Source of the DNA: Alphaproteobacteria bacterium | Lineage (GTDB): Bacteria > Pseudomonadota > Alphaproteobacteria > Elsterales > Elsteraceae | Assembly (NCBI GenBank): GCA_004292755.1 | Contig: RDXE01000042.1 | Location: forward strand, 1-64,000 | Reading direction: 5' to 3' | Length of the DNA stretch: 64,000 bases | In this document: piece after piece, positions 1 through 64,000 of the stretch | Layout: each line of letters begins with the position of its first letter | How positions within the stretch are numbered: the stretch's first letter is position 1 | Made by a program: the position numbers and the translations under genes | The notes under the pieces: model-generated | The model's database searches: none | What the model saw: the letters and a program-made list of their open reading frames with translations, nothing else | Told to the model about the DNA's origin: nothing

Positions 1-229
1 CCGCCAACTCGGCCCGGATCAGAATCTGAACCCTCCGCAACAGCGAGGTTTTGCCCATCCCGCGGGGGCCGATCAGCACTTGATGCTCGGCCAATCCCTG
101 CTCTGGAATGGTTCGCAGGAAGCGGTTGAGTTTGGCCAGAACCTCGCCGCGAGCCACAAACTGAGCGACGAAATCATCATCGCTCAGCAGCGTTTGGTTG
201 TTGATGGAGGGGGCGCGCATCATTGTCAT
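1..229 (-). CDS. AAA/STAND-type ATPase, N-terminal part only (cut by left edge)
   Basis: Minus-strand gene whose first 76 codons lie in the window; the rest runs off the left edge. The peptide begins MTMMRAPSINNQ and contains a Walker A P-loop, GPRGMGKTS, at about residues 54-62, so it binds a nucleoside triphosphate. Its start codon overlaps the stop of the upstream ATPase gene as TGATG, which implies translational coupling. Another ATG two codons in is an alternative start. Two adjacent P-loop proteins made from one message suggest a pair that works together, but with only the P-loop visible no function can be assigned. Confidence 0.7.
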   Translation of the reverse strand, partial: MTMMRAPSINNQTLLSDDDFVAQFVARGEVLAKLNRFLRTIPEQGLAEHQVLIGPRGMGKTSLLRRVQILIRAELA

Positions 230-1359
230 CACGCCTGATACACCTGCCAATACCGGCGCACCAGACCGGATTGAAACGCATAACGCTCCTCCTGCAACGT
301 CAGAAGACCGTCGTTACACAGGGCCATTAGCACCTCGCGCGTCTGACGGATCGCAGCTGAACCTTGTAGCTCGGTGGCGATGGCGTGGAGGGTGTCAATC
401 CGCTCGCCATTACGATGGGCACTCAGGCGTGCCAGCATGGCGAAGGCAAGCTTTGCCTCGCTCTCGGTGAAGTTCTTGTCCACATGTTCAAACCAAACCG
501 CGAAATTCATCCGACGGTCTGGTTGGAGCACGGTATCGAACGCCGCCGCAATGTCCCCCCGGCTTGCGTGGGGTGAACCTGTCGCTGACGGTGGAACTGA
601 CGGGCGGACCTCATTGGCGACCATTTGCAGATAGTAGGGCGCCAGCCAACCGATCTCATCCAGCATCCAATCCAAATCAGCGTCGTCGGCATCAAACGGG
701 TTGTTGAGTTTGGCTTGGAACTCAGGGTCGCGCAGCAGTGAGCGGGCTTCGGCCGGCGTGAACGGTCGCAGGACGAAGGTTTGAAGATCAACGAAGGCCC
801 CCTCCAACCCATAGCGGCGGGCGATGATGTCCAGGCCGATCGATCCCGTCATCAGCCAGCGGACGTTGCGATAGCGCTGCTGGAGTGCTCTCAGCGAATA
901 AACGAAGTCCTTCGCCTCCACAGGGTCCGCTTCGGCTAGGGCGAGAACGAAGAAGGCGATTTCGTCGATCAGAATGACAGCGGGCTGCTTGTCCTGATCC
1001 AGGGTGCGGACCAGGGTTTCGATAAAGTCCTTTGGGTTGATCTTTGTCAGGATGTCCAGGGGCTTCTCCAATTCGCCACTTGCCAAGGTGGTAATCCGTG
1101 CATGGAAGTGGGCTTTGATGCGTTTCATCACCGATGCCTGCGCCGCAATCCGGCGGCAGAGGTCTTCGGCAAAGGCGCGCGCTGTACGCATTCCTTGCAC
1201 GTCCATCTGGACGACGGTCCAGTCCTTGGTGCGGAGATCCTCCGCGAGACGACCGATGGTCCAGGTCTTCCCGATCCGCCGGGGTGCGGGCATGTGGATG
1301 CTGTTCCCTGCCAGCAGTTGGCGCTGGAGTTGGGCTCGCTCGGTTTCACGCTTGTGCAT
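229..1359 (-). CDS. AAA family ATPase with C-terminal winged-helix-like region
   Basis: A 376-residue P-loop ATPase. Walker A is APRRIGKTW (about residues 25-33), Walker B is VILIDEI (about 128-134), and a sensor-like strand WLMTGSIG lies near 165. The last 80 residues look like a winged-helix tail ending in FQSGLVRRYWQVY, the pattern seen in archaeal-type/STAND-like ATPases. The ATG at 1359 is chosen because GGAGG lies six bases upstream; a frame-compatible start at 1413 would add 18 residues across a near-palindromic AT-rich stretch. The stop overlaps the start of the next ATPase (TGATG). The substrate is unknown. Tandem ATPases of this type often sit in accessory or conflict loci, but no effector is visible here. 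Confidence 0.8.
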   Translation of the reverse strand: MHKRETERAQLQRQLLAGNSIHMPAPRRIGKTWTIGRLAEDLRTKDWTVVQMDVQGMRTARAFAEDLCRRIAAQASVMKRIKAHFHARITTLASGELEKPLDILTKINPKDFIETLVRTLDQDKQPAVILIDEIAFFVLALAEADPVEAKDFVYSLRALQQRYRNVRWLMTGSIGLDIIARRYGLEGAFVDLQTFVLRPFTPAEARSLLRDPEFQAKLNNPFDADDADLDWMLDEIGWLAPYYLQMVANEVRPSVPPSATGSPHASRGDIAAAFDTVLQPDRRMNFAVWFEHVDKNFTESEAKLAFAMLARLSAHRNGERIDTLHAIATELQGSAAIRQTREVLMALCNDGLLTLQEERYAFQSGLVRRYWQVYQA

Positions 1360-1380
1360 CTGGGCCTCCGATTTATGTAA

Positions 1381-1398
1381 AACCACATATATGCGGTT
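1381..1398. promoter_or_regulatory. Near-perfect 18-bp palindrome upstream of the ATPase pair
   Basis: The sequence AACCACATATATGCGGTT is a dyad with one symmetric mismatch. It sits about 22 bases upstream of the chosen ATPase start in an AT-rich pocket. Position and symmetry fit a repressor operator for the two-ATPase operon. No cognate regulator is visible in the window. Confidence 0.4.
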
Positions 1399-1504
1399 AT
1401 GAATAAGATGCAAGCCGAATTTATCGTACTTTTCTTTTTTCCGGTTACCGCGGGCTTAGGTCCTACCTTGACACCCAGGTACCCACTCCGGCAAACCCTC
1501 CCCC

Positions 1505-1709
1505 ATGACACGGATTGATCGCACCCAAACCGGCCTGCGTCTGGAGCGCCGCATCCTGAAAGTGCTGAAGGGCTTGGCGGAGCATCTGGATGTCTCCGTC
1601 GCGGAACTGATCGAGGCGATGGCCCGCCCATCTGCGCGCGGTCTATGACCTGGATTTGACCGCAGCCGACAGCCACCGCCTGAGCGAGGGGGAGGCATCC
1701 CATGACTGA
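1505..1709 (+). pseudogene. Small conserved protein gene, frame broken
   Basis: An ATG at 1505 opens a frame reading MTRIDRTQTGLRLERRILK and LKGLAEHLDVSVAELIEAMA, which then hits a stop at 1646-1648. The +1 frame continues without interruption through HLRAVYDLDLTAADSHRLSE to a stop at 1707-1709. The two halves read as one small protein split by a frameshift or a short out-of-frame deletion near 1620. The tail overlaps the start of the next gene. No clear Shine-Dalgarno is visible before 1505. The function is unknown; a sequencing error could also explain the break. Confidence 0.5.
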
Positions 1710-2091
1710 TCGCTATGCCATCCAACTGGACGCGTTGCGCCGCGGCACCTTGGAGCCCGCGGGATTCTCGCACCTAGATCATGTCGGCGTGGCGGTGGAG
1801 GCGCTGCGCCGCCACAGCTATTTCGAGGCGCTGGCTGTGATCGCCGACGGCTTGAAGGACGTGGCAACGCGTGCGGGCAAGCCAGAGAAATTCCACGCCA
1901 CCCTGACGCTTGCCAGCATGTGCTTGATTGCCGAGCGGCTGGCTGCCAACCCGACAGTCGACATCGCTGCCTTTGTCGAGGGCAGCCGCGCGTGGCTCAC
2001 GCCAGCGGCGTTGGAGGCGCTTTATCCCGATGGTGCGCTGGCAACACCGCTCGCCCGCACCGTCGGCCTGCTGCCGAGGGTGACGGGTTAG
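1702..2091 (+). CDS. Conserved hypothetical protein (129 aa)
   Basis: Soluble, alanine- and leucine-rich, mostly helical 129-residue protein with no membrane segment or signal peptide. A strong Shine-Dalgarno (GGGGGAGG) lies six bases before the ATG. It overlaps the end of the broken upstream gene, so the two probably formed an operon. I do not recognise a named family. Internal features include HLDHVGVAVEALRRHSYFEA near residues 24-43. Transcription converges on the glutamate dehydrogenase gene, with a GC-rich hairpin between them. Confidence 0.6.
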   Translation: MTDRYAIQLDALRRGTLEPAGFSHLDHVGVAVEALRRHSYFEALAVIADGLKDVATRAGKPEKFHATLTLASMCLIAERLAANPTVDIAAFVEGSRAWLTPAALEALYPDGALATPLARTVGLLPRVTG

Positions 2092-2100
2092 GCGTAGGCC

Positions 2101-2135
2101 TGCCCCGGCATGGCGGGCCGCGCCATACCGGGGCA
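2101..2135. terminator. GC-rich hairpin between convergent genes
   Basis: Two 15-base arms (TGCCCCGGCATGGCG and CGCCATACCGGGGCA, one mismatch) flank a five-base loop. It lies between the stops of the 129-aa gene and the NAD-GDH gene. There is no T-run on either side, so it would be a hairpin-only or bidirectional transcription barrier. Confidence 0.5.
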
Positions 2136-2146
2136 CCGTGTTGTCT

Positions 2147-5100
2147 CTACAGGGCCCGCAAGGCCCGCTCGGCCACCGCCAGTTTGGCGAGGTCGGGCGT
2201 GCCACGCTCCAAGTCGGCAATCATGGTCTCCAAATCCTCCAGCGCGTCGCGCCGATGGCTGGTCCAGTTTGCGTCAGCCAATTGGCGGGCGGCCAAGGCT
2301 TCCTGGTGGCGGGCAAGGTCATCCAGCAGGCCCGCGCGGGCCGCTCGTGACCAGCGGTCGCGCGGTTCAATCCGCGCGGCCAGGGCCTCCAGCCGGGTGA
2401 TGCCGCAGCGGACCGCGACCTCATAATAGGCCCGACCCGCCTGCTCGATATCGCCACCGGCTTGCGGGGCAAGCTTCAGGATATCGAGGTTGCCCGCCAA
2501 TTCGCCCAGCGACGCCACCGTGAGGGCAAGACCCGGCGGTAGCCCCTCTTCGTCCGGCACGGCGAAGCCGGGGCGGATGCCGGGCAACCGCTCGATCAAG
2601 CGCTGCACCGGCTCGCCAAAGGCAACCAGATGGTCGCCGATGGTGCCAACATCGGGCTGCTTCACCAACCAGCGGATGGCGATGGCCGCGGCCTCGGCAA
2701 CATCGCGGAACAGCGCGATCTGGCGGCTGGCGGCGCACCGGCCCGCGGCCACCACGCCATCCAACGCCTCCAGCGTCGCCCACACGCGCGACAAGTCGAA
2801 CAGCTCGCGGATCACGACAAAGGCTTCGGCCAGTCGCGCAGCGGGGCAGGCGGTGGTCGCCTCCAAGGCAATCATCGCCGACGGACCCAAGCGGTTCAGC
2901 ACCTCGTTGGTGATGCCGGTCGCAATGATTTCCCGCCGCAGCCCATGGGTTTGGATGGCTTCGGGGAAGCGATCACGCAATGGCTGCGGGAAGTAGGCCG
3001 TCAGATCGGCGCCGAGGAACGGATCATCGGGCAGGTCCGATGACAGGATCTGGCGATACAGCATGTTCTTGGCATAGGCCATCAGCACGGCCAACTCGGG
3101 CCGAGTGATTCCGCCGCCAGCGCTGCGCCGCGCCTCCAGCACCGTGTCGTCTGGCAGGAACTCGATACCACGCTCCAAGCCGCCATCCTGCTCCAGCCGC
3201 CGCATCATCTGGATGGCATCGTCCACCGCCTTCGCCCCGGCATGCTCGGCCATGGAGAGCGAGAGGGTCTGCAGGTAATTGTCGCGCAAAACTTCGTGCG
3301 CCACTTCCTCTGACATCTCAGCCAGAAGAGCCGTGCGGCCATCCTCATCCAATTGACCGCGGCCAACGGGGTCGGTCAGCAGGATTTTGATGTTGACCTC
3401 ATGGTCCGACATATCGACGCCAGCAGAATTGTGAATGGCGTCAGTGTCCAGGCGGACCCCGTGCTGGGCGGCTTCGATGCGTGCCTTCTGGGTCATGCCA
3501 AGGTTGGCACCCTCGCCAATCACGCGGGCGCGCAGGTCCGGGGCATCGATGCGCAACCCGTCATTGGCGCGATCCCCTGCGTCGGCATGGCTTTCATCGC
3601 TGGCCTTGATGAAGGTGCCGATACCGCCGAACCACAACAGATCACACTCCAGCCGCAGCAGCGCCTGGATCAAGTCAGCCGGGGTGGCGGTGTCGCGGGT
3701 GAAGCCCAGCAGGGCCTTCACTTCGGCCGTCAACCGCACCGACTTGGCGCTGCGCTCCACCACCAATCCACCCGGCGACAGCACCGCTGGGTCATAGTCG
3801 GTCCAGGCAGACTTCGGCCCACGGAACAACCGCTGGCGCTCAAGGAAGGAGGCAGCCGGGTCTGGATTTGGGTCCAGGAAGATGTGCAGGTGGTTGAACG
3901 CCCCCACCAGCTTCAAACGGTTGGAGTGCAACAGGCCATTGCCGAACACGTCCCCACCCATGTCGCCGATACCAACGACGCGGATGGCTTGGGTCGCTAG
4001 ATCGACGCCCAGCTCCCGGAATTGCCGCTCCACGGCGACCCAGGCGCCGCGGGCGGTGATACCCTGCTGCTTGTGGTCATAGCCCTTGGAACCACCGGAG
4101 GCAAAGGCATCGCCCAGCCAGAAGCCATAATCGGCTGACACGCCATTGGCGATGTCGGAGAAGGTGGCTGTGCCCTTGTCGGCGGCGACCACTAGGTAGG
4201 GGTCATCGCTGTCATGGCGCACCACCTCCGGCGGATGCAGGATGTCAGCCCCGCGCCGGTTGTCCGTCACATCCAGCAAGCCGCGCATCAAGGTTTTGTA
4301 GGAGTGAACCACCCGCTCCTGTTGGGCGGCCCGACCAGCCTCTGGCGGGGCCGGGCGCTTGACGACAAACCCGCCCTTGGAGCCAACCGGCACGATCACG
4401 GCATTCTTCACGTTCTGGGCTTTCATCAGACCCAGAATCTCGGTGCGAAAATCCTCCCGCCGGTCGGACCAGCGAATGCCGCCACGCGCAACCCGCCCAC
4501 CGCGCAGGTGGATCGCCTCGGTATCCGGAGCATAGACCCACACTTCCACCAGCGGGCGCGGCTTCGGCAGCTCCTCAACCCGGCCACTATCGATCTTGAA
4601 CGACAGATACTCTTTCGGCGCGCCGTCGGCGCCGGGCTGGAAGGCATTGGTCCGCAAGGTCGCTTGGATCAAGTTGACGTAGCGGCGCAGAATACGGTCC
4701 TCGTCCAGGACGCTTACTTGATCCAGGCGGTGCTCAATCTCCACCGTCAGACCAGCGCTCGCCACTTCCCGATCACCAGAGATCGCTGGGTCAAAGCGCG
4801 TGCGGAACAGGCTGACCAACAACTCCGTGATGGCCGCATGGCGTGCCAGCGTCGCCTCAATGTAACTCTGGGAGAAGGTGAAGCCTGCCTGCTTTAGATA
4901 CTTGGCATAGGCGCGCAGCACCACGATGTCGCGCCACTCGAGCCCAGCCAGTAGGGTCAAGCGGTTGAAGCCATCCTCCTCGGCCTTGCCCGTCCAACCG
5001 GCAAGGAAACCCGCTGCGAACCGCTCTGCCACTTCGGCCGTGGGATGCGGACCAACCAAGCGGCAATCGAAATGCTGCAACCAGATGGTCTCTCCACTGC

Positions 5101-6865
5101 CCGCCTTCAGCGCGAAGGGCTGTTCGGTGTGCACCGTCAAGCCGCGGTTCTCCAGCATCGGCAGCACCACCGACAGCGAGGCCGCCGTACCAATCGACGC
5201 CAGCCGCACCGACACATGCTCGCCCTGCCGGATCAAGGCGACGGCGGGCAGGTCCGGGCGCGCACGCTCGACCAGGTCAAGGTCGGCCACTGCCTGCGTT
5301 GCATCCAAGGCTTCACGATACGCTGCTGGGAAAGCCTGTGCCCAGCGCCGCGCCCGGCCAATCCCCTCTGGCCCATGGCGCTCAAAGGCAACTGCCGTCA
5401 CCCGCTCTGACCACGAGCGACCAGCTTCAGCCAGCCGGGCTTGCAATGCGTCCACGTCCAACGCCGGAACGCCGCCTGGCTTGGTGTCGATGCGCACCGC
5501 CAAGCGGACCAGGGGGGCGTCGGACAGTTCCAGGCGGGAGGCTTGCACCGGGCCGCCCCACGCATCCGACAGAATGGCCTGGAAACGCTGGCGCAAGCCG
5601 GGGTCGTAATTCTCGGTCGGGATATAGACCAGATTGGAGACAAAGCGCTCAAACGGGTCGCGGCGCACAAACAGGGCGATGCGCTGACGCTCCTGCAACT
5701 GCAGGATACCCATCGCGATGGTGTGCAGCGACTCCGCATCGATCTGCCACAGCTCGTCCCGTGGGAAGGTGGCCAGAATGTGGGCCAGCGCCTTGCCATC
5801 GTGGCTGTTGGGGGCAAAGCCCGCATGGGCCAGCACAGCGGCCACCTTGCGCCGGATGATCGGGACCTCAAACACCGGGCGGGTGTGAGCAGAGGAGGTG
5901 AACAGGCCGACGAACCGCCGCTCCGCCACCACGCGACCCGTGGCATCCAGACGCTTGATGCCAACCACGTCGAGCGGCACCGCGCGATGAACGGTGGCCT
6001 TCTGATTGGCCTTGGTGATCAGCAGTGGTTCGGGCAGCTCCAGGAACGCCCGCACACTGGCGGGCAGGCCCGACAAGTTGCGCTGGCCTTCAAACACCGG
6101 CGTATCGGGATGGCGCAGCACGCCCAGGCCCGAGTGTGGCACCACCACCAGTTTCGCCTCGCGGTCACGCCCTTCGTAGCGGATCTCGCGATAGCCCAGG
6201 AAGGTGAAGTGATCGGCCGCCAGCCAATCCAGGAACTGCTTGGCTTCCCCATAGGCCTCGCCATCGGCGCGGCTGGAGGCAGCAGCGGCCAGCTCAACCC
6301 CAAGGGCGATGGCCTTGCCCTTCATCTCGCCCCAGTCCTCGACGGCGGCGCGGACGTCGGCCAGCACCGCGAGGAGCCGCGCCTCAATCGCCTTCATCTG
6401 GGCGTCGTCGATCAGGCCAAGCACGCGAATCTGCATCTGCGATTCCAGCGCGCCGGTTGCACTGAGCGCGAGACGGCGCCCGGCACTGTCCCGCTCCACC
6501 CGAACGATTGGGTGCAGCAGCAGGTCAACCGTCAGCCCTTCGCCGGTGATCGCCGCCGCCACACTGTCGACCAGGAACGGCATATCATCATTGACGATCT
6601 CAATCGCGAAGCCCGAGGTGCTCCAGCCATCCTGCTCCAGGGTTGGCCGGAACGCCCGCACGGCCGGCGCGCCGGGGGCTCTGCCCGCGCCGAACCGCCA
6701 CAGGCTGTCCGCGGCAGCGGCGGCCTGATCGGGCCCGATCGCCAGCAGGTCGGCGGCAGCAACGCCTTGATAGAGCTGACGCGCAAAGCTGGCGGCATCG
6801 CCCGCAAAGCGCGTTGCGATCTCGGCCAACAAATCCGCCTGACGGCGGTCGAGACTTTCCGGCAT
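2147..6865 (-). CDS. gdhB: NAD-specific glutamate dehydrogenase, large (about 180 kDa) type
   Basis: Oxidises L-glutamate to 2-oxoglutarate and ammonium with NAD+, feeding amino-acid carbon into the TCA cycle. The chosen form is 1,572 residues, the usual length for the L-GDH180 family. The N-terminal half carries the ACT-like regulatory regions. The catalytic core includes KNAVIVPVGSKGGFVVKR with the catalytic lysine near residue 829, and the nucleotide-binding segment VVGIGDMGGDVFGNG near 968. The ATG at 6865 is preferred because a G-run Shine-Dalgarno precedes it; a TTG at 6883 is in frame. Large overlapping frames on the other strand are compositional shadows. The gene is single and divergent from the aldo/keto reductase. 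The family is certain; the gene symbol varies between organisms. Confidence 0.95.
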   Translation of the reverse strand: MPESLDRRQADLLAEIATRFAGDAASFARQLYQGVAAADLLAIGPDQAAAAADSLWRFGAGRAPGAPAVRAFRPTLEQDGWSTSGFAIEIVNDDMPFLVDSVAAAITGEGLTVDLLLHPIVRVERDSAGRRLALSATGALESQMQIRVLGLIDDAQMKAIEARLLAVLADVRAAVEDWGEMKGKAIALGVELAAAASSRADGEAYGEAKQFLDWLAADHFTFLGYREIRYEGRDREAKLVVVPHSGLGVLRHPDTPVFEGQRNLSGLPASVRAFLELPEPLLITKANQKATVHRAVPLDVVGIKRLDATGRVVAERRFVGLFTSSAHTRPVFEVPIIRRKVAAVLAHAGFAPNSHDGKALAHILATFPRDELWQIDAESLHTIAMGILQLQERQRIALFVRRDPFERFVSNLVYIPTENYDPGLRQRFQAILSDAWGGPVQASRLELSDAPLVRLAVRIDTKPGGVPALDVDALQARLAEAGRSWSERVTAVAFERHGPEGIGRARRWAQAFPAAYREALDATQAVADLDLVERARPDLPAVALIRQGEHVSVRLASIGTAASLSVVLPMLENRGLTVHTEQPFALKAGSGETIWLQHFDCRLVGPHPTAEVAERFAAGFLAGWTGKAEEDGFNRLTLLAGLEWRDIVVLRAYAKYLKQAGFTFSQSYIEATLARHAAITELLVSLFRTRFDPAISGDREVASAGLTVEIEHRLDQVSVLDEDRILRRYVNLIQATLRTNAFQPGADGAPKEYLSFKIDSGRVEELPKPRPLVEVWVYAPDTEAIHLRGGRVARGGIRWSDRREDFRTEILGLMKAQNVKNAVIVPVGSKGGFVVKRPAPPEAGRAAQQERVVHSYKTLMRGLLDVTDNRRGADILHPPEVVRHDSDDPYLVVAADKGTATFSDIANGVSADYGFWLGDAFASGGSKGYDHKQQGITARGAWVAVERQFRELGVDLATQAIRVVGIGDMGGDVFGNGLLHSNRLKLVGAFNHLHIFLDPNPDPAASFLERQRLFRGPKSAWTDYDPAVLSPGGLVVERSAKSVRLTAEVKALLGFTRDTATPADLIQALLRLECDLLWFGGIGTFIKASDESHADAGDRANDGLRIDAPDLRARVIGEGANLGMTQKARIEAAQHGVRLDTDAIHNSAGVDMSDHEVNIKILLTDPVGRGQLDEDGRTALLAEMSEEVAHEVLRDNYLQTLSLSMAEHAGAKAVDDAIQMMRRLEQDGGLERGIEFLPDDTVLEARRSAGGGITRPELAVLMAYAKNMLYRQILSSDLPDDPFLGADLTAYFPQPLRDRFPEAIQTHGLRREIIATGITNEVLNRLGPSAMIALEATTACPAARLAEAFVVIRELFDLSRVWATLEALDGVVAAGRCAASRQIALFRDVAEAAAIAIRWLVKQPDVGTIGDHLVAFGEPVQRLIERLPGIRPGFAVPDEEGLPPGLALTVASLGELAGNLDILKLAPQAGGDIEQAGRAYYEVAVRCGITRLEALAARIEPRDRWSRAARAGLLDDLARHQEALAARQLADANWTSHRRDALEDLETMIADLERGTPDLAKLAVAERALRAL

Positions 6866-7018
6866 GGTGTGCGGCCCCCCCAAGGACCTGATATTTGGTC
6901 TCCGCCCGCTTCAGACGAGCGTGTTTTTACCCGCGGTGGTTCGCCGCGGCGGCTTCGACTGTAGCCCGATCAGCGTTGCGGGTGTATGTCCATCCGCAGA
7001 TGCAAGGGAGGTTTGCCT

Positions 7019-8101
7019 GTGCGGCAACGGCTGTTGGGCCATACTGGCCTTCGGGTTTCAGAACTCTGTCTCGGCACCATGACGTTTGGAGAGGATTGGG
7101 GCTGGGGCGCCGAAGCCGCCGAGTGCGGGCGCATCTTTGACCGCTTTGTCGAAGCAGGCGGTACCTTCTTTGACTGCGCCGATGCCTATGTGGGTGGCAA
7201 GTCCGAGCGCATTCTGGGCGACCTGATCAAGCGGGACCGCCATCTATTCGTTGTTGGCACCAAGTATGGCACCGCCACCGCCAATGACTTTGCGCGCTCC
7301 GGCTCCAGCCGCAAGACTTTGACCCAAGCACTTGACGCCTCGCTGAAGCGGCTGGACACCGATTACATCGATGTCTACTGGCTGCACTTTGCCGATGGTC
7401 ACACCCCGATGGAAGAGATCATGCGCGCCCTGGATGATGCTGTGCGCATTGGCAAGATTTTGTATATCGGCCTCTCCAACACGCCAGCTTGGTGGGCAGC
7501 CCGGGCTGATCTTCTGGCGGAGTTGCGCGGCTGGACCCGCGTGGCGGCGTTGCAGGTTGATTGTTCCCTGGTTGAACGCACGGCGGAACGGGAGTTGCTG
7601 CCGATGGCGCGCGGGCTGGACATCGGCGTGCTGGGTTTCGCCCCGATGGGCGGTGGTGTGCTGTCCGGCAAGTATTTGGCCCCGCTGACGGGCCCCAGCC
7701 GCCAGCCCGGTGCAGGGGCGTTCAGCCAGTTGAAACTACAAATCGCCGCAACGGTCGCCGCCCATGCGCAGACACTGATGTGCTCCCCTGCGCAATTGGC
7801 GCTTGCCTGGGTGCTGAAGTACTACAGCGGCGGCGTGATCCCGATTGTGGGGGCACGGAGCGAAGACCAAATTCTTGACAATATCGGTTGCCTGTCCGTC
7901 GACATCCCCGAGCCTGTGGCCCAGCACCTAGCCCAGATCACCGCCCCCAGCCTCGGTTTTCCCCACGAGTTGTTGAACAGCGACTTGGTCCGCAATCTCG
8001 CCACCGGCTGGCAACACGACCGCTTCACCTCCCTTCTTGAGCTCAGACCCACCGAGATTGTCGCGGTATCCCTTGGCAAGGGTTACCTCTCGGGCTGCTA
8101 G
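7019..8101 (+). CDS. Aldo/keto reductase
   Basis: NAD(P)H-dependent oxidoreductase of the AKR TIM-barrel family, 360 residues. The N-terminus LGHTGLRVSELCLGTMTFG is typical. The catalytic set is visible as D and Y in DCADAYVGGKSE, K in VVGTKYGTA and H in DVYWLHFADG. A GTG start at 7019 is chosen for the AAGGGAGG Shine-Dalgarno six to seven bases upstream; an ATG at 6986 is in frame but has none. The last 58 codons overlap, tail to tail, the 3' end of the minus-strand pentapeptide/cyclase gene. The C-terminus runs past the usual AKR end (GFPHELL then VRNLATGW), so the overlap looks like loss of the original stop. The substrate is unknown. Confidence 0.9.
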   Translation: MRQRLLGHTGLRVSELCLGTMTFGEDWGWGAEAAECGRIFDRFVEAGGTFFDCADAYVGGKSERILGDLIKRDRHLFVVGTKYGTATANDFARSGSSRKTLTQALDASLKRLDTDYIDVYWLHFADGHTPMEEIMRALDDAVRIGKILYIGLSNTPAWWAARADLLAELRGWTRVAALQVDCSLVERTAERELLPMARGLDIGVLGFAPMGGGVLSGKYLAPLTGPSRQPGAGAFSQLKLQIAATVAAHAQTLMCSPAQLALAWVLKYYSGGVIPIVGARSEDQILDNIGCLSVDIPEPVAQHLAQITAPSLGFPHELLNSDLVRNLATGWQHDRFTSLLELRPTEIVAVSLGKGYLSGC

Positions 8102-9658
8102 CACGTACTTGCCGCGCAACTCCACGATCAACTTCAGACGGCGACTGATGAGGATTTCGCCAGGGTTGGCGCTGCTTTGAAGGCGAACAGCCTCAATAAA
8201 CGGGTCGCCCTGGTATGCTATGCGTTTCTCGGCTGTATTGTATTCCGCCCGCACCGTGCCAAAGCTGACACCACAGCGCACACTAATGCGCGCCTCTGCC
8301 AAAGCGGCCATTGCACTGCGGCAAAAGTCGATAGCGCGAAACAAGTCATAGTGCCTATCTGGATCGTCACCAGGTTGGCGGACGGTCTCCGGAAAAACTT
8401 GGACGAAGCTATCGCCCTCCGTCTTCGGCGGGTTTTGCTTTTGCTCAGCTTGTTTCATGTAGTTGCGCAGATGATTGGCCAAGATTTTTTGCATACCTGA
8501 AACCAGGGTCGACCGCTCGTCCGGGCGCAGATTCGAGAAACCAACCAAGTCAAATGCTGCGACAGCCCCATGTTTATTGTCTTCTTCACCATCAAAATGG
8601 GATCTAAGAAAATCCTCAACCTGTGCGCGGTAAAGCTCTTGATAATCTAATAGCTCTGATTTTTCTCGAATAGCTTGATCTAATTGCTTCTTCAGCTCCT
8701 TCAGCATTTGAGTGGCGGCGGTGAGTTCCGATTTATCTGAGCTGCCATTGTCCTCATCCGCCTCAACTGGGGCCGCGGAATTGCTTTCCAAGCGCAGTTT
8801 GAATTGCGTGTTGCCCTTGCTGGTCTCGACAGTCTCGATGCCGATATTGACACTCGGGTGGCGTTGCTTGATCCGACCGATCACGGCATTCAGCATTGTG
8901 ACGGATTCCGTATCCAATCCGCCCTTGTGGTCCAGCACCACAACGCTGTCGGAGCTGTTCTTGCGCTCAAATTCGCCTTCGCGGTAGCGCTGCTCAGTCA
9001 CTCCTGTCTGCCCGATGTAGCTGATCGTGCAGCGAATGCCGCGGATCTTCCAGCCGTGGGTCTCCAGGCGCCAAATCTTGGCTTGCTCCAGACTACCAGC
9101 CGACAAATCGGCATGCTGCATCGAGGCACCGCGCAAATCCGCGCCGAAAAAGTTGGCCCCCGGCATTTGCGCGCGGTCAAAGTTGGCGAACACCAGGATC
9201 GCCTTCTGGAAGTTCAGCTCCTTGCCTTTGAAGCGATGGAAGCTCGCGCGCGAGAAATCAGCTTCCGCGAACAACAACCCCTGCCCCACCCCTTCGGCGA
9301 ACGAAATCCCAGCGCCCCGCGCATGGCTGAAATCAACCGCCGCCAGGACCGAGCGGTCGAACCGGCAGTCGGTCAAGTCGGCGCGGTTGAAGCGCACCCG
9401 GCGGAAGCGCGACCCGCTGAAGTTTGCCTTGTATAGCAGCACATCGGAGAAATCGGCTGCATCAAACAAACAGTCGGAAAAATCATAAAATGACAGATTC
9501 AGATTTGACGGAATCTGCACCCCGGCCAGATTCAGAATGCCGCTGCGATCCGCCTTCTGGCGCATCTGCAACCGAAACTCGTTCCACCGCACCTGACCTT
9601 CCGCGATGCGACGGGACATCGCGGTCGCGGCCTGCACATCAAGGCGTTCGGTAGACAT
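7928..9658 (-). CDS. Pentapeptide-repeat protein fused to a class III nucleotide-cyclase-like domain
   Basis: A 576-residue fusion. Residues about 35-215 are A(D/N)LXX-type pentapeptide repeats forming a right-handed beta-helix (for example FSDCLFDAADFSDVLLYKAN). After a linker, about 295-345 is a charged coiled coil (LKELKKQLDQAIREKSELL). Residues about 360-510 resemble the class III adenylate/guanylate cyclase fold: AAFDLVGFSNL with metal-type Asp near 370, TEGDSFVQVF with a second Asp near 416, and GDPFIEAVRLQSSANPGEIL. The Asn that stabilises the transition state is replaced by Ile (Arg kept), so activity is uncertain. No signal peptide or membrane segment is seen. AAGGTG precedes the ATG. 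Base composition is lower in GC in the middle (about 8.35-8.75 kb). It could be an active cyclase, or a pseudo-cyclase sensing nucleotides. Confidence 0.75.
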   Translation of the reverse strand: MSTERLDVQAATAMSRRIAEGQVRWNEFRLQMRQKADRSGILNLAGVQIPSNLNLSFYDFSDCLFDAADFSDVLLYKANFSGSRFRRVRFNRADLTDCRFDRSVLAAVDFSHARGAGISFAEGVGQGLLFAEADFSRASFHRFKGKELNFQKAILVFANFDRAQMPGANFFGADLRGASMQHADLSAGSLEQAKIWRLETHGWKIRGIRCTISYIGQTGVTEQRYREGEFERKNSSDSVVVLDHKGGLDTESVTMLNAVIGRIKQRHPSVNIGIETVETSKGNTQFKLRLESNSAAPVEADEDNGSSDKSELTAATQMLKELKKQLDQAIREKSELLDYQELYRAQVEDFLRSHFDGEEDNKHGAVAAFDLVGFSNLRPDERSTLVSGMQKILANHLRNYMKQAEQKQNPPKTEGDSFVQVFPETVRQPGDDPDRHYDLFRAIDFCRSAMAALAEARISVRCGVSFGTVRAEYNTAEKRIAYQGDPFIEAVRLQSSANPGEILISRRLKLIVELRGKYVLAAREVTLAKGYRDNLGGSELKKGGEAVVLPAGGEIADQVAVQQLVGKTEAGGGDLG

Positions 9659-9834
9659 CAGCTACACCTTATTTCCCTCTCGGTTTGGAGTACAAGCCAG
9701 CCATTCAATGTGTCAAGGTTGCAGTCCCAACTGAGACCGTGTTCGCCTGCGAGTCTTCGCCTGCTTGACGTGCGCCCGATCCGTCACCGACACTCCACGC
9801 CCTTTGGCTTGGTGCTTGGAAAGGAATCCTGATC

Positions 9835-11196
9835 GTGCCGTTGGTCATCCACAACACGCTCACCCGTCGTAAGGAGGAGTTTCAGCCTCTGTCTCCCGGT
9901 CGGGTTAGCCTGTATGTCTGTGGGCCGACGGTCTATGATCTACCGCATCTTGGCAATGCCCGCCCGCCCGTGGTGTTTGACGTGCTGGTGCGCCTGCTGC
10001 AGCGCGACCATGAGGTGACGTACGTCCGCAACATCACCGACGTGGACGACAAGATCAACGCGGCCGCGCGTGAACGGGGCATCCCAATCCGTGTTTTGAC
10101 CGAGGAGACGGAGCGGTACTACCTGGACGATATGGCGGCGCTGAACGTCCGCCCGCCGCACCTAGCACCCCGGGTCACAGACCATATCGCCGACATCATC
10201 CGCTTGATCAACCGCTTGGTCAGCACCGGGCACGCCTACGAGGTCGATGGCCACGTGCTGTTCGAAGTGTCCACCTTCGCGGCCTATGGCGCGCTGTCCG
10301 GACGCTCAATTGATGAAATGATCGCCGGGGCGCGGGTGGAGGTGGCGCCCTACAAACGCGCGCCACAGGATTTTGTGCTGTGGAAACCCTCCGACGACGA
10401 CACGCCGGGCTGGGACAGCCCCTGGGGTCGGGGGCGACCGGGCTGGCACATTGAGTGCTCGGCGATGATCGATCACCACTTGGGCTCCACCATCGACATC
10501 CATGGCGGTGGCGCTGATTTGCAGTTTCCCCATCACGAGAATGAAGTGGCGCAAAGCAGCTGCGCCAATCATGGCCATCCGCTTGCCCGCTACTGGATGC
10601 ACAATGGCATGCTGAAGGTGAATGGGGAGAAGATGTCGAAAAGCCTCGGCAACTTCTTCACCGTCCGCGACGTGCTGGCCAAGGCACCAGCCGAGGCGGT
10701 ACGCCTGCTGCTGCTGTCGGCCCATTATCGGATGGAGCTGGATTTCTCCGACGATGGTTTGGCCCAGGCGAAGCAGGCTCTGGATCGCTGGTACCGGGCA
10801 TTGGATCAGGCTGGCGCCCCCGCTGCAGGCGCCCCCGACCCCAGCGTGGTGGCAGCGTTGGAGGATGACCTCAACACACCGGAAGCCTTGGCACGTCTGC
10901 ACGCCCTAGCGGGGGAGGTCTACACCGCGCCAGACGACGCCAGCCGCCAAGCCGCCGCCGCGCGTCTGCGCGCCTCGGCTGCGCTGCTGGGCCTGCTGGA
11001 AGGTGATCCCGCCCACTGGCTGCGCGGCGGGGAGGATGCTGGGCTGGCGGCCGAGGTGGAGGCAGCGATTGCCGCCCGCATGGCGGCCCGAAAGGCCCGC
11101 AACTTCGCCGAGGCTGACCGTATCCGCACCGACCTTGCCGCCCGCGGAATTCTGCTGGAAGACGGCGCTGGCGGCACCACGTGGCGAAAGGCCTAA
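9835..11196 (+). CDS. cysS: Cysteinyl-tRNA synthetase
   Basis: Charges tRNA-Cys with cysteine in the cytoplasm. The protein is 453 residues, normal for the family. The class I signatures are the HIGH-like HLGNAR (residues 38-43) and KMSKS (about 266-270). Zinc ligands are seen in LYVCGPTVYD (Cys29), WHIECSAM and HHENEVAQS. The start is GTG, with AAAGGAATCC upstream. It is followed by cimA after three bases, then trmJ and a membrane gene with overlapping ATGA junctions, so these four form one operon. Confidence 0.97.
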   Translation: MPLVIHNTLTRRKEEFQPLSPGRVSLYVCGPTVYDLPHLGNARPPVVFDVLVRLLQRDHEVTYVRNITDVDDKINAAARERGIPIRVLTEETERYYLDDMAALNVRPPHLAPRVTDHIADIIRLINRLVSTGHAYEVDGHVLFEVSTFAAYGALSGRSIDEMIAGARVEVAPYKRAPQDFVLWKPSDDDTPGWDSPWGRGRPGWHIECSAMIDHHLGSTIDIHGGGADLQFPHHENEVAQSSCANHGHPLARYWMHNGMLKVNGEKMSKSLGNFFTVRDVLAKAPAEAVRLLLLSAHYRMELDFSDDGLAQAKQALDRWYRALDQAGAPAAGAPDPSVVAALEDDLNTPEALARLHALAGEVYTAPDDASRQAAAARLRASAALLGLLEGDPAHWLRGGEDAGLAAEVEAAIAARMAARKARNFAEADRIRTDLAARGILLEDGAGGTTWRKA

Positions 11197-11199
11197 GCG

Positions 11200-12792
11200 A
11201 TGAGCCGCAGGGTCACTCTGTACGACACCACGCTGCGCGATGGCGCCCAAACCCAGGGGGTTGATTTCTCCGTCGCGGACAAGGTGGCAATCACTGCCGC
11301 CCTGGACCATCTGGGCATCGATTACATTGAGGGCGGCTGGCCCGGCGCCAACCCAACCGATGATGCCTTCTTTGCCAGCGCACCGCGGACCCGCACCGCG
11401 CGACTGACGGCATTCGGCATGACCCGGCGGCCGGGTCGGTCCGCCTCCAACGATCCCGTGCTGACCGGGGTGTTGGGGGCTGGCACCACCGCTGTGTGTC
11501 TGGTCGGAAAATCCTCAGCCTATCAGGTGCGCACGGCGTTGGGGACGGAGCCCGAAGAGAACTTGGCGATGGTTGAAAGCTCCATCGCCGAAGTGGTCGC
11601 CCGCGGGCGCGAGGCGTTGTACGACGCCGAGCATTTTTTCGATGGCTACAAGGCCGATCCCGCCTATGCCCTGGCCTGTCTCAAAGCCGCCTTGCGCGGC
11701 GGGGCGCGCTGGATGGTGTTGTGCGACACCAATGGCGGCACTCTCCCGCACGAGGTTGCCCGGATCGTCGCAGCCATCGCCGAGGTGATCCCCGGCGACC
11801 AGCTTGGCATTCACTGTCACAACGACACGGAATTGGCCGTCGCCAACAGCATCGCCGCCGTCGAAGCCGGTGCCCGCCAAATTCAAGGCACCATCAATGG
11901 CTTGGGCGAGCGGTGCGGCAACGCCAATCTCGTCGCGTTGCTGCCCACCTTGATGTTGAAGCTGGGGTACGAGACCGGTGTGACGCGGGAGCGGCTGGCC
12001 TCCCTCACCCATGTGTCGCGGTTGGTGGACGAGCGGTTGAACCGCGCACCCAACCGCCACGCGGCCTATGTCGGCGAGAATGCCTTTGCCCACAAGGCCG
12101 GGCTGCACGTCTCCGCAATTGAGAAAGACCCCGCCACCTATGAGCATCTGCCACCAGAAACCGTAGGCAACCGCCGCAAGATCCTGATGTCCGATCAGGC
12201 CGGGCGGGCCAATGTGCTCAATCGGCTGGCCGATGCTGGCATCGCGATTGACGGGACCGACCCGCGCATCAATCGGTTGGTGGAGCAGGTGAAGCAGAAG
12301 GAGTTTGAGGGCTACGCCTATGATGGGGCCGATGCCAGCTTCGAGTTGCTGGCGCGCGGCGCCCTGGACGAAGCCGTGCAGTTCTTCCGTGTCGACAAGT
12401 TTCGCGTGATGGATGAACGGCGCTGGAACGCCGTCGGCAAGCTGACCACCGTTTCTGAAGCAACCATCCGGGTGGAGGTCAACGGCACCCAGGTGATGAC
12501 AGTGGCCGAAGGCAATGGGCCCGTGAATGCCCTGGATGCGGCCTTGCGTCAGGCATTGGCTGGCCCCTATCCCAATCTGGCCGATGTCCGTCTGGTGGAT
12601 TATCGCGTGCGCATCCTCACCCCAAATGCGGGCACCGAGGCGGTAACCCGCGTGATCATCGACAGTCTGGACAGTGCGACCGGCGCCACCTGGTCCACCG
12701 TTGGGGTGTCCACCAACGTGATCGACGCCTCGTTCAACGCCCTTTACGACGCGTTGAGCTACAAGCTGCTGCGCGATCGCTTGGCGGCGTGA
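11200..12792 (+). CDS. cimA: (R)-citramalate synthase
   Basis: Condenses pyruvate and acetyl-CoA to (R)-citramalate, the threonine-independent route to 2-oxobutyrate and isoleucine. At 530 residues it has an N-terminal DRE-TIM barrel starting TLYDTTLRDGAQTQGVDFS, metal-binding HCHNDTELAVAN, the linker motif HKAGLHVSAIEKDP, and a C-terminal LeuA-type allosteric domain (from about residue 390) ending at 530. The close relatives isopropylmalate synthase and homocitrate synthase are less likely because of the GWPGANPTDDAFF segment near residues 47-59, typical of the long CimA subfamily. It is coupled to trmJ by an ATGA overlap. Confidence 0.92.
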   Translation: MSRRVTLYDTTLRDGAQTQGVDFSVADKVAITAALDHLGIDYIEGGWPGANPTDDAFFASAPRTRTARLTAFGMTRRPGRSASNDPVLTGVLGAGTTAVCLVGKSSAYQVRTALGTEPEENLAMVESSIAEVVARGREALYDAEHFFDGYKADPAYALACLKAALRGGARWMVLCDTNGGTLPHEVARIVAAIAEVIPGDQLGIHCHNDTELAVANSIAAVEAGARQIQGTINGLGERCGNANLVALLPTLMLKLGYETGVTRERLASLTHVSRLVDERLNRAPNRHAAYVGENAFAHKAGLHVSAIEKDPATYEHLPPETVGNRRKILMSDQAGRANVLNRLADAGIAIDGTDPRINRLVEQVKQKEFEGYAYDGADASFELLARGALDEAVQFFRVDKFRVMDERRWNAVGKLTTVSEATIRVEVNGTQVMTVAEGNGPVNALDAALRQALAGPYPNLADVRLVDYRVRILTPNAGTEAVTRVIIDSLDSATGATWSTVGVSTNVIDASFNALYDALSYKLLRDRLAA

Positions 12793-13523
12793 TGCAGCCC
12801 GCTATTCTGCTGGTTGAGCCGCAGCTGGCCGAGAATATTGGCGCCGCTGCGCGCGCAATGCTGAACTTTGGGCTGACCGACCTGCGCCTGATCACGCCGC
12901 GCATCGAGTGGCCGTCGGAGCGGGCGCGGCAGACCTCCAGCGGTGCTGATCTGGTGATCGATCAGGTGCGCCTCTACCGCTCGGTGGCGGAGGCAGTGGC
13001 GGATTTGAAACTGGTGATTGCAACCTCCCACCGCGCGCGCGAGATGGTGAAAGAGCAGATCACCCCAACCGAAGCCGCAACCCGCCTGCGCACCGCCAGT
13101 GACAGCGGCATTCCGACGGGCATTCTGTTTGGACCGGAGCGCACCGGGCTGGTCAACGCCGATCAGGTGTTGTGCGATGCTGTCTGCACCGTGCCCACCA
13201 ATCCTGACTTCTCCTCCCTCAACTTGGCGCAGTGCGTGTTGTTGATGGCGTGGGAGTATGCCCGTATCGCCGACACCACGCCGCCCGCTGTGTTGCGCAC
13301 GGGCGAGAGCCCGCCCGCCACCAAACAGCATCTGATGAGCTTCCTCACCCGGCTGGAGGTGGAGCTGGACGCCAGCGGCTTCCTGCGCGTGCCGCACATG
13401 CGCGCGGCGATGGTGCAGAACATCCGCGCGATGTTCACCCGCACCGGCTTGACCGACCAGGAAGTGCGCACCCTCCACGGCATTCTGACCGAGCTGGTGA
13501 CCAAGCGGGTGGGGCGGGTATGA
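12789..13523 (+). CDS. trmJ: tRNA (cytidine/uridine-32-2'-O)-methyltransferase
   Basis: SPOUT-family RNA 2'-O-methyltransferase, 244 residues, using S-adenosylmethionine to methylate position 32 of tRNA anticodon loops. The family motifs are clear: ENIGAAARAMLNFGL near residues 15-29, GILFGPERTGL near 116-126 and the knot segment NPDFSSLNLAQCVLLMAWE near 137-155. The start overlaps the cimA stop (ATGA), and its own stop overlaps the next gene in the same way. TrmJ versus other SpoU-like enzymes cannot be separated with full certainty without alignment. Confidence 0.9.
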   Translation: MMQPAILLVEPQLAENIGAAARAMLNFGLTDLRLITPRIEWPSERARQTSSGADLVIDQVRLYRSVAEAVADLKLVIATSHRAREMVKEQITPTEAATRLRTASDSGIPTGILFGPERTGLVNADQVLCDAVCTVPTNPDFSSLNLAQCVLLMAWEYARIADTTPPAVLRTGESPPATKQHLMSFLTRLEVELDASGFLRVPHMRAAMVQNIRAMFTRTGLTDQEVRTLHGILTELVTKRVGRV

Positions 13524-14335
13524 GCCGCGGCGGTGGAGGTCTGGCGGCTGGTCGCCTCTGGCAGGCGAGCCCGGCTGTGGCGCTGGGGGTGCTGCTGTTG
13601 GTCGCCGCGATGATGCCAACCGTCACCCTGCTGGCGCTGGACCCACGCCTAATGGCTGGTGTGTCGGTGTGGGTCAAGCCGCTGAAGTTCCAAGCCTCGC
13701 TGGCGATCCATCTGGTCACGGTGGCGTGGGCGTTGAGTTTGGTTGTCTGGCGCGGGCCGCGGCCGCGCTGGCTGGGCCCTGTGATTGCCCTGATGCTGAC
13801 CATGGCCGCCTTTGAGATTGCCTACATCACCCTGCAAGCCGCGCGGGGCGAGGCCTCCCACTTCAACCTCGCAACCCCGCTGACCCGCGCGCTGTACACC
13901 GCAATGGGCATCGCTGCGGTGATCCTGGTTGCCACCACGGCGGTGATCGGCCTCAGCATCCTGCTTTTCGCGGCCAACCGCACGGTGCTGGTGGTTGGCG
14001 CGGCCCTCGGCCTGGTGCTGGGCGGGATCGCTGGCGGTATCACTGGCCTTACGCTGGGCAGCCAACCCAGCCCCTGGATTGGCGGGCTTGCCAGCAACGC
14101 AGGCGGCCTACCCCTGGTCAACTGGTCCCGCACCGGCGGCGACCTCCGCGTGGCGCACTTCTTCGGCCTGCACCTGATGCAAGCCCTACCGCTGACGGTC
14201 TGGGTGGTTGGGAGGCTGGGCGGTTCGCCGCGACTGCAGGCGGGGGCGCTGGCAGTGGCAGCTGTGGTGGGTGTCGGCGTGACGTGGTGGACTTGGAACC
14301 AGGCCGTCGCTGGGCTGCCGTTGGTGGGGGTGTAG
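13520..14335 (+). CDS. Polytopic inner-membrane protein of unknown function
   Basis: 271 residues with about seven hydrophobic segments, for example ALGVLLLVAAMMPTVTLLAL near the N-terminus, LGPVIALMLTMAAFEIAYI, TAMGIAAVILVATTAVIGLS and VLVVGAALGLVLGGIAGGI. The start is the ATG that overlaps the trmJ stop as ATGA; upstream in-frame codons lie inside trmJ. A conserved-looking polar stretch, WVKPLKFQASLAIHL, follows the first membrane segment. It is the last gene of the cysS-cimA-trmJ operon. I do not recognise a characterised family. Confidence 0.75.
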   Translation: MSRGGGGLAAGRLWQASPAVALGVLLLVAAMMPTVTLLALDPRLMAGVSVWVKPLKFQASLAIHLVTVAWALSLVVWRGPRPRWLGPVIALMLTMAAFEIAYITLQAARGEASHFNLATPLTRALYTAMGIAAVILVATTAVIGLSILLFAANRTVLVVGAALGLVLGGIAGGITGLTLGSQPSPWIGGLASNAGGLPLVNWSRTGGDLRVAHFFGLHLMQALPLTVWVVGRLGGSPRLQAGALAVAAVVGVGVTWWTWNQAVAGLPLVGV

Positions 14336-14411
14336 GGTTAGCCGCGGCTCAGAGCGTATACGCAGCTTAGCGAGGTCTTGTATAGAGTTAGCTTCCCGCG
14401 AATGGGGAGAG

Positions 14412-15659
14412 TTAGGTTTTTCGATGGGGTATCAACAAAGCTGAGTTATTGATCTGATTTGTTACGTTCCCAGCAGTAGCACCAGACTCATAGTCGGGTT
14501 CAGTTGCTGATCTGTCAATTTTGAGTGTTTCGCGATATGTTTTCAGATCTTCAGCTCTTTCAGCGAGCTTTTGAGAGTAAAGCTGGTTCTCTTCAAAACT
14601 CATAATGAACCAAGGCGGCATTATGTAGTCTCGGAACATCTGTAATAGATCCCTGCAATAGGTGTCGATCTTGCCTCTTTGGCCGCCTGGTTCAAAGAAA
14701 AACCGGTCGTGTATTCCTTCTATTTGTGATGCATGGTCTGCAATACTGTGAGCGTGACGTACCGTCTGCTGGAAGTGTTTTATATACGCATCAAAATCCA
14801 CGTAGAATACTGGGTACCTGCTTTTTTCAAGTGCGCCTTTCAACTCGACTGCCTCGCGGACCTTTATCGGTAGAAAAAGTTGATTGAGAGTATCACGATC
14901 ATCGGGATTTAGTTTTTCTTTCTGGAGTCCAAGTTGGTTCAGGAGCGCCGCAACTTCCAGGGAGATAACCAGCCGAGACGGCTTCGCAAGACCACAGAGT
15001 CGGAACCCGATGTCTATCTGGGGACCGATATAGTCAATTCGAATAAATTGCCGCATCTCGCGAGGATTCTTGTGATATTCTTCAAGTAGGAAATAGTTAG
15101 TCTCGATTTGATAATCAGAAATGTCTCGCGGATATTTATCAAATACACTTGCATCATGAATCACCACAATCTCTCGGTTTAGAACCGGAAACTCGGAGCA
15201 CCAGATAGCACCCTTCAAGTCAAGTCCCATTGCCCTCAGCTTTAAGGATAATCTACAACTGTAGATGCATTTTGCAAAGCAATGGACAGCGTAGTATAAT
15301 ATCATTATCTCGGTGGCAATCTCTCCTTGCGTGCTGTTTGATTCTGGTTTCTGTAATTCTATCTTAAAAATCAGTTCATCTCCATTTGTTTTCCATAGTA
15401 CAAAAACAAAATTTCGAAAATCCGCTGGAACCGGATGTATCGCCTTAATCACGTGATCGTCTCTGAGCTCACGAACTATCTCGGCTAGCATCTTCGGGAA
15501 GTCGATATAAAATTTGTTGACTAAATCCTCCCACCAAACTTTCTCACCGGGAGCATCTTCCCCTCGCTTCTGTTTCTGCTTGTACTGAGTTGAGCCAACG
15601 AGATCGACGCTGAAGAAGACTACTAGTTTCGGTTGAAGGTGTGAGGGAATGCCAATCAT
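14412..15659 (-). CDS. Class III nucleotide-cyclase-like protein paired with ImmA/IrrE peptidase
   Basis: A 415-residue soluble protein in an AT-rich block. Three segments match the class III cyclase fold: LVVFFSVDLVGSTQYK with metal-type Asp19, WKTNGDELIFKIEL with Asp94, and GPQIDIGFRLCGLAKPSRLV (residues 212-231), where Asp216 and Arg220 take the places of the catalytic Asn/Arg pair. This overall look, a single cyclase domain with IDIGFR, resembles the cyclases of bacterial pyrimidine cyclic-nucleotide (Pycsar) systems; that link is inference. Residues after about 290 form a helical tail of unknown fold. The start lies 14 bases after the peptidase stop, so the two are co-transcribed. The Shine-Dalgarno is weak. 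Base composition and codon use differ sharply from both flanks, indicating acquisition by transfer. Confidence 0.65.
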   Translation of the reverse strand: MIGIPSHLQPKLVVFFSVDLVGSTQYKQKQKRGEDAPGEKVWWEDLVNKFYIDFPKMLAEIVRELRDDHVIKAIHPVPADFRNFVFVLWKTNGDELIFKIELQKPESNSTQGEIATEIMILYYAVHCFAKCIYSCRLSLKLRAMGLDLKGAIWCSEFPVLNREIVVIHDASVFDKYPRDISDYQIETNYFLLEEYHKNPREMRQFIRIDYIGPQIDIGFRLCGLAKPSRLVISLEVAALLNQLGLQKEKLNPDDRDTLNQLFLPIKVREAVELKGALEKSRYPVFYVDFDAYIKHFQQTVRHAHSIADHASQIEGIHDRFFFEPGGQRGKIDTYCRDLLQMFRDYIMPPWFIMSFEENQLYSQKLAERAEDLKTYRETLKIDRSATEPDYESGATAGNVTNQINNSALLIPHRKT

Positions 15660-15673
15660 TTTTCTGAACCCAA

Positions 15674-16264
15674 TTAGAGCCCAAGGGTTTCCGCTCTGAT
15701 TTCAACTGCTTGAGTCGAGACAGAAAAAAACTTTGCGACAGCAACAACATCTCCGCTAAATAATTGCCATTTCTGCTTGAATAGCTCAGCAGGCATCAGA
15801 AAAGCAGCAGCAAAGAAGTTTGCTTCCTGCTCCTCTCGTTGAGAGCCTAATCGCCGAGCATGCATAATCGGCAGTTCACCAGGGTTGCCTTGACGCTTCT
15901 GCTTGATACCGTAAATGTAATGCAAACAATAGTGTCCCAACTCATGCGCTATTGTGAATCGGTCACGAACATAACTTCCGAAGGACGGTAGAAAAATTGA
16001 AAAATCATCGATGCCGCGCACGACCAATGAGCCTGACTCTTTCTGAGCGTCAACCGGCTCTTCTTCTCGAATCTGCCGCGCGGACCGGTAGCGAATTGTA
16101 CCACCGAGCGAGCGCACCAGTTCGTGGAGGTCGGTTGTTTCGTCCACATTCCAGGACTGAGCAACCTTTTCCGCGAGCGCTTCAATGGATTTGCGCGGCC
16201 AGCGGACCGGCTCAGCCCAGACCTGCTTCCGCTCACTGTTGCTGCGAACCTCGGCGGTCTCCAT
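15674..16264 (-). CDS. ImmA/IrrE-family metallopeptidase
   Basis: Zinc metallopeptidase, about 196 residues, with FTIAHELGHYCLHY (the HExxH motif) and the downstream EEQEANFFAAAFLMPAE segment whose Glu is the third zinc ligand, the standard ImmA/IrrE signature. Relatives cleave phage or stress repressors. No helix-turn-helix is attached here. The C-terminus (VVAVAKFFSVSTQAVEIRAE) matches the helical end seen in the family. The ATG at 16264 or a GTG at 16273 could be the start; neither has a strong Shine-Dalgarno. It is the first gene of a two-gene unit with the cyclase-like protein and has its own promoter. It sits behind xseA in AT-richer DNA. Confidence 0.85.
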   Translation of the reverse strand: METAEVRSNSERKQVWAEPVRWPRKSIEALAEKVAQSWNVDETTDLHELVRSLGGTIRYRSARQIREEEPVDAQKESGSLVVRGIDDFSIFLPSFGSYVRDRFTIAHELGHYCLHYIYGIKQKRQGNPGELPIMHARRLGSQREEQEANFFAAAFLMPAELFKQKWQLFSGDVVAVAKFFSVSTQAVEIRAETLGL

Positions 16265-16299
16265 CTCACCCACTCACGCGACGGCGTTGACGAATCGGC

Positions 16300-16327
16300 A
16301 GTATAGCCTGCGTATTGCCTCCGACAA
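16300..16327 (-). promoter_or_regulatory. Sigma70-like promoter for the peptidase/cyclase pair
   Basis: On the minus strand TTGTCG (16327-16322) and TATACT (16305-16300) are 16 bases apart. This puts a start site about 20-30 bases before the peptidase start. The 149-base gap to xseA is AT-rich, unlike the other junctions here, supporting independent expression of the pair. Confidence 0.45.
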
Positions 16328-16412
16328 GCACTGCAAAACATAAATTTCAACCCATTCTCGGCTTTTGGTTGTGTTTTTTGTTGGTTCTTTAAAATACTAC
16401 AACCACCCCCCG

Positions 16413-17942
16413 TCACCGATCAAACAACCCCGGTTGTGGCGCCACAGCCTTGCGCTTCCCCCGCCCAGGCGCAGGACTGGGCGGTGTCACGGCACCGCCA
16501 ACCACCAGCGCGACGCGGCCATCGGTCAGTTCGGCTTCGATCTCGCGGGCGGCGGTGACTGCCTCGGTGGTGGTGAGGGGGGTGCCGTCGGGGGCGCGGA
16601 GGACGGCGTAGCCGCGGGCGATGGTGGCGCGGTAGCTGAGGGTGTCCAACATGCGGGCGAGCGTGGTGAGGCGTTGGCCCGGGTCGGCGAGGCGGCGGGT
16701 GCCAGCGGTGGTGAGGCGGGTGGCGAGGCCTGCGAGGCGCTCCCCCGCGAGGCGCTGGGTGGACTGCTCGGCCGCGAGCGCGCTGGCGAAGGCGGCATCG
16801 AGGGCGCGGCTGCTGGCGGCCAAGCGGGAGGCGGCCATCGCCACCTGGGAGCGCGGATGCGGCAGGCGGGCGCCGAGGGTGGCGATGGTGGCGCGCCTGC
16901 GCTCCACAGCGGTCGCACTGGCGCGGGTCAGGCGCTCCACCCGGTCATCGAGGCGCTGGCGGGCCACCTCCACCATCTGGGCGGGGTCGGGCAGGGCGCG
17001 GGTGGCACTGGCAAGGCGCAGCCGACGCTCCGACACGGCACGGTCTAGGCCGCCAATCAGGCGCCGGGCGGCCTCCAACACCCGTTGCAGCAACTCGACG
17101 CGCACAGGAACGGCCATCTCGGCCGCGGCCGTCGGCGTCGGGGCGCGGCGATCGGCGACATAGTCGATCAGCGTGGTGTCGGTCTCATGCCCGACAGCGG
17201 AGATGACCGGGATGCGGCAGGCGGCCACCGCGCGCACCACCACTTCCTCGTTGAACGCCATCAAGTCTTCGATCGACCCACCGCCGCGCGCCACGATCAC
17301 CACATCGGGCCGTGGCACTCCACCGGCCGGCAAGCGGTCGAACCCGGCCAGCGCACGGGCCACTTGCTCGGCTGCCCCGGTGCCCTGAACCGCGACCGGC
17401 CACACCAACACCCGGCGCGGGAACCGATCCGCCAGCCGATGCAGAATGTCGCGGATCACCGCTCCCGTCGGCGAGGTGACCACACCAATCACCTGCGGCA
17501 GCATGGGAATCGGCTGTTTGCGGGCAGGATCGAACAGGCCCTCGGCCGCCAGACGGCGCTTGCGCTCCTCAATCAGGGCCAGCAGGGCGCCCTGACCCGC
17601 CAACTCCATGCTCTCAACCACCATTTGGTACTTGGAGCGGTCGGCATAGGTGGTGATGCGACCCGTGGCGATCACCTCCATCCCATCTTCGGGGCGCAGC
17701 GGCAGGCGGGCGGCTTGGCCGCGCCAACACACGCTGTCCATCACCCCATCAGCATCTTTCAAGGCGAAGTAGAGATGACCCGAGCTGTGGCGTTTGACGC
17801 CAGACAGTTCCCCCCGCACCCGCACGCGCTGAAACGCTGTCTCCAGCGTGCGCTTCACCGCCCCGGAAATCTCGCCCACGGTGTATTCGGGAAGGTTGGT
17901 GCCCAGGCCAGGAGCCGGACTGGACTTGTGTTCGTCGCTCAT
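16413..17942 (-). CDS. xseA: Exodeoxyribonuclease VII large subunit
   Basis: Large subunit of the single-strand exonuclease that trims DNA to acid-soluble oligonucleotides during repair. The chosen start ([17 protein letters not shown] at 17942) gives 509 residues. Domains are an N-terminal OB-fold ([16 protein letters not shown] to about residue 110), the catalytic ExoVII domain with [15 protein letters not shown] and [19 protein letters not shown]-type motifs (seen as [16 protein letters not shown]), and a long alanine/arginine-rich coiled coil to about residue 450, ending [12 protein letters not shown]. The open frame extends 38 codons upstream but the extension is low-complexity. It is divergent from purD. 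Confidence 0.95.
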
Positions 17943-18086
17943 GGGGCGGGAGCATATCGAGCCGGAGGCAACGCTGCCAACCGTACCCGCCACACCGCGC
18001 CCGCCACCGGGCACCTTCGCCCTTGCAGCACCGCACCCGGCTATGCGACCTCCCACCAGCCCAAAGGTTCAGGACAGGAGCAGGCG

Positions 18087-19355
18087 ATGAAGGTGCTGGT
18101 CGTGGGCGGCGGTGGCCGCGAGCATGCGCTGGTGTGGTCGCTGTCCGCCTCGCCTCTGGTCACGGGGCTGTTTGCCGCACCGGGCAATCCTGGCATCGCC
18201 AGCCTCGCCACCTGCTGGCCCATCGCTGCCGATGATGTCGCGGCCCTGGTTGCGCGCGCGGTGGCGGAGGGGGTTGAGTTCGTTGTGGTCGGACCCGAGG
18301 CGCCATTGGTGGCAGGCCTGGTTGATGCCTTGGATCAAGTGGGCATTAAGGCCTTTGGACCACGGGCGGCGGCCGCCCGGCTGGAAGGCTCCAAAGGCTT
18401 CACCAAGGATCTGATCGCGCGGGCAGGCGTGCCGACGGCCGCCTACGCCCGCTTCAGCGCGGTGGAGCCTGCGCGTGCCTATCTTCGCCAAACCGGTGCG
18501 CCGATTGTGGTGAAGGCCGATGGCTTGGCGGCGGGCAAGGGTGTGACCGTCGCGATGACCTTGGCCGAGGCCGAAGCCGCGATCGAGGCTGCACTGGTCG
18601 ATGGTCGTTTCGGGGCGGCTGGCGCCGAAGTGGTGATTGAGGAGTATCTTGAAGGGGAAGAAGTTTCCTTCTTCGCGCTGTGCGATGGCGAGACCGCCCT
18701 GCCGCTCGCCTCAGCCCAGGATCACAAACGCGCCTATGATGGCGACCAAGGCCCCAACACAGGCGGGATGGGGGCCTATTCCCCCGCACCGGCTCTGACG
18801 CGAGCGTTGGAGGCGGAGGTGATGGAGCGGATCATCCGCCCAACGCTGGCCACCATGGCGGCGGACGGCACACCGTTCACGGGTGTGCTGTTTGCAGGAC
18901 TGATGCTAACCAGCAGCGGGCCAAAGCTGATCGAATACAATGTTCGCTTTGGCGATCCCGAATGTCAGGTGCTGATGGCGCGGCTTCAGTCTGATCTGCT
19001 GCCAGCGCTGCTGGCGGCGGCTGACCAGCAGCTGCGTCATGTGTCGCTGCGCTGGCGACCCGATCCGGCCCTGTGCGTTGTCTACGCGGCGGAGGGGTAT
19101 CCCGATGCCCCCAAGAAAGGGGCGGTCCTGACCGGCCTGGACGCCGCCGGTGCGACCGCGGGCGTGCAGGTCTTCCACGCTGGAACCAAACAGCGCGGCG
19201 ATGCCTTGGTGGCCGATGGCGGGCGGGTGCTGACGGTGACTGCAACTGCGCCGACTCTCGCCACTGCGCGGGATCGCGCGTATCAGGCGTTGGGGGCAAT
19301 CCAGTTTCCGGGCGGCTTCTTTCGCCGGGATATTGGCTGGCGGGCGCTCGGGTAA
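18087..19355 (+). CDS. purD: Phosphoribosylamine--glycine ligase (GAR synthetase)
   Basis: Second step of purine synthesis: joins glycine to 5-phosphoribosylamine with ATP. 422 residues, the normal length. It starts [18 protein letters not shown] behind AGGAG; ATP-grasp motifs include [37 protein letters not shown] and [10 protein letters not shown] much longer open frame on the same strand extends upstream across xseA and is spurious. It stands alone and is followed by a 16-bp perfect hairpin. Confidence 0.97.
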
Positions 19356-19388
19356 GGCGATCACCGGATCAGCCCCTTGCTCAAGGGA

Positions 19389-19424
19389 CGACGGGTCTGG
19401 GTACCGAAGTACCCAGACCCGTCG
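19389..19424. terminator. Perfect 16-bp inverted repeat after purD
   Basis: CGACGGGTCTGGGTAC and its exact complement flank a CGAA loop, 33 bases after the purD stop. Such stability fits transcript termination or 3'-end protection for purD. There is no T-run, so it is not a canonical rho-independent terminator; it could also be a REP-like element. Confidence 0.5.
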
Positions 19425-19821
19425 GGGCCGGCCGTGGGGGGTTAAGCCGACCCGTCCCTGACAATCGGATGAGCTGGGGCGGCCCATTCCGATCGGACCG
19501 TCGGCACCCGGGGGAGGGGGGGAGAGATGCCGAGGTCAAACACGCAAGAAACGAAAAGTGCCGCGGAGCTTCTCGCTATTCGGTCCGCGGCTCAGTCCGT
19601 CCCGATGTCGGCGACCATACTCGACCAGCGGCTCGAACGCTTTGACCTAGCTCAAAGCGACGCCCTGCCGCACCCAGCCGCTGGCGGCAGTGTCGACGGC
19701 GCGGCGCCAAAGGCAACACAGCGCGATCCGGGAATTCCCCCCGGTGCCGATCTGCTTTATAGCTGCCGCCCGAAACGCCGCGGCGACCAACCGCAACCGC
19801 GACAGGGTCGGTAAATGCGCT
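19425..19821. other. Intergenic stretch, nothing firmly identified
   Basis: About 400 GC-rich bases between the purD hairpin and the next gene. A 95-codon frame at 19527-19814 has a good purine-rich Shine-Dalgarno (GGGGGAGAG) but a low-complexity product with no recognisable fold, so it is not called as a gene. No promoter stands out. Confidence 0.5.
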
Positions 19822-20196
19822 ATGGTGGCGGCGACCGAGGCGGAGGCTGGCGTGCGCGGGGCTGAGGACGTTAAGAACTGGATGAACCTGTTTCGCTGGA
19901 TCGTCAAATTGATCCGCGATGACTATGGCATTCCAGAAGAGAAGCTAACCAGAACCGCGGTCATCGAAACCGACATCGGTCTGTCGATTGAGCAGATTGA
20001 GGAAGTCCTTTCCATCACGGCGGAGGCTTTTCAAATTCGATTTGTCTCAGGCACGCTGGATGAATTGGTGAAGCTGGAAGAGCTATGCTTGCTGTCAGCT
20101 TGGCTGGCTGGGTTCTATAAAGAACCATCCTTCCTGTCTGCCAGCTACGTCGCAGCCGCCCGCGGCGCCAATGCCAGGGCGGGGGCGCGCGAGTAG
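19822..20196 (+). CDS. Small acidic protein, possibly DUF1493-like
   Basis: 124 residues from the ATG at 19822. The core, MNLFRWIVKLIRDDYGIPEE followed by TAVIETDIGLSIEQIEEVL and AEAFQIRF, has the layout of DUF1493 proteins (an acyl-carrier-like helical fold: D-x-GL, then a helix, then F-x-I-x-F). No phosphopantetheine Ser-attachment motif is seen. The frame is open upstream but that part is compositional noise. It sits about 100 bases before the hybrid histidine kinase on the same strand, and could be co-transcribed with it. The family assignment is tentative. Confidence 0.5.
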   Translation: MVAATEAEAGVRGAEDVKNWMNLFRWIVKLIRDDYGIPEEKLTRTAVIETDIGLSIEQIEEVLSITAEAFQIRFVSGTLDELVKLEELCLLSAWLAGFYKEPSFLSASYVAAARGANARAGARE

Positions 20197-20301
20197 CGGG
20201 CAGTAACGCGACTGCCGCGGAAACCCGGCGAGTCCTTCGGTTCTAGCAATCAGTCACACAACCGGGCACTCTCATCGGCGGACACGCATCGCAGGTAGGA
20301 C

Positions 20302-23300
20302 TTGGTGCTAAGATCGCTGGCCAGACTTGCAAGCATGCTCACCGGCAGCGCGGGCTTTCGGCCCCAGCGGCTGTTCCTCAGTGCTGTTCTGGTGCTGTAT
20401 CCCATCTTGGTGACATCGATTTGGTTTATGGCCGACACCTTGGCCGAGCGCCAAATCATCACCCAGGTGGAACGAGAAAACCTGACCATCACCCATGTCG
20501 TGCGCCGCGCACTGTGGTCTGAGTTTGATCGGGTCAACGAATCCGACATGGTTCTGGCCCGTGTCCGCGTGTTGGTGTCAGGCACAGCCATTGTCAAAGT
20601 GAAGATTTTCGACACCGCTGGGGTGACTGTCTTTTCAACACTCGCCAGCGAAATCGGTGTCTCCGCGGCAGACCGGGTCGAGGTTCGTCAGGCTTTGGCC
20701 GGCAATGCCGTCTCTGCGCTGGGGTTTCGGCCAGAGTTTCAAGCAATTGAGGGGACCCGGCGCGATCTCTGGGTGGTTTACACCTATGCGCCAATTGACC
20801 CTGCTCAAGGACAGTCGCCGTTTGGCGTGTTCGAGGTGTACGCCGATGCCACCGCCGCGGTTCAGGCAGCCCGCGACAATGCGCATCTGATTGCGACCAC
20901 CATGGCGCTGGGTGTTGCTGTTCTGCTCGCCTGCCTCTGGCTCATCATTCGCCGCAGCGAACAGATCATTGATCGGCAAGTGGCGCAGCTTCAGGCGGGG
21001 CTGAGCGAGACACGCAGCCAAGCCGAGGCGTTGGATGAAATGCGCATCCTGCTGGAGGATGCGCTCACCTCCATCCCCGTCGGCGTCGTGGTGTTCGACA
21101 AAGAGGACAGGCTGGTGATGTGGAACCAGCCCTACGCCGAACTGGTCGCTGAGGACGCCCCGATGCTGCGGCCCGGCGTGCCATATGCCGAGATTCTGCG
21201 TGCAGGCTTGCGCTCCGGTTGGATTGTCTCGGCCAGTGCCGATGAAGAAGCCTATGTCCGCAACGCCCTCGATCACCGCCAGCGGTTCCAGGAACCCTAT
21301 GATCGCGCCTTCCGCAATGGCCGCTCGGTTCGGGTGGTGGAGCGGCCAACGCGCACGGGCGGCGTGGTTGGCTATCGGCTCGACATCACAGATTTGAAAG
21401 CGCGGGAATCGCAGTTGGCTGAGGCGCGCACCCTGTTGGAAGACGCCATCGCCGCGATGCCCGTCGGTGTCATGCTGTTCGATTCCGAGGACCGCATCCA
21501 GCTGTGGAACCAACCGATGCTGGACTATCTGGGTGACCATGCCGCGCTGATGCGGGCGGGTATCACCTACCGCGAGTTCATCGCCGATACCATCCGCGCT
21601 GGCGTGTTTACCGATTTGCCCGCCACCGAGGCCGAGCTCGATGCCTTGCTGGATCGCGTCGTTCAACGCCACCAAGCCTGTGCCGCGCCGTGGGAAAGTG
21701 CATCCTTCGTCTCAGGGCGCAAACTGCTGGTGGCAGAACAGCGCACCCGCTCCGGTGGGATTGTCGGGGTCCGCCTGGATATCTCCGACCGCATCCAACG
21801 CGAGCAGGAATTGGCGCGCACCCGCCAATTGCTGGAAGACGCCATCGAAGCGATGCCGACCGGCGTGATCCTGTTTGATCGCGAAGATCGGATCGTGCTG
21901 TGGAACAAGCGGTACCTGGATATGTTGCGCCATCACGGCGACATTCTGGAAACCGGCATCACCTATCGTGAGCTTGTGTCGCGTGCGCTGGACCGCAACC
22001 TATTCGTGGACGTGGGTGACACACCCGAGGCCCGTGCGGCTTGGCTGGACCAAACCGTTGCCCGGCATCAGGCCTGCAGCGAGCCGTTGGAGACCCTACG
22101 CTTCGACGGCACTGTTGCCATTCGCAGCGAAGACCGGCGCACCCGCGATGGCGGGATCGTCGGCACGCGCCTCGACCTGAGTGACATCCGTCGCCGAGAG
22201 CGGGAACTGCAGGAGACCCGGCAGCTTCTGGAGGATGCGCTGGAGGCGATGCCAGCGGGTGTTGTGCTGTTCGATCCCGAGGATCGCATCGTGTTGTGGA
22301 ACAGCCGGTACACCGAAATGCTGGGCCGCGACGCCGATACGTTGCGCGTGGGCGCCACGTTCCGGGATTTCCTCGCCTCTGGACTGGCACGCGGCGCCTT
22401 CCGAGAGGCCGGAACCACGCGGGAAGAGCAGGAGGCATGGCTCGACAGCACAGTCGCGCGCCATCTGGCCTGCGATGGCCCGCGCGAAGTGGACCGGCTG
22501 AATGACAGCCTGACCCTGCGCATTGAGGAGCGCCGGACCCGCAACGGCGGTATCGTTGGGGTTCGGTTGGACATTACCGACGTGCGTCGGCGCGAGCGCG
22601 AAGCGCGCGAGATGCGCCAGTTGCTGGAAGACGCCCTGGGCGCGATGCCGTGTTCGGTGGTGCTCACCGATGCCGACGACCGGCTGCTCTACTGGAATGC
22701 CCATTTTGCCAGCCAGTTCCGCCCGCATACGGACATCCTCCAGGTGGGCAAAACCTATGAGGCGATCTTGTGGGACTCGCTTCGCCATGGGCTGCAGGGC
22801 GTCCCCGATCATCTGTGGGCAGACTGGGTCGCCAATGTTCAGCGTCGCCGTCTGGTGACCGCAGGACAGGCGGAGTTCCTGCTCAGCGACGGGCGCTGGT
22901 TCCTGGCGATGGAGCAGCGCACGCGCAACCACGGCATTGTGGGCGTTCGAGTGGAGATCACCGACCACAAAGAGCGGGAAGCGGCCTTGGAGCAAGCGCG
23001 CGCCGAGGCCGAAGCAGCCAACCGGGCGAAATCAGCCTTCCTTGCCAATATCTCCCACGAAATTCGCACCCCGATGAACGGCATCATGGGGATGAACACC
23101 CTGCTGCTGGACACCACTCTGGATGAGGAACAGCGCCACTTCGCCGAAGCCGTGCGGATTTCGGCCGAGGGCTTGCTGACGGTGATCGACGACATTCTGG
23201 ACGTCGCCAAGCTGGAAGCTGGCCGCATCGATCTGGTGCCCGAAGACACCGACGTCAGCGAGATCATCGCCGGTGTCGTCGATCTTCTGGCTCCCAAGGC

Positions 23301-24945
23301 CGGTACCCAGGGCATCGCGATTGGCGACATGGTCGACCCATCGCTCCGCCGCCGTCTGCGCATTGATCCGGTACGCCTGCGTCAGGTGCTGTTGAATCTG
23401 GCGGGCAACGCCGTGAAGTTCACCCACTCCGGCTGGGTGTCGATCGAGGCTCGGCCAACTGAACGGCCGATCTGGGCACGCGAAGACACCTCGCCCGACG
23501 CGCACTGGGTCCGCTTTGATGTGGTGGATACCGGCATCGGTATCTCGGCCACAGTGTTACCGCGCCTGTTCACCAAGTTTGAACAAGCCGACAGTTCAGT
23601 GACCCGACGCTATGGCGGCACCGGCCTCGGCCTCGCGATCTCCCGCGAGCTGGTCGAGTTGATGGGCGGACGCATCACTGTGGAGAGCCAGCCCGACGTT
23701 GGCAGCCGGTTCTGGTTTGTCCTGCCCCTGATGCCCGCAGAGACGGAGGAGGAGGATGCTCCCGACATCTCCGCCCTCTCGGGTCGGCGGGTGTTGGTGG
23801 TGGATGATCGGGAGATCAACCGCACCATCGTGCTGCGCACCCTCGCCTCACTGGCCGTGCTGGCAGAAGCCGCGGAAACCGGGCAGGACGCGCTGGATCG
23901 CCTGATCGAAGCCGCCGAGGGTGGCTCCCCCTTCGATTGCGTGCTGTTGGACATGCAGATGCCGGGGCAGTCTGGCCCGGAGGTCGCGAGCGCCATCCGT
24001 GCCGATCCTCGCCTGACTGGTTTGAAGGTAGTGTTCTTATCCTCGGCCGGCCTGCCGTCGGCGGCACAGATGGATCTGGCGGACGCCGTGATGGTGAAGC
24101 CGATCCGCGCAGTCGCTCTTGCCGAACGGCTGGCAAGCCTGTTGGGGCAGCACATCCGGCTGGCGCGGGCCGAACAGTTGGTGCAAGCGCCGATTAGCAC
24201 CTCCGGCCCCAGTGCCCGAGTGATGGTGGTGGAGGATGACCCGATCAACCGCCAGATCGCCGTTGCCTTCCTCACTGCGGCTGGTCACTCGGTGATTGCC
24301 GCTGGCTCGGGCGAGATGGCCTTGGAGATTGCTGCTGCAGAAGCGATCCCCGACTTGGTGCTGATGGACGTTCAGATGCCCGGCCTTGATGGCATCGAAA
24401 CCACCAAACGCCTGCGATCCCGCGGTGGCGCCTGGACGCGGGTGCCGGTGATCGCCATGACGGCCCATGCCATGGCCGGCACGCGGGAGCGGCTGCTGGA
24501 AGCCGGCATGACGGACTATCTGCCGAAACCCGTCGCTCGCCCGCAGTTGCTGGAGGCGTTGAACCAGCACCTTGCCCTCGCCGCCGCACCGGAGGTGGAT
24601 CCGCGCCTGGACCTCGGCGTGCTGGGCATGCTGCGGGAGACGCTGGGTGCCGCAGCTTTCTCCGCCCTGGTACAAACCTTCCGCACGGATCTCACCCGCC
24701 GCCTCGGACAAATCGCCAAGGATGCGGCGGCGTTTGACTGGGTGGCTGTGGATCAAACTGCCCATGACATTGCGGGCTCCAGCGGCTCCATGGGCGCGGT
24801 TGCCTGCGAGGCCGCCGCCCGAGGCCTGATGGCCGCCGCTCGAGCGCGCGATGGCGATGGGGTCACCACGGCTCGCGATGCGCTGGTCCATGCCGCCCGC
24901 GCCACGGACCGGGCGTTCGAGGCACTGATGACTGGACGGGGGTAG
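20302..24945 (+). CDS. Hybrid sensor histidine kinase with five tandem PAS domains
   Basis: A 1,547-residue membrane signalling protein. Order: TM1 (about 25-45), periplasmic sensor (50-195), TM2 (about 195-215), five PAS units beginning near 250, 378, 510, 642 and 774 (each with LLEDA..AMP.GV..FD.EDR...WN), HisKA with phospho-acceptor His919 in [12 protein letters not shown], HATPase ([25 protein letters not shown]), receiver 1 with Asp1217, receiver 2 with Asp1356, and a C-terminal HPt domain with His1488 in [11 protein letters not shown] complete His-Asp-Asp-His relay is thus present in one chain. Start choices are TTG 20302, GTG 20305 or ATG 20335; AGGTAGGA precedes the first two. No response regulator is adjacent, so the output partner is elsewhere. 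Confidence 0.93.
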
Positions 24946-25268
24946 TGCTGATCGCGGTCAGGCGGCATCACTTAGCCGCGTGGTGATACCCAAAAAGACA
25001 CAAAACTAGACTGGGCAGCAACCCGCTAAGGGGGTGCTTCTGCGCGCGCTGTCGAATCCAACAGTCTGTTAGCAGAGACTGTCAACGGCCTCACCCGAGC
25101 TGAGGTCATCCATCGCCGCGGACCCTGGACGGGCCAGCGAGGTCATTGACCTCGTGAACGTCGCGTTGATAGATTTTGTTTCTATTTATCAGCAGCGTGA
25201 GTCAATCGGTGTCAATCTCTGGACCTATACCGAAGAGCGCTCCAACGCCTGCCTGGAGGAGCAAAGGC
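24946..25268. other. Intergenic gap with a possible promoter
   Basis: No gene is seen. TTGACC at 25146-25151 followed 16-18 bases later by GATAGA/TAGATT is a plausible promoter for the downstream low-GC gene. An imperfect hairpin (AGCAACCC with GGGGTGCT, near 25018-25040) could end the kinase transcript. The gap marks the switch to lower-GC DNA. Confidence 0.35.
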
Positions 25269-26090
25269 ATGTCGTCTTCCTCAAAGAAAAAAGCCTCTGG
25301 CGAACCCAGGACTCGCAAAATGGATGAATCGGAATCTCTCGTTGAACAGTATCTGAGAAGTTTTGGCTACGAGGATGTGGTCCATGAACCCAACGGCAAC
25401 GTGCCGCCCGATTTTGTCGTCGACAAACGCATCGCGATTGAAGTACGTCGCCTAAATCAGAACATCGACGACGGTACCGGCAAAGGGCGACGTGGCATCG
25501 AAGAAGCAGAGAAACCGCTCGGGGACTGGCTTCGCAACTATCTTTCTAGCTATGGACCAGGCGATGTCTCTGATCAGCGCTGGTTTGTATGCTGTAGCTT
25601 CAGACATCCGCGTCCGGAATATTCGAATCTTAAAGAACAACTAGATGATTTGCTCCGCACGTTCATGGATAATCCTGACCGGCAGCCGCTCGAAAGGGAC
25701 CTGACCGTGGGTATGAGGTTCAAAGTATCGCTGATAAAAGGATCTACGCAACAGCAGAACTTTTTCACTTTGGGAGGACTTGGTGCCGAGGAGGCTGGTG
25801 GCTGGGTGCTCAGCGAGATTTATGAAAATCTGCGGCACTGTATCAAAGAAAAGGAGCGCAAGATTTCCAAGCACCGCGGGAAATATCCTGAATGGTGGCT
25901 CATCTTGCCCGATCACATCGGTCATGGTTTAAGTGACTTGAGCCGAAATCAATTTCATGACAAATTCAGCATAGAAACCGGTGGCTTCGACAAGATTATT
26001 CTGATTAATCCGCTGAACGCCGCACGCGCCTTCCAAGTACACCCTCGCCCGACTCTTCCGATCAGGTACGCTCAATCCGAATCGAAGTAA
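25269..26090 (+). CDS. Hypothetical protein with PD-(D/E)XK nuclease-like core
   Basis: 273 residues from an ATG preceded by GGAGG. The segment PPDFVVDKRIAIEVRRLNQ (about residues 42-60) has the D...E-x-(K/R) strand pattern of PD-(D/E)XK nucleases, with the usual Lys replaced by Arg, and follows a helix (ESLVEQYLRSFGYEDV) typical of this fold. The remainder is aromatic-rich and unassigned. Composition is lower in GC than both flanks, there is no partner gene, and neighbouring gaps are long, all suggesting a transferred orphan, possibly a remnant of a restriction or defence locus. Nuclease activity is inference. Confidence 0.6.
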   Translation: MSSSSKKKASGEPRTRKMDESESLVEQYLRSFGYEDVVHEPNGNVPPDFVVDKRIAIEVRRLNQNIDDGTGKGRRGIEEAEKPLGDWLRNYLSSYGPGDVSDQRWFVCCSFRHPRPEYSNLKEQLDDLLRTFMDNPDRQPLERDLTVGMRFKVSLIKGSTQQQNFFTLGGLGAEEAGGWVLSEIYENLRHCIKEKERKISKHRGKYPEWWLILPDHIGHGLSDLSRNQFHDKFSIETGGFDKIILINPLNAARAFQVHPRPTLPIRYAQSESK

Positions 26091-26315
26091 TGAGCGGTTT
26101 ATGGGCGACCTAGATTCGGCTGTTTTTGCTACCACCCTTAAAGTACTTCTCGTCCTGTTCAAAAGGAGAGGCCGTATCCGCCCAGACAACTGACGCGGTG
26201 GTGGTCCGGTTCATCAGGCTCTCCCGCAGCCTTGTGTTACGACAAGCTGACAATCAAAGTTGCCGTCTCGGTCTGCCTCGCCGCAGTCGTCATCTGGTGG
26301 TCATTAATCCAAGGC

Positions 26316-27656
26316 TTAACGCATCGGGATCGTTAGTCGCACGGATAACCCGCCAGCGGGGTTGGCCAGCAGTTCCACGGCACCGCCGTACAGTTCCGTG
26401 ATGTCAATTGCGATGGCAAGGCCAAGGCCAGCGCCTGCGACGCCATCATCCAGGCGCACCCCGCGGTGGGTGGCAGCGCGGCGCTCTTCTGGGGCAAGGC
26501 CAGGGCCATCATCGGTGATGGTGATCACCACATGGGTGGTCTGGGAAACAACTGTTACCACAACCTTTTGCTGCGCCCATTGGCAGGCGTTCTCCATCAG
26601 GTTCCCCAGAACCTCGGTGAGATCCTGTGCATCCATGCGCAGGCGGCAGCGCTCCTGCCCACTCACGGTGATTTCCACTCCACGGGCCGCGAACAGACGG
26701 CGCAACGCCGTTGCCACTTCCTCTGCAATTGCCCGTGGAGAGACCAAGCTGGTGCCCACCGGAGCCGCCAACGCGACCACGCGCGCCCGCGCCAAGTGAT
26801 GCTGCACCAGCCGATCAATGATCGCGGTTTGCTGTTCGGCCTGGGCCACGTCCGGCGGGGTGTCGGCCAGCGCATTGCGCAACACCGCCAGCGGCGTCTT
26901 CAAGGCGTGTGCCAGGGTGCCAACGTGGCTGCGCGCCCGCTCCACAGTGGCGCGGTTGGCTGCAATCACCGCGTCCAACTCTGCAACCAACGGTGCAATC
27001 TCTGATGGTGCCGCGAGGCCCAACTGGTCCTGGCGACCGGCGCGCACGGCGGCCAACGCCCGCTGTACCTGACGCAAGGGAGCCAGACCCACGATCACCG
27101 TGACCGCCACACCCGCCACCACACCAATGCCGAGGGCGACCAGGACCAAGCTTAAGCCCGCGCGCAGGTGGTGAATGTCGTCCAGCAGCGCAGCCCTTGA
27201 GACCGCAACAGCAATCTGCACCGGCGCACTCGCGCCCGGCAGCAGCACCAGCCGTTCCACCATCCGGAGGCCCTCCTCCCGAGGACCGGAGAGGGTGCGC
27301 CAGCGCAGGCCTGTGTCGGCGGGCAGCGGGTCACTCGGCAAGGTTTGGTCCCACAGGGAGCGTGAGGCCGCCCCCACCACACCAGCTTGGCTAAGTTGCC
27401 AATAGCTACCGGACAGCGGGCGATCAAACTCCGGCGCCGTTGGGGTGCGGGTCAGGACGACGTGGCCCTGATCGTCGGCCGCCAGCATTGCCGTCAGACC
27501 GTCCAGGTGGGTGATCAACCGGGCATCGAAGGCGCCCGACACTTGCCGGACCACGCTGTCGATCACAAACCACCCGGCAACACCCAAACTGAGGGCAACC
27601 CACAGCCCCGTCGCCAGCGCCAACCGCAAAGCGAGGGAAGATGTCGCGCGCCTCAT
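26316..27656 (-). CDS. Sensor histidine kinase (PhoQ/PmrB-like)
   Basis: 446-residue inner-membrane kinase. TM1 is at about 12-32 (LATGLWVALSLGVAGWFVI), a periplasmic loop runs to about 165, TM2 is at about 166-190 (LVLVALGIGVVAGVAVTVIV), followed by a HAMP-like linker, the H-box GTLAHALKTPLAVL, an N-box LMENACQWAQ, and the G-boxes ITDDGPGL and GAGLGLAIA. Its start overlaps the stop of the response regulator as ATGA. With that regulator and a PepSY protein it forms a three-gene operon, divergent from a PepSY-like/cytochrome b561 pair. The input may be envelope or redox stress; the ligand is unknown. Confidence 0.93.
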   Translation of the reverse strand: MRRATSSLALRLALATGLWVALSLGVAGWFVIDSVVRQVSGAFDARLITHLDGLTAMLAADDQGHVVLTRTPTAPEFDRPLSGSYWQLSQAGVVGAASRSLWDQTLPSDPLPADTGLRWRTLSGPREEGLRMVERLVLLPGASAPVQIAVAVSRAALLDDIHHLRAGLSLVLVALGIGVVAGVAVTVIVGLAPLRQVQRALAAVRAGRQDQLGLAAPSEIAPLVAELDAVIAANRATVERARSHVGTLAHALKTPLAVLRNALADTPPDVAQAEQQTAIIDRLVQHHLARARVVALAAPVGTSLVSPRAIAEEVATALRRLFAARGVEITVSGQERCRLRMDAQDLTEVLGNLMENACQWAQQKVVVTVVSQTTHVVITITDDGPGLAPEERRAATHRGVRLDDGVAGAGLGLAIAIDITELYGGAVELLANPAGGLSVRLTIPMR

Positions 27657-28309
27657 CGACTCAACCGATAGCCCTGGCCGCGCAGGGTTTCGATGCGGCC
27701 CTCCCCCAGTTTCTTGCGGAGCCGCGCGATGATCACCTCCAACGTGTTGCTATCGCGGTCAAAATCCTGAGCATAGAGATGCTCCGTCAGTTCTGTCTTT
27801 GAGACCACTGCCCCGGAGCGCAAGGCCAGATAGGCCAGCAGCCGATACTCCAGGGCGGTCAAGCGCACGGGCGCTCCCGCCAGGGTGACCTGCTGGGTGG
27901 TGGTGTCGATGCCAACGGCGCCAAGCGTGATCACTGGCTGTGCGTGACCATGGGCGCGCCGCACCAACGCGCGGAGCCGGGCGATCAACTCCGGAAGGTT
28001 GAACGGCTTGGTTAGGTAGTCATCAGCACCGGCGTTTAGGCCTGCGACCTTGTCGCTCCAGCCGTCGCGTGCGGTCAAAATCAGCACTGGCATCGCCCGT
28101 CCCGTTGCGCGCCAGCGCGTCAGGATCGATAGACCATCCACCTCTGGCAAACCGAGATCCAGGATGACGACATCATAGGCCTCGGTCTCGCCTAGAAACA
28201 GCGCCTCCTCGCCTCCGCTGGCGCAATCGGCGACAAAACCAGCATCGGCCACCGCTGCCTTTAGTTGAGCGGCCAACACCGGGTGGTCTTCGACGATCAA
28301 TGCGCGCAT
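27653..28309 (-). CDS. OmpR-family response regulator
   Basis: 218 residues: receiver domain with acidic pair in MRALIVEDHPVL, phospho-acceptor Asp in VVILDLGLPEVDG (about residue 51), Thr in LILTARD and Lys in DYLTKPF; then a winged-helix DNA-binding domain (residues about 125-218, LTALEYRLLAYLALRSG to ETLRGQGYRLS). This is the PmrA/QseB subgroup layout. The start overlaps the PepSY gene stop as TGATG and the stop overlaps the kinase start. It probably binds the GCTGAAC direct repeats in the divergent promoter. Confidence 0.95.
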   Translation of the reverse strand: MRALIVEDHPVLAAQLKAAVADAGFVADCASGGEEALFLGETEAYDVVILDLGLPEVDGLSILTRWRATGRAMPVLILTARDGWSDKVAGLNAGADDYLTKPFNLPELIARLRALVRRAHGHAQPVITLGAVGIDTTTQQVTLAGAPVRLTALEYRLLAYLALRSGAVVSKTELTEHLYAQDFDRDSNTLEVIIARLRKKLGEGRIETLRGQGYRLSR

Positions 28310-28620
28310 CAGCGCCGGACCTCAACGGGTCCGCGGCTGCGCAGTACGGCACCGGTTCGCGCGTCCAGGATCAGCTCAAACACGCGGCCCGATGATGGCA
28401 ACAGGTGCAGTTCGTACACCCAGCGGCCATCCTTTTGCTCCAACTCGGCATCCAGCACCACGCCGTGGTACTGGCGCTCCACCTCGATCAACAAAGTGGC
28501 AAGCGGTCGAATATCCCCCACCGCCAGGGCGGCGCGGGCACGCTCGTGATCGCGCCGCTCCCCACTGAGCGCAGGGGCGGCGACGACCAGTCCGATCAGA
28601 ACAACCAGAGGAAAGCGCAT
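28309..28620 (-). CDS. Exported PepSY-domain protein
   Basis: 103 residues from the ATG at 28620. An N-terminal signal peptide (MRFPLVVLIGLVVAAPALSG) leads into one PepSY domain (PLATLLIEVERQYHGVVLDA to FELILDARTGAVL). It is the first gene of the PepSY-regulator-kinase operon. PepSY proteins of this size commonly accompany PmrAB-like systems and may tune the sensor in the periplasm. Longer in-frame extensions run through the promoter region and are rejected. Confidence 0.85.
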   Translation of the reverse strand: MRFPLVVLIGLVVAAPALSGERRDHERARAALAVGDIRPLATLLIEVERQYHGVVLDAELEQKDGRWVYELHLLPSSGRVFELILDARTGAVLRSRGPVEVRR

Positions 28621-28642
28621 GGCTGAAGCCCAGCATGCCGTT

Positions 28643-28683
28643 GCTGAACCGGGGCTGAACAGCCCGCTCAGGCTTGGTTCAGC
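28643..28683. promoter_or_regulatory. GCTGAAC direct repeats, likely OmpR-type regulator site
   Basis: GCTGAAC occurs at 28643-28649 and 28654-28660, an exact 11-bp period as used by OmpR/PhoB/PmrA-type dimers, and inverted (GTTCAGC) at 28677-28683. A weaker copy, GCTGAAG, is at 28622. All lie between two divergent PepSY genes, consistent with autoregulation by the adjacent response regulator. Confidence 0.5.
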
Positions 28684-28751
28684 CACGCTGCGCCAAGGTG
28701 ATTGCCGTTGCGGGGCCGTCGCCCCTGCTGGACCTGACAGGATACCGTCCC

Positions 28752-29099
28752 ATGACCAAGCATCGCGTTGCATGTGTGTCTCGTCGTCTCGCCACAGTGG
28801 CTCTTGGCGTGATCGTGGCAGCTGGGTTCGGGATCGGGAGGCCTGCCACAGCCTCTGATCGCAGCCCTTCTGCACTCAACTCTGGCGCATCTTCAAACCT
28901 TGCGACCAGCCCGACCACGGCCGCGATTGATGCGGCAGCGGCGATTGCTGCTGTGCGCGCTGCGGGTTATGGCCCCGTGCGGCATGTGGAGTGGGAGCAT
29001 GGCCGGTGGCACATCGCGAGCCTGGATGCTGGGGGGCAGCGCGTCCGGCTCGTGGTGGACGCGACCAGCGGTGCCGTTACCCGCCGCACCAGCCGCTAG
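28752..29099 (+). CDS. Small exported PepSY-like protein
   Basis: 115 residues. The signal peptide is about residues 12-35 (LATVALGVIVAAGFGIG, then RPATASD). The mature part ends with AAIAAVRAAGYGPVRHVEWE, then a strand-rich stretch closing in LVVDATSGAVTRR, the PepSY pattern. AGGAT precedes the ATG. It is 10 bases before cytochrome b561 on the same strand and divergent from the two-component operon. This pairing of periplasmic PepSY and cytochrome b561 is a recurrent one in proteobacteria. Confidence 0.8.
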   Translation: MTKHRVACVSRRLATVALGVIVAAGFGIGRPATASDRSPSALNSGASSNLATSPTTAAIDAAAAIAAVRAAGYGPVRHVEWEHGRWHIASLDAGGQRVRLVVDATSGAVTRRTSR

Positions 29100-29109
29100 G
29101 GGACACGCA

Positions 29110-29691
29110 ATGCGCATCCCTACTCAGGCAGAGCGCCAACCCCACCCCCTTGGCGTCCGGGCGCTGCATTGGTCCATTGCTGGACTGGTTACCCTCGCCT
29201 GGCTGGTCGGCATCACCATGGAGGACTTGCCGCGTGGCGGCGGACGAGAGCAGGCGATGAGCCTCCACTACTCCCTCGGTATCGTGGTGTTCGTGCTGGC
29301 GGTCTTGCGCTTGGTACGTCCGTTGCTGTGGCCGCTGGCCCATCCGACTGGCCAATCGCTCTGGCGTGTGTGGGCGGCTCAAGCGGCCCATTGGGCCTTG
29401 GCCGCGATAACCCTTGGTCTGCCGATCACGGGCTTGTTGGATCGCTGGGCCCGCGGGCGACCGGTATCAGTGTTCGGTGGCGTGCTGCTACCAGCACCCA
29501 TGACGATCCCCGGCGGGCGCCTCTGGGGCGAGGCCCATGAATTGGTGGCCATTATCCTCGCGGCGATGGTCGCCCTGCACATCGCGGCGGCCTTGTGGCA
29601 CCACCTTGCCCTGGGCGATGGGACGCTGGTGCGCATGCTGCCGCAGAGATCGCTGAAACACAGCCCGCCGCGACCAAGGACCGGTACCTGA
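29110..29691 (+). CDS. Cytochrome b561-family diheme membrane protein
   Basis: 193 residues, four membrane segments (LHWSIAGLVTLAWLVGI, LHYSLGIVVFVLAVLRLV, AAHWALAAITLGLPITGLL and AHELVAIILAAMVALHIAAAL). Heme-ligand histidines are in RALHWS, MSLHYS and in the last helix (AHELVA, LHIAAALWHH), the family pattern. It moves electrons across the inner membrane from the quinone pool to a periplasmic acceptor. GGGGA lies before the ATG at 29110. It is likely controlled with the upstream PepSY-like gene by the divergent two-component system. Confidence 0.9.
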   Translation: MRIPTQAERQPHPLGVRALHWSIAGLVTLAWLVGITMEDLPRGGGREQAMSLHYSLGIVVFVLAVLRLVRPLLWPLAHPTGQSLWRVWAAQAAHWALAAITLGLPITGLLDRWARGRPVSVFGGVLLPAPMTIPGGRLWGEAHELVAIILAAMVALHIAAALWHHLALGDGTLVRMLPQRSLKHSPPRPRTGT

Positions 29692-29722
29692 TCGCGGCGC
29701 AGCAGATGCACTCGTGGTGACA

Positions 29723-29799
29723 TCGAACCGCTTGGCACCCGAGCGTGCGGTGGTTGAGTTCACACCACCACCACAGACCGGATCACAAAAGCGGTTCGA
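29723..29799. repeat. Long-loop inverted repeat between convergent genes
   Basis: TCGAACCGCTT at 29723-29733 is the exact complement of AAGCGGTTCGA at 29789-29799. Inside it GGTGG and CCACC can pair to give a second stem. It lies between the stops of the cytochrome b561 and DUF1150 genes and may stop transcription in both directions. Confidence 0.35.
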
Positions 29800-29817
29800 A
29801 CCGTCAGACTTGATCCA

Positions 29818-30033
29818 CTAAACTGCGTCGACGGGCTCCATCTCATGCTGACGGATAGCGGCGGCCGCTAAGTCCCGCGTTGGGGCGTGGCCGATCTGCG
29901 CACCGTCAGCGGAGTGGATGGTGTAGATGCGGTGGCCGTTGATCTGGCCCGGCTTGATGAAGGCGATGCCGCCAGCGCCAAGCGCAGCAAAGGCATCGGG
30001 GGTCAGGCGGCGGGCGGTGTGTTGTGCAATCAT
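29818..30033 (-). CDS. DUF1150-family small protein
   Basis: 71 residues from the ATG at 30033 (GAGGA lies upstream; a TTG at 30069 is in frame but poorer). The sequence FAALGAGGIAFIKP and GHRIYTIHSADGAQIGHA match the DUF1150 family, which in alphaproteobacteria typically follows an Hsp20 gene, as here, 55 bases downstream of the chaperone stop. The function is unknown; co-expression with the heat-shock chaperone is likely. Confidence 0.85.
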   Translation of the reverse strand: MIAQHTARRLTPDAFAALGAGGIAFIKPGQINGHRIYTIHSADGAQIGHAPTRDLAAAAIRQHEMEPVDAV

Positions 30034-30088
30034 GTCCAGTTCCTCGATCCAATGAGCGAACGGGATCAACAGGTGTCAAACCAGTTGG

Positions 30089-30553
30089 CTAGCCCTTGTC
30101 GGGGTCCAGCTCGATCGCGGCCTTTGCGGCCCGCGCTGGCTTGGGGGCACCCTTGATCTCGATGGTGCGCACTTTCACTTCGGGAAGGGGACGGCGCAGG
30201 TCAACATGCAGCAAACCATTGTCCAACTCCGCACCCACCACCTCCATACCGTCAGCCAGCACAAAGGCGCGCTGGAATTGGCGGGAGGCGATGCCGCGGT
30301 GCAGAAACACCCGGTTGCTGTCGTCTTGCTGTTTGCCGCGAATGATCAGCTGGTTGTTCTCCACCTGGATGGAGAGGTCGTTGCGGCCAAACCCGGCCAC
30401 GGCCAGCGAGATCCTAAGGCCGTCTTCGCTGATCTGCTCGATGTTATAGGGGGGGTACCCCTCACCCGCTGACTTGGCGATCCGATCCAGCGTGCGTTCC
30501 ACCTGATCGAATCCCAACAGAAACGGGCTCGACAAAATCGACATGCGAGTCAT
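30089..30553 (-). CDS. Small heat-shock protein, Hsp20/IbpA family
   Basis: 154-residue ATP-independent holdase. The alpha-crystallin domain runs from about residue 35 (YNIEQISEDGLRISLAVAGF) to 130, with the typical LDNGLLHVDLRRPLPE near its end and the N-terminal PFLLGFDQVERTLDRI. The ATG at 30553 is chosen for GGGAGGGA nine bases upstream. That Shine-Dalgarno can pair with CCTC just before it, so a heat-sensitive (ROSE-like) hairpin is possible. CTTGAC elements at about 30641 and 30668 on the minus strand may be promoter -35 boxes. Confidence 0.93.
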   Translation of the reverse strand: MTRMSILSSPFLLGFDQVERTLDRIAKSAGEGYPPYNIEQISEDGLRISLAVAGFGRNDLSIQVENNQLIIRGKQQDDSNRVFLHRGIASRQFQRAFVLADGMEVVGAELDNGLLHVDLRRPLPEVKVRTIEIKGAPKPARAAKAAIELDPDKG

Positions 30554-30704
30554 GCGACGACGTCCCTCCCAAAGAGGCGAGCGCGCGGTTGAGAAAGACG
30601 GACCCGAACGGCGCCCGCCAAGGCCCTTACCGGACCCCACGTCAAGAGACTATTCCCCGGCAGTCCCGTCAAGCCCTCGCACACAGCGATCTCGGTCGCG
30701 GAGC

Positions 30705-31079
30705 CTAAAGGCTGTCAAACACGGCAGCGAGGATGGCACCGATCAGCAGCACGATGGACCCTGTCCGCAAAAAATCACGCCACTGCGGCATGGTCTGCGC
30801 CAGCAAGAACACCACCACCGCCATCAGGCTGAGGGCACCGACCACTTGCGCTGTGCCGGTGATGGCCGGTCGCTCCGGCAAGGGCTCACCAGCCAACAGC
30901 AAGCCGAGCACGGTGCCCTCCAGCGCGCCGCCGGAGAGCATTGCAGCCAGCGCGATAGCAACCATCACGCCGATCAGGATCCATTCACTGCGTCCCATGA
31001 GCGCAGAGATTGGCAGTGGACCGGCTGCGCACAAGGGCGCAGCGATCAAGAACCACCGGGGCCATAATCGACTCCCCAT
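30705..31079 (-). CDS. Small membrane protein of unknown function
   Basis: Up to 124 residues with three or four hydrophobic helices: WILIGVMVAIALAAMLSGGA, GALEGTVLGLLLAG, VVGALSLMAVVVFLLAQTM and TGSIVLLIGAILAAVF. The start is uncertain: the ATG at 31079 lacks a Shine-Dalgarno and lies only about 20-30 bases from the divergent gene; the ATG at 30998 is a shorter alternative. No family was recognised. Confidence 0.55.
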   Translation of the reverse strand: MGSRLWPRWFLIAAPLCAAGPLPISALMGRSEWILIGVMVAIALAAMLSGGALEGTVLGLLLAGEPLPERPAITGTAQVVGALSLMAVVVFLLAQTMPQWRDFLRTGSIVLLIGAILAAVFDSL

Positions 31080-31108
31080 GGTAACGACTGCGTGATATGG
31101 TTAACGGC

Positions 31109-31420
31109 ATGCGTGTCCTGATTTCTCTGGTGGCTGGTCTCCTGCTCGCTGTGCCGTCGGCGTCGGCGCGCACGGCGATTGGCGCGGCCCACCCGCAAGT
31201 CATTGAAGTCAAAGCGCCAGACGGTGCGATTGTTGGCTTCGTGAAGTATCAGCACGGACGGTGGGAGGCCCGCACCCGCGAAGGGCGGCTGTTGGCTTTC
31301 TGGAACTTGGCACAGCTGACCACCACGGACGTCAACGGCAAGCCCTTGTCGTTCGGCAACACCGTGTTGAAGGTGGTGGTGGACGATGCCCGGCGCCGCG
31401 GCCTGCTGCCGACACCATAG
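31109..31420 (+). CDS. Small secreted protein of unknown function
   Basis: 103 residues from the ATG at 31109 (an ATG at 31097 adds four). A clean signal peptide, MRVLISLVAGLLLAVPSASA, is followed by a compact soluble domain with VIEVKAPDGAIVGFVKYQHG and ending DDARRRGLLPTP. Its cysteine-free mature part would lie in the periplasm. No family was recognised. The start is close to that of the divergent membrane gene, so one of the two starts is probably further in. Confidence 0.6.
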   Translation: MRVLISLVAGLLLAVPSASARTAIGAAHPQVIEVKAPDGAIVGFVKYQHGRWEARTREGRLLAFWNLAQLTTTDVNGKPLSFGNTVLKVVVDDARRRGLLPTP

Positions 31421-31478
31421 TGTCACTCCAAGACCGGGTGGTGGGCCTGCCTCTGTCAACCGCGCGTCACTGCGACGC

Positions 31479-31506
31479 TTGACCGGCACCAGCAGTTTTG
31501 CATAGT
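31479..31506 (+). promoter_or_regulatory. Promoter of the trpL-trpDC transcript
   Basis: TTGACC (31479-31484) and CATAGT (31501-31506) are 16 bases apart. The predicted start site falls within a few bases of the leader-peptide ATG at 31515, so the leader would be nearly leaderless, as reported for trpL of other alphaproteobacteria. This is inference from spacing. Confidence 0.5.
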
Positions 31507-31514
31507 CTCACGCC

Positions 31515-31622
31515 ATGAGCCGCTTCTATCCCCTCCTGTCCTTGACGTCCGGTGCTGCTGTCGCAGCGTCCGTTTCGTCGTGGTGGTGGTGGACCGAGGG
31601 CGGCCTCGGCGGCATGTCGTGA
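31515..31622 (+). CDS. trpL: trp operon leader peptide
   Basis: A 35-residue open frame with four consecutive Trp codons (W23-W26, 31581-31592), a classic sensor of charged tRNA-Trp. It is too short for standard gene calling. Stalling at the Trp codons would decide between an antiterminator and the terminator at 31654. Within the leader, CCGAGG (31594-31599) and CCTCGG (31604-31609) form a small pause-type hairpin right after the Trp run. It has no Shine-Dalgarno, fitting a leaderless start. The controlled genes, trpD and trpC, follow directly; trpE is not in the window. Confidence 0.88.
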   Translation: MSRFYPLLSLTSGAAVAASVSSWWWWTEGGLGGMS

Positions 31623-31653
31623 TCTAACCGATCCACATCCCCACCCGGTTCCG

Positions 31654-31684
31654 CCCACCAAGGCCTTCCTTGGTGGGTTTTTTA
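31654..31684 (+). terminator. trp attenuator terminator
   Basis: A perfect 10-bp stem, CCCACCAAGG and CCTTGGTGGG with a CCTT loop, is followed by TTTTTTATT. This is a textbook rho-independent terminator 42 bases before trpD. CCACC in its 5' arm can also pair with the GGTGG of the Trp-codon run, giving a competing structure. Confidence 0.9.
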
Positions 31685-31725
31685 TTGTCCAAACATCAGG
31701 CTTCAGCAGACACAGGAGACCGACG

Positions 31726-32742
31726 ATGCTGGTGGAAGTTCTGGAGCGTGTGGCCAGCGGTGCCCATCTGACCCCTGACGAGATGGCCGCAGCTGTTGCC
31801 TCCATGCTCGATCCCGCCTGCCAGCCCGCCCAGATCGCGGCCTTGCTGACTGCGATCCGCGTGAAGGGCGAGACGGTGGGGGAGATGGTTGGTGCCGCCC
31901 GCGCCCTGCGCGCCAATGCAGTCCGCCTGCCACTCCGCCAACGCCCTGACCTGTGCACCGCTGGCACGGGCGGCGATGGCAAGGGCACGATCAACTTGTC
32001 CACCGTCGCAGCGCTGGTGGCCGCAGCCGCTGGGGTTTCGGTGGCGAAGCACGGCAATCGCTCGGTCTCTTCGCGCTGCGGCTCGGCTGATGTGCTGGAG
32101 GCCTTGGGCATTCCAACCAATCTGGACGCAGCGACCGCTGCCCAGACCATAGACCGCACTGGCTTCGCCTTCCTGTTCGCGCCGCTCTATCACCCTGCGA
32201 CCAAGGCTGTAGCGGGCGTGCGGCGCAGCCTGGGCATTCGCACCCTGTTCAACCTTCTGGGCCCGCTCACCAATCCCGCTGAAGTGCGCGCCCAGTTGGT
32301 TGGCGTCTACCATCCCGAGAAGCTGCAACCAATGGCGCAGGCGCTGGCTGCGCTGGGGGTGGAGCGGGCGCTGGTCGTCTCTGCCGATATCGGCCTGGAC
32401 GAGATCGCCCCCCAAGGCATCACCCGCGCGATGCTGGTGGACCGTGGCACGCTGACCAAGATGGACCTGGCACCGGCCAATTTCGGCTTGCCGGAAACGC
32501 CGCTCTCCGCGATCCAAGGGGGCGACGCCCATACCAACGCCGCCATCGTCCAAGACCTTCTGGAAGGCCGCGATCATCCAGCCCGCCCGGCCGCACTGAT
32601 GAATGCTGCGGCTGCCCTGTTCGCCGCTGGTCGGGTCACTGACTTGCCGAGTGGCGTGGCCCTTGCCACAGCCACGATCGACAGTGGCCGGGCAGCACGG
32701 CTGCTGATGGATTTGGCAGCACCGGCACGGGCGGCTGCGTGA
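31726..32742 (+). CDS. trpD: Anthranilate phosphoribosyltransferase
   Basis: Transfers phosphoribose to anthranilate in tryptophan synthesis. 338 residues from the ATG at 31726, preceded by AGGAG; a longer frame reaches back into the leader region and is rejected. Signatures are the glycine-rich GTGGDGKGTINLSTVAALVA, VAKHGNRSVSSRCGSADVLE and HPATKAVAGVRRSLGIRTLF. It is coupled to trpC by a TGATG overlap and controlled by the attenuator in front of it. It is unfused to a TrpG glutaminase domain, and no trpG lies upstream. Confidence 0.96.
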   Translation: MLVEVLERVASGAHLTPDEMAAAVASMLDPACQPAQIAALLTAIRVKGETVGEMVGAARALRANAVRLPLRQRPDLCTAGTGGDGKGTINLSTVAALVAAAAGVSVAKHGNRSVSSRCGSADVLEALGIPTNLDAATAAQTIDRTGFAFLFAPLYHPATKAVAGVRRSLGIRTLFNLLGPLTNPAEVRAQLVGVYHPEKLQPMAQALAALGVERALVVSADIGLDEIAPQGITRAMLVDRGTLTKMDLAPANFGLPETPLSAIQGGDAHTNAAIVQDLLEGRDHPARPAALMNAAAALFAAGRVTDLPSGVALATATIDSGRAARLLMDLAAPARAAA

Positions 32743-33527
32743 TGAGCAAGCTTGCCGAGATTTGCGCCCGTCGCCGCACCGATGTTGCGGCCGACAAGGC
32801 CCGCCGCCCCCTGGCGGACCTGCAGGCGATGGCCGCGGCGCAGCCGCCGGCACGGGGCTTTCGGCGCACGCTGCAAGCCGCTGGCATCGGTGTGATTGCT
32901 GAGATCAAGCGCGCCTCGCCCAGCCAAGGCGCGCTGTTCGACAGCGCCGATGCGGCCACAACGGCCCGGGCCTATGCCGCGGCTGGTGCGCGTGCGTTAT
33001 CGGTACTGACGGAAACCCACTATTTCGGTGGTCGTCTGCAAGATTTGATCGATGCCCGGGCCGCAGTGGACATTCCACTGCTACGCAAAGACTTCGTCGT
33101 TGACCCCTACCAGATCGTCGAAGCCCGCGCCGTTGGCGCCGATGCAGTTCTGTTGATTGTTGCCAGCTTGGGATCAGAGCTGCCGGTCTACCTTGCCGCG
33201 GCGCGCGACGCGGGCCTGGACGCGCTGGTGGAAGTGCATGACGAAGCCGAACTGGAGATGGCAGTTCGCTGCGGCGCCGAAACAATCGGCATCAACAACC
33301 GGAACCTGAAGGATTTGAGCATCGATCTGGCCGTGACCGAGCGGTTGATGCGGCACATCCCGCCGGGCATCGTGGTGGTGGCGGAAAGTGGCATCGACAG
33401 CGCCGCCGATGTGGACCGGATGCGGCGCACCGGTGCCGATGCCTTGCTGATCGGCTCCGCTCTGATGCGCGGCGGCGATCCCGGCACTGCCCTGAAAGCC
33501 CTGCTGGCCCAGCCGCTCGCGGCCTAG
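32742..33527 (+). CDS. trpC: Indole-3-glycerol phosphate synthase
   Basis: Closes the indole ring from CdRP in tryptophan synthesis. 261-residue TIM barrel with GVIAEIKRASPSQG, VLTETHYFGG, LRKDFVVDPYQI, IGINNRNLKDL and VAESGI, the active-site motifs of TrpC. No TrpF domain is fused. The ATG at 32742 shares its first base with the trpD stop. A short gap separates it from the convergent ABC1-family gene. Confidence 0.96.
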   Translation: MSKLAEICARRRTDVAADKARRPLADLQAMAAAQPPARGFRRTLQAAGIGVIAEIKRASPSQGALFDSADAATTARAYAAAGARALSVLTETHYFGGRLQDLIDARAAVDIPLLRKDFVVDPYQIVEARAVGADAVLLIVASLGSELPVYLAAARDAGLDALVEVHDEAELEMAVRCGAETIGINNRNLKDLSIDLAVTERLMRHIPPGIVVVAESGIDSAADVDRMRRTGADALLIGSALMRGGDPGTALKALLAQPLAA

Positions 33528-33557
33528 GCCAGCAAGGCCTGTCAGACTGAGTGGAAC

Positions 33558-34898
33558 TCAGGCCGCCAGCGGCACACCTTCGCTGGTCAAAGCCTCCGCC
33601 TGACGGGTGGCGAGGGCGGCTTCGTCAAAGTCACTCACCAAATCCATGAATTGGCGGTACCAATTGACCTCCGCCTTCAGGTGCATGAACACGCTGCCAA
33701 GACCAATGGCCGCGCGGTCCATGAACACGAACTCCCGCGGGACCTTGACGCCACCGATCCGGCGCAGCTCGGCATGAACGGCCTCAGCCACTTCGCGCCC
33801 ATACTGGCCGGAATTGGTTTCAGCAATCTTGCGCGCACTGTCATCCAACAACGGGGCATAGATGAAGCGCGCCCATTGATTCAGAACCGCAATGGTCTCT
33901 CGGGTCAGACCCTCAAACCCCCAGGTCTGGTAAGAGTGGACGGCCAGATCGTCATCCTCGCGCTCAAGCGCATCGCGCAGATCGATCACACCGCGCACAA
34001 AGTCCGGTCGGAACACCCGGATGCAGCCGAAGTCCAGCAGGTTGACCGCGGCGTCCGGCCGGACGGCATAGTTGCCAAGGTGCGGGTCGCCATGAATCAC
34101 GCCGTAAAAATAGAATGGCACGTACCAAGCACGAAACATCGAGATCGCCACTTCGTCGCGAAAGCTCTGGTCGCGCTGAAGCATCTGCATCAGCGGCGTG
34201 CCATCCAGCCAATGCATGGTCAGCAATCGCTGGGTCGACAATGCCGGAACCGGATGCGGCACATGGACGCGGGGCTCGTCCCGCAGCATCCGTCGGTAGA
34301 GCTGTAGGTGCCGCAGCTCCCGCGCATAGTCCAGCTCTTCGCGCAGCCGATCTGAAATCTCGGCATGAATTGCATCGGTTGCGATTGCTTTGTCATAGCG
34401 CTCATACAAGGAAAATACCAACCGAAGCTGCCGTAAATCTGCCTCGACGGCAGAACTCATGTCTGGGTACTGCAGCTTGACTGCAAGTGCAGTGCCGTCA
34501 TGATCCCAGGCCCGGTGCACTTGACCCAGCGAGGCCGCGGCAATTGCCTCTGGTTCAAACCGGGCAAAGCGTTGCTGCCACTGCGGCCCCAATTCCGCGG
34601 CCATGCGTCGGCGCACGAACGGCCAGCCCATGGATGGCGCATTGGCCTGCAACTGCGCCAGCTCCTGAACGTATTCTTTGGGTAAGGCGTCGGGAATCGT
34701 CGACAGGATCTGGGCCACTTTCATCAACGGCCCCTTGATTCCGCCCAGGGCCGCCTTCAACTCGGCTGCATGGCGGTCCCGATCCAGTTTCAGGCCGAGA
34801 TAGCGCTCTCCTGCAAGGCGAAGACCCAGACCGCCGACGGCGCCAGTCACTTGGGCATAGCGTTTGATCCGTCCGCCGAAGTTGTTCTCGTCGCTCAC
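33558..34898 (-). CDS. ABC1/UbiB-family atypical kinase
   Basis: 446 residues from a GTG at 34898 with AAGGAG eight bases upstream. Family motifs: alanine-rich loop IAAASLGQVHRA, invariant Lys in ALAVKLQYPDM, HGDPHLGNYA and DFGCIRV (metal-binding DFG). The N-terminal KxGQ motif reads KVAQ (GPLMKVAQILSTIPDALP), a variant found in a bacterial subgroup. Relatives (UbiB/COQ8) support ubiquinone synthesis by an ATPase-like activity. No signal peptide or C-terminal membrane anchor is evident, which also separates it from classical UbiB. Its exact role is unknown. Confidence 0.88.
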   Translation of the reverse strand: MSDENNFGGRIKRYAQVTGAVGGLGLRLAGERYLGLKLDRDRHAAELKAALGGIKGPLMKVAQILSTIPDALPKEYVQELAQLQANAPSMGWPFVRRRMAAELGPQWQQRFARFEPEAIAAASLGQVHRAWDHDGTALAVKLQYPDMSSAVEADLRQLRLVFSLYERYDKAIATDAIHAEISDRLREELDYARELRHLQLYRRMLRDEPRVHVPHPVPALSTQRLLTMHWLDGTPLMQMLQRDQSFRDEVAISMFRAWYVPFYFYGVIHGDPHLGNYAVRPDAAVNLLDFGCIRVFRPDFVRGVIDLRDALEREDDDLAVHSYQTWGFEGLTRETIAVLNQWARFIYAPLLDDSARKIAETNSGQYGREVAEAVHAELRRIGGVKVPREFVFMDRAAIGLGSVFMHLKAEVNWYRQFMDLVSDFDEAALATRQAEALTSEGVPLAA

Positions 34899-35070
34899 GC
34901 CTTGGTCTCCTTCGCCTCTGGCGACAAGATGGGGCGGCAGCCAGCCTGCGGCCAGGGGGGTGCCCATGGCACAGACCCCGTTCGACGATCGCTTGAGCGA
35001 CGGAAAAGCGCTGGCTTCCGGCTTGCTGCCTGTCCTACAGATGGAGCGGGGAGCGGAGAGGACTAGGGAC

Positions 35071-36036
35071 GTGCGCACTGAGCTCTATCCGGCGATTGAT
35101 CCGCATGCGTCGGGCATGCTGCCACTCGACGGACGCCACACGATGTATTGGGAACAATCAGGCAATCCGCGCGGACTGCCGGTGCTGTTCCTCCATGGCG
35201 GGCCTGGGGCTGGCGCCTCGCCGACCCATCGGCGGTTCTTCGACCCGTCCTTTTATCGGATCGTGGTGTTTGACCAGCGGGGCGCCGGGCGCTCCTCCCC
35301 GCTTGGCGAGACGATCGACAACACCACACCGCACCTGATCCAAGATATCGAAACCCTCCGCCGCCACTTGGAGATTGACCGCTGGCTGGTGTTCGGCGGC
35401 TCCTGGGGCTCAACGCTGGCCCTGGCCTATGGCGAAACCCACCCGGATCGCGTGTTGGGCTTCATTTTGCGCGGCATCTTCCTCTCCCGACCGGAGGAGA
35501 TCGACTGGTTCCTCTACGGCATGCGCACGGTGTTCCCAGAGGCATGGCGTGACTTTTCAGGCTTCATTCCAGAAGCGGAACGGGGCGATCTGTTGACCGC
35601 CTATCACCAGCGCCTGATGAACCCTGACCCGCGGGTACACCTTCCCGCCGCCCGCTGCTGGAGCCGCTATGAAGGCGCGTGCTCCACCCTGCTGCCGAAT
35701 GTGGAGACCACCACCTCCTTCGGGGAGGATCGCATCGCCGTTGGTCTGGCACGGCTGGAAGCTCAGTACTTCGTGAACAAGATCTTCCTGCCGGACAACG
35801 CGTTGCTGGCCAACATCGGACGGATTCGCAAGCACTGGTGCACGATTGTCCAGGGCCGCTACGACATGGTGTGCCCGCCAATGACAGCCGATGCCCTGGC
35901 CCGCGCCTGGCCAGAGGCGCGCTACATCGTCGTGCCCGATGCCGGGCATTCGGCGTTGGAACCAGGCGTGCGGGCGCAACTGGTTGCTGCGTGCGAACGG
36001 TTCCGGGATGAGCGGCGCGCGGCTGCCGCAGAGTGA
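35071..36036 (+). CDS. pip: Proline iminopeptidase
   Basis: Alpha/beta-hydrolase that removes N-terminal proline from peptides. 321 residues from the GTG at 35071 (AGAGGA upstream), the usual size; ATG codons at 34966 and 35041 are in frame but give atypical tails. Oxyanion-hole HGGPGAGAS (about 42-50), nucleophile Ser111 in GGSWGSTLA, acid in VQGRYDMVCP and His in DAGHSALE are all present, as is the family DQRGAGRS. It is divergent from the ABC1 gene and upstream of the glycine riboswitch. Confidence 0.93.
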   Translation: MRTELYPAIDPHASGMLPLDGRHTMYWEQSGNPRGLPVLFLHGGPGAGASPTHRRFFDPSFYRIVVFDQRGAGRSSPLGETIDNTTPHLIQDIETLRRHLEIDRWLVFGGSWGSTLALAYGETHPDRVLGFILRGIFLSRPEEIDWFLYGMRTVFPEAWRDFSGFIPEAERGDLLTAYHQRLMNPDPRVHLPAARCWSRYEGACSTLLPNVETTTSFGEDRIAVGLARLEAQYFVNKIFLPDNALLANIGRIRKHWCTIVQGRYDMVCPPMTADALARAWPEARYIVVPDAGHSALEPGVRAQLVAACERFRDERRAAAAE

Positions 36037-36120
36037 CCGGGCAACCGACCACAAAGCCCCTCAAACGGCGCGGTTGACGACGGCTTGCGGCTCTGGCATC
36101 CCCTTGGGCACGCCGATGAA

Positions 36121-36320
36121 CCCCGTGGGAGAGACCGGCGCGGCCATCGCTAGCGTCGGCGCCGAAGGAGCAAACGGCCCCGGAAACTCTCAGGCGAAAA
36201 GGACCGCGGGGGAATGGCGCTCTGGAGAGCGGTGCCGACAACGCACCCACCGAAGAGGTCAAGCGCGCCATCGATTTGATGGGGCGTCACTCTTTCAGGT
36301 CTGAGGGACAGAGGGGGTCG
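36121..36320 (+). ncRNA. Tandem glycine riboswitch upstream of gcvT
   Basis: Two consecutive aptamers. The first (about 36127-36208) has GGGAGAG, GCCGAAGGAGCAA and CTCTCAGGC followed by AAAAGGACCG. The second (about 36221-36318) has TCTGGAGAG, CACCGAAGAGGTCAAG, CTTTCAGGT and GAGGGACAGAGGGG. This is the standard cooperative pair that switches on glycine cleavage when glycine is high. Downstream is a small hairpin (CGGTCT/AGACCG, 36334-36347) but no T-run before the gcvT ATG at 36394, so control may be translational. Confidence 0.93.
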
Positions 36321-36393
36321 TGACGCGCCGCATCGGTCTGGAGACCGTCAGCGGGACAGCGTTGCGGCACAGTGCCTGTCGAGAGCGCCGCCC

Positions 36394-37515
36394 ATGCCCG
36401 CCGACCCAATCCCTGTTGATCAGGATTTGCTCACCACGCCGTTGGACGCCCTGCACCGGCGCTTAGGTGCCAAGATGGTGCCGTTCGCGGGCTACGCCAT
36501 GCCGGTGCAATACCCCGCAGGCGTGTTGCAAGAACACCAGTGGACGCGCCAGTCGGCTGGATTGTTCGACGTCTCCCACATGGGTCAGGTCCGCTTAAGC
36601 GGCTCAAATGCTGCCGAGGCGCTGGAGCGTCTGGTACCGGGCGACATCCAGGCCCTCGCCCCTGGTCGGCAGCGCTACACGCTGTTCACCAACGACGCTG
36701 GCGGCATCCTGGATGATTTGATGGTGACCCATGCGGGCGACCATCTGTATCTCGTCGTGAATGCCGCCTGTAAGCACCAGGATCTGGCCCATCTGCAAGC
36801 TCATCTCGAAGGTGTTACGATTACCGCTGCCTTTGATCGTGCCCTGCTGGCCCTGCAAGGCCCGGAAGCCAAGGCCGTGATGGCCGAGCTTGCGCCGGGA
36901 TCAGAGGCGCTGCCGTTCATGGCGGGGGCTGCGCTCAGCGTGGCGGGCGAGCCGTGCTTTGTCACCCGGTCTGGCTATACGGGCGAGGATGGGTTTGAGA
37001 TTTCCATCGCCGCAGACGCCGCCGCAGCCTTGGCCGAACGGCTGCTAGCCGACCCGCGGGTGAAGCCGATTGGCCTTGGTGCGCGTGACAGCCTGCGCCT
37101 GGAGGCGGGTCTTTGCCTCTATGGTCATGACATTGACACCACCACCTCCCCCATCGAAGCGGGTTTGGCGTGGACCATCTCCAAACGCCGCCGGGCCGAG
37201 GGGGGCTACCCCGGTGCGGCGCGCGTGGCGGCGGAGCTGGCATCCGGTCCGACCCGGCGCCGCGTCGGCATCCGGCCCGAAGATAAGGCCCCCGCACGGG
37301 AGGGAACCCAGGTGCTCGACAGCGCTGGCGCCACCATCGGCACCATCACCTCTGGCGGGTTCGGCCCGACAGTGGGTGGACCGGTGGCGATGGGCTATGT
37401 CACCGCGGCCCACGCAACACCTGGAACCGAAGTTCAGCTGTTGATCCGTGGCACCCCGCGCCCTGCCCGCGTCGTACCCATGCCCTTTGCCCCCCACCGC
37501 TACCATCGAGGCTAA
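36394..37515 (+). CDS. gcvT: Glycine cleavage system T protein (aminomethyltransferase)
   Basis: Transfers the methylene group from the H-protein aminomethyl arm to tetrahydrofolate, releasing ammonia. 373 residues. Motifs include MPVQYPAGVLQEH, LFDVSHMGQVRLSG, YTGEDGFEI and GLGARDSLRLEAGLCLYGHD. The Shine-Dalgarno is weak (GAGAG), as expected if the riboswitch controls initiation. It is the first gene of gcvT-gcvH-gcvPA-gcvPB, with gaps of a few bases or less. Confidence 0.97.
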   Translation: MPADPIPVDQDLLTTPLDALHRRLGAKMVPFAGYAMPVQYPAGVLQEHQWTRQSAGLFDVSHMGQVRLSGSNAAEALERLVPGDIQALAPGRQRYTLFTNDAGGILDDLMVTHAGDHLYLVVNAACKHQDLAHLQAHLEGVTITAAFDRALLALQGPEAKAVMAELAPGSEALPFMAGAALSVAGEPCFVTRSGYTGEDGFEISIAADAAAALAERLLADPRVKPIGLGARDSLRLEAGLCLYGHDIDTTTSPIEAGLAWTISKRRRAEGGYPGAARVAAELASGPTRRRVGIRPEDKAPAREGTQVLDSAGATIGTITSGGFGPTVGGPVAMGYVTAAHATPGTEVQLLIRGTPRPARVVPMPFAPHRYHRG

Positions 37516-37518
37516 CCC

Positions 37519-37890
37519 ATGCTGAAATTCTCAAAAGATCACGAGTGGATTCGCGTCGACGGCTCCGTCGGCACAGTCGGCATCACTGCCTATGCGCAGA
37601 GCCAACTGGGCGATGTGGTGTTTGTCGAGGTGCCCGCCGCCGGTAAGGCGCTGCAGGCTGGCCAGGACGCAGCCGTGGTCGAAAGCGTGAAGGCTGCCTC
37701 CGACGTCTATTCGCCGGTGGACGGCACCGTGATCGAAGGCAATGGCGCCCTGAGCGACACGCCGGAACTGGTCAACGAAGACCCGATGGGGGAGGGCTGG
37801 TTCTTCCGCATCTCAATCAGCAACCCAGGTCAGTTGGGCGCGTTGATGGATGAAGAGGCCTACGCCGCCTATCTGGAGGAGCTCGGCTGA
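37519..37890 (+). CDS. gcvH: Glycine cleavage system H protein
   Basis: 123-residue lipoyl carrier that shuttles the aminomethyl group between P, T and L proteins. The lipoylated lysine is K58 in [19 protein letters not shown]; the N-terminus [15 protein letters not shown] is typical. It lies three bases after gcvT and overlaps gcvPA by one base. Confidence 0.98.
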
Positions 37891-39236
37891 TGCGCTACCT
37901 GCCCCTTACCGAGACTGACCGTCGCCAGATGCTGGCGACCATCGGCGTCAGCTCTGTTGATGATCTGTTTGTCGATGTCCCACCCTCTGCCCGGTTGAGC
38001 GGCCCCATTGCGGGTCTGCCCCATCACCAGGGTGAGTTGGGGGTGGAGCGCGACTTGAAGCGGTTGGCCGCGCGCAATCTGGATGCCGGATCCGTGCCGT
38101 TCTTCCTGGGTGCTGGCGCCTACCGCCACCACATCCCGGCCAGCGTTGACACCATCATCCAGCGCGGTGAGTTCCTCACCTCCTACACGCCGTATCAGCC
38201 GGAAATCGCGCAGGGCACGCTGCAGTACCTGTTCGAATTCCAGACCCAGGTGGCGATGATCACTGGCATGCCAGTCGCCAATGCGTCGATGTATGACGGC
38301 TCCACCGCCTGCGTCGAAGCTGTGGCGATGGCAAACCGGGTGACTCGGCGGACCAAGGCTGTGCTGTCTGGTGGCTTGCACCCCCACTATGCCGAAGTGG
38401 TGAAGACTCACGCCGACCTGTCTGGCTTCACCGTCGCTGCTCCAGGACCCGACCTTGCTGGGACGGAGGATCTCGCGAGCCTGATCGATTCCGAAACATC
38501 CTGTGTGGTGGTTCAGAATCCGTCGGTGTTCGGCCATGTTCGCGATCTACGCCCCCTCGCTGCCGCCGCCCATGCCAAGGGCGCGCTGCTGGTGGTGGTG
38601 GTGACGGAGGTGGTCTCCCTCGGCGCACTCACGCCGCCGGGTGAGATGGGGGCTGACATTGTTGTGGCCGAAGGACAGTCGATTGGCGTCGGCTTGAATT
38701 TCGGCGGGCCCTATGTCGGCCTGTTCGCCACGCAGGAAAAGTTTGTCCGCCAGATGCCCGGCCGTCTCGCAGGCGAAACAGTGGATGCCGATGGCAAGCG
38801 CGGCTGGGTGCTCACCCTGTCAACGCGCGAGCAGCACATCCGGCGGGAGAAGGCGACCTCCAACATCTGCACCAACTCAGGCCTGTGTGCCCTGGCCTTC
38901 ACGGTCCACATGAGCCTGTTGGGGGAGGCTGGCTTCACCCGGCTGGCGGCGCTCAATCATCAATCGGCCTGCCAGACAGCCGACCGGCTGGCGGCAATCC
39001 CCGGCGTTGAGATCGTGCCAACGGCGTTCTTCAACGAGTTTGCAGTTCGCCTGCCGAAGCCAGCCGCAGCCGTGGTTGCGGCCTTGGCCGAGCGACGCAT
39101 CCTGGCGGGGGTACCTGCCTCCCGCCTGTGGCCGGACGACGCGTCGCTCGCCAACATTCTGCTGGTGGCGGCAACTGAAACCGTGACCGATGACGACGTC
39201 GACGCGCTGGCAACAGCGCTGGCGGAGGTGCTGTGA
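37890..39236 (+). CDS. gcvPA: Glycine dehydrogenase (decarboxylating) subunit 1
   Basis: N-terminal half of the split P protein, 448 residues, which with GcvPB decarboxylates glycine on PLP and loads the H protein. Motifs: [18 protein letters not shown] start, [29 protein letters not shown], and [14 protein letters not shown]. Split gcvP is common in Rhodospirillales. It shares one base with the gcvH stop. A GTGGTGG run near 38590 encodes a valine stretch, not a repeat. Confidence 0.97.
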
Positions 39237-39237
39237 G

Positions 39238-40812
39238 ATGACCCAGATGGACCGATCCCAGGGCCGCCTAGCCCGCCCCGCCAATGATGATGCCGACACG
39301 CTGGCGCCCGTCGTCACCGCCTCGGGCCATCGCGCCTTGCTGTTGGAAGAGCCGTTGATCTTCGAACAGGGCGCCGATGGCCGCACCGGGGTAGACCTGC
39401 CGGAGCCTGCTGGCCGCCCGAGCCGCCTTGGCGGATTGGACCGGCGCGGTGCGATTGGCCTGCCCGGCCTGTCAGAGCCGCAAGTGGTGCGGCACTTCAC
39501 GCGGCTCAGCCAAAAAAACTACGGCATCGACAGCGGGTTCTTCCCGCTCGGCTCCTGCACCATGAAGCACAATCCGCGCCTGAATGAAAAAATGGCGCGG
39601 CTGCCCGGCTTTGCCGACCTCCACCCGCTGCAACCGCCTGAAACCGTGCAGGGTGCTCTGGCGCTGATTCATGAGTTGGCCCATTGGCTGACCACCCTGA
39701 CCGGCATGCCCGCCGTCGCCCTGTCCCCTGCGGCGGGTGCCCATGGCGAGTTCTGTGGGATGGCTGCGATCCGCTCTGCTTTGGCGGCCCGGGGGGATGT
39801 GCGCAGGCGCGTCCTGGTGCCAGAGAGCGCCCATGGCACGAACCCGGCGACGGCTGCGGTGTTGGGCTATGAGGTCGACCCGATTCCAGCAACCGACCGG
39901 GGCCGGGTTGATCTAGCCGCCTTCAAGGCCAAGCTGGGCAGTGATGTTGCCGCCGTGATGATCACCAACCCAAATACCTGCGGGTTGTTTGAGGATGAGA
40001 TCCAGGACATCAGCCGCCTGATTCATGAGGCCGGTGGGTTCTTTTACTGCGACGGTGCCAATTTCAACGCCATCGTTGGCCGGGTCCGCCCTGCTGATCT
40101 AGGCGTTGATTGCATGCACATCAACCTACACAAAACCTTTTCCACCCCCCATGGCGGCGGCGGCCCAGGGTCGGGACCTGTGGTGCTGTCGGCTGCCTTG
40201 GCTCCCTATGCGCCCTTGCCAATGGTGGTGATGGAGCAAGGGCAGTATCGCCTGGTCGAAACCGCTGAGGGCGACGCTGCCGCCAGCTTCGGTCGTCTCA
40301 AGGCGTTTCACGGGCAAATGGGCATGTTTGTGCGCGCCCTTGCCTATATGAAGAGCCATGGTGCCGATGGCTTGCGGCAGGTCGCGTCTGACGCCGTGCT
40401 GAATGCCAACTACATCCTGGCCCGCCTGAAGGGCGACATCACGGCCTCCTTCGAGGGGCCGACCATGCATGAAGCCTTGTTCGATGACCGGTTCCTGAAG
40501 GATACCGGTGTCTCTACCCTCGATTTCGCCAAGGCGCTGATCGATGAGGGTTTCCACCCGATGACCATGTACTTCCCCCTGGTGGTGCATGGCGCAATGC
40601 TGATTGAGCCGACTGAAACGGAATCGAAACAGTCCATCGATCAGTTCTGCGACACCATGCTCAGCCTCGCCCGCCGGGCAAAGGAGGGGGATGCCGCCAG
40701 CTTCCAGGCAGCCCCACGCCTGACCCCGCGTCGGCGCCTGGATGAAACCCAAGCTGCCCGCAAGCCGGTGCTGCGCTGGACACAGCCAGCCCTGCCAAAG
40801 GCAGCCGAGTAA
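39238..40812 (+). CDS. gcvPB: Glycine dehydrogenase (decarboxylating) subunit 2
   Basis: C-terminal half of the split P protein, 524 residues from the ATG at 39238 (GGAGG upstream, one base after the gcvPA stop). PLP is bound by K299 in INLHKTFSTPHGGGGPGSG; other motifs are GSCTMKHNPRLNE and HGTNPATAAVLGYEV. Last gene of the operon; an imperfect long hairpin follows. Confidence 0.97.
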   Translation: MTQMDRSQGRLARPANDDADTLAPVVTASGHRALLLEEPLIFEQGADGRTGVDLPEPAGRPSRLGGLDRRGAIGLPGLSEPQVVRHFTRLSQKNYGIDSGFFPLGSCTMKHNPRLNEKMARLPGFADLHPLQPPETVQGALALIHELAHWLTTLTGMPAVALSPAAGAHGEFCGMAAIRSALAARGDVRRRVLVPESAHGTNPATAAVLGYEVDPIPATDRGRVDLAAFKAKLGSDVAAVMITNPNTCGLFEDEIQDISRLIHEAGGFFYCDGANFNAIVGRVRPADLGVDCMHINLHKTFSTPHGGGGPGSGPVVLSAALAPYAPLPMVVMEQGQYRLVETAEGDAAASFGRLKAFHGQMGMFVRALAYMKSHGADGLRQVASDAVLNANYILARLKGDITASFEGPTMHEALFDDRFLKDTGVSTLDFAKALIDEGFHPMTMYFPLVVHGAMLIEPTETESKQSIDQFCDTMLSLARRAKEGDAASFQAAPRLTPRRRLDETQAARKPVLRWTQPALPKAAE

Positions 40813-40825
40813 GCCTGGGGACACA

Positions 40826-40879
40826 CTGCCGCGGATGTGGGGGAGCGGACGCAATCCCGCTCTAACAAATCCGCGGCAG
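40826..40879. terminator. Stem-loop shared by the gcvPB and hypE 3' ends
   Basis: CTGCCGCGGAT (40826-40836) pairs exactly with ATCCGCGGCAG (40869-40879); a nested GAGCGG/CCGCTC stem lies inside. The right arm encodes the last codons of hypE (PRI before the final Cys). It separates the two convergent operons. No T-run is present on either strand. Confidence 0.5.
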
Positions 40880-41893
40880 CTGTTCGCCCATCAACCAATC
40901 CAGAATGCGCGTACCGCCTAGTTCGGTCTTCAGCTGGACGAAATGGCGCGGATCGTCGGTCACGGTGCCAATCAGCGCGGCATCCCGACCCTTCGGGTGG
41001 GCGCGGGCCACGGTCAGCAGGCGATCAGCCGCGTCTGGCGCCACAATTGCCACCAGTTTGCCCTCGTTTGCGACTGTCAGCGGGTCAATGCCCAGCAATT
41101 CACCGGCTGCATGCACGGTGGGTCGGATCGGAATGGCGGTTTCGTCCAACAGAAAGCCGCAGGCCCCCGCCCAGGCGAGTTCATTCACTGTTGCGGCCAA
41201 CCCACCGCGCGTGGGGTCGCGCAGACAGCGCACACCGCTGACCGCCAGCAAGCTGGCGACCAGATCAACCAACGGCTGGCAGTCTGACTGAAGGTCACCA
41301 GCAAATCCCAGGCCTTCGCGCAGCGACATCAAGGTCATGCCATGGTCCCCCAGCGTGCCGGAGACCAGCACCCGGTCGCCGGGGCGAATGGCCGAGGCCT
41401 CTAGTGTCACGCCATCGGGCACCACGCCGACGCCAGCGACCGACAAAAACACACCGTCCCCCTTGCCGCGCTCCACCACTTTGGTGTCCCCGGCCACCAC
41501 CGGCACGGGAACCGCGGCCGCGGATGCCGCCAGCGACTGGGCCAGCCGCTCAAGCTCCTGCAGGGGCAACCCCTCCTCCAGCACCATGGAAACCGTGAGG
41601 GCGAGGGGGCGGGCACCGCGCATGGCCAGATCATTGACGGTGCCATTGATGGCAAGCGAGCCCATGTCCCCACCGGGAAACCACCGTGGAGCAACCACCG
41701 AGGCATCAGTGGTCACGGCCAAGCGTCCGCTCACGGGCGGCAACAGCGCGGCATCGCCATCCTGCACGTCCCGCAAATGCTTCCGAAACAGCTCTGCGAT
41801 CAGCTGCGCCATCGCCCGACCGCCGCCACCGTGGAACAACTCCACCGTGCCCGTGAGGTCGAGCCGACGGGAGAAGGGGGACGCGGCGGTCAT
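40862..41893 (-). CDS. hypE: Hydrogenase maturation factor HypE
   Basis: Converts the carbamoyl thioether on its C-terminal cysteine to a thiocyanate, the source of the two CN ligands of the NiFe centre. 343 residues, ending in the obligatory PRIC. The N-terminus has ELFHGGGGRAM and the ATP-binding VVAGDTKVVERGKGDG of the AIR-synthase fold. The ATG at 41893 overlaps the hypD stop as ATGA. Last gene of the hydrogenase operon. Confidence 0.97.
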   Translation of the reverse strand: MTAASPFSRRLDLTGTVELFHGGGGRAMAQLIAELFRKHLRDVQDGDAALLPPVSGRLAVTTDASVVAPRWFPGGDMGSLAINGTVNDLAMRGARPLALTVSMVLEEGLPLQELERLAQSLAASAAAVPVPVVAGDTKVVERGKGDGVFLSVAGVGVVPDGVTLEASAIRPGDRVLVSGTLGDHGMTLMSLREGLGFAGDLQSDCQPLVDLVASLLAVSGVRCLRDPTRGGLAATVNELAWAGACGFLLDETAIPIRPTVHAAGELLGIDPLTVANEGKLVAIVAPDAADRLLTVARAHPKGRDAALIGTVTDDPRHFVQLKTELGGTRILDWLMGEQLPRIC

Positions 41894-42996
41894 GCGGGCT
41901 CCCGATGGCGACCATAGGCGTAGTATGCCGCGCACGACCCCTCGGGCGAGACCATGCAGGCGCCAATCGGTGTTTGCGGGGTACAGGCGGTGCCGAACAC
42001 TTTGCAGTCCTGTGGTTTCTTCAGCCCGCGGACAATATCGGCACAGGCGCAGGCCTTGTGATCTGCCACGCTGGCGTAGCCGATGTTGAACCGCCGCTCC
42101 GCATCAAAGCAGGCGTAGCGGTCGGCCAGCGTCAAAGCGCTGTCGGGCATGGTGCCCAGGCCCCGCCAATCAAACTCAGGGCGCAGCGTGAACACCTCGG
42201 CCATCAAGGCTTGGGCGACGGCATTGCCGTCCCGGCTGACTGCACGGGCGTACTGGTTCTCCACCTCCGCCCGCCCGTCGGCCAACTGGCGGACCACCAT
42301 CAAGATCGCCTGCAGCAGATCGAGCGGTTCAAACCCGGCCACCACCACTGGCTTGCGGGCCAGCGCGGCAAAGGGCTCAAACAGCCGCGTGCCGGTGATG
42401 GTGGAAACGTGACCCGGCCCGACAAACCCATCAATCGCAACCCCGCCCTCTAGGATGGCCGTCAATGCCGCGGGGGTCAGGACGTGGTTGCACAGAATGG
42501 AGAAGTTGCCGATTCCGGTTTGGGCTGCCTCCTTCACCGCCAGCGCGGTGGTGGGGGCCGTGGTTTCAAAGCCGATGGCGAAGAACACCACCTCCCGCTC
42601 TGGTTCGGCGCGGGCGATCTTTAGTGCTTCCTGCGGGCCATAGACCACGCGGATGTCGGCCCCGCGCGCCTTCGCACTCATCAACGAGGTGCGGTGTGAG
42701 GCGGGTACCCGGATCATGTCGCCGAAGCTGCACAGAATGGCATTGCGGGTCAGAGCCAGGTCAATGGCTTGATCCAGCCGCCCAATCGGCAGCACGCAGA
42801 CCGGGCAGCCTGGGCCATGCACCAGCTCCACGCGCTCTGGCAGCAGATCGGTCAGGCCGAAGCGGCAGATCGAATGGGTGTGGCCGCCACAAAACTCCAT
42901 TATCCGCCAATGCCGATCGGCTGGAACCGCCGCGTCGATGGCAGCGGCAAGGGTGCGGGCAGTATCGCCCCGCCGAAACTCGGAGACGTACTTCAT
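41890..42996 (-). CDS. hypD: Hydrogenase maturation factor HypD
   Basis: 368-residue iron-sulfur protein, the scaffold with HypC on which Fe(CN)2CO is built. Conserved elements: MEFCGGHTHSICRFG, HGPGCPVCVLP, FAIGFETTAPTTA and the C-terminal [4Fe-4S] cysteines in CADIVRGLKKPQDCKVFG and GACMVSPEGSC. Start overlaps the hypC stop, and its stop overlaps hypE. Confidence 0.97.
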   Translation of the reverse strand: MKYVSEFRRGDTARTLAAAIDAAVPADRHWRIMEFCGGHTHSICRFGLTDLLPERVELVHGPGCPVCVLPIGRLDQAIDLALTRNAILCSFGDMIRVPASHRTSLMSAKARGADIRVVYGPQEALKIARAEPEREVVFFAIGFETTAPTTALAVKEAAQTGIGNFSILCNHVLTPAALTAILEGGVAIDGFVGPGHVSTITGTRLFEPFAALARKPVVVAGFEPLDLLQAILMVVRQLADGRAEVENQYARAVSRDGNAVAQALMAEVFTLRPEFDWRGLGTMPDSALTLADRYACFDAERRFNIGYASVADHKACACADIVRGLKKPQDCKVFGTACTPQTPIGACMVSPEGSCAAYYAYGRHREPA

Positions 42997-43205
42997 ACGA
43001 CACCTTCCATGGCGGCAAGAGTGGCGGCTGCAGCCTCGGGATCGATGCGCGACAGGGCATAGCCAACATGGACAACCAGCCAGTCGCCCACCCTGGCATC
43101 GGGCACCAGGGCGACCGAAACCTCCATCGAGACGCCGTTGGTGGCCACTTTGGCCCGGCCGTCGGCGACCAATTCAACCACCTGAGCAGGCATGGCGAGG
43201 CACAT
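42993..43205 (-). CDS. hypC: Hydrogenase maturation chaperone HypC
   Basis: 70 residues with the signature MCLAMPAQV; the N-terminal Cys2 binds the iron fragment. It carries Fe(CN)2CO from HypD to the large-subunit precursor. It lies six bases after hypF and overlaps hypD. A longer paralogue, HupF, is in the same operon. Confidence 0.97.
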   Translation of the reverse strand: MCLAMPAQVVELVADGRAKVATNGVSMEVSVALVPDARVGDWLVVHVGYALSRIDPEAAAATLAAMEGVV

Positions 43206-43211
43206 GGCAGA

Positions 43212-45470
43212 TCACCTCTCGGGTGCGGGTGTGAACAGTGAGGCAGGCGCCTGGCAGCCAAGCCAGGCTTGGCCCAAGGACAGGCCGCCATCATTTGCAG
43301 GGGCTGCTTCTGGCAGCAGGGCGGTCAGGCCGCGGGCAGCAAAGCCCGCCACCAGCGCCTCAGCCAGCACGGCATTCATCAGACAGCCGCCACCCAGCAG
43401 CACAACGTCGTGTGCGTGCGGCGCCGCCCAATCCACCAAGGCAGCAGCCAGCGTGCCGTGAAACAGCTCAGCGCCGGTTGCTGGATCGCACTCCAGCAGG
43501 GCTGCCAGCAATGGGCGCAGGTCAAGCACCCCCTCTGGCGTGATGCGCCACCCGCCGGGCAGCACCTGGGGACGACGGACCAGGGATTCGAGCCGCATTG
43601 GCGCCTCGCCCTCATACCCAGCGGTCTCGGCAAGGCCCAGCAAGCCAGCGGCAGCATCAAACCACCGCCCGCAGGACGTGGTGCGCGGCACCCGACCCGT
43701 CGCCAGCATCGCCGCAAGCGGCGCGGCCAGCGGTTGGTCAGCAAACCGCGCCGCGATCTCCACCTCGCGGCCCAGCACAGACAGCGCAGCAGCTGCCATC
43801 CGCCAGGGCTCACGCGCTGCGCGGTCGCCTCCTGGCTGCGGCAACGCCCACAAATGACCCAGGCGCTGGCAGGCAAGCCCATCCAGGCGCAGCAGCTCGC
43901 CCCCCCAAGCACCGCCATCAGCACCATAGCCATAGCCATCCAGGGCAAGGCCAACCACGGGTTGGGTGCAACCATGCTCGGCTGCGACAGCCGCCAGATG
44001 GGCGTGGTGGTGCTGCACCGCGAGGCTGGGCACGCCAAACGCCTCCGCCATCAGCGTGCTGGCGAAGTCCGGGTGGCGGTCATGGACCACACGTTCGGGC
44101 TGGATCGCCAGAATCGCCGCCATGTGGCGGATGGTGTCCAGGTGAAAGGCGCGGGTTGATGCGTTATCCAGATCACCCAGATGCTGGGACAAGAACGCCT
44201 CTCGCCCACGGGTCAGGGTGATGGTGGTTTTCAAATGGCCGCCTACCGCCAGCGTTGGCGGGCCGTCCGCTGGCAGCTCAATTGCCTCTGGAACAAAGCC
44301 CCGTGCGCGCCGAATGGGCCGCACCCGGCCCGCACTCCAGCGCACCACACTGTCATCGCTGCGGATCAGGATGGCGCGATCATGGTCGAGGGTTTGGTCC
44401 ATCACCGTTGGCGGCAGGTCGGCTGCACTGATTGCCAGCGGCTCGCCACCGCGGTTGGCTGACGTGGCGACCAGAGCGATGGGACAGGGTGCATCCCGCC
44501 ACTCGGGCGCGGTGGGACAGCCCGCAAGATGCCAGAGCAACAACGCCTGGATTGGCGTGGCTGGCAGCATCACCCCCAACCAATCAAGGCCAGGGGCAAG
44601 ATCGCGCGCTAGGCCATCGATCTGAGTGTGACGGCGCAAAATCACCACGGGCCGCGCCGGACTGGTCAAAGCAGCCTGCTCCGCCGGTGATACCGCCGCC
44701 CACAGCGCGGCACTGGCAGGGTTCAACACCAGCAGGGCGAAGGGTTTGCCATCGCGCTGCTTGGCCTGACGCAAGCGTGCGACGGCTGCTGTCTCATCGG
44801 CCCGGCACAGAAGCTGAAACCCCCCGAGACCCTTGACCGCAAGGCACCCGCCACGGGCGAGCAAGTCAGCCGCAGCCGCCACCGGCAGGGACAGCGTCGG
44901 CCCGCAGTCGGGACAGGCGATGGGTTGGGCGTGGAACCGCCGATCGCCGGGGTCGCGATACTCCCTCTCGCAGGCCGGGCACAGCGGAAAGGTCGCCATC
45001 GTTGTGTTTGGCCGGTCATAGGGGACGGCATGGGTGATGGTGTGGCGCGGCCCACAATTGGTGCAGGACAGGAATGGATGCTGGAAACGCCGGTCCTGGG
45101 GGCTGAACAACTCCCGCAGGCAGTCGGTGCAGATGCCCGCATCGGGCGTGACGGCTGCCGTCGGCGCACCGCCGAGGGAGGTGCGGATCTCGAACGCGGC
45201 CTCATCCGGCTCCGGCGCCAGATCCCGCGGTTCGACCGCGCGAATGCGCGCCAGCGGGGGCGCCTCCACGGTCAAGGCACGGCGGAACCCGCTGAGATCA
45301 CGGCCCTGCACCTCGATCAGCACACCGGCTGCGTCGTTCAGCACAAAGCCGGTCAAACCATGACGCCGCGCAAGCGCGTGGACGAAGGGCCGAAACCCAA
45401 CGCCCTGCACCAGCCCGCGCACCCGCAGGCGCTGGCGCACCAGATCAGGCGTGCGGCGGGGCGCGATCAT
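43212..45470 (-). CDS. hypF: Carbamoyltransferase HypF
   Basis: 752 residues. Uses carbamoyl phosphate and ATP to carbamoylate HypE. Domains: acylphosphatase ([18 protein letters not shown], about 14-100), two zinc fingers ([27 protein letters not shown], about 105-190), YrdC-like (about 205-385), and Kae1-like with HHHAHLAAV. The ATG at 45470 is inside the hypB 3' end, so the genes overlap by 26 bases; a frame extending further back reads through the hypB His codons and is rejected. Confidence 0.96.
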
Positions 45471-46353
45471 GACCGGCCTCAGCCGGGTGATGGTGGTGGT
45501 CCTCACCGTGGTGATGGTGGTGCGGGTGCTCCCCCCCGTCATGATGATGATGGTGATGGGAATGATCGTGGGGCGCACCCTGGACATGGTCGCGCTCATG
45601 GGCGAGCCATGCATACCACGCCTCCAACCCCTCCCCAGTGGTGGCTGAGACGGTGATCACCGTCAGGCCAGGGCGCACCGCGCGTGCAGCTGCGATCAGC
45701 TTGTCCAGATCAATGCCAACATAGGGCAGGAGGTCGCTCTTGGTGACCAGCAACAGGTCGGCCGAGGCGAACAAGCCTGGATATTTCAGCGGCTTATCCT
45801 CCCCCTCGGTGACCGAGAGCATGGCGACCCGGCGCGTCTCGCCTAAGTCAAACGCTGCGGGGCAGACAAGGTTGCCAACATTTTCCACAAACAGCACTGT
45901 GCCACTGGGCGGGTTCAACTCCCCCACCGCCAGGGTGACCATCTCAGCATCAAGATGGCAGCCCTTGCCGGTGTTGACTTGCAGGGCAGGCACGCCGGTG
46001 GCCCGGATGCGATCAGCATCAAGAGTGGTTTCCTGATCGCCCTCAATCACCGCCAGCGGCCAGCGCGCAGTCAAATCCTGCAGCGTGCGGACCAGCAGCG
46101 TGGTTTTGCCAGAGCCCGGTGATGACATCAGGTTCAGCACCAGCATCTGACTGGCCTGGAACAGGCGCCGATTGACGGTGGCGATACGGTTGTTCTTTGA
46201 CAGGATGTCTTGTTCAATCTTCACCAGCTTGCTTTGCTCCATGCCCGCGACCGAGACGCCGGCCTCGCCGCGGCCCATATGCAGGTCGGTCGCCGCGGGA
46301 TTGACGCCCTCAATCCGCTTTTCGCCGTCTCCGCATCCGCATACCGTACACAT
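45445..46353 (-). CDS. hypB: Nickel-inserting GTPase HypB with C-terminal His-rich tail
   Basis: 302 residues. GTPase that with HypA delivers nickel to the large subunit. The N-terminal metal motif CTVCGCG, P-loop [12 protein letters not shown], switch segment [10 protein letters not shown] (metal-binding Cys) and LVTKSDLL are standard. The oddity is the last 41 residues, which contain about 20 histidines ([13 protein letters not shown] onward). In characterised HypB proteins such a stretch lies near the N-terminus between CxxCxC and the P-loop; here that position has no His cluster. The tail may store or load nickel. TGATG junction with hypA; its 3' end overlaps hypF by 26 bases. Confidence 0.96.
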
Positions 46354-46694
46354 CACAGCACCTCCAATTCGACGACGCGCATTTGATCGCCATCGATGGT
46401 CAATACTTGGCCAGAGCCACAGGCGGGACAGCCATCACCCCGGCGGGCGATGGTGACTAGGCTGCCGCAAGCCATGCAGCGCCCGCGCCCAGGTGGTTCA
46501 TCGATCACCAGGGCTGCCCCTTCAGCGCGCGTGCCGTGGGCGACGCTGTCAAAGCAAAAGCGCAGCGCATGGGGGTCAACATGGCTCAGCGCGCCGATCT
46601 CCAGCTTGATCCAGCGCACGCCGCTGGTCTCAATGCCGCGAACATGGTCGGCCACGAGGTCGACGATGCCTTGGGCGAGCGCCATCTCATGCAT
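46353..46694 (-). CDS. hypA: Nickel metallochaperone HypA
   Basis: 113 residues. Nickel is bound by the N-terminal MHEM; structural zinc by two CxxC pairs in RCMACGS and GCPACGS. Works with HypB. The ATG at 46694 overlaps the hupK stop by eight bases. Confidence 0.96.
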
Positions 46695-47868
46695 CGCCCG
46701 CCTCCTCCGCCACGGGACGGATGGCCAGTGCGACCGGCACGCAGGCATCCAGGCAGGTGACAGCTACGGCCATCCGGTCTGGCAGCGCGTGATCGTCTGG
46801 CAGGTCCAGCAACAACTGCGTCAGCGCGCCATCGGGGTGGAAGGTCCATTCCGTTGGGGCGACGATCCGCCAATCGGCGATCCGCCCACCCTCCAACCAG
46901 CAACCGTGAACGAGCGTGCCGCGGGCGGTTTCCACCACCCCGACGCCGGCACCGGTGGCAGTCTGCGGCACTGGGACAGCGTCAACCGGACCCAGATCAT
47001 CGATCTCCAGCCGCAATTGGGCAGGCAGCCACGCGGCATCGAGAGCGCGGGCGGCCATGCGCACCCACGGAACGGCACCATAGACACGCACCAGCGCGGC
47101 CAAGGCGGGGTCATGAGCCAACCGCGCGAAGGGGCCCGTTTCGGCCGGGTCACCATCCAGGGTGGGACAGCGGGTGAAGCCGGGTTGCTGCAACTGCTGC
47201 ACCCACCAGGCGGCGGGACGTTCCTCCAGCAGCATCGCGCACCCCTCCTGCCCGGCAGGCCAGACAGATCGCATATAGCGCACGACGCGCGCGGCTGGGC
47301 AGGCTCCTGCGGCCACCCAGGCCTCGATCCCGGACGCATCCTCATCGGCTGCGAGCCCAATCAGATCGGCCAGCGCATCCTCAATGTGATCGACAGCGCG
47401 GTGCAGGCTGGCTGGATCTGGGCCCTGTCTCCGCCCACCGGGCTGGATGCGTCCAAGCATCGCCCCCAGCCCATCGGTGGCGCGTTTCAGTGCCGCCAAC
47501 TGTTCGGCGGGCGGCGCCAAGCCAAGGCGGTGTGGCGCATCGATGGCAAAGGTCCAGCCATGACCGACCATCGCCTCTGCCAGCACCGCGATCCGGCGCA
47601 GGCTGGCCTCGGCGGGAGACACCTCCACACCACTCGCGGCTTCGATTGCACCGGCCGCCGCCACTGCATGGGCGACGCCACACAGATTGAACAGCATCGG
47701 CGCCAACACCATCGCGCGCTGCGGCGGATGGCCCTGGACCATCGGACCCAGCGGACGCTGTGGGCGGTGCCCGACACGCACCGCCCGCACCCGCTGCTCC
47801 ACCAGAGCCGTCACGTCGATGCGCTGGGCCGTGGTGATCGGTTCGACCAAGGCGGCAGCATCGCGCAT
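46687..47868 (-). CDS. hupK: Hydrogenase assembly protein HupK
   Basis: 393-residue relative of the large subunit that lacks the full set of metal-binding cysteines: the N-terminal CxxC is reduced to NLCGVAHA and the C-terminal pair survives as CLDACVPVALAIRP. HupK proteins are thought to act as scaffolds during assembly of oxygen-tolerant hydrogenases. The ATG at 47868 (GGAG upstream) follows the hupJ stop by one base. Confidence 0.88.
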   Translation of the reverse strand: MRDAAALVEPITTAQRIDVTALVEQRVRAVRVGHRPQRPLGPMVQGHPPQRAMVLAPMLFNLCGVAHAVAAAGAIEAASGVEVSPAEASLRRIAVLAEAMVGHGWTFAIDAPHRLGLAPPAEQLAALKRATDGLGAMLGRIQPGGRRQGPDPASLHRAVDHIEDALADLIGLAADEDASGIEAWVAAGACPAARVVRYMRSVWPAGQEGCAMLLEERPAAWWVQQLQQPGFTRCPTLDGDPAETGPFARLAHDPALAALVRVYGAVPWVRMAARALDAAWLPAQLRLEIDDLGPVDAVPVPQTATGAGVGVVETARGTLVHGCWLEGGRIADWRIVAPTEWTFHPDGALTQLLLDLPDDHALPDRMAVAVTCLDACVPVALAIRPVAEEAGDA

Positions 47869-47869
47869 C

Positions 47870-48589
47870 TCAACTGCTCCGCCCAAACAACAGAGCGCGC
47901 CGATCCGGATCGGCCACTCGGTCCACCCGCTGCTCCAGCGGCGGTGGCTGCGTCAGGCTGGAGCCCAGAGCGGGCGACGGCGCCGACACCTCCGGCTCGG
48001 CGCACAGCTCTTCAATCACCGCCAGAGCGGCCGCTTCGGCGTGGGCATCGTCCGGCAAGTCTGTCGGTGGTGAGAAAATGGACAGTGCCTTCAGCACGCC
48101 CGCCGGACCCGCCCGACCAACCAGAAACTCATACTGACCGGAGGGCAGGATTTCTGCGGCTGTGGTGCCATCGACCAAGCCATCCCACAGGGCGGGATCG
48201 CGCGGCAGCAGCACGGCGTTCAAGAACCAGGGTGTGACCACCACGCCCAGCCACCCCTCCGCCCAGGGGCGAAAGCCCAGTCCGCGCACCGACAGTGCGA
48301 AGTTACAGATCGGCACATCGCGCATCGCCGTGTCGGCCAAATGGCGATAGTGGGACAGCAGACTGTCCAGCCGCTGATCCAGCCGGTGGTCATCCTCCCG
48401 CCCATCCAGGGCAAGAAAGCGCGCGGTTTCTGCATCGCACACCGGGCAACGCCAATCGCCGGGAATGGCGTCAAACCGAGTGCCCGGCGCAACACCATGA
48501 GCCGGGTCGCCCAGGGCTGGATCATAGACATGCCAGCAAACGCCGCACTCATAGCGGCCGCCTGCCGACTCCTCCACCGCGGAGCCCAT
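47870..48589 (-). CDS. hupJ: HupI-HupJ fusion: rubredoxin plus HybE-type chaperone
   Basis: 239 residues. Residues about 12-60 form a rubredoxin domain ([12 protein letters not shown], then DWRCPVCDA: two CxxC knuckles), equivalent to HupI. Residues about 70-200 match the HybE/HupJ chaperone ([36 protein letters not shown]). In Rhizobium and Rhodobacter these are usually separate genes. HupI and HupJ support small-subunit Fe-S and large-subunit maturation. Begins 10 bases after hupH. Confidence 0.92.
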
Positions 48590-48599
48590 GGTGGCGGAC

Positions 48600-49463
48600 C
48601 TAAACGAAGTAGGCGTCAAGCACGCGCCGCAGATGGCGCGCGCTGTCGGCAAAGTCTTCCGGCGCGGCTAGGGCAGCGCGCGGCACCGTGCCAATCTCAA
48701 TGGTGTCCAGGATCACCTTGTCGGATGCGTTGGTGAACTGCACAGACCAGACATGGCGATGGGCCGTCGCCGTGACCCGGCAATCACCATAGCCGCGGCT
48801 GACAATCTCCACAGGCCCCAACCCCAGCACCTGCTTCAGCAAGGCCATGTCTGGGTCCGACATTGGCAACAGGCTGAGCGAGATCACATGGTTTGGCTGG
48901 CCGTGCTGCCACTCCATCATCCGGGTTTGCACCTCGGCCAACACCGGCATGGCGTTCATGGTGCCCGGCGGCACTTCGGCTGGCAGCACCAGCTTGGTCA
49001 GCGTGCCATGGTCGGCCGCGGCGCGCACCACAGTCGGGATCGTTGCAACTTCGATGTGCTCAACCGGGGCCTCCGCGCCTGCGCCGCTGTCGACTGCGAG
49101 ACGCGCCACCCGCCAAACACCGGTCAAACCAGTCTCGGCAACGTGATAACGCCCAAGCCCGGTCAGCTCCGCACTCACTTCACCGCGCCCCAGCGTGTCC
49201 AGCAGCAGGCTGCGCTGGGCCTCGGTCAACTCGGTGAGGCCAAGGGTGGTTTCCGTGCCCGCATCCAGCGCTGCTGCAATCGCCCGCAAGGCAGCCGCGA
49301 CGGGAGCCGCGTCCGGACTATCAGGGTCGATGGACGCCAGCACGCGGCGCTGGTCGGAATAGCCATTCGGCATGTCGATGATCAGCGGCGTCTCCCCCAG
49401 GCCGCACAGGACCGGTGACGCGGGCGGCTCTTCTTCCTGCCAGGACATTGGATGCGCGATCAT
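48600..49463 (-). CDS. hupH: Hydrogenase expression/formation protein HupH
   Basis: 287 residues of the HyaF/HupH/HoxQ family, needed with HupG for small-subunit maturation under oxygen. Motif [20 protein letters not shown], family [19 protein letters not shown]. The ATG at 49463 has GGGGGAGAG upstream. Located 42 bases after hupG. Confidence 0.93.
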
Positions 49464-49505
49464 GACTCTCCCCCTTGTCACGCCCCGCTACGGGTGGCGG
49501 TTGGA

Positions 49506-49874
49506 TCACGCAGCCGACTGCAGCCGACCCAACGCCCTTGTGTAGGCCGTCCAGTCTTGAATGCGCGGCAAGACATCGTGGATGGACCCATTGCCGCACA
49601 CCACCAGCGACGGCAGCACAATCACCTGGGCCGAAGCCATCACACCCAGCACATCTGCGGGTTCCACGAGGGCCGTGCGCAGAGTCGGGTCAGATCGCCG
49701 CAGCTCCCGCATGACCACCACCAAATCAATCGCTTCCCCCTGCCGTGCTGGATCAGACGCCAGCAAAACCATCCCCAGACCAGGACTGGCGATGAAGTCA
49801 GCAAGCTGCGCACCCGTTAGTTTGGTTACTTCTGCGGATGCCACCATGTCATTAAAGCGGTCTATGGCACTCAT
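49506..49874 (-). CDS. hupG: Hydrogenase maturation protein HupG (HyaE family)
   Basis: 122-residue thioredoxin-fold protein without a CxxC active site, typical of HyaE/HupG/HoxO. Conserved ending LVVCGNGSIHDVLPRIQDW. It binds the Tat signal of the small subunit. Start overlaps the hupF stop (TGATG). Confidence 0.9.
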   Translation of the reverse strand: MSAIDRFNDMVASAEVTKLTGAQLADFIASPGLGMVLLASDPARQGEAIDLVVVMRELRRSDPTLRTALVEPADVLGVMASAQVIVLPSLVVCGNGSIHDVLPRIQDWTAYTRALGRLQSAA

Positions 49875-50176
49875 CACTCAGTCTCCCCCCTGAGATGCGC
49901 GGGCAAGGTTGGCGCGCGATCAATCAGATCTTGGAACAGATGGTCGAAGGACTTGCCCTCCAACGCCGCCTCCAGCCCATCCAACGCCTGGTCGATGGCC
50001 TGCGCCTCCTCCCGGTCGATCACCCGCAAGGCGCGGTCGACATGGACCAGAACATGGCTGCCGACTGTGACCGGACCGGTCATCAGCAACGAGACGTCGC
50101 GTTCTTCCCCCCGGCCAACGCAGCGGGCGGAAAAAGGGCTGGTAGAAACCACCAGCATGGGCACCGCGATGCACAT
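49874..50176 (-). CDS. hupF: HypC-like chaperone HupF
   Basis: 100 residues. HypC-type N-terminus MCIAVPMLVV with extra C-terminal 25 residues, as in HupF/HoxL. It protects the large subunit from oxygen during assembly. Eight bases after hupD. Confidence 0.93.
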   Translation of the reverse strand: MCIAVPMLVVSTSPFSARCVGRGEERDVSLLMTGPVTVGSHVLVHVDRALRVIDREEAQAIDQALDGLEAALEGKSFDHLFQDLIDRAPTLPAHLRGETE

Positions 50177-50184
50177 GGCCTGGG

Positions 50185-50895
50185 CTAGTCCGCTGCTTCG
50201 TTGAACACCACGCGCGGATCGCCCAGGCGCCAGGCATCGCCTTCCGATGGGCGGCCTTTCTCGTAGCTGTCGATGTCGAGGCCAGGACCCAAAAGGTCAG
50301 CCGCGGACGCCAGCGGCACGGCACGGCGCCGACAGGGGAACCCCCAACTCGCCAACTGTGCCAGACACACGCCAACCGCTGCTTCCACTTGGTTCGCCAC
50401 GGCCTGCGACAGCGAGCCGCCATAGTCATCCAGGCGACCGGCTTGCACACCGATCAGCAGCATCTCGATCGGCACCTGCCCCAAGAGCTGCGCACAGGAG
50501 ATCACCTCCTGAAAGCCGGTTTGATGCAGGCTCATTTTGCGAATGCCGGTAAAGCGCGGCACTTCCTCGTTGCGCACGAGGCGTAGGCGACCGGGTGGAT
50601 CGCCATAATCAATCGCGTCGAACACGATCAGCCGGTCGGCGTCCCGGACGTGGTCAACCAGATAGACCCCTTGGGTGCCACCATCCAGCAGGCGCACGCC
50701 CGGTGCCATCTCGTACCGCCGATACAGCGCTTCAATGCAGCGCACGCCAAAGCCTTCATCGGCCCACAGCAGATTGCCAATACCGAGGACCAAGACATCG
50801 ACTCGGGCGTCGACCAACTGCTCAGTCGCGTCGGTCAAGGTGTCCCGCGGCTGGGCAGCCAATCTAATGCGGGCGTCCAATGGTTCGCTGGTCAT
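50185..50895 (-). CDS. hupD: Hydrogenase maturation protease HupD
   Basis: Endopeptidase that removes the large-subunit C-terminus after nickel insertion. 236 residues; motifs VLGIGNLLWADEGFGVRC and FDAIDYGDPPGRL contain the metal-sensing acids, and SLHQTGFQE the His. The N-terminus has about 30 residues beyond the usual start, so a later start is possible. A 118-base gap to hupC contains CCGCGG-ended self-complementary sequence that may pause or trim the message. Confidence 0.94.
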   Translation of the reverse strand: MTSEPLDARIRLAAQPRDTLTDATEQLVDARVDVLVLGIGNLLWADEGFGVRCIEALYRRYEMAPGVRLLDGGTQGVYLVDHVRDADRLIVFDAIDYGDPPGRLRLVRNEEVPRFTGIRKMSLHQTGFQEVISCAQLLGQVPIEMLLIGVQAGRLDDYGGSLSQAVANQVEAAVGVCLAQLASWGFPCRRRAVPLASAADLLGPGLDIDSYEKGRPSEGDAWRLGDPRVVFNEAAD

Positions 50896-51013
50896 GGCGG
50901 TGTCCCCCCTTTGGGACTGGCCCAAACACCCGGGCATGAGATCGCGGGAAACGAGGTGGGTAGACCCGCGGCGCCAGCATCCTTATGCCAGCACCGCGGG
51001 GCACCCCGGCGGG

Positions 51014-51745
51014 TTAGGGAGCGTCGTCCTTGAACATCCGTTCGCCGGACACCATCGTCGAAATCATCGACTGACGGCTCATGATGTCCTCACGCACCGC
51101 GGCATAGATGTGGATGATCACGAACAAGATGATCGCCCACATGCCGTAGTGATGGATGGTGTGTAGGTTCTGCGTGTTGCCTGCGAGACCAATCACCCAG
51201 CCAAAGGCTGTGTGGCTCCAATGACCCGGACCAGCACCCTCGGCATACATCGCAAAGCCGGTGACGATCATCAGGGTGGTCATACAGGTGAACATCAAGA
51301 ACATCGCCAGCTGTGCCAGCGGGTTGTGACCGTAGTACTTCTTTGGATAGGGCGCTAGAAAGGCATACCAACGCGCCTCGAACACCACTTCCCGCCACCA
51401 GTTTGGACGCCAGAACGGGATGTAGAAGATTTCGCGGCTGTGCTTGTTGCCAACAAACCCCCAGTAGATACGGAACAGGAACCCAACTGCGAGCACATAG
51501 CCCGCGATGAAATGGGCCATGCGGATATAGCCCATCACAAAGGTGAAGGTTGCCTCCCCGCCGACTGACGGCAGCGGAGCGCCGATGAAGTAGCCCGTGA
51601 TGCACAGCACCAGGATTGCGACGACATTGATCCAGTGCCACAGCCGCACCGGCGCCTCGTAGATATAGTACGAGGTGCGCGACACCTTCGGGTTCGCCGT
51701 GTAGGGGTTGAACGGAACTGGCCCCTGCTTCAGGTCCATGGTCAT
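51014..51745 (-). CDS. hupC: Ni/Fe-hydrogenase b-type cytochrome HupC
   Basis: 243-residue diheme membrane anchor passing electrons from HupS to quinone. Four membrane segments; heme histidines in RLWHWINVV, MAHFIAGYV and near HHYGMW. The ATG at 51745 has AAGGAGG eight bases upstream. It lies 25 bases after hupL. Confidence 0.96.
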   Translation of the reverse strand: MTMDLKQGPVPFNPYTANPKVSRTSYYIYEAPVRLWHWINVVAILVLCITGYFIGAPLPSVGGEATFTFVMGYIRMAHFIAGYVLAVGFLFRIYWGFVGNKHSREIFYIPFWRPNWWREVVFEARWYAFLAPYPKKYYGHNPLAQLAMFLMFTCMTTLMIVTGFAMYAEGAGPGHWSHTAFGWVIGLAGNTQNLHTIHHYGMWAIILFVIIHIYAAVREDIMSRQSMISTMVSGERMFKDDAP

Positions 51746-51770
51746 GGCTCGCCTCCTTAAGGCTGGGGCG

Positions 51771-53564
51771 TCACCGAACGGTGACGCGCGCCATCTCCTG
51801 ACCGTCCGGCGACACGACGTGCGTGGCGCAAGCAAGGCAGGGGTCGAAGGAATGCAGCGTCCGCAGGATTTCCAGCGGCTGCTCGGGGTCGGCCATCGGG
51901 GTGTTCAGCAAGCTTGCCTCGAAGGCGCCGATGCGGCCTTCAGCGTCACGCGGGCTGCCGTTCCACGTGGTCGGCACAATGGCTTGGTAGTTGGCAATCT
52001 TGCCGCCATCGATCTTGACCCAGTGACCCAGGGCACCGCGCGGTGCTTCGGTGAAGCCAACACCCTTGGTGGAGGCGGGCCAGGTGCTCGGCTCCCACTT
52101 CTCGGTGTTGGCCGTCGACCGGTCGCCCGCTTTGAGGCGCGCGATCAGCTTGTCATAGAAGTACTTCATCTTGTGGGCCGCCCAGGAAGCCTCCAACCCA
52201 CGCGCCGCGGTGCGGCCGAGAGTGGAGAACAGCGCCTGCACCGGCAGGTCCAGTGTCTTCAGAAGCTTTTCCGTCGGCTCCTTAAACTCTGGAATGTTGC
52301 GAGCATAGCCGACGATGTAACGGGCCAGCGGCCCCACTTCGCAGGCATGACCCTTCCAGCGCGGTGCCTTCACCCACGAATACTTGGCACTTTCGTCCAA
52401 GGCTTCGATGTGGGTGCGCGTGCCCTTGGCATTGGGGCCTAGCACATAGTTCGGCTCGGTCACGCCATCCCAGGGGTGCAGACCCTTGCGCTCATCGGGA
52501 TAGCGATACCAGGAGTGGGTGACGAATTCCTGGATGTGCGACGGATCGGTCAGGTCCGGGTCTTCGATGCGATCCAGGCGGCCCTCGGTGATCACCCCGC
52601 GCGGCAGCATGAGGTTTTTCATCGAGTAGTCGTTGGCATTGTCTGGGATGTCGCCATAGGACAAGACCGAGGTGGAAGACAAGCCACCACCAAACGTCCA
52701 ATCCTTGTAGAACGAGGCAATCGCCACCAGGTCCGGGATGTACACTTGATCGATGAAATCGATCGAGCGCTGAATGATCCCCGCCACCATGTTCAGACTG
52801 GTCATGTTGATGGCGCCAACGGCACCGACACCGTCGATGTTGATTGGCGACGGCACGCCGCCAACCAACCAGTTCGGGTGCGGATTCTTGCCCCCGAACA
52901 CCGTATGCACCTTCACGATTTCCTTCTGGAAGTCCAACGCTTCCAGGTAATGGGCCACGGCCATCAGGTTCGCTTCGGGCGGCAGCTTGTAGGCCTTATG
53001 CCCCCAATAGCCGTTCTTGAACGGGCCGAGCTGGCCGGACTCCACAAAGGCGGTCAGCCGCGCCTTCAAGTCACGGAAGTACCCCGGCGACGACATCGGC
53101 CACGACGAGATTGACTGCGCCAGTTCCGATGTTGCCTTCGGATCCGCACTCAAGGCCGAGACCACATCCACCCAATCCAGCGCATGCAGGTGGTAGAAAT
53201 GGACCAAGTGGTCATGCACCTGCAGGCACAGTTGCATTAAGTTGCGGATGGTGTTGGCGTTCTCTGGGATTTTGATGCCCAGCGCGTTTTCCACGGCACG
53301 GACTGAGGTCAGCGCGTGTGTGCCAGTGCACACACCGCAAATCCGCTCGGTGAACGCCCAGGCGTCGCGCGGGTCGCGACCCTTCAGGATCACCTCCAGC
53401 CCGCGCCACATGGTGCCGGTGGAGACAGCGTTGCGGATCACATTGCCACCGTCGACATTCACTTCGACGCGCAGGTGGCCTTCGATGCGGGTGACGGGAT
53501 CGACGACGACACGCTTGCCGCCATTGTCCAGTGCAAACCCGTTCGGGGTGTTGAGCGTTGCCAT
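51771..53564 (-). CDS. hupL: Uptake [NiFe]-hydrogenase large subunit
   Basis: 597 residues, bearing the NiFe(CN)2CO active site. The L1 motif [13 protein letters not shown] (Cys near 75 and 78) and L2 motif DPCLACATH (Cys576 and Cys579) bind nickel. HupD should cleave after His582, releasing 15 residues beginning VVSPDGQEM. Its C-terminal tail confirms a Hup-type, protease-processed enzyme. 37 bases after hupS. Confidence 0.98.
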
Positions 53565-53601
53565 AATTGGGGCCCCGTCTCTAGAGGATCGTGGCGGAGG
53601 G

Positions 53602-54699
53602 TTAAACGCGTTCGCGCTCGGCGGCTGTTTCGGCCGACTTCATGCGCAGCCGCTTGACCGCGCTGGCACCAGCATGGGCTGCGACCGCCACACCCGCCGC
53701 CGTGGCCAGGGTGCCGCCGATCTGGTCAGCCGTGCTTTCGATGCCGATCTGCGGAATGCCCGACAGCCGCTGGTAGAACGGCCCCTTGTCCCAGAACCCA
53801 TCCTCGGAGCAGCCAATACAGCCATGGCCCGAGGCGATTGGGAACGAGACGCCATCGTTCCATCGCACTGTGGAGCAAGCGTTGTAAGTGGTTGGACCCT
53901 TGCAGCCCACCTTGTACAGGCAGTAACCGCGGCGGGCGTTCTCATCATCCCAGGCTTCCACAAACTGTCCCGCATCGAAATGCGGCCGACGGTAGCACTT
54001 ATCGTGGATGCGCTGACCGTAATACATCGCTGGACGACCTTGACGGTCGAGTTCCGGCATGCGGTCGAAGGTCAGGATGTAGGAGACCACACCGGTCATC
54101 ACTTCGGCAATCGGCGGACAACCCGGCACCTTAATGATTGGCTTGCCGCTGATAACCTTGTCGATCGGGACGGCATTGGTGGGATTGGGCTTTGCTGCTT
54201 GCACGCAGCCCCAGGATGCGCAGGAGCCCCAGGCGATCACCGCCGCGGCATCATTGCACACTTCCTTCAACTGCTCCACGAACGGACGCCCACCGACAAT
54301 GCAGTACATGCCGTCATTGTTGAGGGGTGGGTTGCCTTCAATGGCAGCGATGTACTTGCCGCGATATTTTTCGCGGATCTCATCCAGGATCGCTTCGGCC
54401 TGATGGCCCGCTGCTGCCATGATCGTGTCGTCATAGTCGAGGCTGAGCATCGACAGCACAACATCTTTCACCAGGGGGTGCGCAGAGCGGATAAAACTTT
54501 CCGAACAGCAGGTGCATTCCAGACCGTGCAGCCACAACACTGGAATGCGTGGCTTCACTTCCATGGCATTGGCGATCTTGTCCGCAAACGCCGGGCCAAG
54601 GCCCATAGAGGCTGCAGTCAGGGAGCAGAATTTCAGAAACGACCGGCGGCTGATGCCTTGCCGGCGGATCACATCGTAAAAGGTTTCCTCGCGGGCCAT
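53602..54699 (-). CDS. hupS: Uptake [NiFe]-hydrogenase small subunit, oxygen-tolerant type
   Basis: 365 residues from the ATG at 54699 (GGAG upstream). A Tat signal with SRRSFLKFC exports the folded HupSL dimer. Fe-S ligands are spread through the protein. The proximal cluster has ECTCCSES (Cys62, 64, 65) and GSCASWGC (Cys160, 165): the extra cysteines at 64 and 165 are the hallmark of the [4Fe-3S] cluster in group 1d oxygen-tolerant enzymes such as Ralstonia HoxK, whereas standard enzymes have Gly there. A C-terminal hydrophobic helix ([15 protein letters not shown]) anchors it. First gene of the operon. Confidence 0.97.
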
Positions 54700-54882
54700 G
54701 GGGATGATCTCCGGGCCTGGTAGCACCTGACCCGACAGGCTGTCGGGCCGCATCCCCCGCTGATTTCAGCAGCCCCCCTTTGCTGCCGAAAACCGCTCCT
54801 GCAGCCAGCCCGCAGGGAGCTGGAGGCAGAACCGATCATCGAGGTTGCTATGCGACGTACGCGTGTGTGCAGTGCACAAACA

Positions 54883-54896
54883 TTGACCTGGATCAA
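54883..54896. promoter_or_regulatory. FNR/FixK-type box upstream of hupS
   Basis: TTGACCTGGATCAA differs from the consensus TTGAT-N4-ATCAA by one base. It lies 184 bases before the hupS ATG in a 356-base gap. Next to it is the odd-centred palindrome TGTGCAGTGCACA (54866-54878). No convincing sigma54 -24/-12 element was found. Oxygen-responsive control is therefore likely. Confidence 0.65.
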
Positions 54897-55055
54897 AAAG
54901 CCTGAGCGCAATTATCAAGCATACAGCCGATAACCACCGCAATCCGGCATCAAACTGCAAGAATTCTGATAAAAAACTGGTGCCGCGAGGCGGGCTGCGT
55001 CAATCCACCACGCTTGAGAGTGTGAGCCATTGACCGGGGTGCCCGCCATCAGTGC

Positions 55056-56030
55056 TCAGCGGTAACTGACCGTCACCGCTGGGCGTCCGACGGGCATCGC
55101 TGACAGCCGGGCCATGGCCTGTGGTAACTCGGCGAAGGCGATGGGCTCTGCCAACAGCGCGTCGAACACGGGGTCTGCGAGCAGACCAAGGGCGGTCACC
55201 AGGCGGTCGCGATGGCCGCGGCGCGCGCGCCGACGGTCGGACACCGACCCGACTTGGGAGGAGATCAGGCGCAAGCGGCGGGAATGAAACGCCTCGCCCA
55301 GGGGTAGGGGCACGGATTTGTCGCCGTACCACGACACCTCCAGCACTGTTGCCTCAAAGCCCGCCAACTCCAACCCCAGCGCCAAGCCCTGCGGATTGCC
55401 GGACGCGTGGACCACCAGATCGGCATCATAGAGCGCTCGATCGGCTGTGCTAACAGTCAAGCCAAGGTCCACCGCTGCCTCGGCGCGCGCCGCCATGGGT
55501 TCAATCACCTGCACCTGAGTGCCCGGCACCGCCTGCGCCAGCAGCGCGATCAGCAACCCAACCAGTCCGCCACCGATCACCACCACCCGGTCGCCCACAA
55601 GGACCGGCGCATCCCACAGCGCGTTGATCGCAGTTTCCAGATTGGCCGCCAGAGTCGCGCGCCGGTCCGGCACGCCATCGGGAATCGGCACCGCTTGGGA
55701 GGCGGGTACGTCGAACACCGTTTGGTGCGGGTGGAGGCAGAACACACGGGTGCCGACTGCCAGCGCTGCCGCCTTGGTCTCCACCACTTGGCCGACGGTG
55801 CAATAGCCGTACTTGACCGGGAAGGGGAAGTCGCCCTCCTGGTGCGGACAGCGCATAATCTCAGTTTGCGACGGCGGCACCCGGCCTTGGAAGACGAGGC
55901 TTTCCGTCCCGCGGCTGATGGCACTGGCAGTTGCCGCGATGCGCACCGTGCCCGGTGCCACTGGACCCAGACTGGTGCGCCGGATTTCGCCCCGCCCTGC
56001 CGCCACCACCCAAAACGCCTCGGCTTCCAT
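55056..56030 (-). CDS. Zinc-type alcohol dehydrogenase-like (MDR) oxidoreductase
   Basis: 324 residues. N-terminal GroES-like domain with ATASAISRGTESLVFQG and KYGYCTVGQVVE, then a Rossmann domain with VVVIGGGLVGLLIALLAQ. Catalytic zinc ligands of classical enzymes are not clear, so it may be a zinc-free MDR. The substrate is unknown. Upstream of the hup operon on the same strand with a 356-base gap, so probably unrelated. Confidence 0.82.
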   Translation of the reverse strand: MEAEAFWVVAAGRGEIRRTSLGPVAPGTVRIAATASAISRGTESLVFQGRVPPSQTEIMRCPHQEGDFPFPVKYGYCTVGQVVETKAAALAVGTRVFCLHPHQTVFDVPASQAVPIPDGVPDRRATLAANLETAINALWDAPVLVGDRVVVIGGGLVGLLIALLAQAVPGTQVQVIEPMAARAEAAVDLGLTVSTADRALYDADLVVHASGNPQGLALGLELAGFEATVLEVSWYGDKSVPLPLGEAFHSRRLRLISSQVGSVSDRRRARRGHRDRLVTALGLLADPVFDALLAEPIAFAELPQAMARLSAMPVGRPAVTVSYR

Positions 56031-56235
56031 GCTGCCCTCCCAGTCCCGCGGCCACCGGCGGGCTGCGGGAGGGTGGCAGCGTGTGCGCCAAGGTCAATGG
56101 CCGATCGTGGGTGTCTGCGCGTTGCAGCGTGTCGGGGCTGGGACTTGCCGCAGTCTCTCGAGGGAATCACACCACCTCTGGTATTTCAAAGGCATTAATA
56201 TTGTTTCATGTCAGACTGCTGAGGCAGAAGTAGTC

Positions 56236-56263
56236 TTGAAATCGAGGGCCGCCCGGTTATAAT
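56236..56263 (+). promoter_or_regulatory. Strong sigma70-like promoter for the lipoprotein gene
   Basis: TTGAAA (56236-56241) and a perfect TATAAT (56258-56263) are 16 bases apart, about 70 bases before the lipoprotein ATG. It is one of the best consensus promoters in the window and lies in AT-richer DNA; the rest of the 56031-56331 gap holds no gene. Confidence 0.6.
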
Positions 56264-56331
56264 TGACAATACGAGGAGTTGGAGCGGACCGGGTCTGCCC
56301 AACCCATCCCCCAGGGAGTCTGAGACTCAAG

Positions 56332-57072
56332 ATGCGCATTTTTCTCCTTTTGGTCTCTCTTTTCCTATCGGCTTGTACTGCCGGACGGTTCGTTCGGCCA
56401 ACGGATGCTCTTGATCCGCAAAAAGCAGTGGTCGTTTTTGGTGTTCGATATTCTGAGCCAAAAACGTATAATGATCCTTATGTTGCTTTTGATTTTTGGC
56501 AGGGCATTGTCGCAAACAACCGTCTTGAAGACGCTCCCGATTCATCCTACTTTAAACTTGGTAGTCGCTTTATTGTAAGTAGCCATGATTGTCCAGAGCC
56601 GCCTCTCTTGCTTCCTGCGAGGCAGATGAAAGTATCTACCGGTGTTTGCTTTCAAGTATTTGAGGTAGAAGCCAAGCCATTTATTTTGTATGAAACAAGA
56701 GGTGGGGTAGACGAGCCAGATCTCTTGGTTCTACGTACCGGAACACTCCGCGGTAAAAGCTATACCTACTTGAGCCAAGTGCCCCGCCCTTATCAAACCT
56801 TTCAGAATTACGGACTCAATGTTAGAAGCGGGGTCCGCCGCGCACCCGAAGATATCCTATGGCTCAACTTGAAGCCTGGGGAGGTCAGGTACCTCGGTGT
56901 CCAAGTCACTGCAACCCAGGCTGAGTTGGCGCGTGGGCGCAAGCTGGGTGATTTGGTGCCAGTCACTGCGGCTGAAACTGAAGAACTCACGCGGCTGATA
57001 CCAAGGCTAGCCGGTCGACCAATCGTAAGGCATGGCTTTGATCGGGAGTCAGATTTGGCTCCTCGACAATAG
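56332..57072 (+). CDS. Predicted lipoprotein of unknown function
   Basis: 246 residues from the ATG at 56332; the frame opens upstream but MRIFLLLVSLFLSAC is a clean lipoprotein signal with lipobox LSAC. The mature protein is beta-rich (VVVFGVRYSEPK, DLLVLRTGTLRGKSYTYLS) with two cysteines. No family was recognised. The first half is lower in GC than its neighbours and uses rarer codons, suggesting transfer. It has its own promoter. Confidence 0.72.
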   Translation: MRIFLLLVSLFLSACTAGRFVRPTDALDPQKAVVVFGVRYSEPKTYNDPYVAFDFWQGIVANNRLEDAPDSSYFKLGSRFIVSSHDCPEPPLLLPARQMKVSTGVCFQVFEVEAKPFILYETRGGVDEPDLLVLRTGTLRGKSYTYLSQVPRPYQTFQNYGLNVRSGVRRAPEDILWLNLKPGEVRYLGVQVTATQAELARGRKLGDLVPVTAAETEELTRLIPRLAGRPIVRHGFDRESDLAPRQ

Positions 57073-57266
57073 GGGAGAGGGCCATCCACGGGACCTGCAG
57101 GGATGAGCGAAATGGCAACAGCACTCAGGGGTTAGGCAGGACAGCCTTGAACGCTGGCTGCGTCGCGCACTCCGCCGGGCGGGATCGTGCGTTTGTGCTT
57201 GTTGCCGTGCTGTGGACGTGGGTATCTCGACAGCGGCCATCGGGTCGTTGGGGGAGGGATTTGACC

Positions 57267-58235
57267 GTGTTTGCGCTAAGCGATTTGGAACACGCCGCCA
57301 CCATCGTCTACGCAGCGATGCCACCCACCCCCCAATACCAGTGGCCACTGTTGGCCGATGCCTTGGGATGCGAGGTCTGGGTCAAGCATGAGACCCACAC
57401 GCCGACGGGCGCGTTTAAGGTGCGCGGTGGCCTCGTCTGTGTCGATCAAACCATTCGCGAACGCCCGTCGGTGACCAGCCTCGTGTCGGCCACCCGCGGC
57501 AATCATGGCCAGTCATTGGCCTTTGCGGGGCGCCGGGTTGGCTTGAAGGTCAGCATCGTGGTGCCCCACGGCAATTCGCTGGAAAAGAACGCCGCCATGC
57601 GCGCGTTCGGCGCTGACCTGATCGAAGTCGGTCGGGATTTTGACGAGGCCGCGCGCCACGCCCGCGCCATGGCGGCCGAGATCGGCGGGGAGTTCGTGCC
57701 CTCGTTCCAGCGCAGTCTGGTCACGGGCGTTGCGACCTACGCCCAAGAACTGCTGACCGCTGTGCGAGGTCTGGATGCTATCTATGTGCCGATTGGGCTT
57801 GGCTCTGGCATCTGTGGCGTCATCCGCACCCGCGACCTGTTGGGTCGCAAGACCCAAGTGATTGGCGTGGTCTCCACCGAGGCCGACGCCTATGCCCAGA
57901 GTGTGGACGCCGGGCGGGTGATCACCACCGACACCGCCGCCACCTTCGCCGATGGCATGGCAGTGCGGGTTCCCAATGAAGAGGCGTTGGAGATCATCCG
58001 CGCTGGTGTCGAGCGTGTGGTGCGGGTCAGCGATGACGAGATTGCCGCCGCCATCCGCCTATTGTGGTCCGCCACCCATTGCGCAGCCGAGGGTGCCGGT
58101 GCGGCATCCCTTGCGGCCTTGATGCAGGAGCGCGACCGCATGGCCGGGCGGCGCGTCGCAGTTGTGCTTTGTGGCCAGAACATCGACACGGACCGGTTTG
58201 CCACCGTGCTGGCGGGGCATACGCCTGCGCCATAG
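57267..58235 (+). CDS. Threonine dehydratase-like PLP enzyme
   Basis: 322 residues from a GTG with GGAGGG eight bases upstream. Fold-type II PLP enzyme: Schiff-base Lys51 in HTPTGAFKVRGG, SATRGNHGQSLA binding phosphate, and GLGSGICGV. No regulatory ACT domain, so it is the short catabolic or racemase-like class (threonine/serine dehydratase or related). Followed by an SDR gene after 38 bases. Confidence 0.85.
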   Translation: MFALSDLEHAATIVYAAMPPTPQYQWPLLADALGCEVWVKHETHTPTGAFKVRGGLVCVDQTIRERPSVTSLVSATRGNHGQSLAFAGRRVGLKVSIVVPHGNSLEKNAAMRAFGADLIEVGRDFDEAARHARAMAAEIGGEFVPSFQRSLVTGVATYAQELLTAVRGLDAIYVPIGLGSGICGVIRTRDLLGRKTQVIGVVSTEADAYAQSVDAGRVITTDTAATFADGMAVRVPNEEALEIIRAGVERVVRVSDDEIAAAIRLLWSATHCAAEGAGAASLAALMQERDRMAGRRVAVVLCGQNIDTDRFATVLAGHTPAP

Positions 58236-58273
58236 GCCACGGCGCTGGCGGTTCGGTTTCGGGGAGGATCAGG

Positions 58274-59023
58274 ATGGCGGATTTCACAGGATGGCGGGTG
58301 TTGGTGGCCGGTGCCAGTCGGGGCATTGGCCGCGCGATTGCCGAGGGCTTTGCCCGCGCTGGCGCGGCCATCGCCATCTCTGCCCGCGGCGAGGCTGGAT
58401 TGGACGCAGCCGCAACGGCACTCCGGCAGCATGGTGGCTTGGTTGACGCCCGTGTGTGCGACCTTGCCGATGGCACGGCCATCGCCCGCTGGGTCGGCGA
58501 GGCGGCAGCAGCCCTCGGCGGTATCGATGTGCTGGTGTCCAATGCTTCAGCTGCAGCCATGGGTGGCAGTGACGAGGCGTGGAGTGCCAACTTCACCGTG
58601 GATGTGCTGGGAGCCGTGCGACTGACGCGGGCGGCCGAGGCGGCGTTGGCCGCCAGTGGCCGCGGCTCGGTCCTCTACATCTCCTCGATCTCAGGTTTGG
58701 GGCCATCGCTGCGCTCGCCTGCCTATGCGGCTGCCAAGGCGGCGCTGAACAATCTGACCATCAGCCAAGCGCTCGCCCTCGCCCCACAGCGGGTGCGCGT
58801 CAATGCAATCCTGCCGGGCTCCATTCTGTTTCCCGGCGGCACGTGGGAACAGCGCCAAGCCAGCGACCCCGCCCTCTACACCCGCACGCTGGAGCGCATC
58901 CCCTTCGGTCGGTTCGGCACGGTGGAGGAGATATCCGAACCCGCCCTGTTCCTCGCCTCCCCGGCTGCGCGCTGGATCACCGGGCAAACCCTCGCCATCG
59001 ACGGTGGGCAAGCGCTGGCTTAG
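58274..59023 (+). CDS. Short-chain dehydrogenase/reductase
   Basis: 249 residues, classical SDR. Cofactor motif GASRGIG, NAS in VLVSNASA, catalytic Ser in YISSISG, and YAAAKAAL for Tyr and Lys. C-terminal FLASPAARWITGQTLAIDGG is standard. Substrate unknown. GGAGGATCAGG precedes the ATG. Likely co-transcribed with the dehydratase. Confidence 0.9.
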   Translation: MADFTGWRVLVAGASRGIGRAIAEGFARAGAAIAISARGEAGLDAAATALRQHGGLVDARVCDLADGTAIARWVGEAAAALGGIDVLVSNASAAAMGGSDEAWSANFTVDVLGAVRLTRAAEAALAASGRGSVLYISSISGLGPSLRSPAYAAAKAALNNLTISQALALAPQRVRVNAILPGSILFPGGTWEQRQASDPALYTRTLERIPFGRFGTVEEISEPALFLASPAARWITGQTLAIDGGQALA

Positions 59024-59045
59024 ACCGGCGGGCGCGCGAACCCGC

Positions 59046-60728
59046 TCAGGCCGCGCGGACACTGGTGAGGAACGCTTCGACATCGGTGCGGAGGCTGGAG
59101 GCTTGAGCGGCGAGGCCGGTGGCAGCACCCAGCACGTCTTGAGCGGCCGCACCGGTCTCAGTCGCGGTGCGCTCCACGCTCTGGATGGTGCTGGACACCT
59201 CACCGGCGCCGCGGGCGGCTTGTTGCACATTGCTCGCGATCTCGCGGGTCGCGGCCCCTTGCTCTTCAATCGCGGCCGCGATGATGCTGGCGATCTCGCT
59301 GATCTGCTGGATGGTGGATTGGATGGAGGACACTGCGTCGCGCGCGCCAACCGTGGCCGCTTGTATCTCGCCCACCTTGGCCTGGATGTCTTCTGTGGCG
59401 CGGGCGGTCTGGTTGGCCAATGCCTTCACCTCGCCCGCCACCACGGCGAAGCCCTTGCCGGCATCGCCCGCACGGGCGGCCTCAATGGTGGCGTTCAACG
59501 CCAACAGGTTGGTCTGTTCGGCAATGCTGTGGATGATCTCCACCACGGCACCGATCTGTTGCGCGGCCGTGACCAGAGCGCCAATGCGCACCACCGTTTG
59601 GCCGGTCTGATCCACGGCCGTCACGGCGATCGCTGTGGAGCGGGCCACCTGCTTGCCGATCTCGTGGATGGATGCCGACAGTTCCTCCGTCGCCGCAGCC
59701 ACGGTTTCGACATTGCAGGAGGCTTGCTCCGACGCACTGGCAACGGCCACTGCCTGACGGGTGGTCTGCTCGGCTGCATCGGACATACCGACAGCCGTGG
59801 TTTGCATGCGCGCCGCGGCAGCCGCGACGCTCTCCACCACGCCACCAACGGAGGACTGAAAGCGATTGGCAATCTGGGCCAGCGCGTCCTTGCGGGTCTG
59901 CTCCGCGGCGGCGGCGCTGGCAACCCGCTCTTGCTCCAGCGCGCGGGTGTGGATCAGGGTTTCTTTGAACACTTGCACCGCACCGGCCATCGCGCCCAGC
60001 TCATCGCGGCGGTCCGTGGCTGGAATGGCGAGGCTGGTGTCCCCCGCCGCCAACACCTTCATGGCATCGGTCATCCGGCCCAAGGCACCAGCGATGTTGC
60101 TCATCAAGTAAACCGATAACACCAACGCCCCCAGCACACTGCCCGCGATGATCTGCCAGACCCCAAGCACAGTGGTGGTATAAACTTCCTCCCCCTCGGC
60201 TGCAGCGGTTGTTGCGCCCTGGTTGCTGTATTCCACCAGTCTTGCCATCACGGCATTCAGTTGGCGGTAGAGCTCCAGCGCCGGGCCGCGGAATACCTCG
60301 GTTGCCTGGGCGGTGTCGCGGGCCGCAATTGCCGCCATCATCCGCTCGTGCTGCTGCCAATAGCGTGCCCACAACGCCTGAAACTCGGCAAACTCCCGCT
60401 GTTCGTCTGCGCTGCGGATCAGTGGCTGATAGGCCGCACTGGCGGTGCCAATGGCGGCTGCCGCGGTGGTGAGATTCGTCTCTGATCGCTGGATGAAGGC
60501 TGGATCGACCGTCAACAGCCGGGTGCTCTGCGCAACCCGGAACACCGCGACGTTAATCCGCAGATCACTCGCCTGCCGGTTGCTGGCCAACCATTGGCTG
60601 CGCAGCTCAGTCGCCAAGTGGTTGACACGCCCGAGCCGGTCGAGCGCCAGCCAGCCAAGGCCCGCAATTCCGACCAGCAGCAGGGCAAAAGCAAGTCCAA
60701 GCTTCGTTTTGATGCTGATGGCGTTCAT
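59046..60728 (-). CDS. Methyl-accepting chemotaxis protein
   Basis: 560 residues from the ATG at 60728 (GGGGAGGG five bases before). TM1 about 8-30, four-helix-bundle periplasmic sensor to about 185, TM2 about 188-212 ([17 protein letters not shown]), HAMP to about 265, and the signalling hairpin with tip [28 protein letters not shown]. No C-terminal CheR-tethering pentapeptide is present. No che genes are adjacent. The ligand is unknown. Confidence 0.94.
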
Positions 60729-60996
60729 CAAACCCTCCCCGGATGGGCCATTCGCCGGTCCATCTCGCGTTTTCAGCACCGCCTCCCCCTGCGGAAGCGA
60801 TAAGCGTGCCTGTTTTTCGGCAGGATGGCAGCCATGAAACTAGGATGCGACACTTTGGATCACTTAATCTGTAGCTATTCCCAACTATGAATGTGCTGAT
60901 TGTTGACCACACAAATCACTATCAGTGCGACAACTGCTTTGCGCTGCGGCAAAGCCTGCCTACAGTATCGGGCGGAGAGGCAAAGGATAGGCGTCG

Positions 60997-62352
60997 ATGA
61001 CGGCAAACCATGTCCCGCCAGACGTCGCGCAGCGCGCACAGCGTGCCCGCAGAGTGAGCCCGCAGCAGCTCGCCGATGCCATGACGCGCCACGAGGCTTT
61101 TCTGGCCCGCAAGCCAGGGGCCACCCGGGCCAATCTCTCCTTGGTTGATCTGTCCCAGCTGGACCTGTCCCGCCGCAACTTGAGCGGCATTGACCTGTCG
61201 GGGGCCCAGCTGCACCGCGCACTGCTGGTGCACACCGTGCTGCGCGCGGCCAATCTGTTTGGCGCCGACCTGCGCCAATCGAACCTGACGGGAGCCGACC
61301 TCAGCCGGGCCGATCTGCGGGGTGCCTGCTTGCGTGGGGCCATCCTGGACGATGCCATCCTGGTGCAGGCGGATTTGCGCAACGGCTCGCTCGCCACGGC
61401 GACCACCAGTGGCGAGTTGAAGTCGGTGCGCTATGACACGCTGCCGTCTGACTTGATCTGCGTCGTCATGCGCCGGGCGGACTTGTCCGACGCCCGCCTG
61501 GGCGGGGCGCTGATCGTGCAGACCGACCTCAGCGACGCCAATCTGAGCCGCGCGCGGCTGGCCGGGGCGGACCTGCGCAACGCCGTGCTGACCGGCGCGG
61601 TACTGGACGGGGCGGACCTGTCTGGGTGCGACCTCGGCGGTGCCAACCTGCAGGGGGCCAGCCTGACCGGCTGTCTGTGGACCGGCGCGCGGCTGGACGG
61701 CACGGACCTGCGCGGCGCTGTGATCGACCCCGCGGCGTTTGGCATGGCGGATTTCTCCGCCACCCAGCGCAACCGCGCCCAACGGCTGACTGCCGAGGCA
61801 CTGGCGAGCCACTTGGCCCAGCATCGCGACTGGATCGAGAGCAACGGCACCAAGGGGCAGCAGTTGAAGCTGGCAGAAGCGTCGCTGTTGGGCCACGCCC
61901 TCGCCGGGGCCACCCTGCCCGCTGCGGAGTTGGACTTTGCGGAGATGACCAGCCTGGACCTCACCGGCGCCACCTTACTGATGGCCAGTCTGGTCTCGGC
62001 CGATCTGCGCGGTGCAACGCTGACGGAGGCGGATTTGCGCGGCTGTCGGCTGCGTCGCGGCCTGTTGGCGAATGCCAACCTGCGGAAGGCGCGCCTGGGC
62101 CCGGTCACCGCCCGCGGCGGCCAGCGCTGGACCAGCGATCTGGAGGCGATCAAGGCCAGTGGGGCCGACTTTGCCGGTGCCGACTTGACCGGCGCGCGTC
62201 TGGCCTATGCCGACCTGCGCCAGTGCCGGTTCGACGGCGCCATCCTGGTCGACGCTGATTTGTCGCACGCCTCGCTGGAAGGGGCGGTGTTGACCGATGC
62301 CGTGCTGACCAACTGCCGCCTGACCGGCACGCGCGGGCTCAATCGGCGCTGA
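60997..62352 (+). CDS. Pentapeptide-repeat protein
   Basis: 451 residues, predominantly A(D/N)LXX repeats building two right-handed beta-helix blocks (about 44-250 and 300-445, for example LVDLSQLDLSRRNLSGIDLS and ADLTGARLAYADLRQCRF). The blocks are separated by a non-repeat helix with AQRLTAEALASHLAQHRDWI. No signal peptide. Function of such proteins is varied (for example DNA mimicry); none can be fixed here. A degenerate GGDEF-EAL-like gene follows 89 bases later. Confidence 0.85.
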   Translation: MTANHVPPDVAQRAQRARRVSPQQLADAMTRHEAFLARKPGATRANLSLVDLSQLDLSRRNLSGIDLSGAQLHRALLVHTVLRAANLFGADLRQSNLTGADLSRADLRGACLRGAILDDAILVQADLRNGSLATATTSGELKSVRYDTLPSDLICVVMRRADLSDARLGGALIVQTDLSDANLSRARLAGADLRNAVLTGAVLDGADLSGCDLGGANLQGASLTGCLWTGARLDGTDLRGAVIDPAAFGMADFSATQRNRAQRLTAEALASHLAQHRDWIESNGTKGQQLKLAEASLLGHALAGATLPAAELDFAEMTSLDLTGATLLMASLVSADLRGATLTEADLRGCRLRRGLLANANLRKARLGPVTARGGQRWTSDLEAIKASGADFAGADLTGARLAYADLRQCRFDGAILVDADLSHASLEGAVLTDAVLTNCRLTGTRGLNRR

Positions 62353-62441
62353 GCCCGTGCGGCAAGGCTTGAGTTCAGGTGCCAGCCGCGCCACTCTGAG
62401 GGCGGCGGGATTGACACTCCAAGGTTGATGGTCGAAGCGAT

Positions 62442-63722
62442 ATGACAGCGCGCGAGGAGATCGGCCAGGCTTGGCACCGCTTGTTGGACCCGATGGGGTC
62501 TGCACCCCGGTCGGCACCGGCAACAGCCTCGGAAACCGCCCAACTGTTCAACCGGTCACTCTCGGCCATGTTTGCCAAGCGCACGCCTCTGCATGCGGGC
62601 AAGATCAAAGTGATCACCCTGGACCATGTGCGCCGCGCTCTGGCGGACACCTGGCAGACCATTGAGCATGTGGCGCGCGAACGGGCCGAGCAGGTGCTGC
62701 GCGGCCTGCTGCGCCCGCAAGATGTGTGTGCGATCACCCGCAAGGGGGATTTCGTCATCGTGTTCGCCGATTGCGAGGATGATGAAGCGGTGCTGCGCGC
62801 GGTTCACCTCTCCCGCCGGATTGAAGAGGAATTGACGCGCGAGTTCGGCGTTGCCCGCTTGGCCGCTGAAACCCGCGTCGCCGCCCTCACCCCAGCCCAG
62901 GCCAAGGGCGGCATCGATGCGCTGGACACGCTGTTGGACGGAGCGGATGAGTTGCGCGGCAGCGGTCTGTGGGCCAGTGCCGACCAAGCCCAGCTGGGTG
63001 ACCTTGCCGTCAGCTTTCGCCCGTTGCTGCGCGAACAGCAGCGGGTGTTCATCGGCTATCAAGCGCGGGTCAATCGGTTGGCGGCCGACGGCACGATCCG
63101 CCGCGGCTCTGAGGCTTTGGGCGGCATTGAAACCGGCCCGATGCGCCAGCGTCTGGACACCGCGATCTGCCGCAGTGTGGTGAAGGTCCACACCCGTGCG
63201 GTGCAGCGCGGTGTGCGCACGCTGTTGTCGTTGCCGATTGCGTTTGAAAGCCTGGACGGCCCGCACGGCGACAAGCTGGTCTCGTTCCTGGTTGGCCTCC
63301 CCGCTGACCAACGCGCCCTGTTGATGGTGGAATTGCTCTCCGCCCCAGAGGCCCGCCCGCCCGACCAGGCGATGTGGCGCGCGATGAAGGTGTTGGGCAG
63401 CCACCTGCGTCTGGTGGCGGTACAGACCAATGGCTCCACCGCCCAAGTGGACGGCTTCCTGCCCCATGGCGTTGGCGCCTTCTCGATCGACCTGGAGGAC
63501 CCCTCCGGCTACCGCCTGCAAACCTTGACCACCCCGCGCCTCGCCTCGGAGCTGACCGGCTTCGCCAGCCGCCTGCGCTCGCGCCGGCTCGTCACCTTGC
63601 TCCACGGCCTCGACAGCCGCCCCCTGCTAGAAGCCGGCAGCGCCGCCCGCTTCAACTACCTCAGCGGCTCCGCCCTTGCCCGCGACACCCGGAAGCTACA
63701 ACCCCCCTCCGTTGCGGCGTGA
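62442..63722 (+). CDS. Degenerate GGDEF-EAL-like protein
   Basis: 426 residues. Residues about 55-130 are GGDEF-fold-like, with the catalytic loop replaced by RKGDFVIVFADC, so diguanylate cyclase activity is not expected. Residues about 205-410 resemble an EAL domain (FIGYQARVNRL, GSEALGGIE, then LLSLPIAFESL) but lack most metal-binding acids. It may bind c-di-GMP or act as a scaffold. The assignment rests on pattern only. No membrane segment. Possibly an operon with the pentapeptide-repeat gene. Confidence 0.55.
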   Translation: MTAREEIGQAWHRLLDPMGSAPRSAPATASETAQLFNRSLSAMFAKRTPLHAGKIKVITLDHVRRALADTWQTIEHVARERAEQVLRGLLRPQDVCAITRKGDFVIVFADCEDDEAVLRAVHLSRRIEEELTREFGVARLAAETRVAALTPAQAKGGIDALDTLLDGADELRGSGLWASADQAQLGDLAVSFRPLLREQQRVFIGYQARVNRLAADGTIRRGSEALGGIETGPMRQRLDTAICRSVVKVHTRAVQRGVRTLLSLPIAFESLDGPHGDKLVSFLVGLPADQRALLMVELLSAPEARPPDQAMWRAMKVLGSHLRLVAVQTNGSTAQVDGFLPHGVGAFSIDLEDPSGYRLQTLTTPRLASELTGFASRLRSRRLVTLLHGLDSRPLLEAGSAARFNYLSGSALARDTRKLQPPSVAA

Positions 63723-63726
63723 GGGG

Positions 63727-64000
63727 TTAGGGGGCGGATCTCTGTCGGCGCTCTTCATAGGGGGCCATGACCGCGGGGTCGTGGTTGGCGCTACGCCAGG
63801 AGCGGAAGATGATGTCCGCCTCCTTCCGATCTGCATGGCGCTCCAGCCATGCGATCAGGAAGCCTCGGATCGGCTGCACCGGTCCGCGGGCGGATAGCCA
63901 GTGACCATACAGGTAAGCGGCGTCTGGCAGTGTGGCGTGTTCCGCCAACCATCCGAGCACAGCCGATTGGATCTCCCGCAAATCCCCCCGCGCCTCAAGC
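63727..64000 (-). CDS. Hypothetical protein, 5' end beyond the right edge
   Basis: At least 91 codons are open from the right edge to the TAA at 63727-63729; no stop interrupts the frame up to the edge, so the true start is outside. The visible part ends GFLIAWLERHADRKEADIIF and RSWRSANHDPAVMAPYEERR. A TTG at 63981 is only a fallback start. No family was recognised. Confidence 0.5.
   Translation of the reverse strand, partial: LEARGDLREIQSAVLGWLAEHATLPDAAYLYGHWLSARGPVQPIRGFLIAWLERHADRKEADIIFRSWRSANHDPAVMAPYEERRQRSAP

Follow-up and report, generated by a model that had tools for sequence, protein, structure and literature searches.

A peptidase–cyclase gene pair of phages, plasmids and chromosomes, probably an undescribed nucleotide-signalling module

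Introduction

To our knowledge, class III cyclase immunity has so far been known with membrane and TIR effectors. In canonical class III cyclases, an Asn residue assists catalysis. In CBASS, the cyclases are CD-NTases, and the peptidase CapP cleaves the neighbouring HTH repressor CapH; M78 peptidases with an HExxH motif are also found in the IrrE/PprI-DdrO and ImmA-ImmR systems. PprI (IrrE) combines a peptidase with HTH and GAF-like domains, and its activation by ssDNA requires the GAF-like domain (PMC10904395). In the Pycsar cyclases (PycC), a bulky residue is located two positions before the first metal-binding Asp (F100/D102 in EaPycC and F60/D62 in AnPycC; PMC11224242). The DUF2652 proteins are described as a predicted class III branch lacking the Asn and keeping the Arg (PMC4886424).

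The present analysis concerns two adjacent genes, encoding an M78 zinc peptidase and a 415-aa protein, in a stretch of 64,000 nucleotides (the window) of contig RDXE01000042.1 from an alphaproteobacterium of the family Elsteraceae. The pair is similar to Pycsar in the class III cyclase fold at its core, in mobile carriage and in the presence of PycTM as a neighbour in three lineages, but differs from it in the constant M78 partner, the usual lack of an effector, the canonical Lys/Asp adenine pair and the Asp in place of Asn. In addition, the bulky pyrimidine-site residue of PycC is replaced with Ser17 in 86 of 88 family members, and none of 77 members matched a PADLOC cyclase model at E ≤ 1; judged by sequence, the 415-aa family is not Pycsar. 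With CBASS CapH/CapP the pair would share an M78 peptidase linked to immunity by nucleotide signalling, whereas its cyclase has a class III fold instead of being a CD-NTase, no HTH gene as a counterpart of CapH adjoins the window pair or recurs at the family loci, and CapP-type proteins are larger than its peptidase. Unlike IrrE/PprI-DdrO and ImmA-ImmR, it has neither a repressor partner nor a GAF-like domain, the partner of the peptidase being a cyclase-family protein. The fold and catalytic positions are those of class III adenylyl cyclases (CyaC, Rv1900c), of which Rv1900c also lacks the Asn, but the family is missed by PF00211, has Asp at the Asn position throughout and has a gene partner. 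The DUF2652 proteins are similar in the missing Asn and retained Arg but form a separate Pfam family, unmatched by the 415-aa family, and no M78 partner is reported for them in the accessible part of the source (PMC4886424). No description of a peptidase–cyclase pair was found in the open full-text literature, outside which preprints and most subscription papers lie. It was concluded that the pair is probably an undescribed nucleotide-signalling module, likely directed against viruses and related to Pycsar in logic.

Results

The gene pair in the window

The M78 (ImmA/IrrE) peptidase gene (199 aa, GTG start; 15674..16273, minus strand; Pfam PF06114, E = 4.2e-18; PADLOC capP, 2e-23) is followed after 14 bases (15660–15673) by the gene of the class III nucleotide cyclase family protein (415 aa; 14412..15659, minus strand), assigned from the ORF, the AF2 model, the Foldseek match to CyaC and phrog_18024. 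The GC content is 0.52 in the peptidase gene and 0.44 in the cyclase gene versus 0.64 in the window and 0.71 in the adjoining xseA. A sigma-70-like promoter, TTGTCG-16-TATACT, is located 5′ of the peptidase gene (16300..16327, minus strand) as a consensus match only; it was the single match within 280 bases, with 0.1 expected from shuffled sequences. The description in the sequence-only reading of two AT-rich genes 14 bases apart with their own promoter is in agreement with these data. No HTH gene was found beside the pair among the window ORFs. In the relatives, xseA does not adjoin the flanking membrane gene, and no clean empty site was shown; the pair occupies a synteny break.

Fold of the 415-aa protein

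Single-sequence profile searches of Pfam, NCBIfam, PADLOC and PDB with the 415-aa protein gave no match, nor were relatives revealed when genome and viral contigs were scanned with the single sequence; the family was opened by tblastn against plasmids and phages. The sole profile-library match was phrog_18024, a PHROG without assigned function (E = 4.6e-27). Pfam PF00211 did not recognise the family (best value 0.04, in one of 77 members), and the family profile gave one weak match among PDB sequences, the Rv1900c adenylyl cyclase (E = 0.14), with the catalytic helix in register. The AF2 model built from the single sequence had a pLDDT of 34.5, and that built with 77 family sequences had a pLDDT of 83.1 and a pTM of 0.84. 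The best 50 Foldseek matches of the latter in the PDB were all class III cyclases, with CyaC in first place (E = 1e-7, probability 1.0) and Anabaena PycC at rank 37. The class III cyclase fold, on which the sequence-only reading had staked its interpretation beforehand, was confirmed in the predicted structure. The cyclase domain would span approximately residues 9–288, followed by a helical C-terminal region (289–386) and a disordered tail; the sequence of this helical extension of about 100 residues is poorly conserved.

Active site of the cyclase family

Residue conservation was counted over 88 non-redundant family members. Asp19 at metal site 1 (FSVDLVGST; 15603..15605, minus strand) was present in 88/88 members, and the segment Lys90-x-x-Gly-Asp94 (WKxxGDE; 15378..15392, minus strand), with the base-recognition Lys and the metal site 2 Asp, had the Lys in 87/88 and the Asp in 88/88. 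The segment DYIGPQIDIGFR (15000..15035, minus strand) contains Asp209 at the adenine Asp position (−7; 85/88, Glu in the other 3), Asp216 at the place of the catalytic Asn (88/88) and Arg220 (88/88). Lys274 of LKG, at the phosphate-binding Lys position (14838..14840, minus strand), was Lys in 78 and Arg in 9 of 88, and Y282 and P283 were found in all 88. It should be noted that the family scan patterns contained two of the motifs, whereas D19, K274 and YP were in no pattern, and one pattern was enough per locus, so that the remaining conservation is largely unbiased. By reference to class III enzymes, we take D19 and D94 to bind metal, K90 and D209 to specify adenine, D216 to sit where the transition-state Asn would, and R220 and K274 to bind phosphate.

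All three class III motif regions described in the sequence-only reading, with the Asp for Asn and the retained Arg, were recovered in this way, whereas its suggestion that this Asp might indicate a dead cyclase is not favoured: the substitution is invariant in the family and the other catalytic residues are complete, and it is thus a family rule and not decay in the window's genome. The Asn is not strictly required in class III cyclases, since Rv1900c carries His at this position. An invariant Asp beside otherwise complete catalytic residues argues for a putatively working but altered active site; given the replacement of Asn in every member, a slow or altered reaction, or none at all, may result. 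Because all active-site residues are on one chain, a homodimer would hold two complete sites, and the Lys/Asp pair suggests ATP as the likeliest substrate.

The M78 peptidase

The HExxH zinc motif of the window peptidase (residues 110–114; 15932..15946, minus strand) was identified from the translation and family conservation, and Glu148 at the third zinc ligand position (15830..15832, minus strand) was present in 85/85 family members. The domain, the motif and the third Glu ligand, all present, place the protein in ImmA/IrrE (M78), as the sequence-only reading had it. H110, E111, H114 and E148 were all kept in 83/85 family peptidases, whose median length was 183 aa. The exceptions, at loci L054 (5440–5961) and L033 (5357–5974), are independent losses of HE in the motif, and the adjacent cyclases keep their active site. 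The only PDB match of the window peptidase was CapP 7t5t (E = 0.006), and capP was the nearest PADLOC model. No ligand-binding domain was recognised in the window peptidase. The short M78 form without a GAF-like domain should be controlled in another way, for which a partner in trans would be a natural switch; the cyclase would be this partner.

Recurrence and hosts

Relatives of the 415-aa protein with 22–29% identity were found by tblastn on plasmids of Leptospira, Mycolicibacterium and Tistrella and in the C. difficile phages phiCD27 and phiC2 and the Leptospira phage LE1, and two genomes from the window's family also contained relatives, with three copies in one. In every one of these plasmids, phages and genomes, an M78 gene was directly upstream on the same strand. 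A profile search revealed 150 relatives in GTDB genomes, 80 of which were kept for locus analysis, and 36 in viral contigs. The M78 gene was directly upstream at 65 of the 80 genome loci, the overlap often being 4, 11 or 1 bases. The other 15 comprised 13 loci of one Caulobacterales/Phenylobacterium clade as well as L077 and L054; at L054, the gene upstream is a relic of M78 that lacks HExxH. Hosts of paired loci belonged to Pseudomonadota, Actinomycetota, Verrucomicrobiota, Planctomycetota, Campylobacterota and Cloacimonadota, to which Spirochaetota and phages of Bacillota are added; the pair travels among phages, plasmids and chromosomes across at least eight phyla. Occurrence of the same order in unrelated genomes puts the gene arrangement far beyond chance, and the recurrence in unrelated hosts expected by the sequence-only reading was thereby observed. 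Among 387 genomes of the window's class, chosen regardless of the pair, the cyclase family was found in 13 (3.4%, patchy), with M78 upstream in 9 of the 13. No fusion of the peptidase with the cyclase was seen in the family.

Several loci have individual features. In C. difficile phages, the M78 gene, a 528-aa cyclase extended by a long additional C-terminal region and a convergent PycTM gene lie between endolysin and integrase genes (L009, phiCD27 gp36–gp38), and the same set was found in at least 23 prophage contigs (L104–L126); visual inspection had suggested a Nudix-like tail in phiCD27 gp37, for which Pfam gave no support. At L156 (genome G227), a divergent member whose cyclase motif set is intact is preceded not by M78 but by a gene of 241 aa with no Pfam match (2147–2872, minus strand), perhaps an alternative partner. 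In Aquabacter (L073, 5980–7347), the cyclase-family protein is fused at the C-terminus to an Xre-type HTH (HTH_3, E = 4e-13), a single case. Loci L059 and L003 are on one contig of 13,896 bases publicly titled Candidatus Paceibacterota, yet the genome belongs to the window's family, and the submitter's label therefore looks wrong.

Evolutionary history of the pairing

In the tree of 98 members, four changes between paired and solo state were found, one of which (L092) was a contig-edge artefact; the paired state looks ancestral. The Caulobacterales solo clade (support 100) is nested within the paired tree, so the peptidase was most likely lost there, and these solo cyclases keep the catalytic residues. 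Seven of the solo genes (L019, L023, L031, L032, L034, L037, L040) adjoin, with conserved synteny, an rsh (relA/spoT-type) gene, identified from sequence by eye; as a side reading, the copy beside rsh may be domesticated. The window copy does not cluster with copies from its own family, and its branch is long, which makes the placement unsure. In 81 pairs, peptidase distances were correlated with cyclase distances (Mantel r = 0.72, 0/2000 permutations); among pairs below 40% identity, r was 0.49.

Neighbouring genes and defence context

Among the 142 immediate neighbours of about 75 pairs, PycTM was the commonest family. It was adjacent, above the Pfam cut-off, at four loci (L049, L069, L079, L009) of three lineages. 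The order PycTM, M78, cyclase on one strand was found in Methylomonas (L069) and Methylomicrobium (L049), with unrelated flanking genes; in the Aureimonas prophage (L079, L159), PycTM was divergent; and in phiCD27, PycTM (gp36) was convergent, 63 bases past the cyclase. Inspection of the ORFs at the PycTM loci by eye revealed no further cyclase-like gene. The background was 10 PycTM genes in the 387 genomes of the window's class, of the order of 1 in 10^5 genes, and the chance expectation was about 0.001 PycTM among the 142 neighbours, with the proviso that other phyla may carry more; adjacency in three independent lineages is far above background. PycTM is absent beside the window pair and from the window's whole genome, and it was present in trans in 4 of 47 pair-bearing genomes without a cis copy. 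Since most pair-bearing genomes lack it, PycTM is an optional partner, the core being the pair.

Apart from M78, no neighbour family recurred beyond clade level among the family loci. Nor did any HTH gene recur across them, which rules out, as a family feature, the local repressor that the sequence-only reading had considered as the peptidase substrate. The number of PADLOC model families matched was 67 for nearest neighbours, 92 for second neighbours and 67 for a control set from pair-bearing genomes; the count for nearest neighbours was no higher than that for the control and does not demonstrate a general defence-island enrichment. The family identities differed (PycTM, restriction, Druantia- and Borvo-type names near the pair versus generic kinase-like models in the control). 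The link to cyclic-nucleotide defence raised in the sequence-only reading is strengthened by the adjacent PycTM in three lineages, a general enrichment near the pair not being seen.

Discussion

In the preferred reading, which we hold tentatively and at somewhat less than even weight, the locus would be a mobile two-gene nucleotide-signalling module with Pycsar-like logic and an obligate M78 peptidase, switched by the cyclase, as its core output. The 415-aa protein would act as a homodimeric class III nucleotidyl cyclase, as its fold and full set of active-site positions suggest, and would make a nucleotide signal upon a trigger that is most likely the entry of a phage or other mobile element. 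The peptidase, held idle until then, would be switched by the cyclase, either by contact or through the product, and would then cleave a protein as the core output; as no third gene recurs, the pair itself should supply the basic output. PycTM, observed adjacent in few lineages, may provide a further added output. The module reading draws on the fixed gene order with short or overlapping junctions at 65 of 80 genome loci as well as in phages and plasmids, on the ancestral pairing, correlated distances, class III fold and both active sites intact across phyla, and on the PycTM adjacency, unrelated cassette flanks, phage and plasmid carriage and patchiness; the proposed defence role draws on the carriage, the patchiness and PycTM. 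The more specific claim of a new class of cyclic-nucleotide immunity, in which the signal of a distinct, Asp-based class III branch directly activates an M78 protease effector, the response to infection would be targeted proteolysis and pores formed by PycTM would be an add-on in some lineages, is considered unlikely.

The direction of control may also be reversed: the peptidase would sense damage or infection and cleave either a cyclase inhibitor or the cyclase itself, for instance within the helical C-terminal region, turning the cyclase on or off, and the nucleotide would then act on PycTM where present and elsewhere on unlinked effectors. This alternative, rather unlikely in our estimation, is in line with the upstream action of M78 proteases on regulators in CapP/CapH and PprI/DdrO (PMC10904395), and the poorly conserved C-terminal extension is consistent with it. 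PycTM cassettes retain the peptidase, so PycTM does not simply replace it, and Caulobacterales cyclases keep their catalytic residues after peptidase loss. The two partners without the Glu/His of HExxH (L033, L054) and the peptidase-free Caulobacterales cyclases indicate that proteolysis is not always required, which fits either such a gate or a structural role of the peptidase; however, most loci are without a recurrent cis effector, and PycTM is rare in trans.

It seems improbable that the cyclase-like protein has no catalytic activity and serves as a nucleotide-binding sensor controlling the peptidase by contact. The Asp for the transition-state Asn in all members would agree with such a sensor, and protein–protein control suits a peptidase without a ligand domain, but both metal Asps, the Arg and the Lys, whose role is in catalysis and not in binding alone, show little or no variation across eight phyla. 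Pseudo-enzymes usually lose catalytic residues. The His of Rv1900c at the Asn position likewise speaks against a sensor, and an adjacent PycTM implies a nucleotide signal. A toxin–antitoxin or maintenance pair of mobile elements, with a peptidase toxin, a cyclase-like antitoxin and no nucleotide signalling, is very improbable: a full cyclase active site would not be required in an antitoxin, and the Caulobacterales cyclases stand alone without a toxin partner in the locus, although two small mobile genes with overlapping junctions, the fusion of L073 to an Xre-type HTH and the M78 genes known in toxin–antitoxin pairs with Xre partners (PMC10538038) are compatible with it.

If the pair is a signalling system, class III cyclase immunity would gain a protease among its outputs or gates, and a function would be given to a family that no profile library names, an unannotated PHROG being its only entry. 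The family makes the effect of Asp at the Asn position on the class III reaction testable; the presence of the pair in the well-known temperate phages LE1, phiC2 and phiCD27 bears on what prophages do for their hosts, and the stand-alone Caulobacterales copy beside rsh could be studied in Caulobacter.

Two other genes of the window deserve mention. A second cyclase-like gene (7928–9658, minus strand), in another AT-richer stretch (GC 0.54), encodes 576 aa; pentapeptide repeats (PF00805, E = 2.7e-16) make up its N-terminal part, and at the C-terminus it has a Guanylate_cyc domain above the Pfam cut-off (25.0 versus 21.9 bits), in which the Asn position also looks replaced. An AT-rich orphan ORF (25176–26090, plus strand; 304 aa, no Pfam match) lies in a kilobase with a GC content of 0.51 and was possibly acquired.
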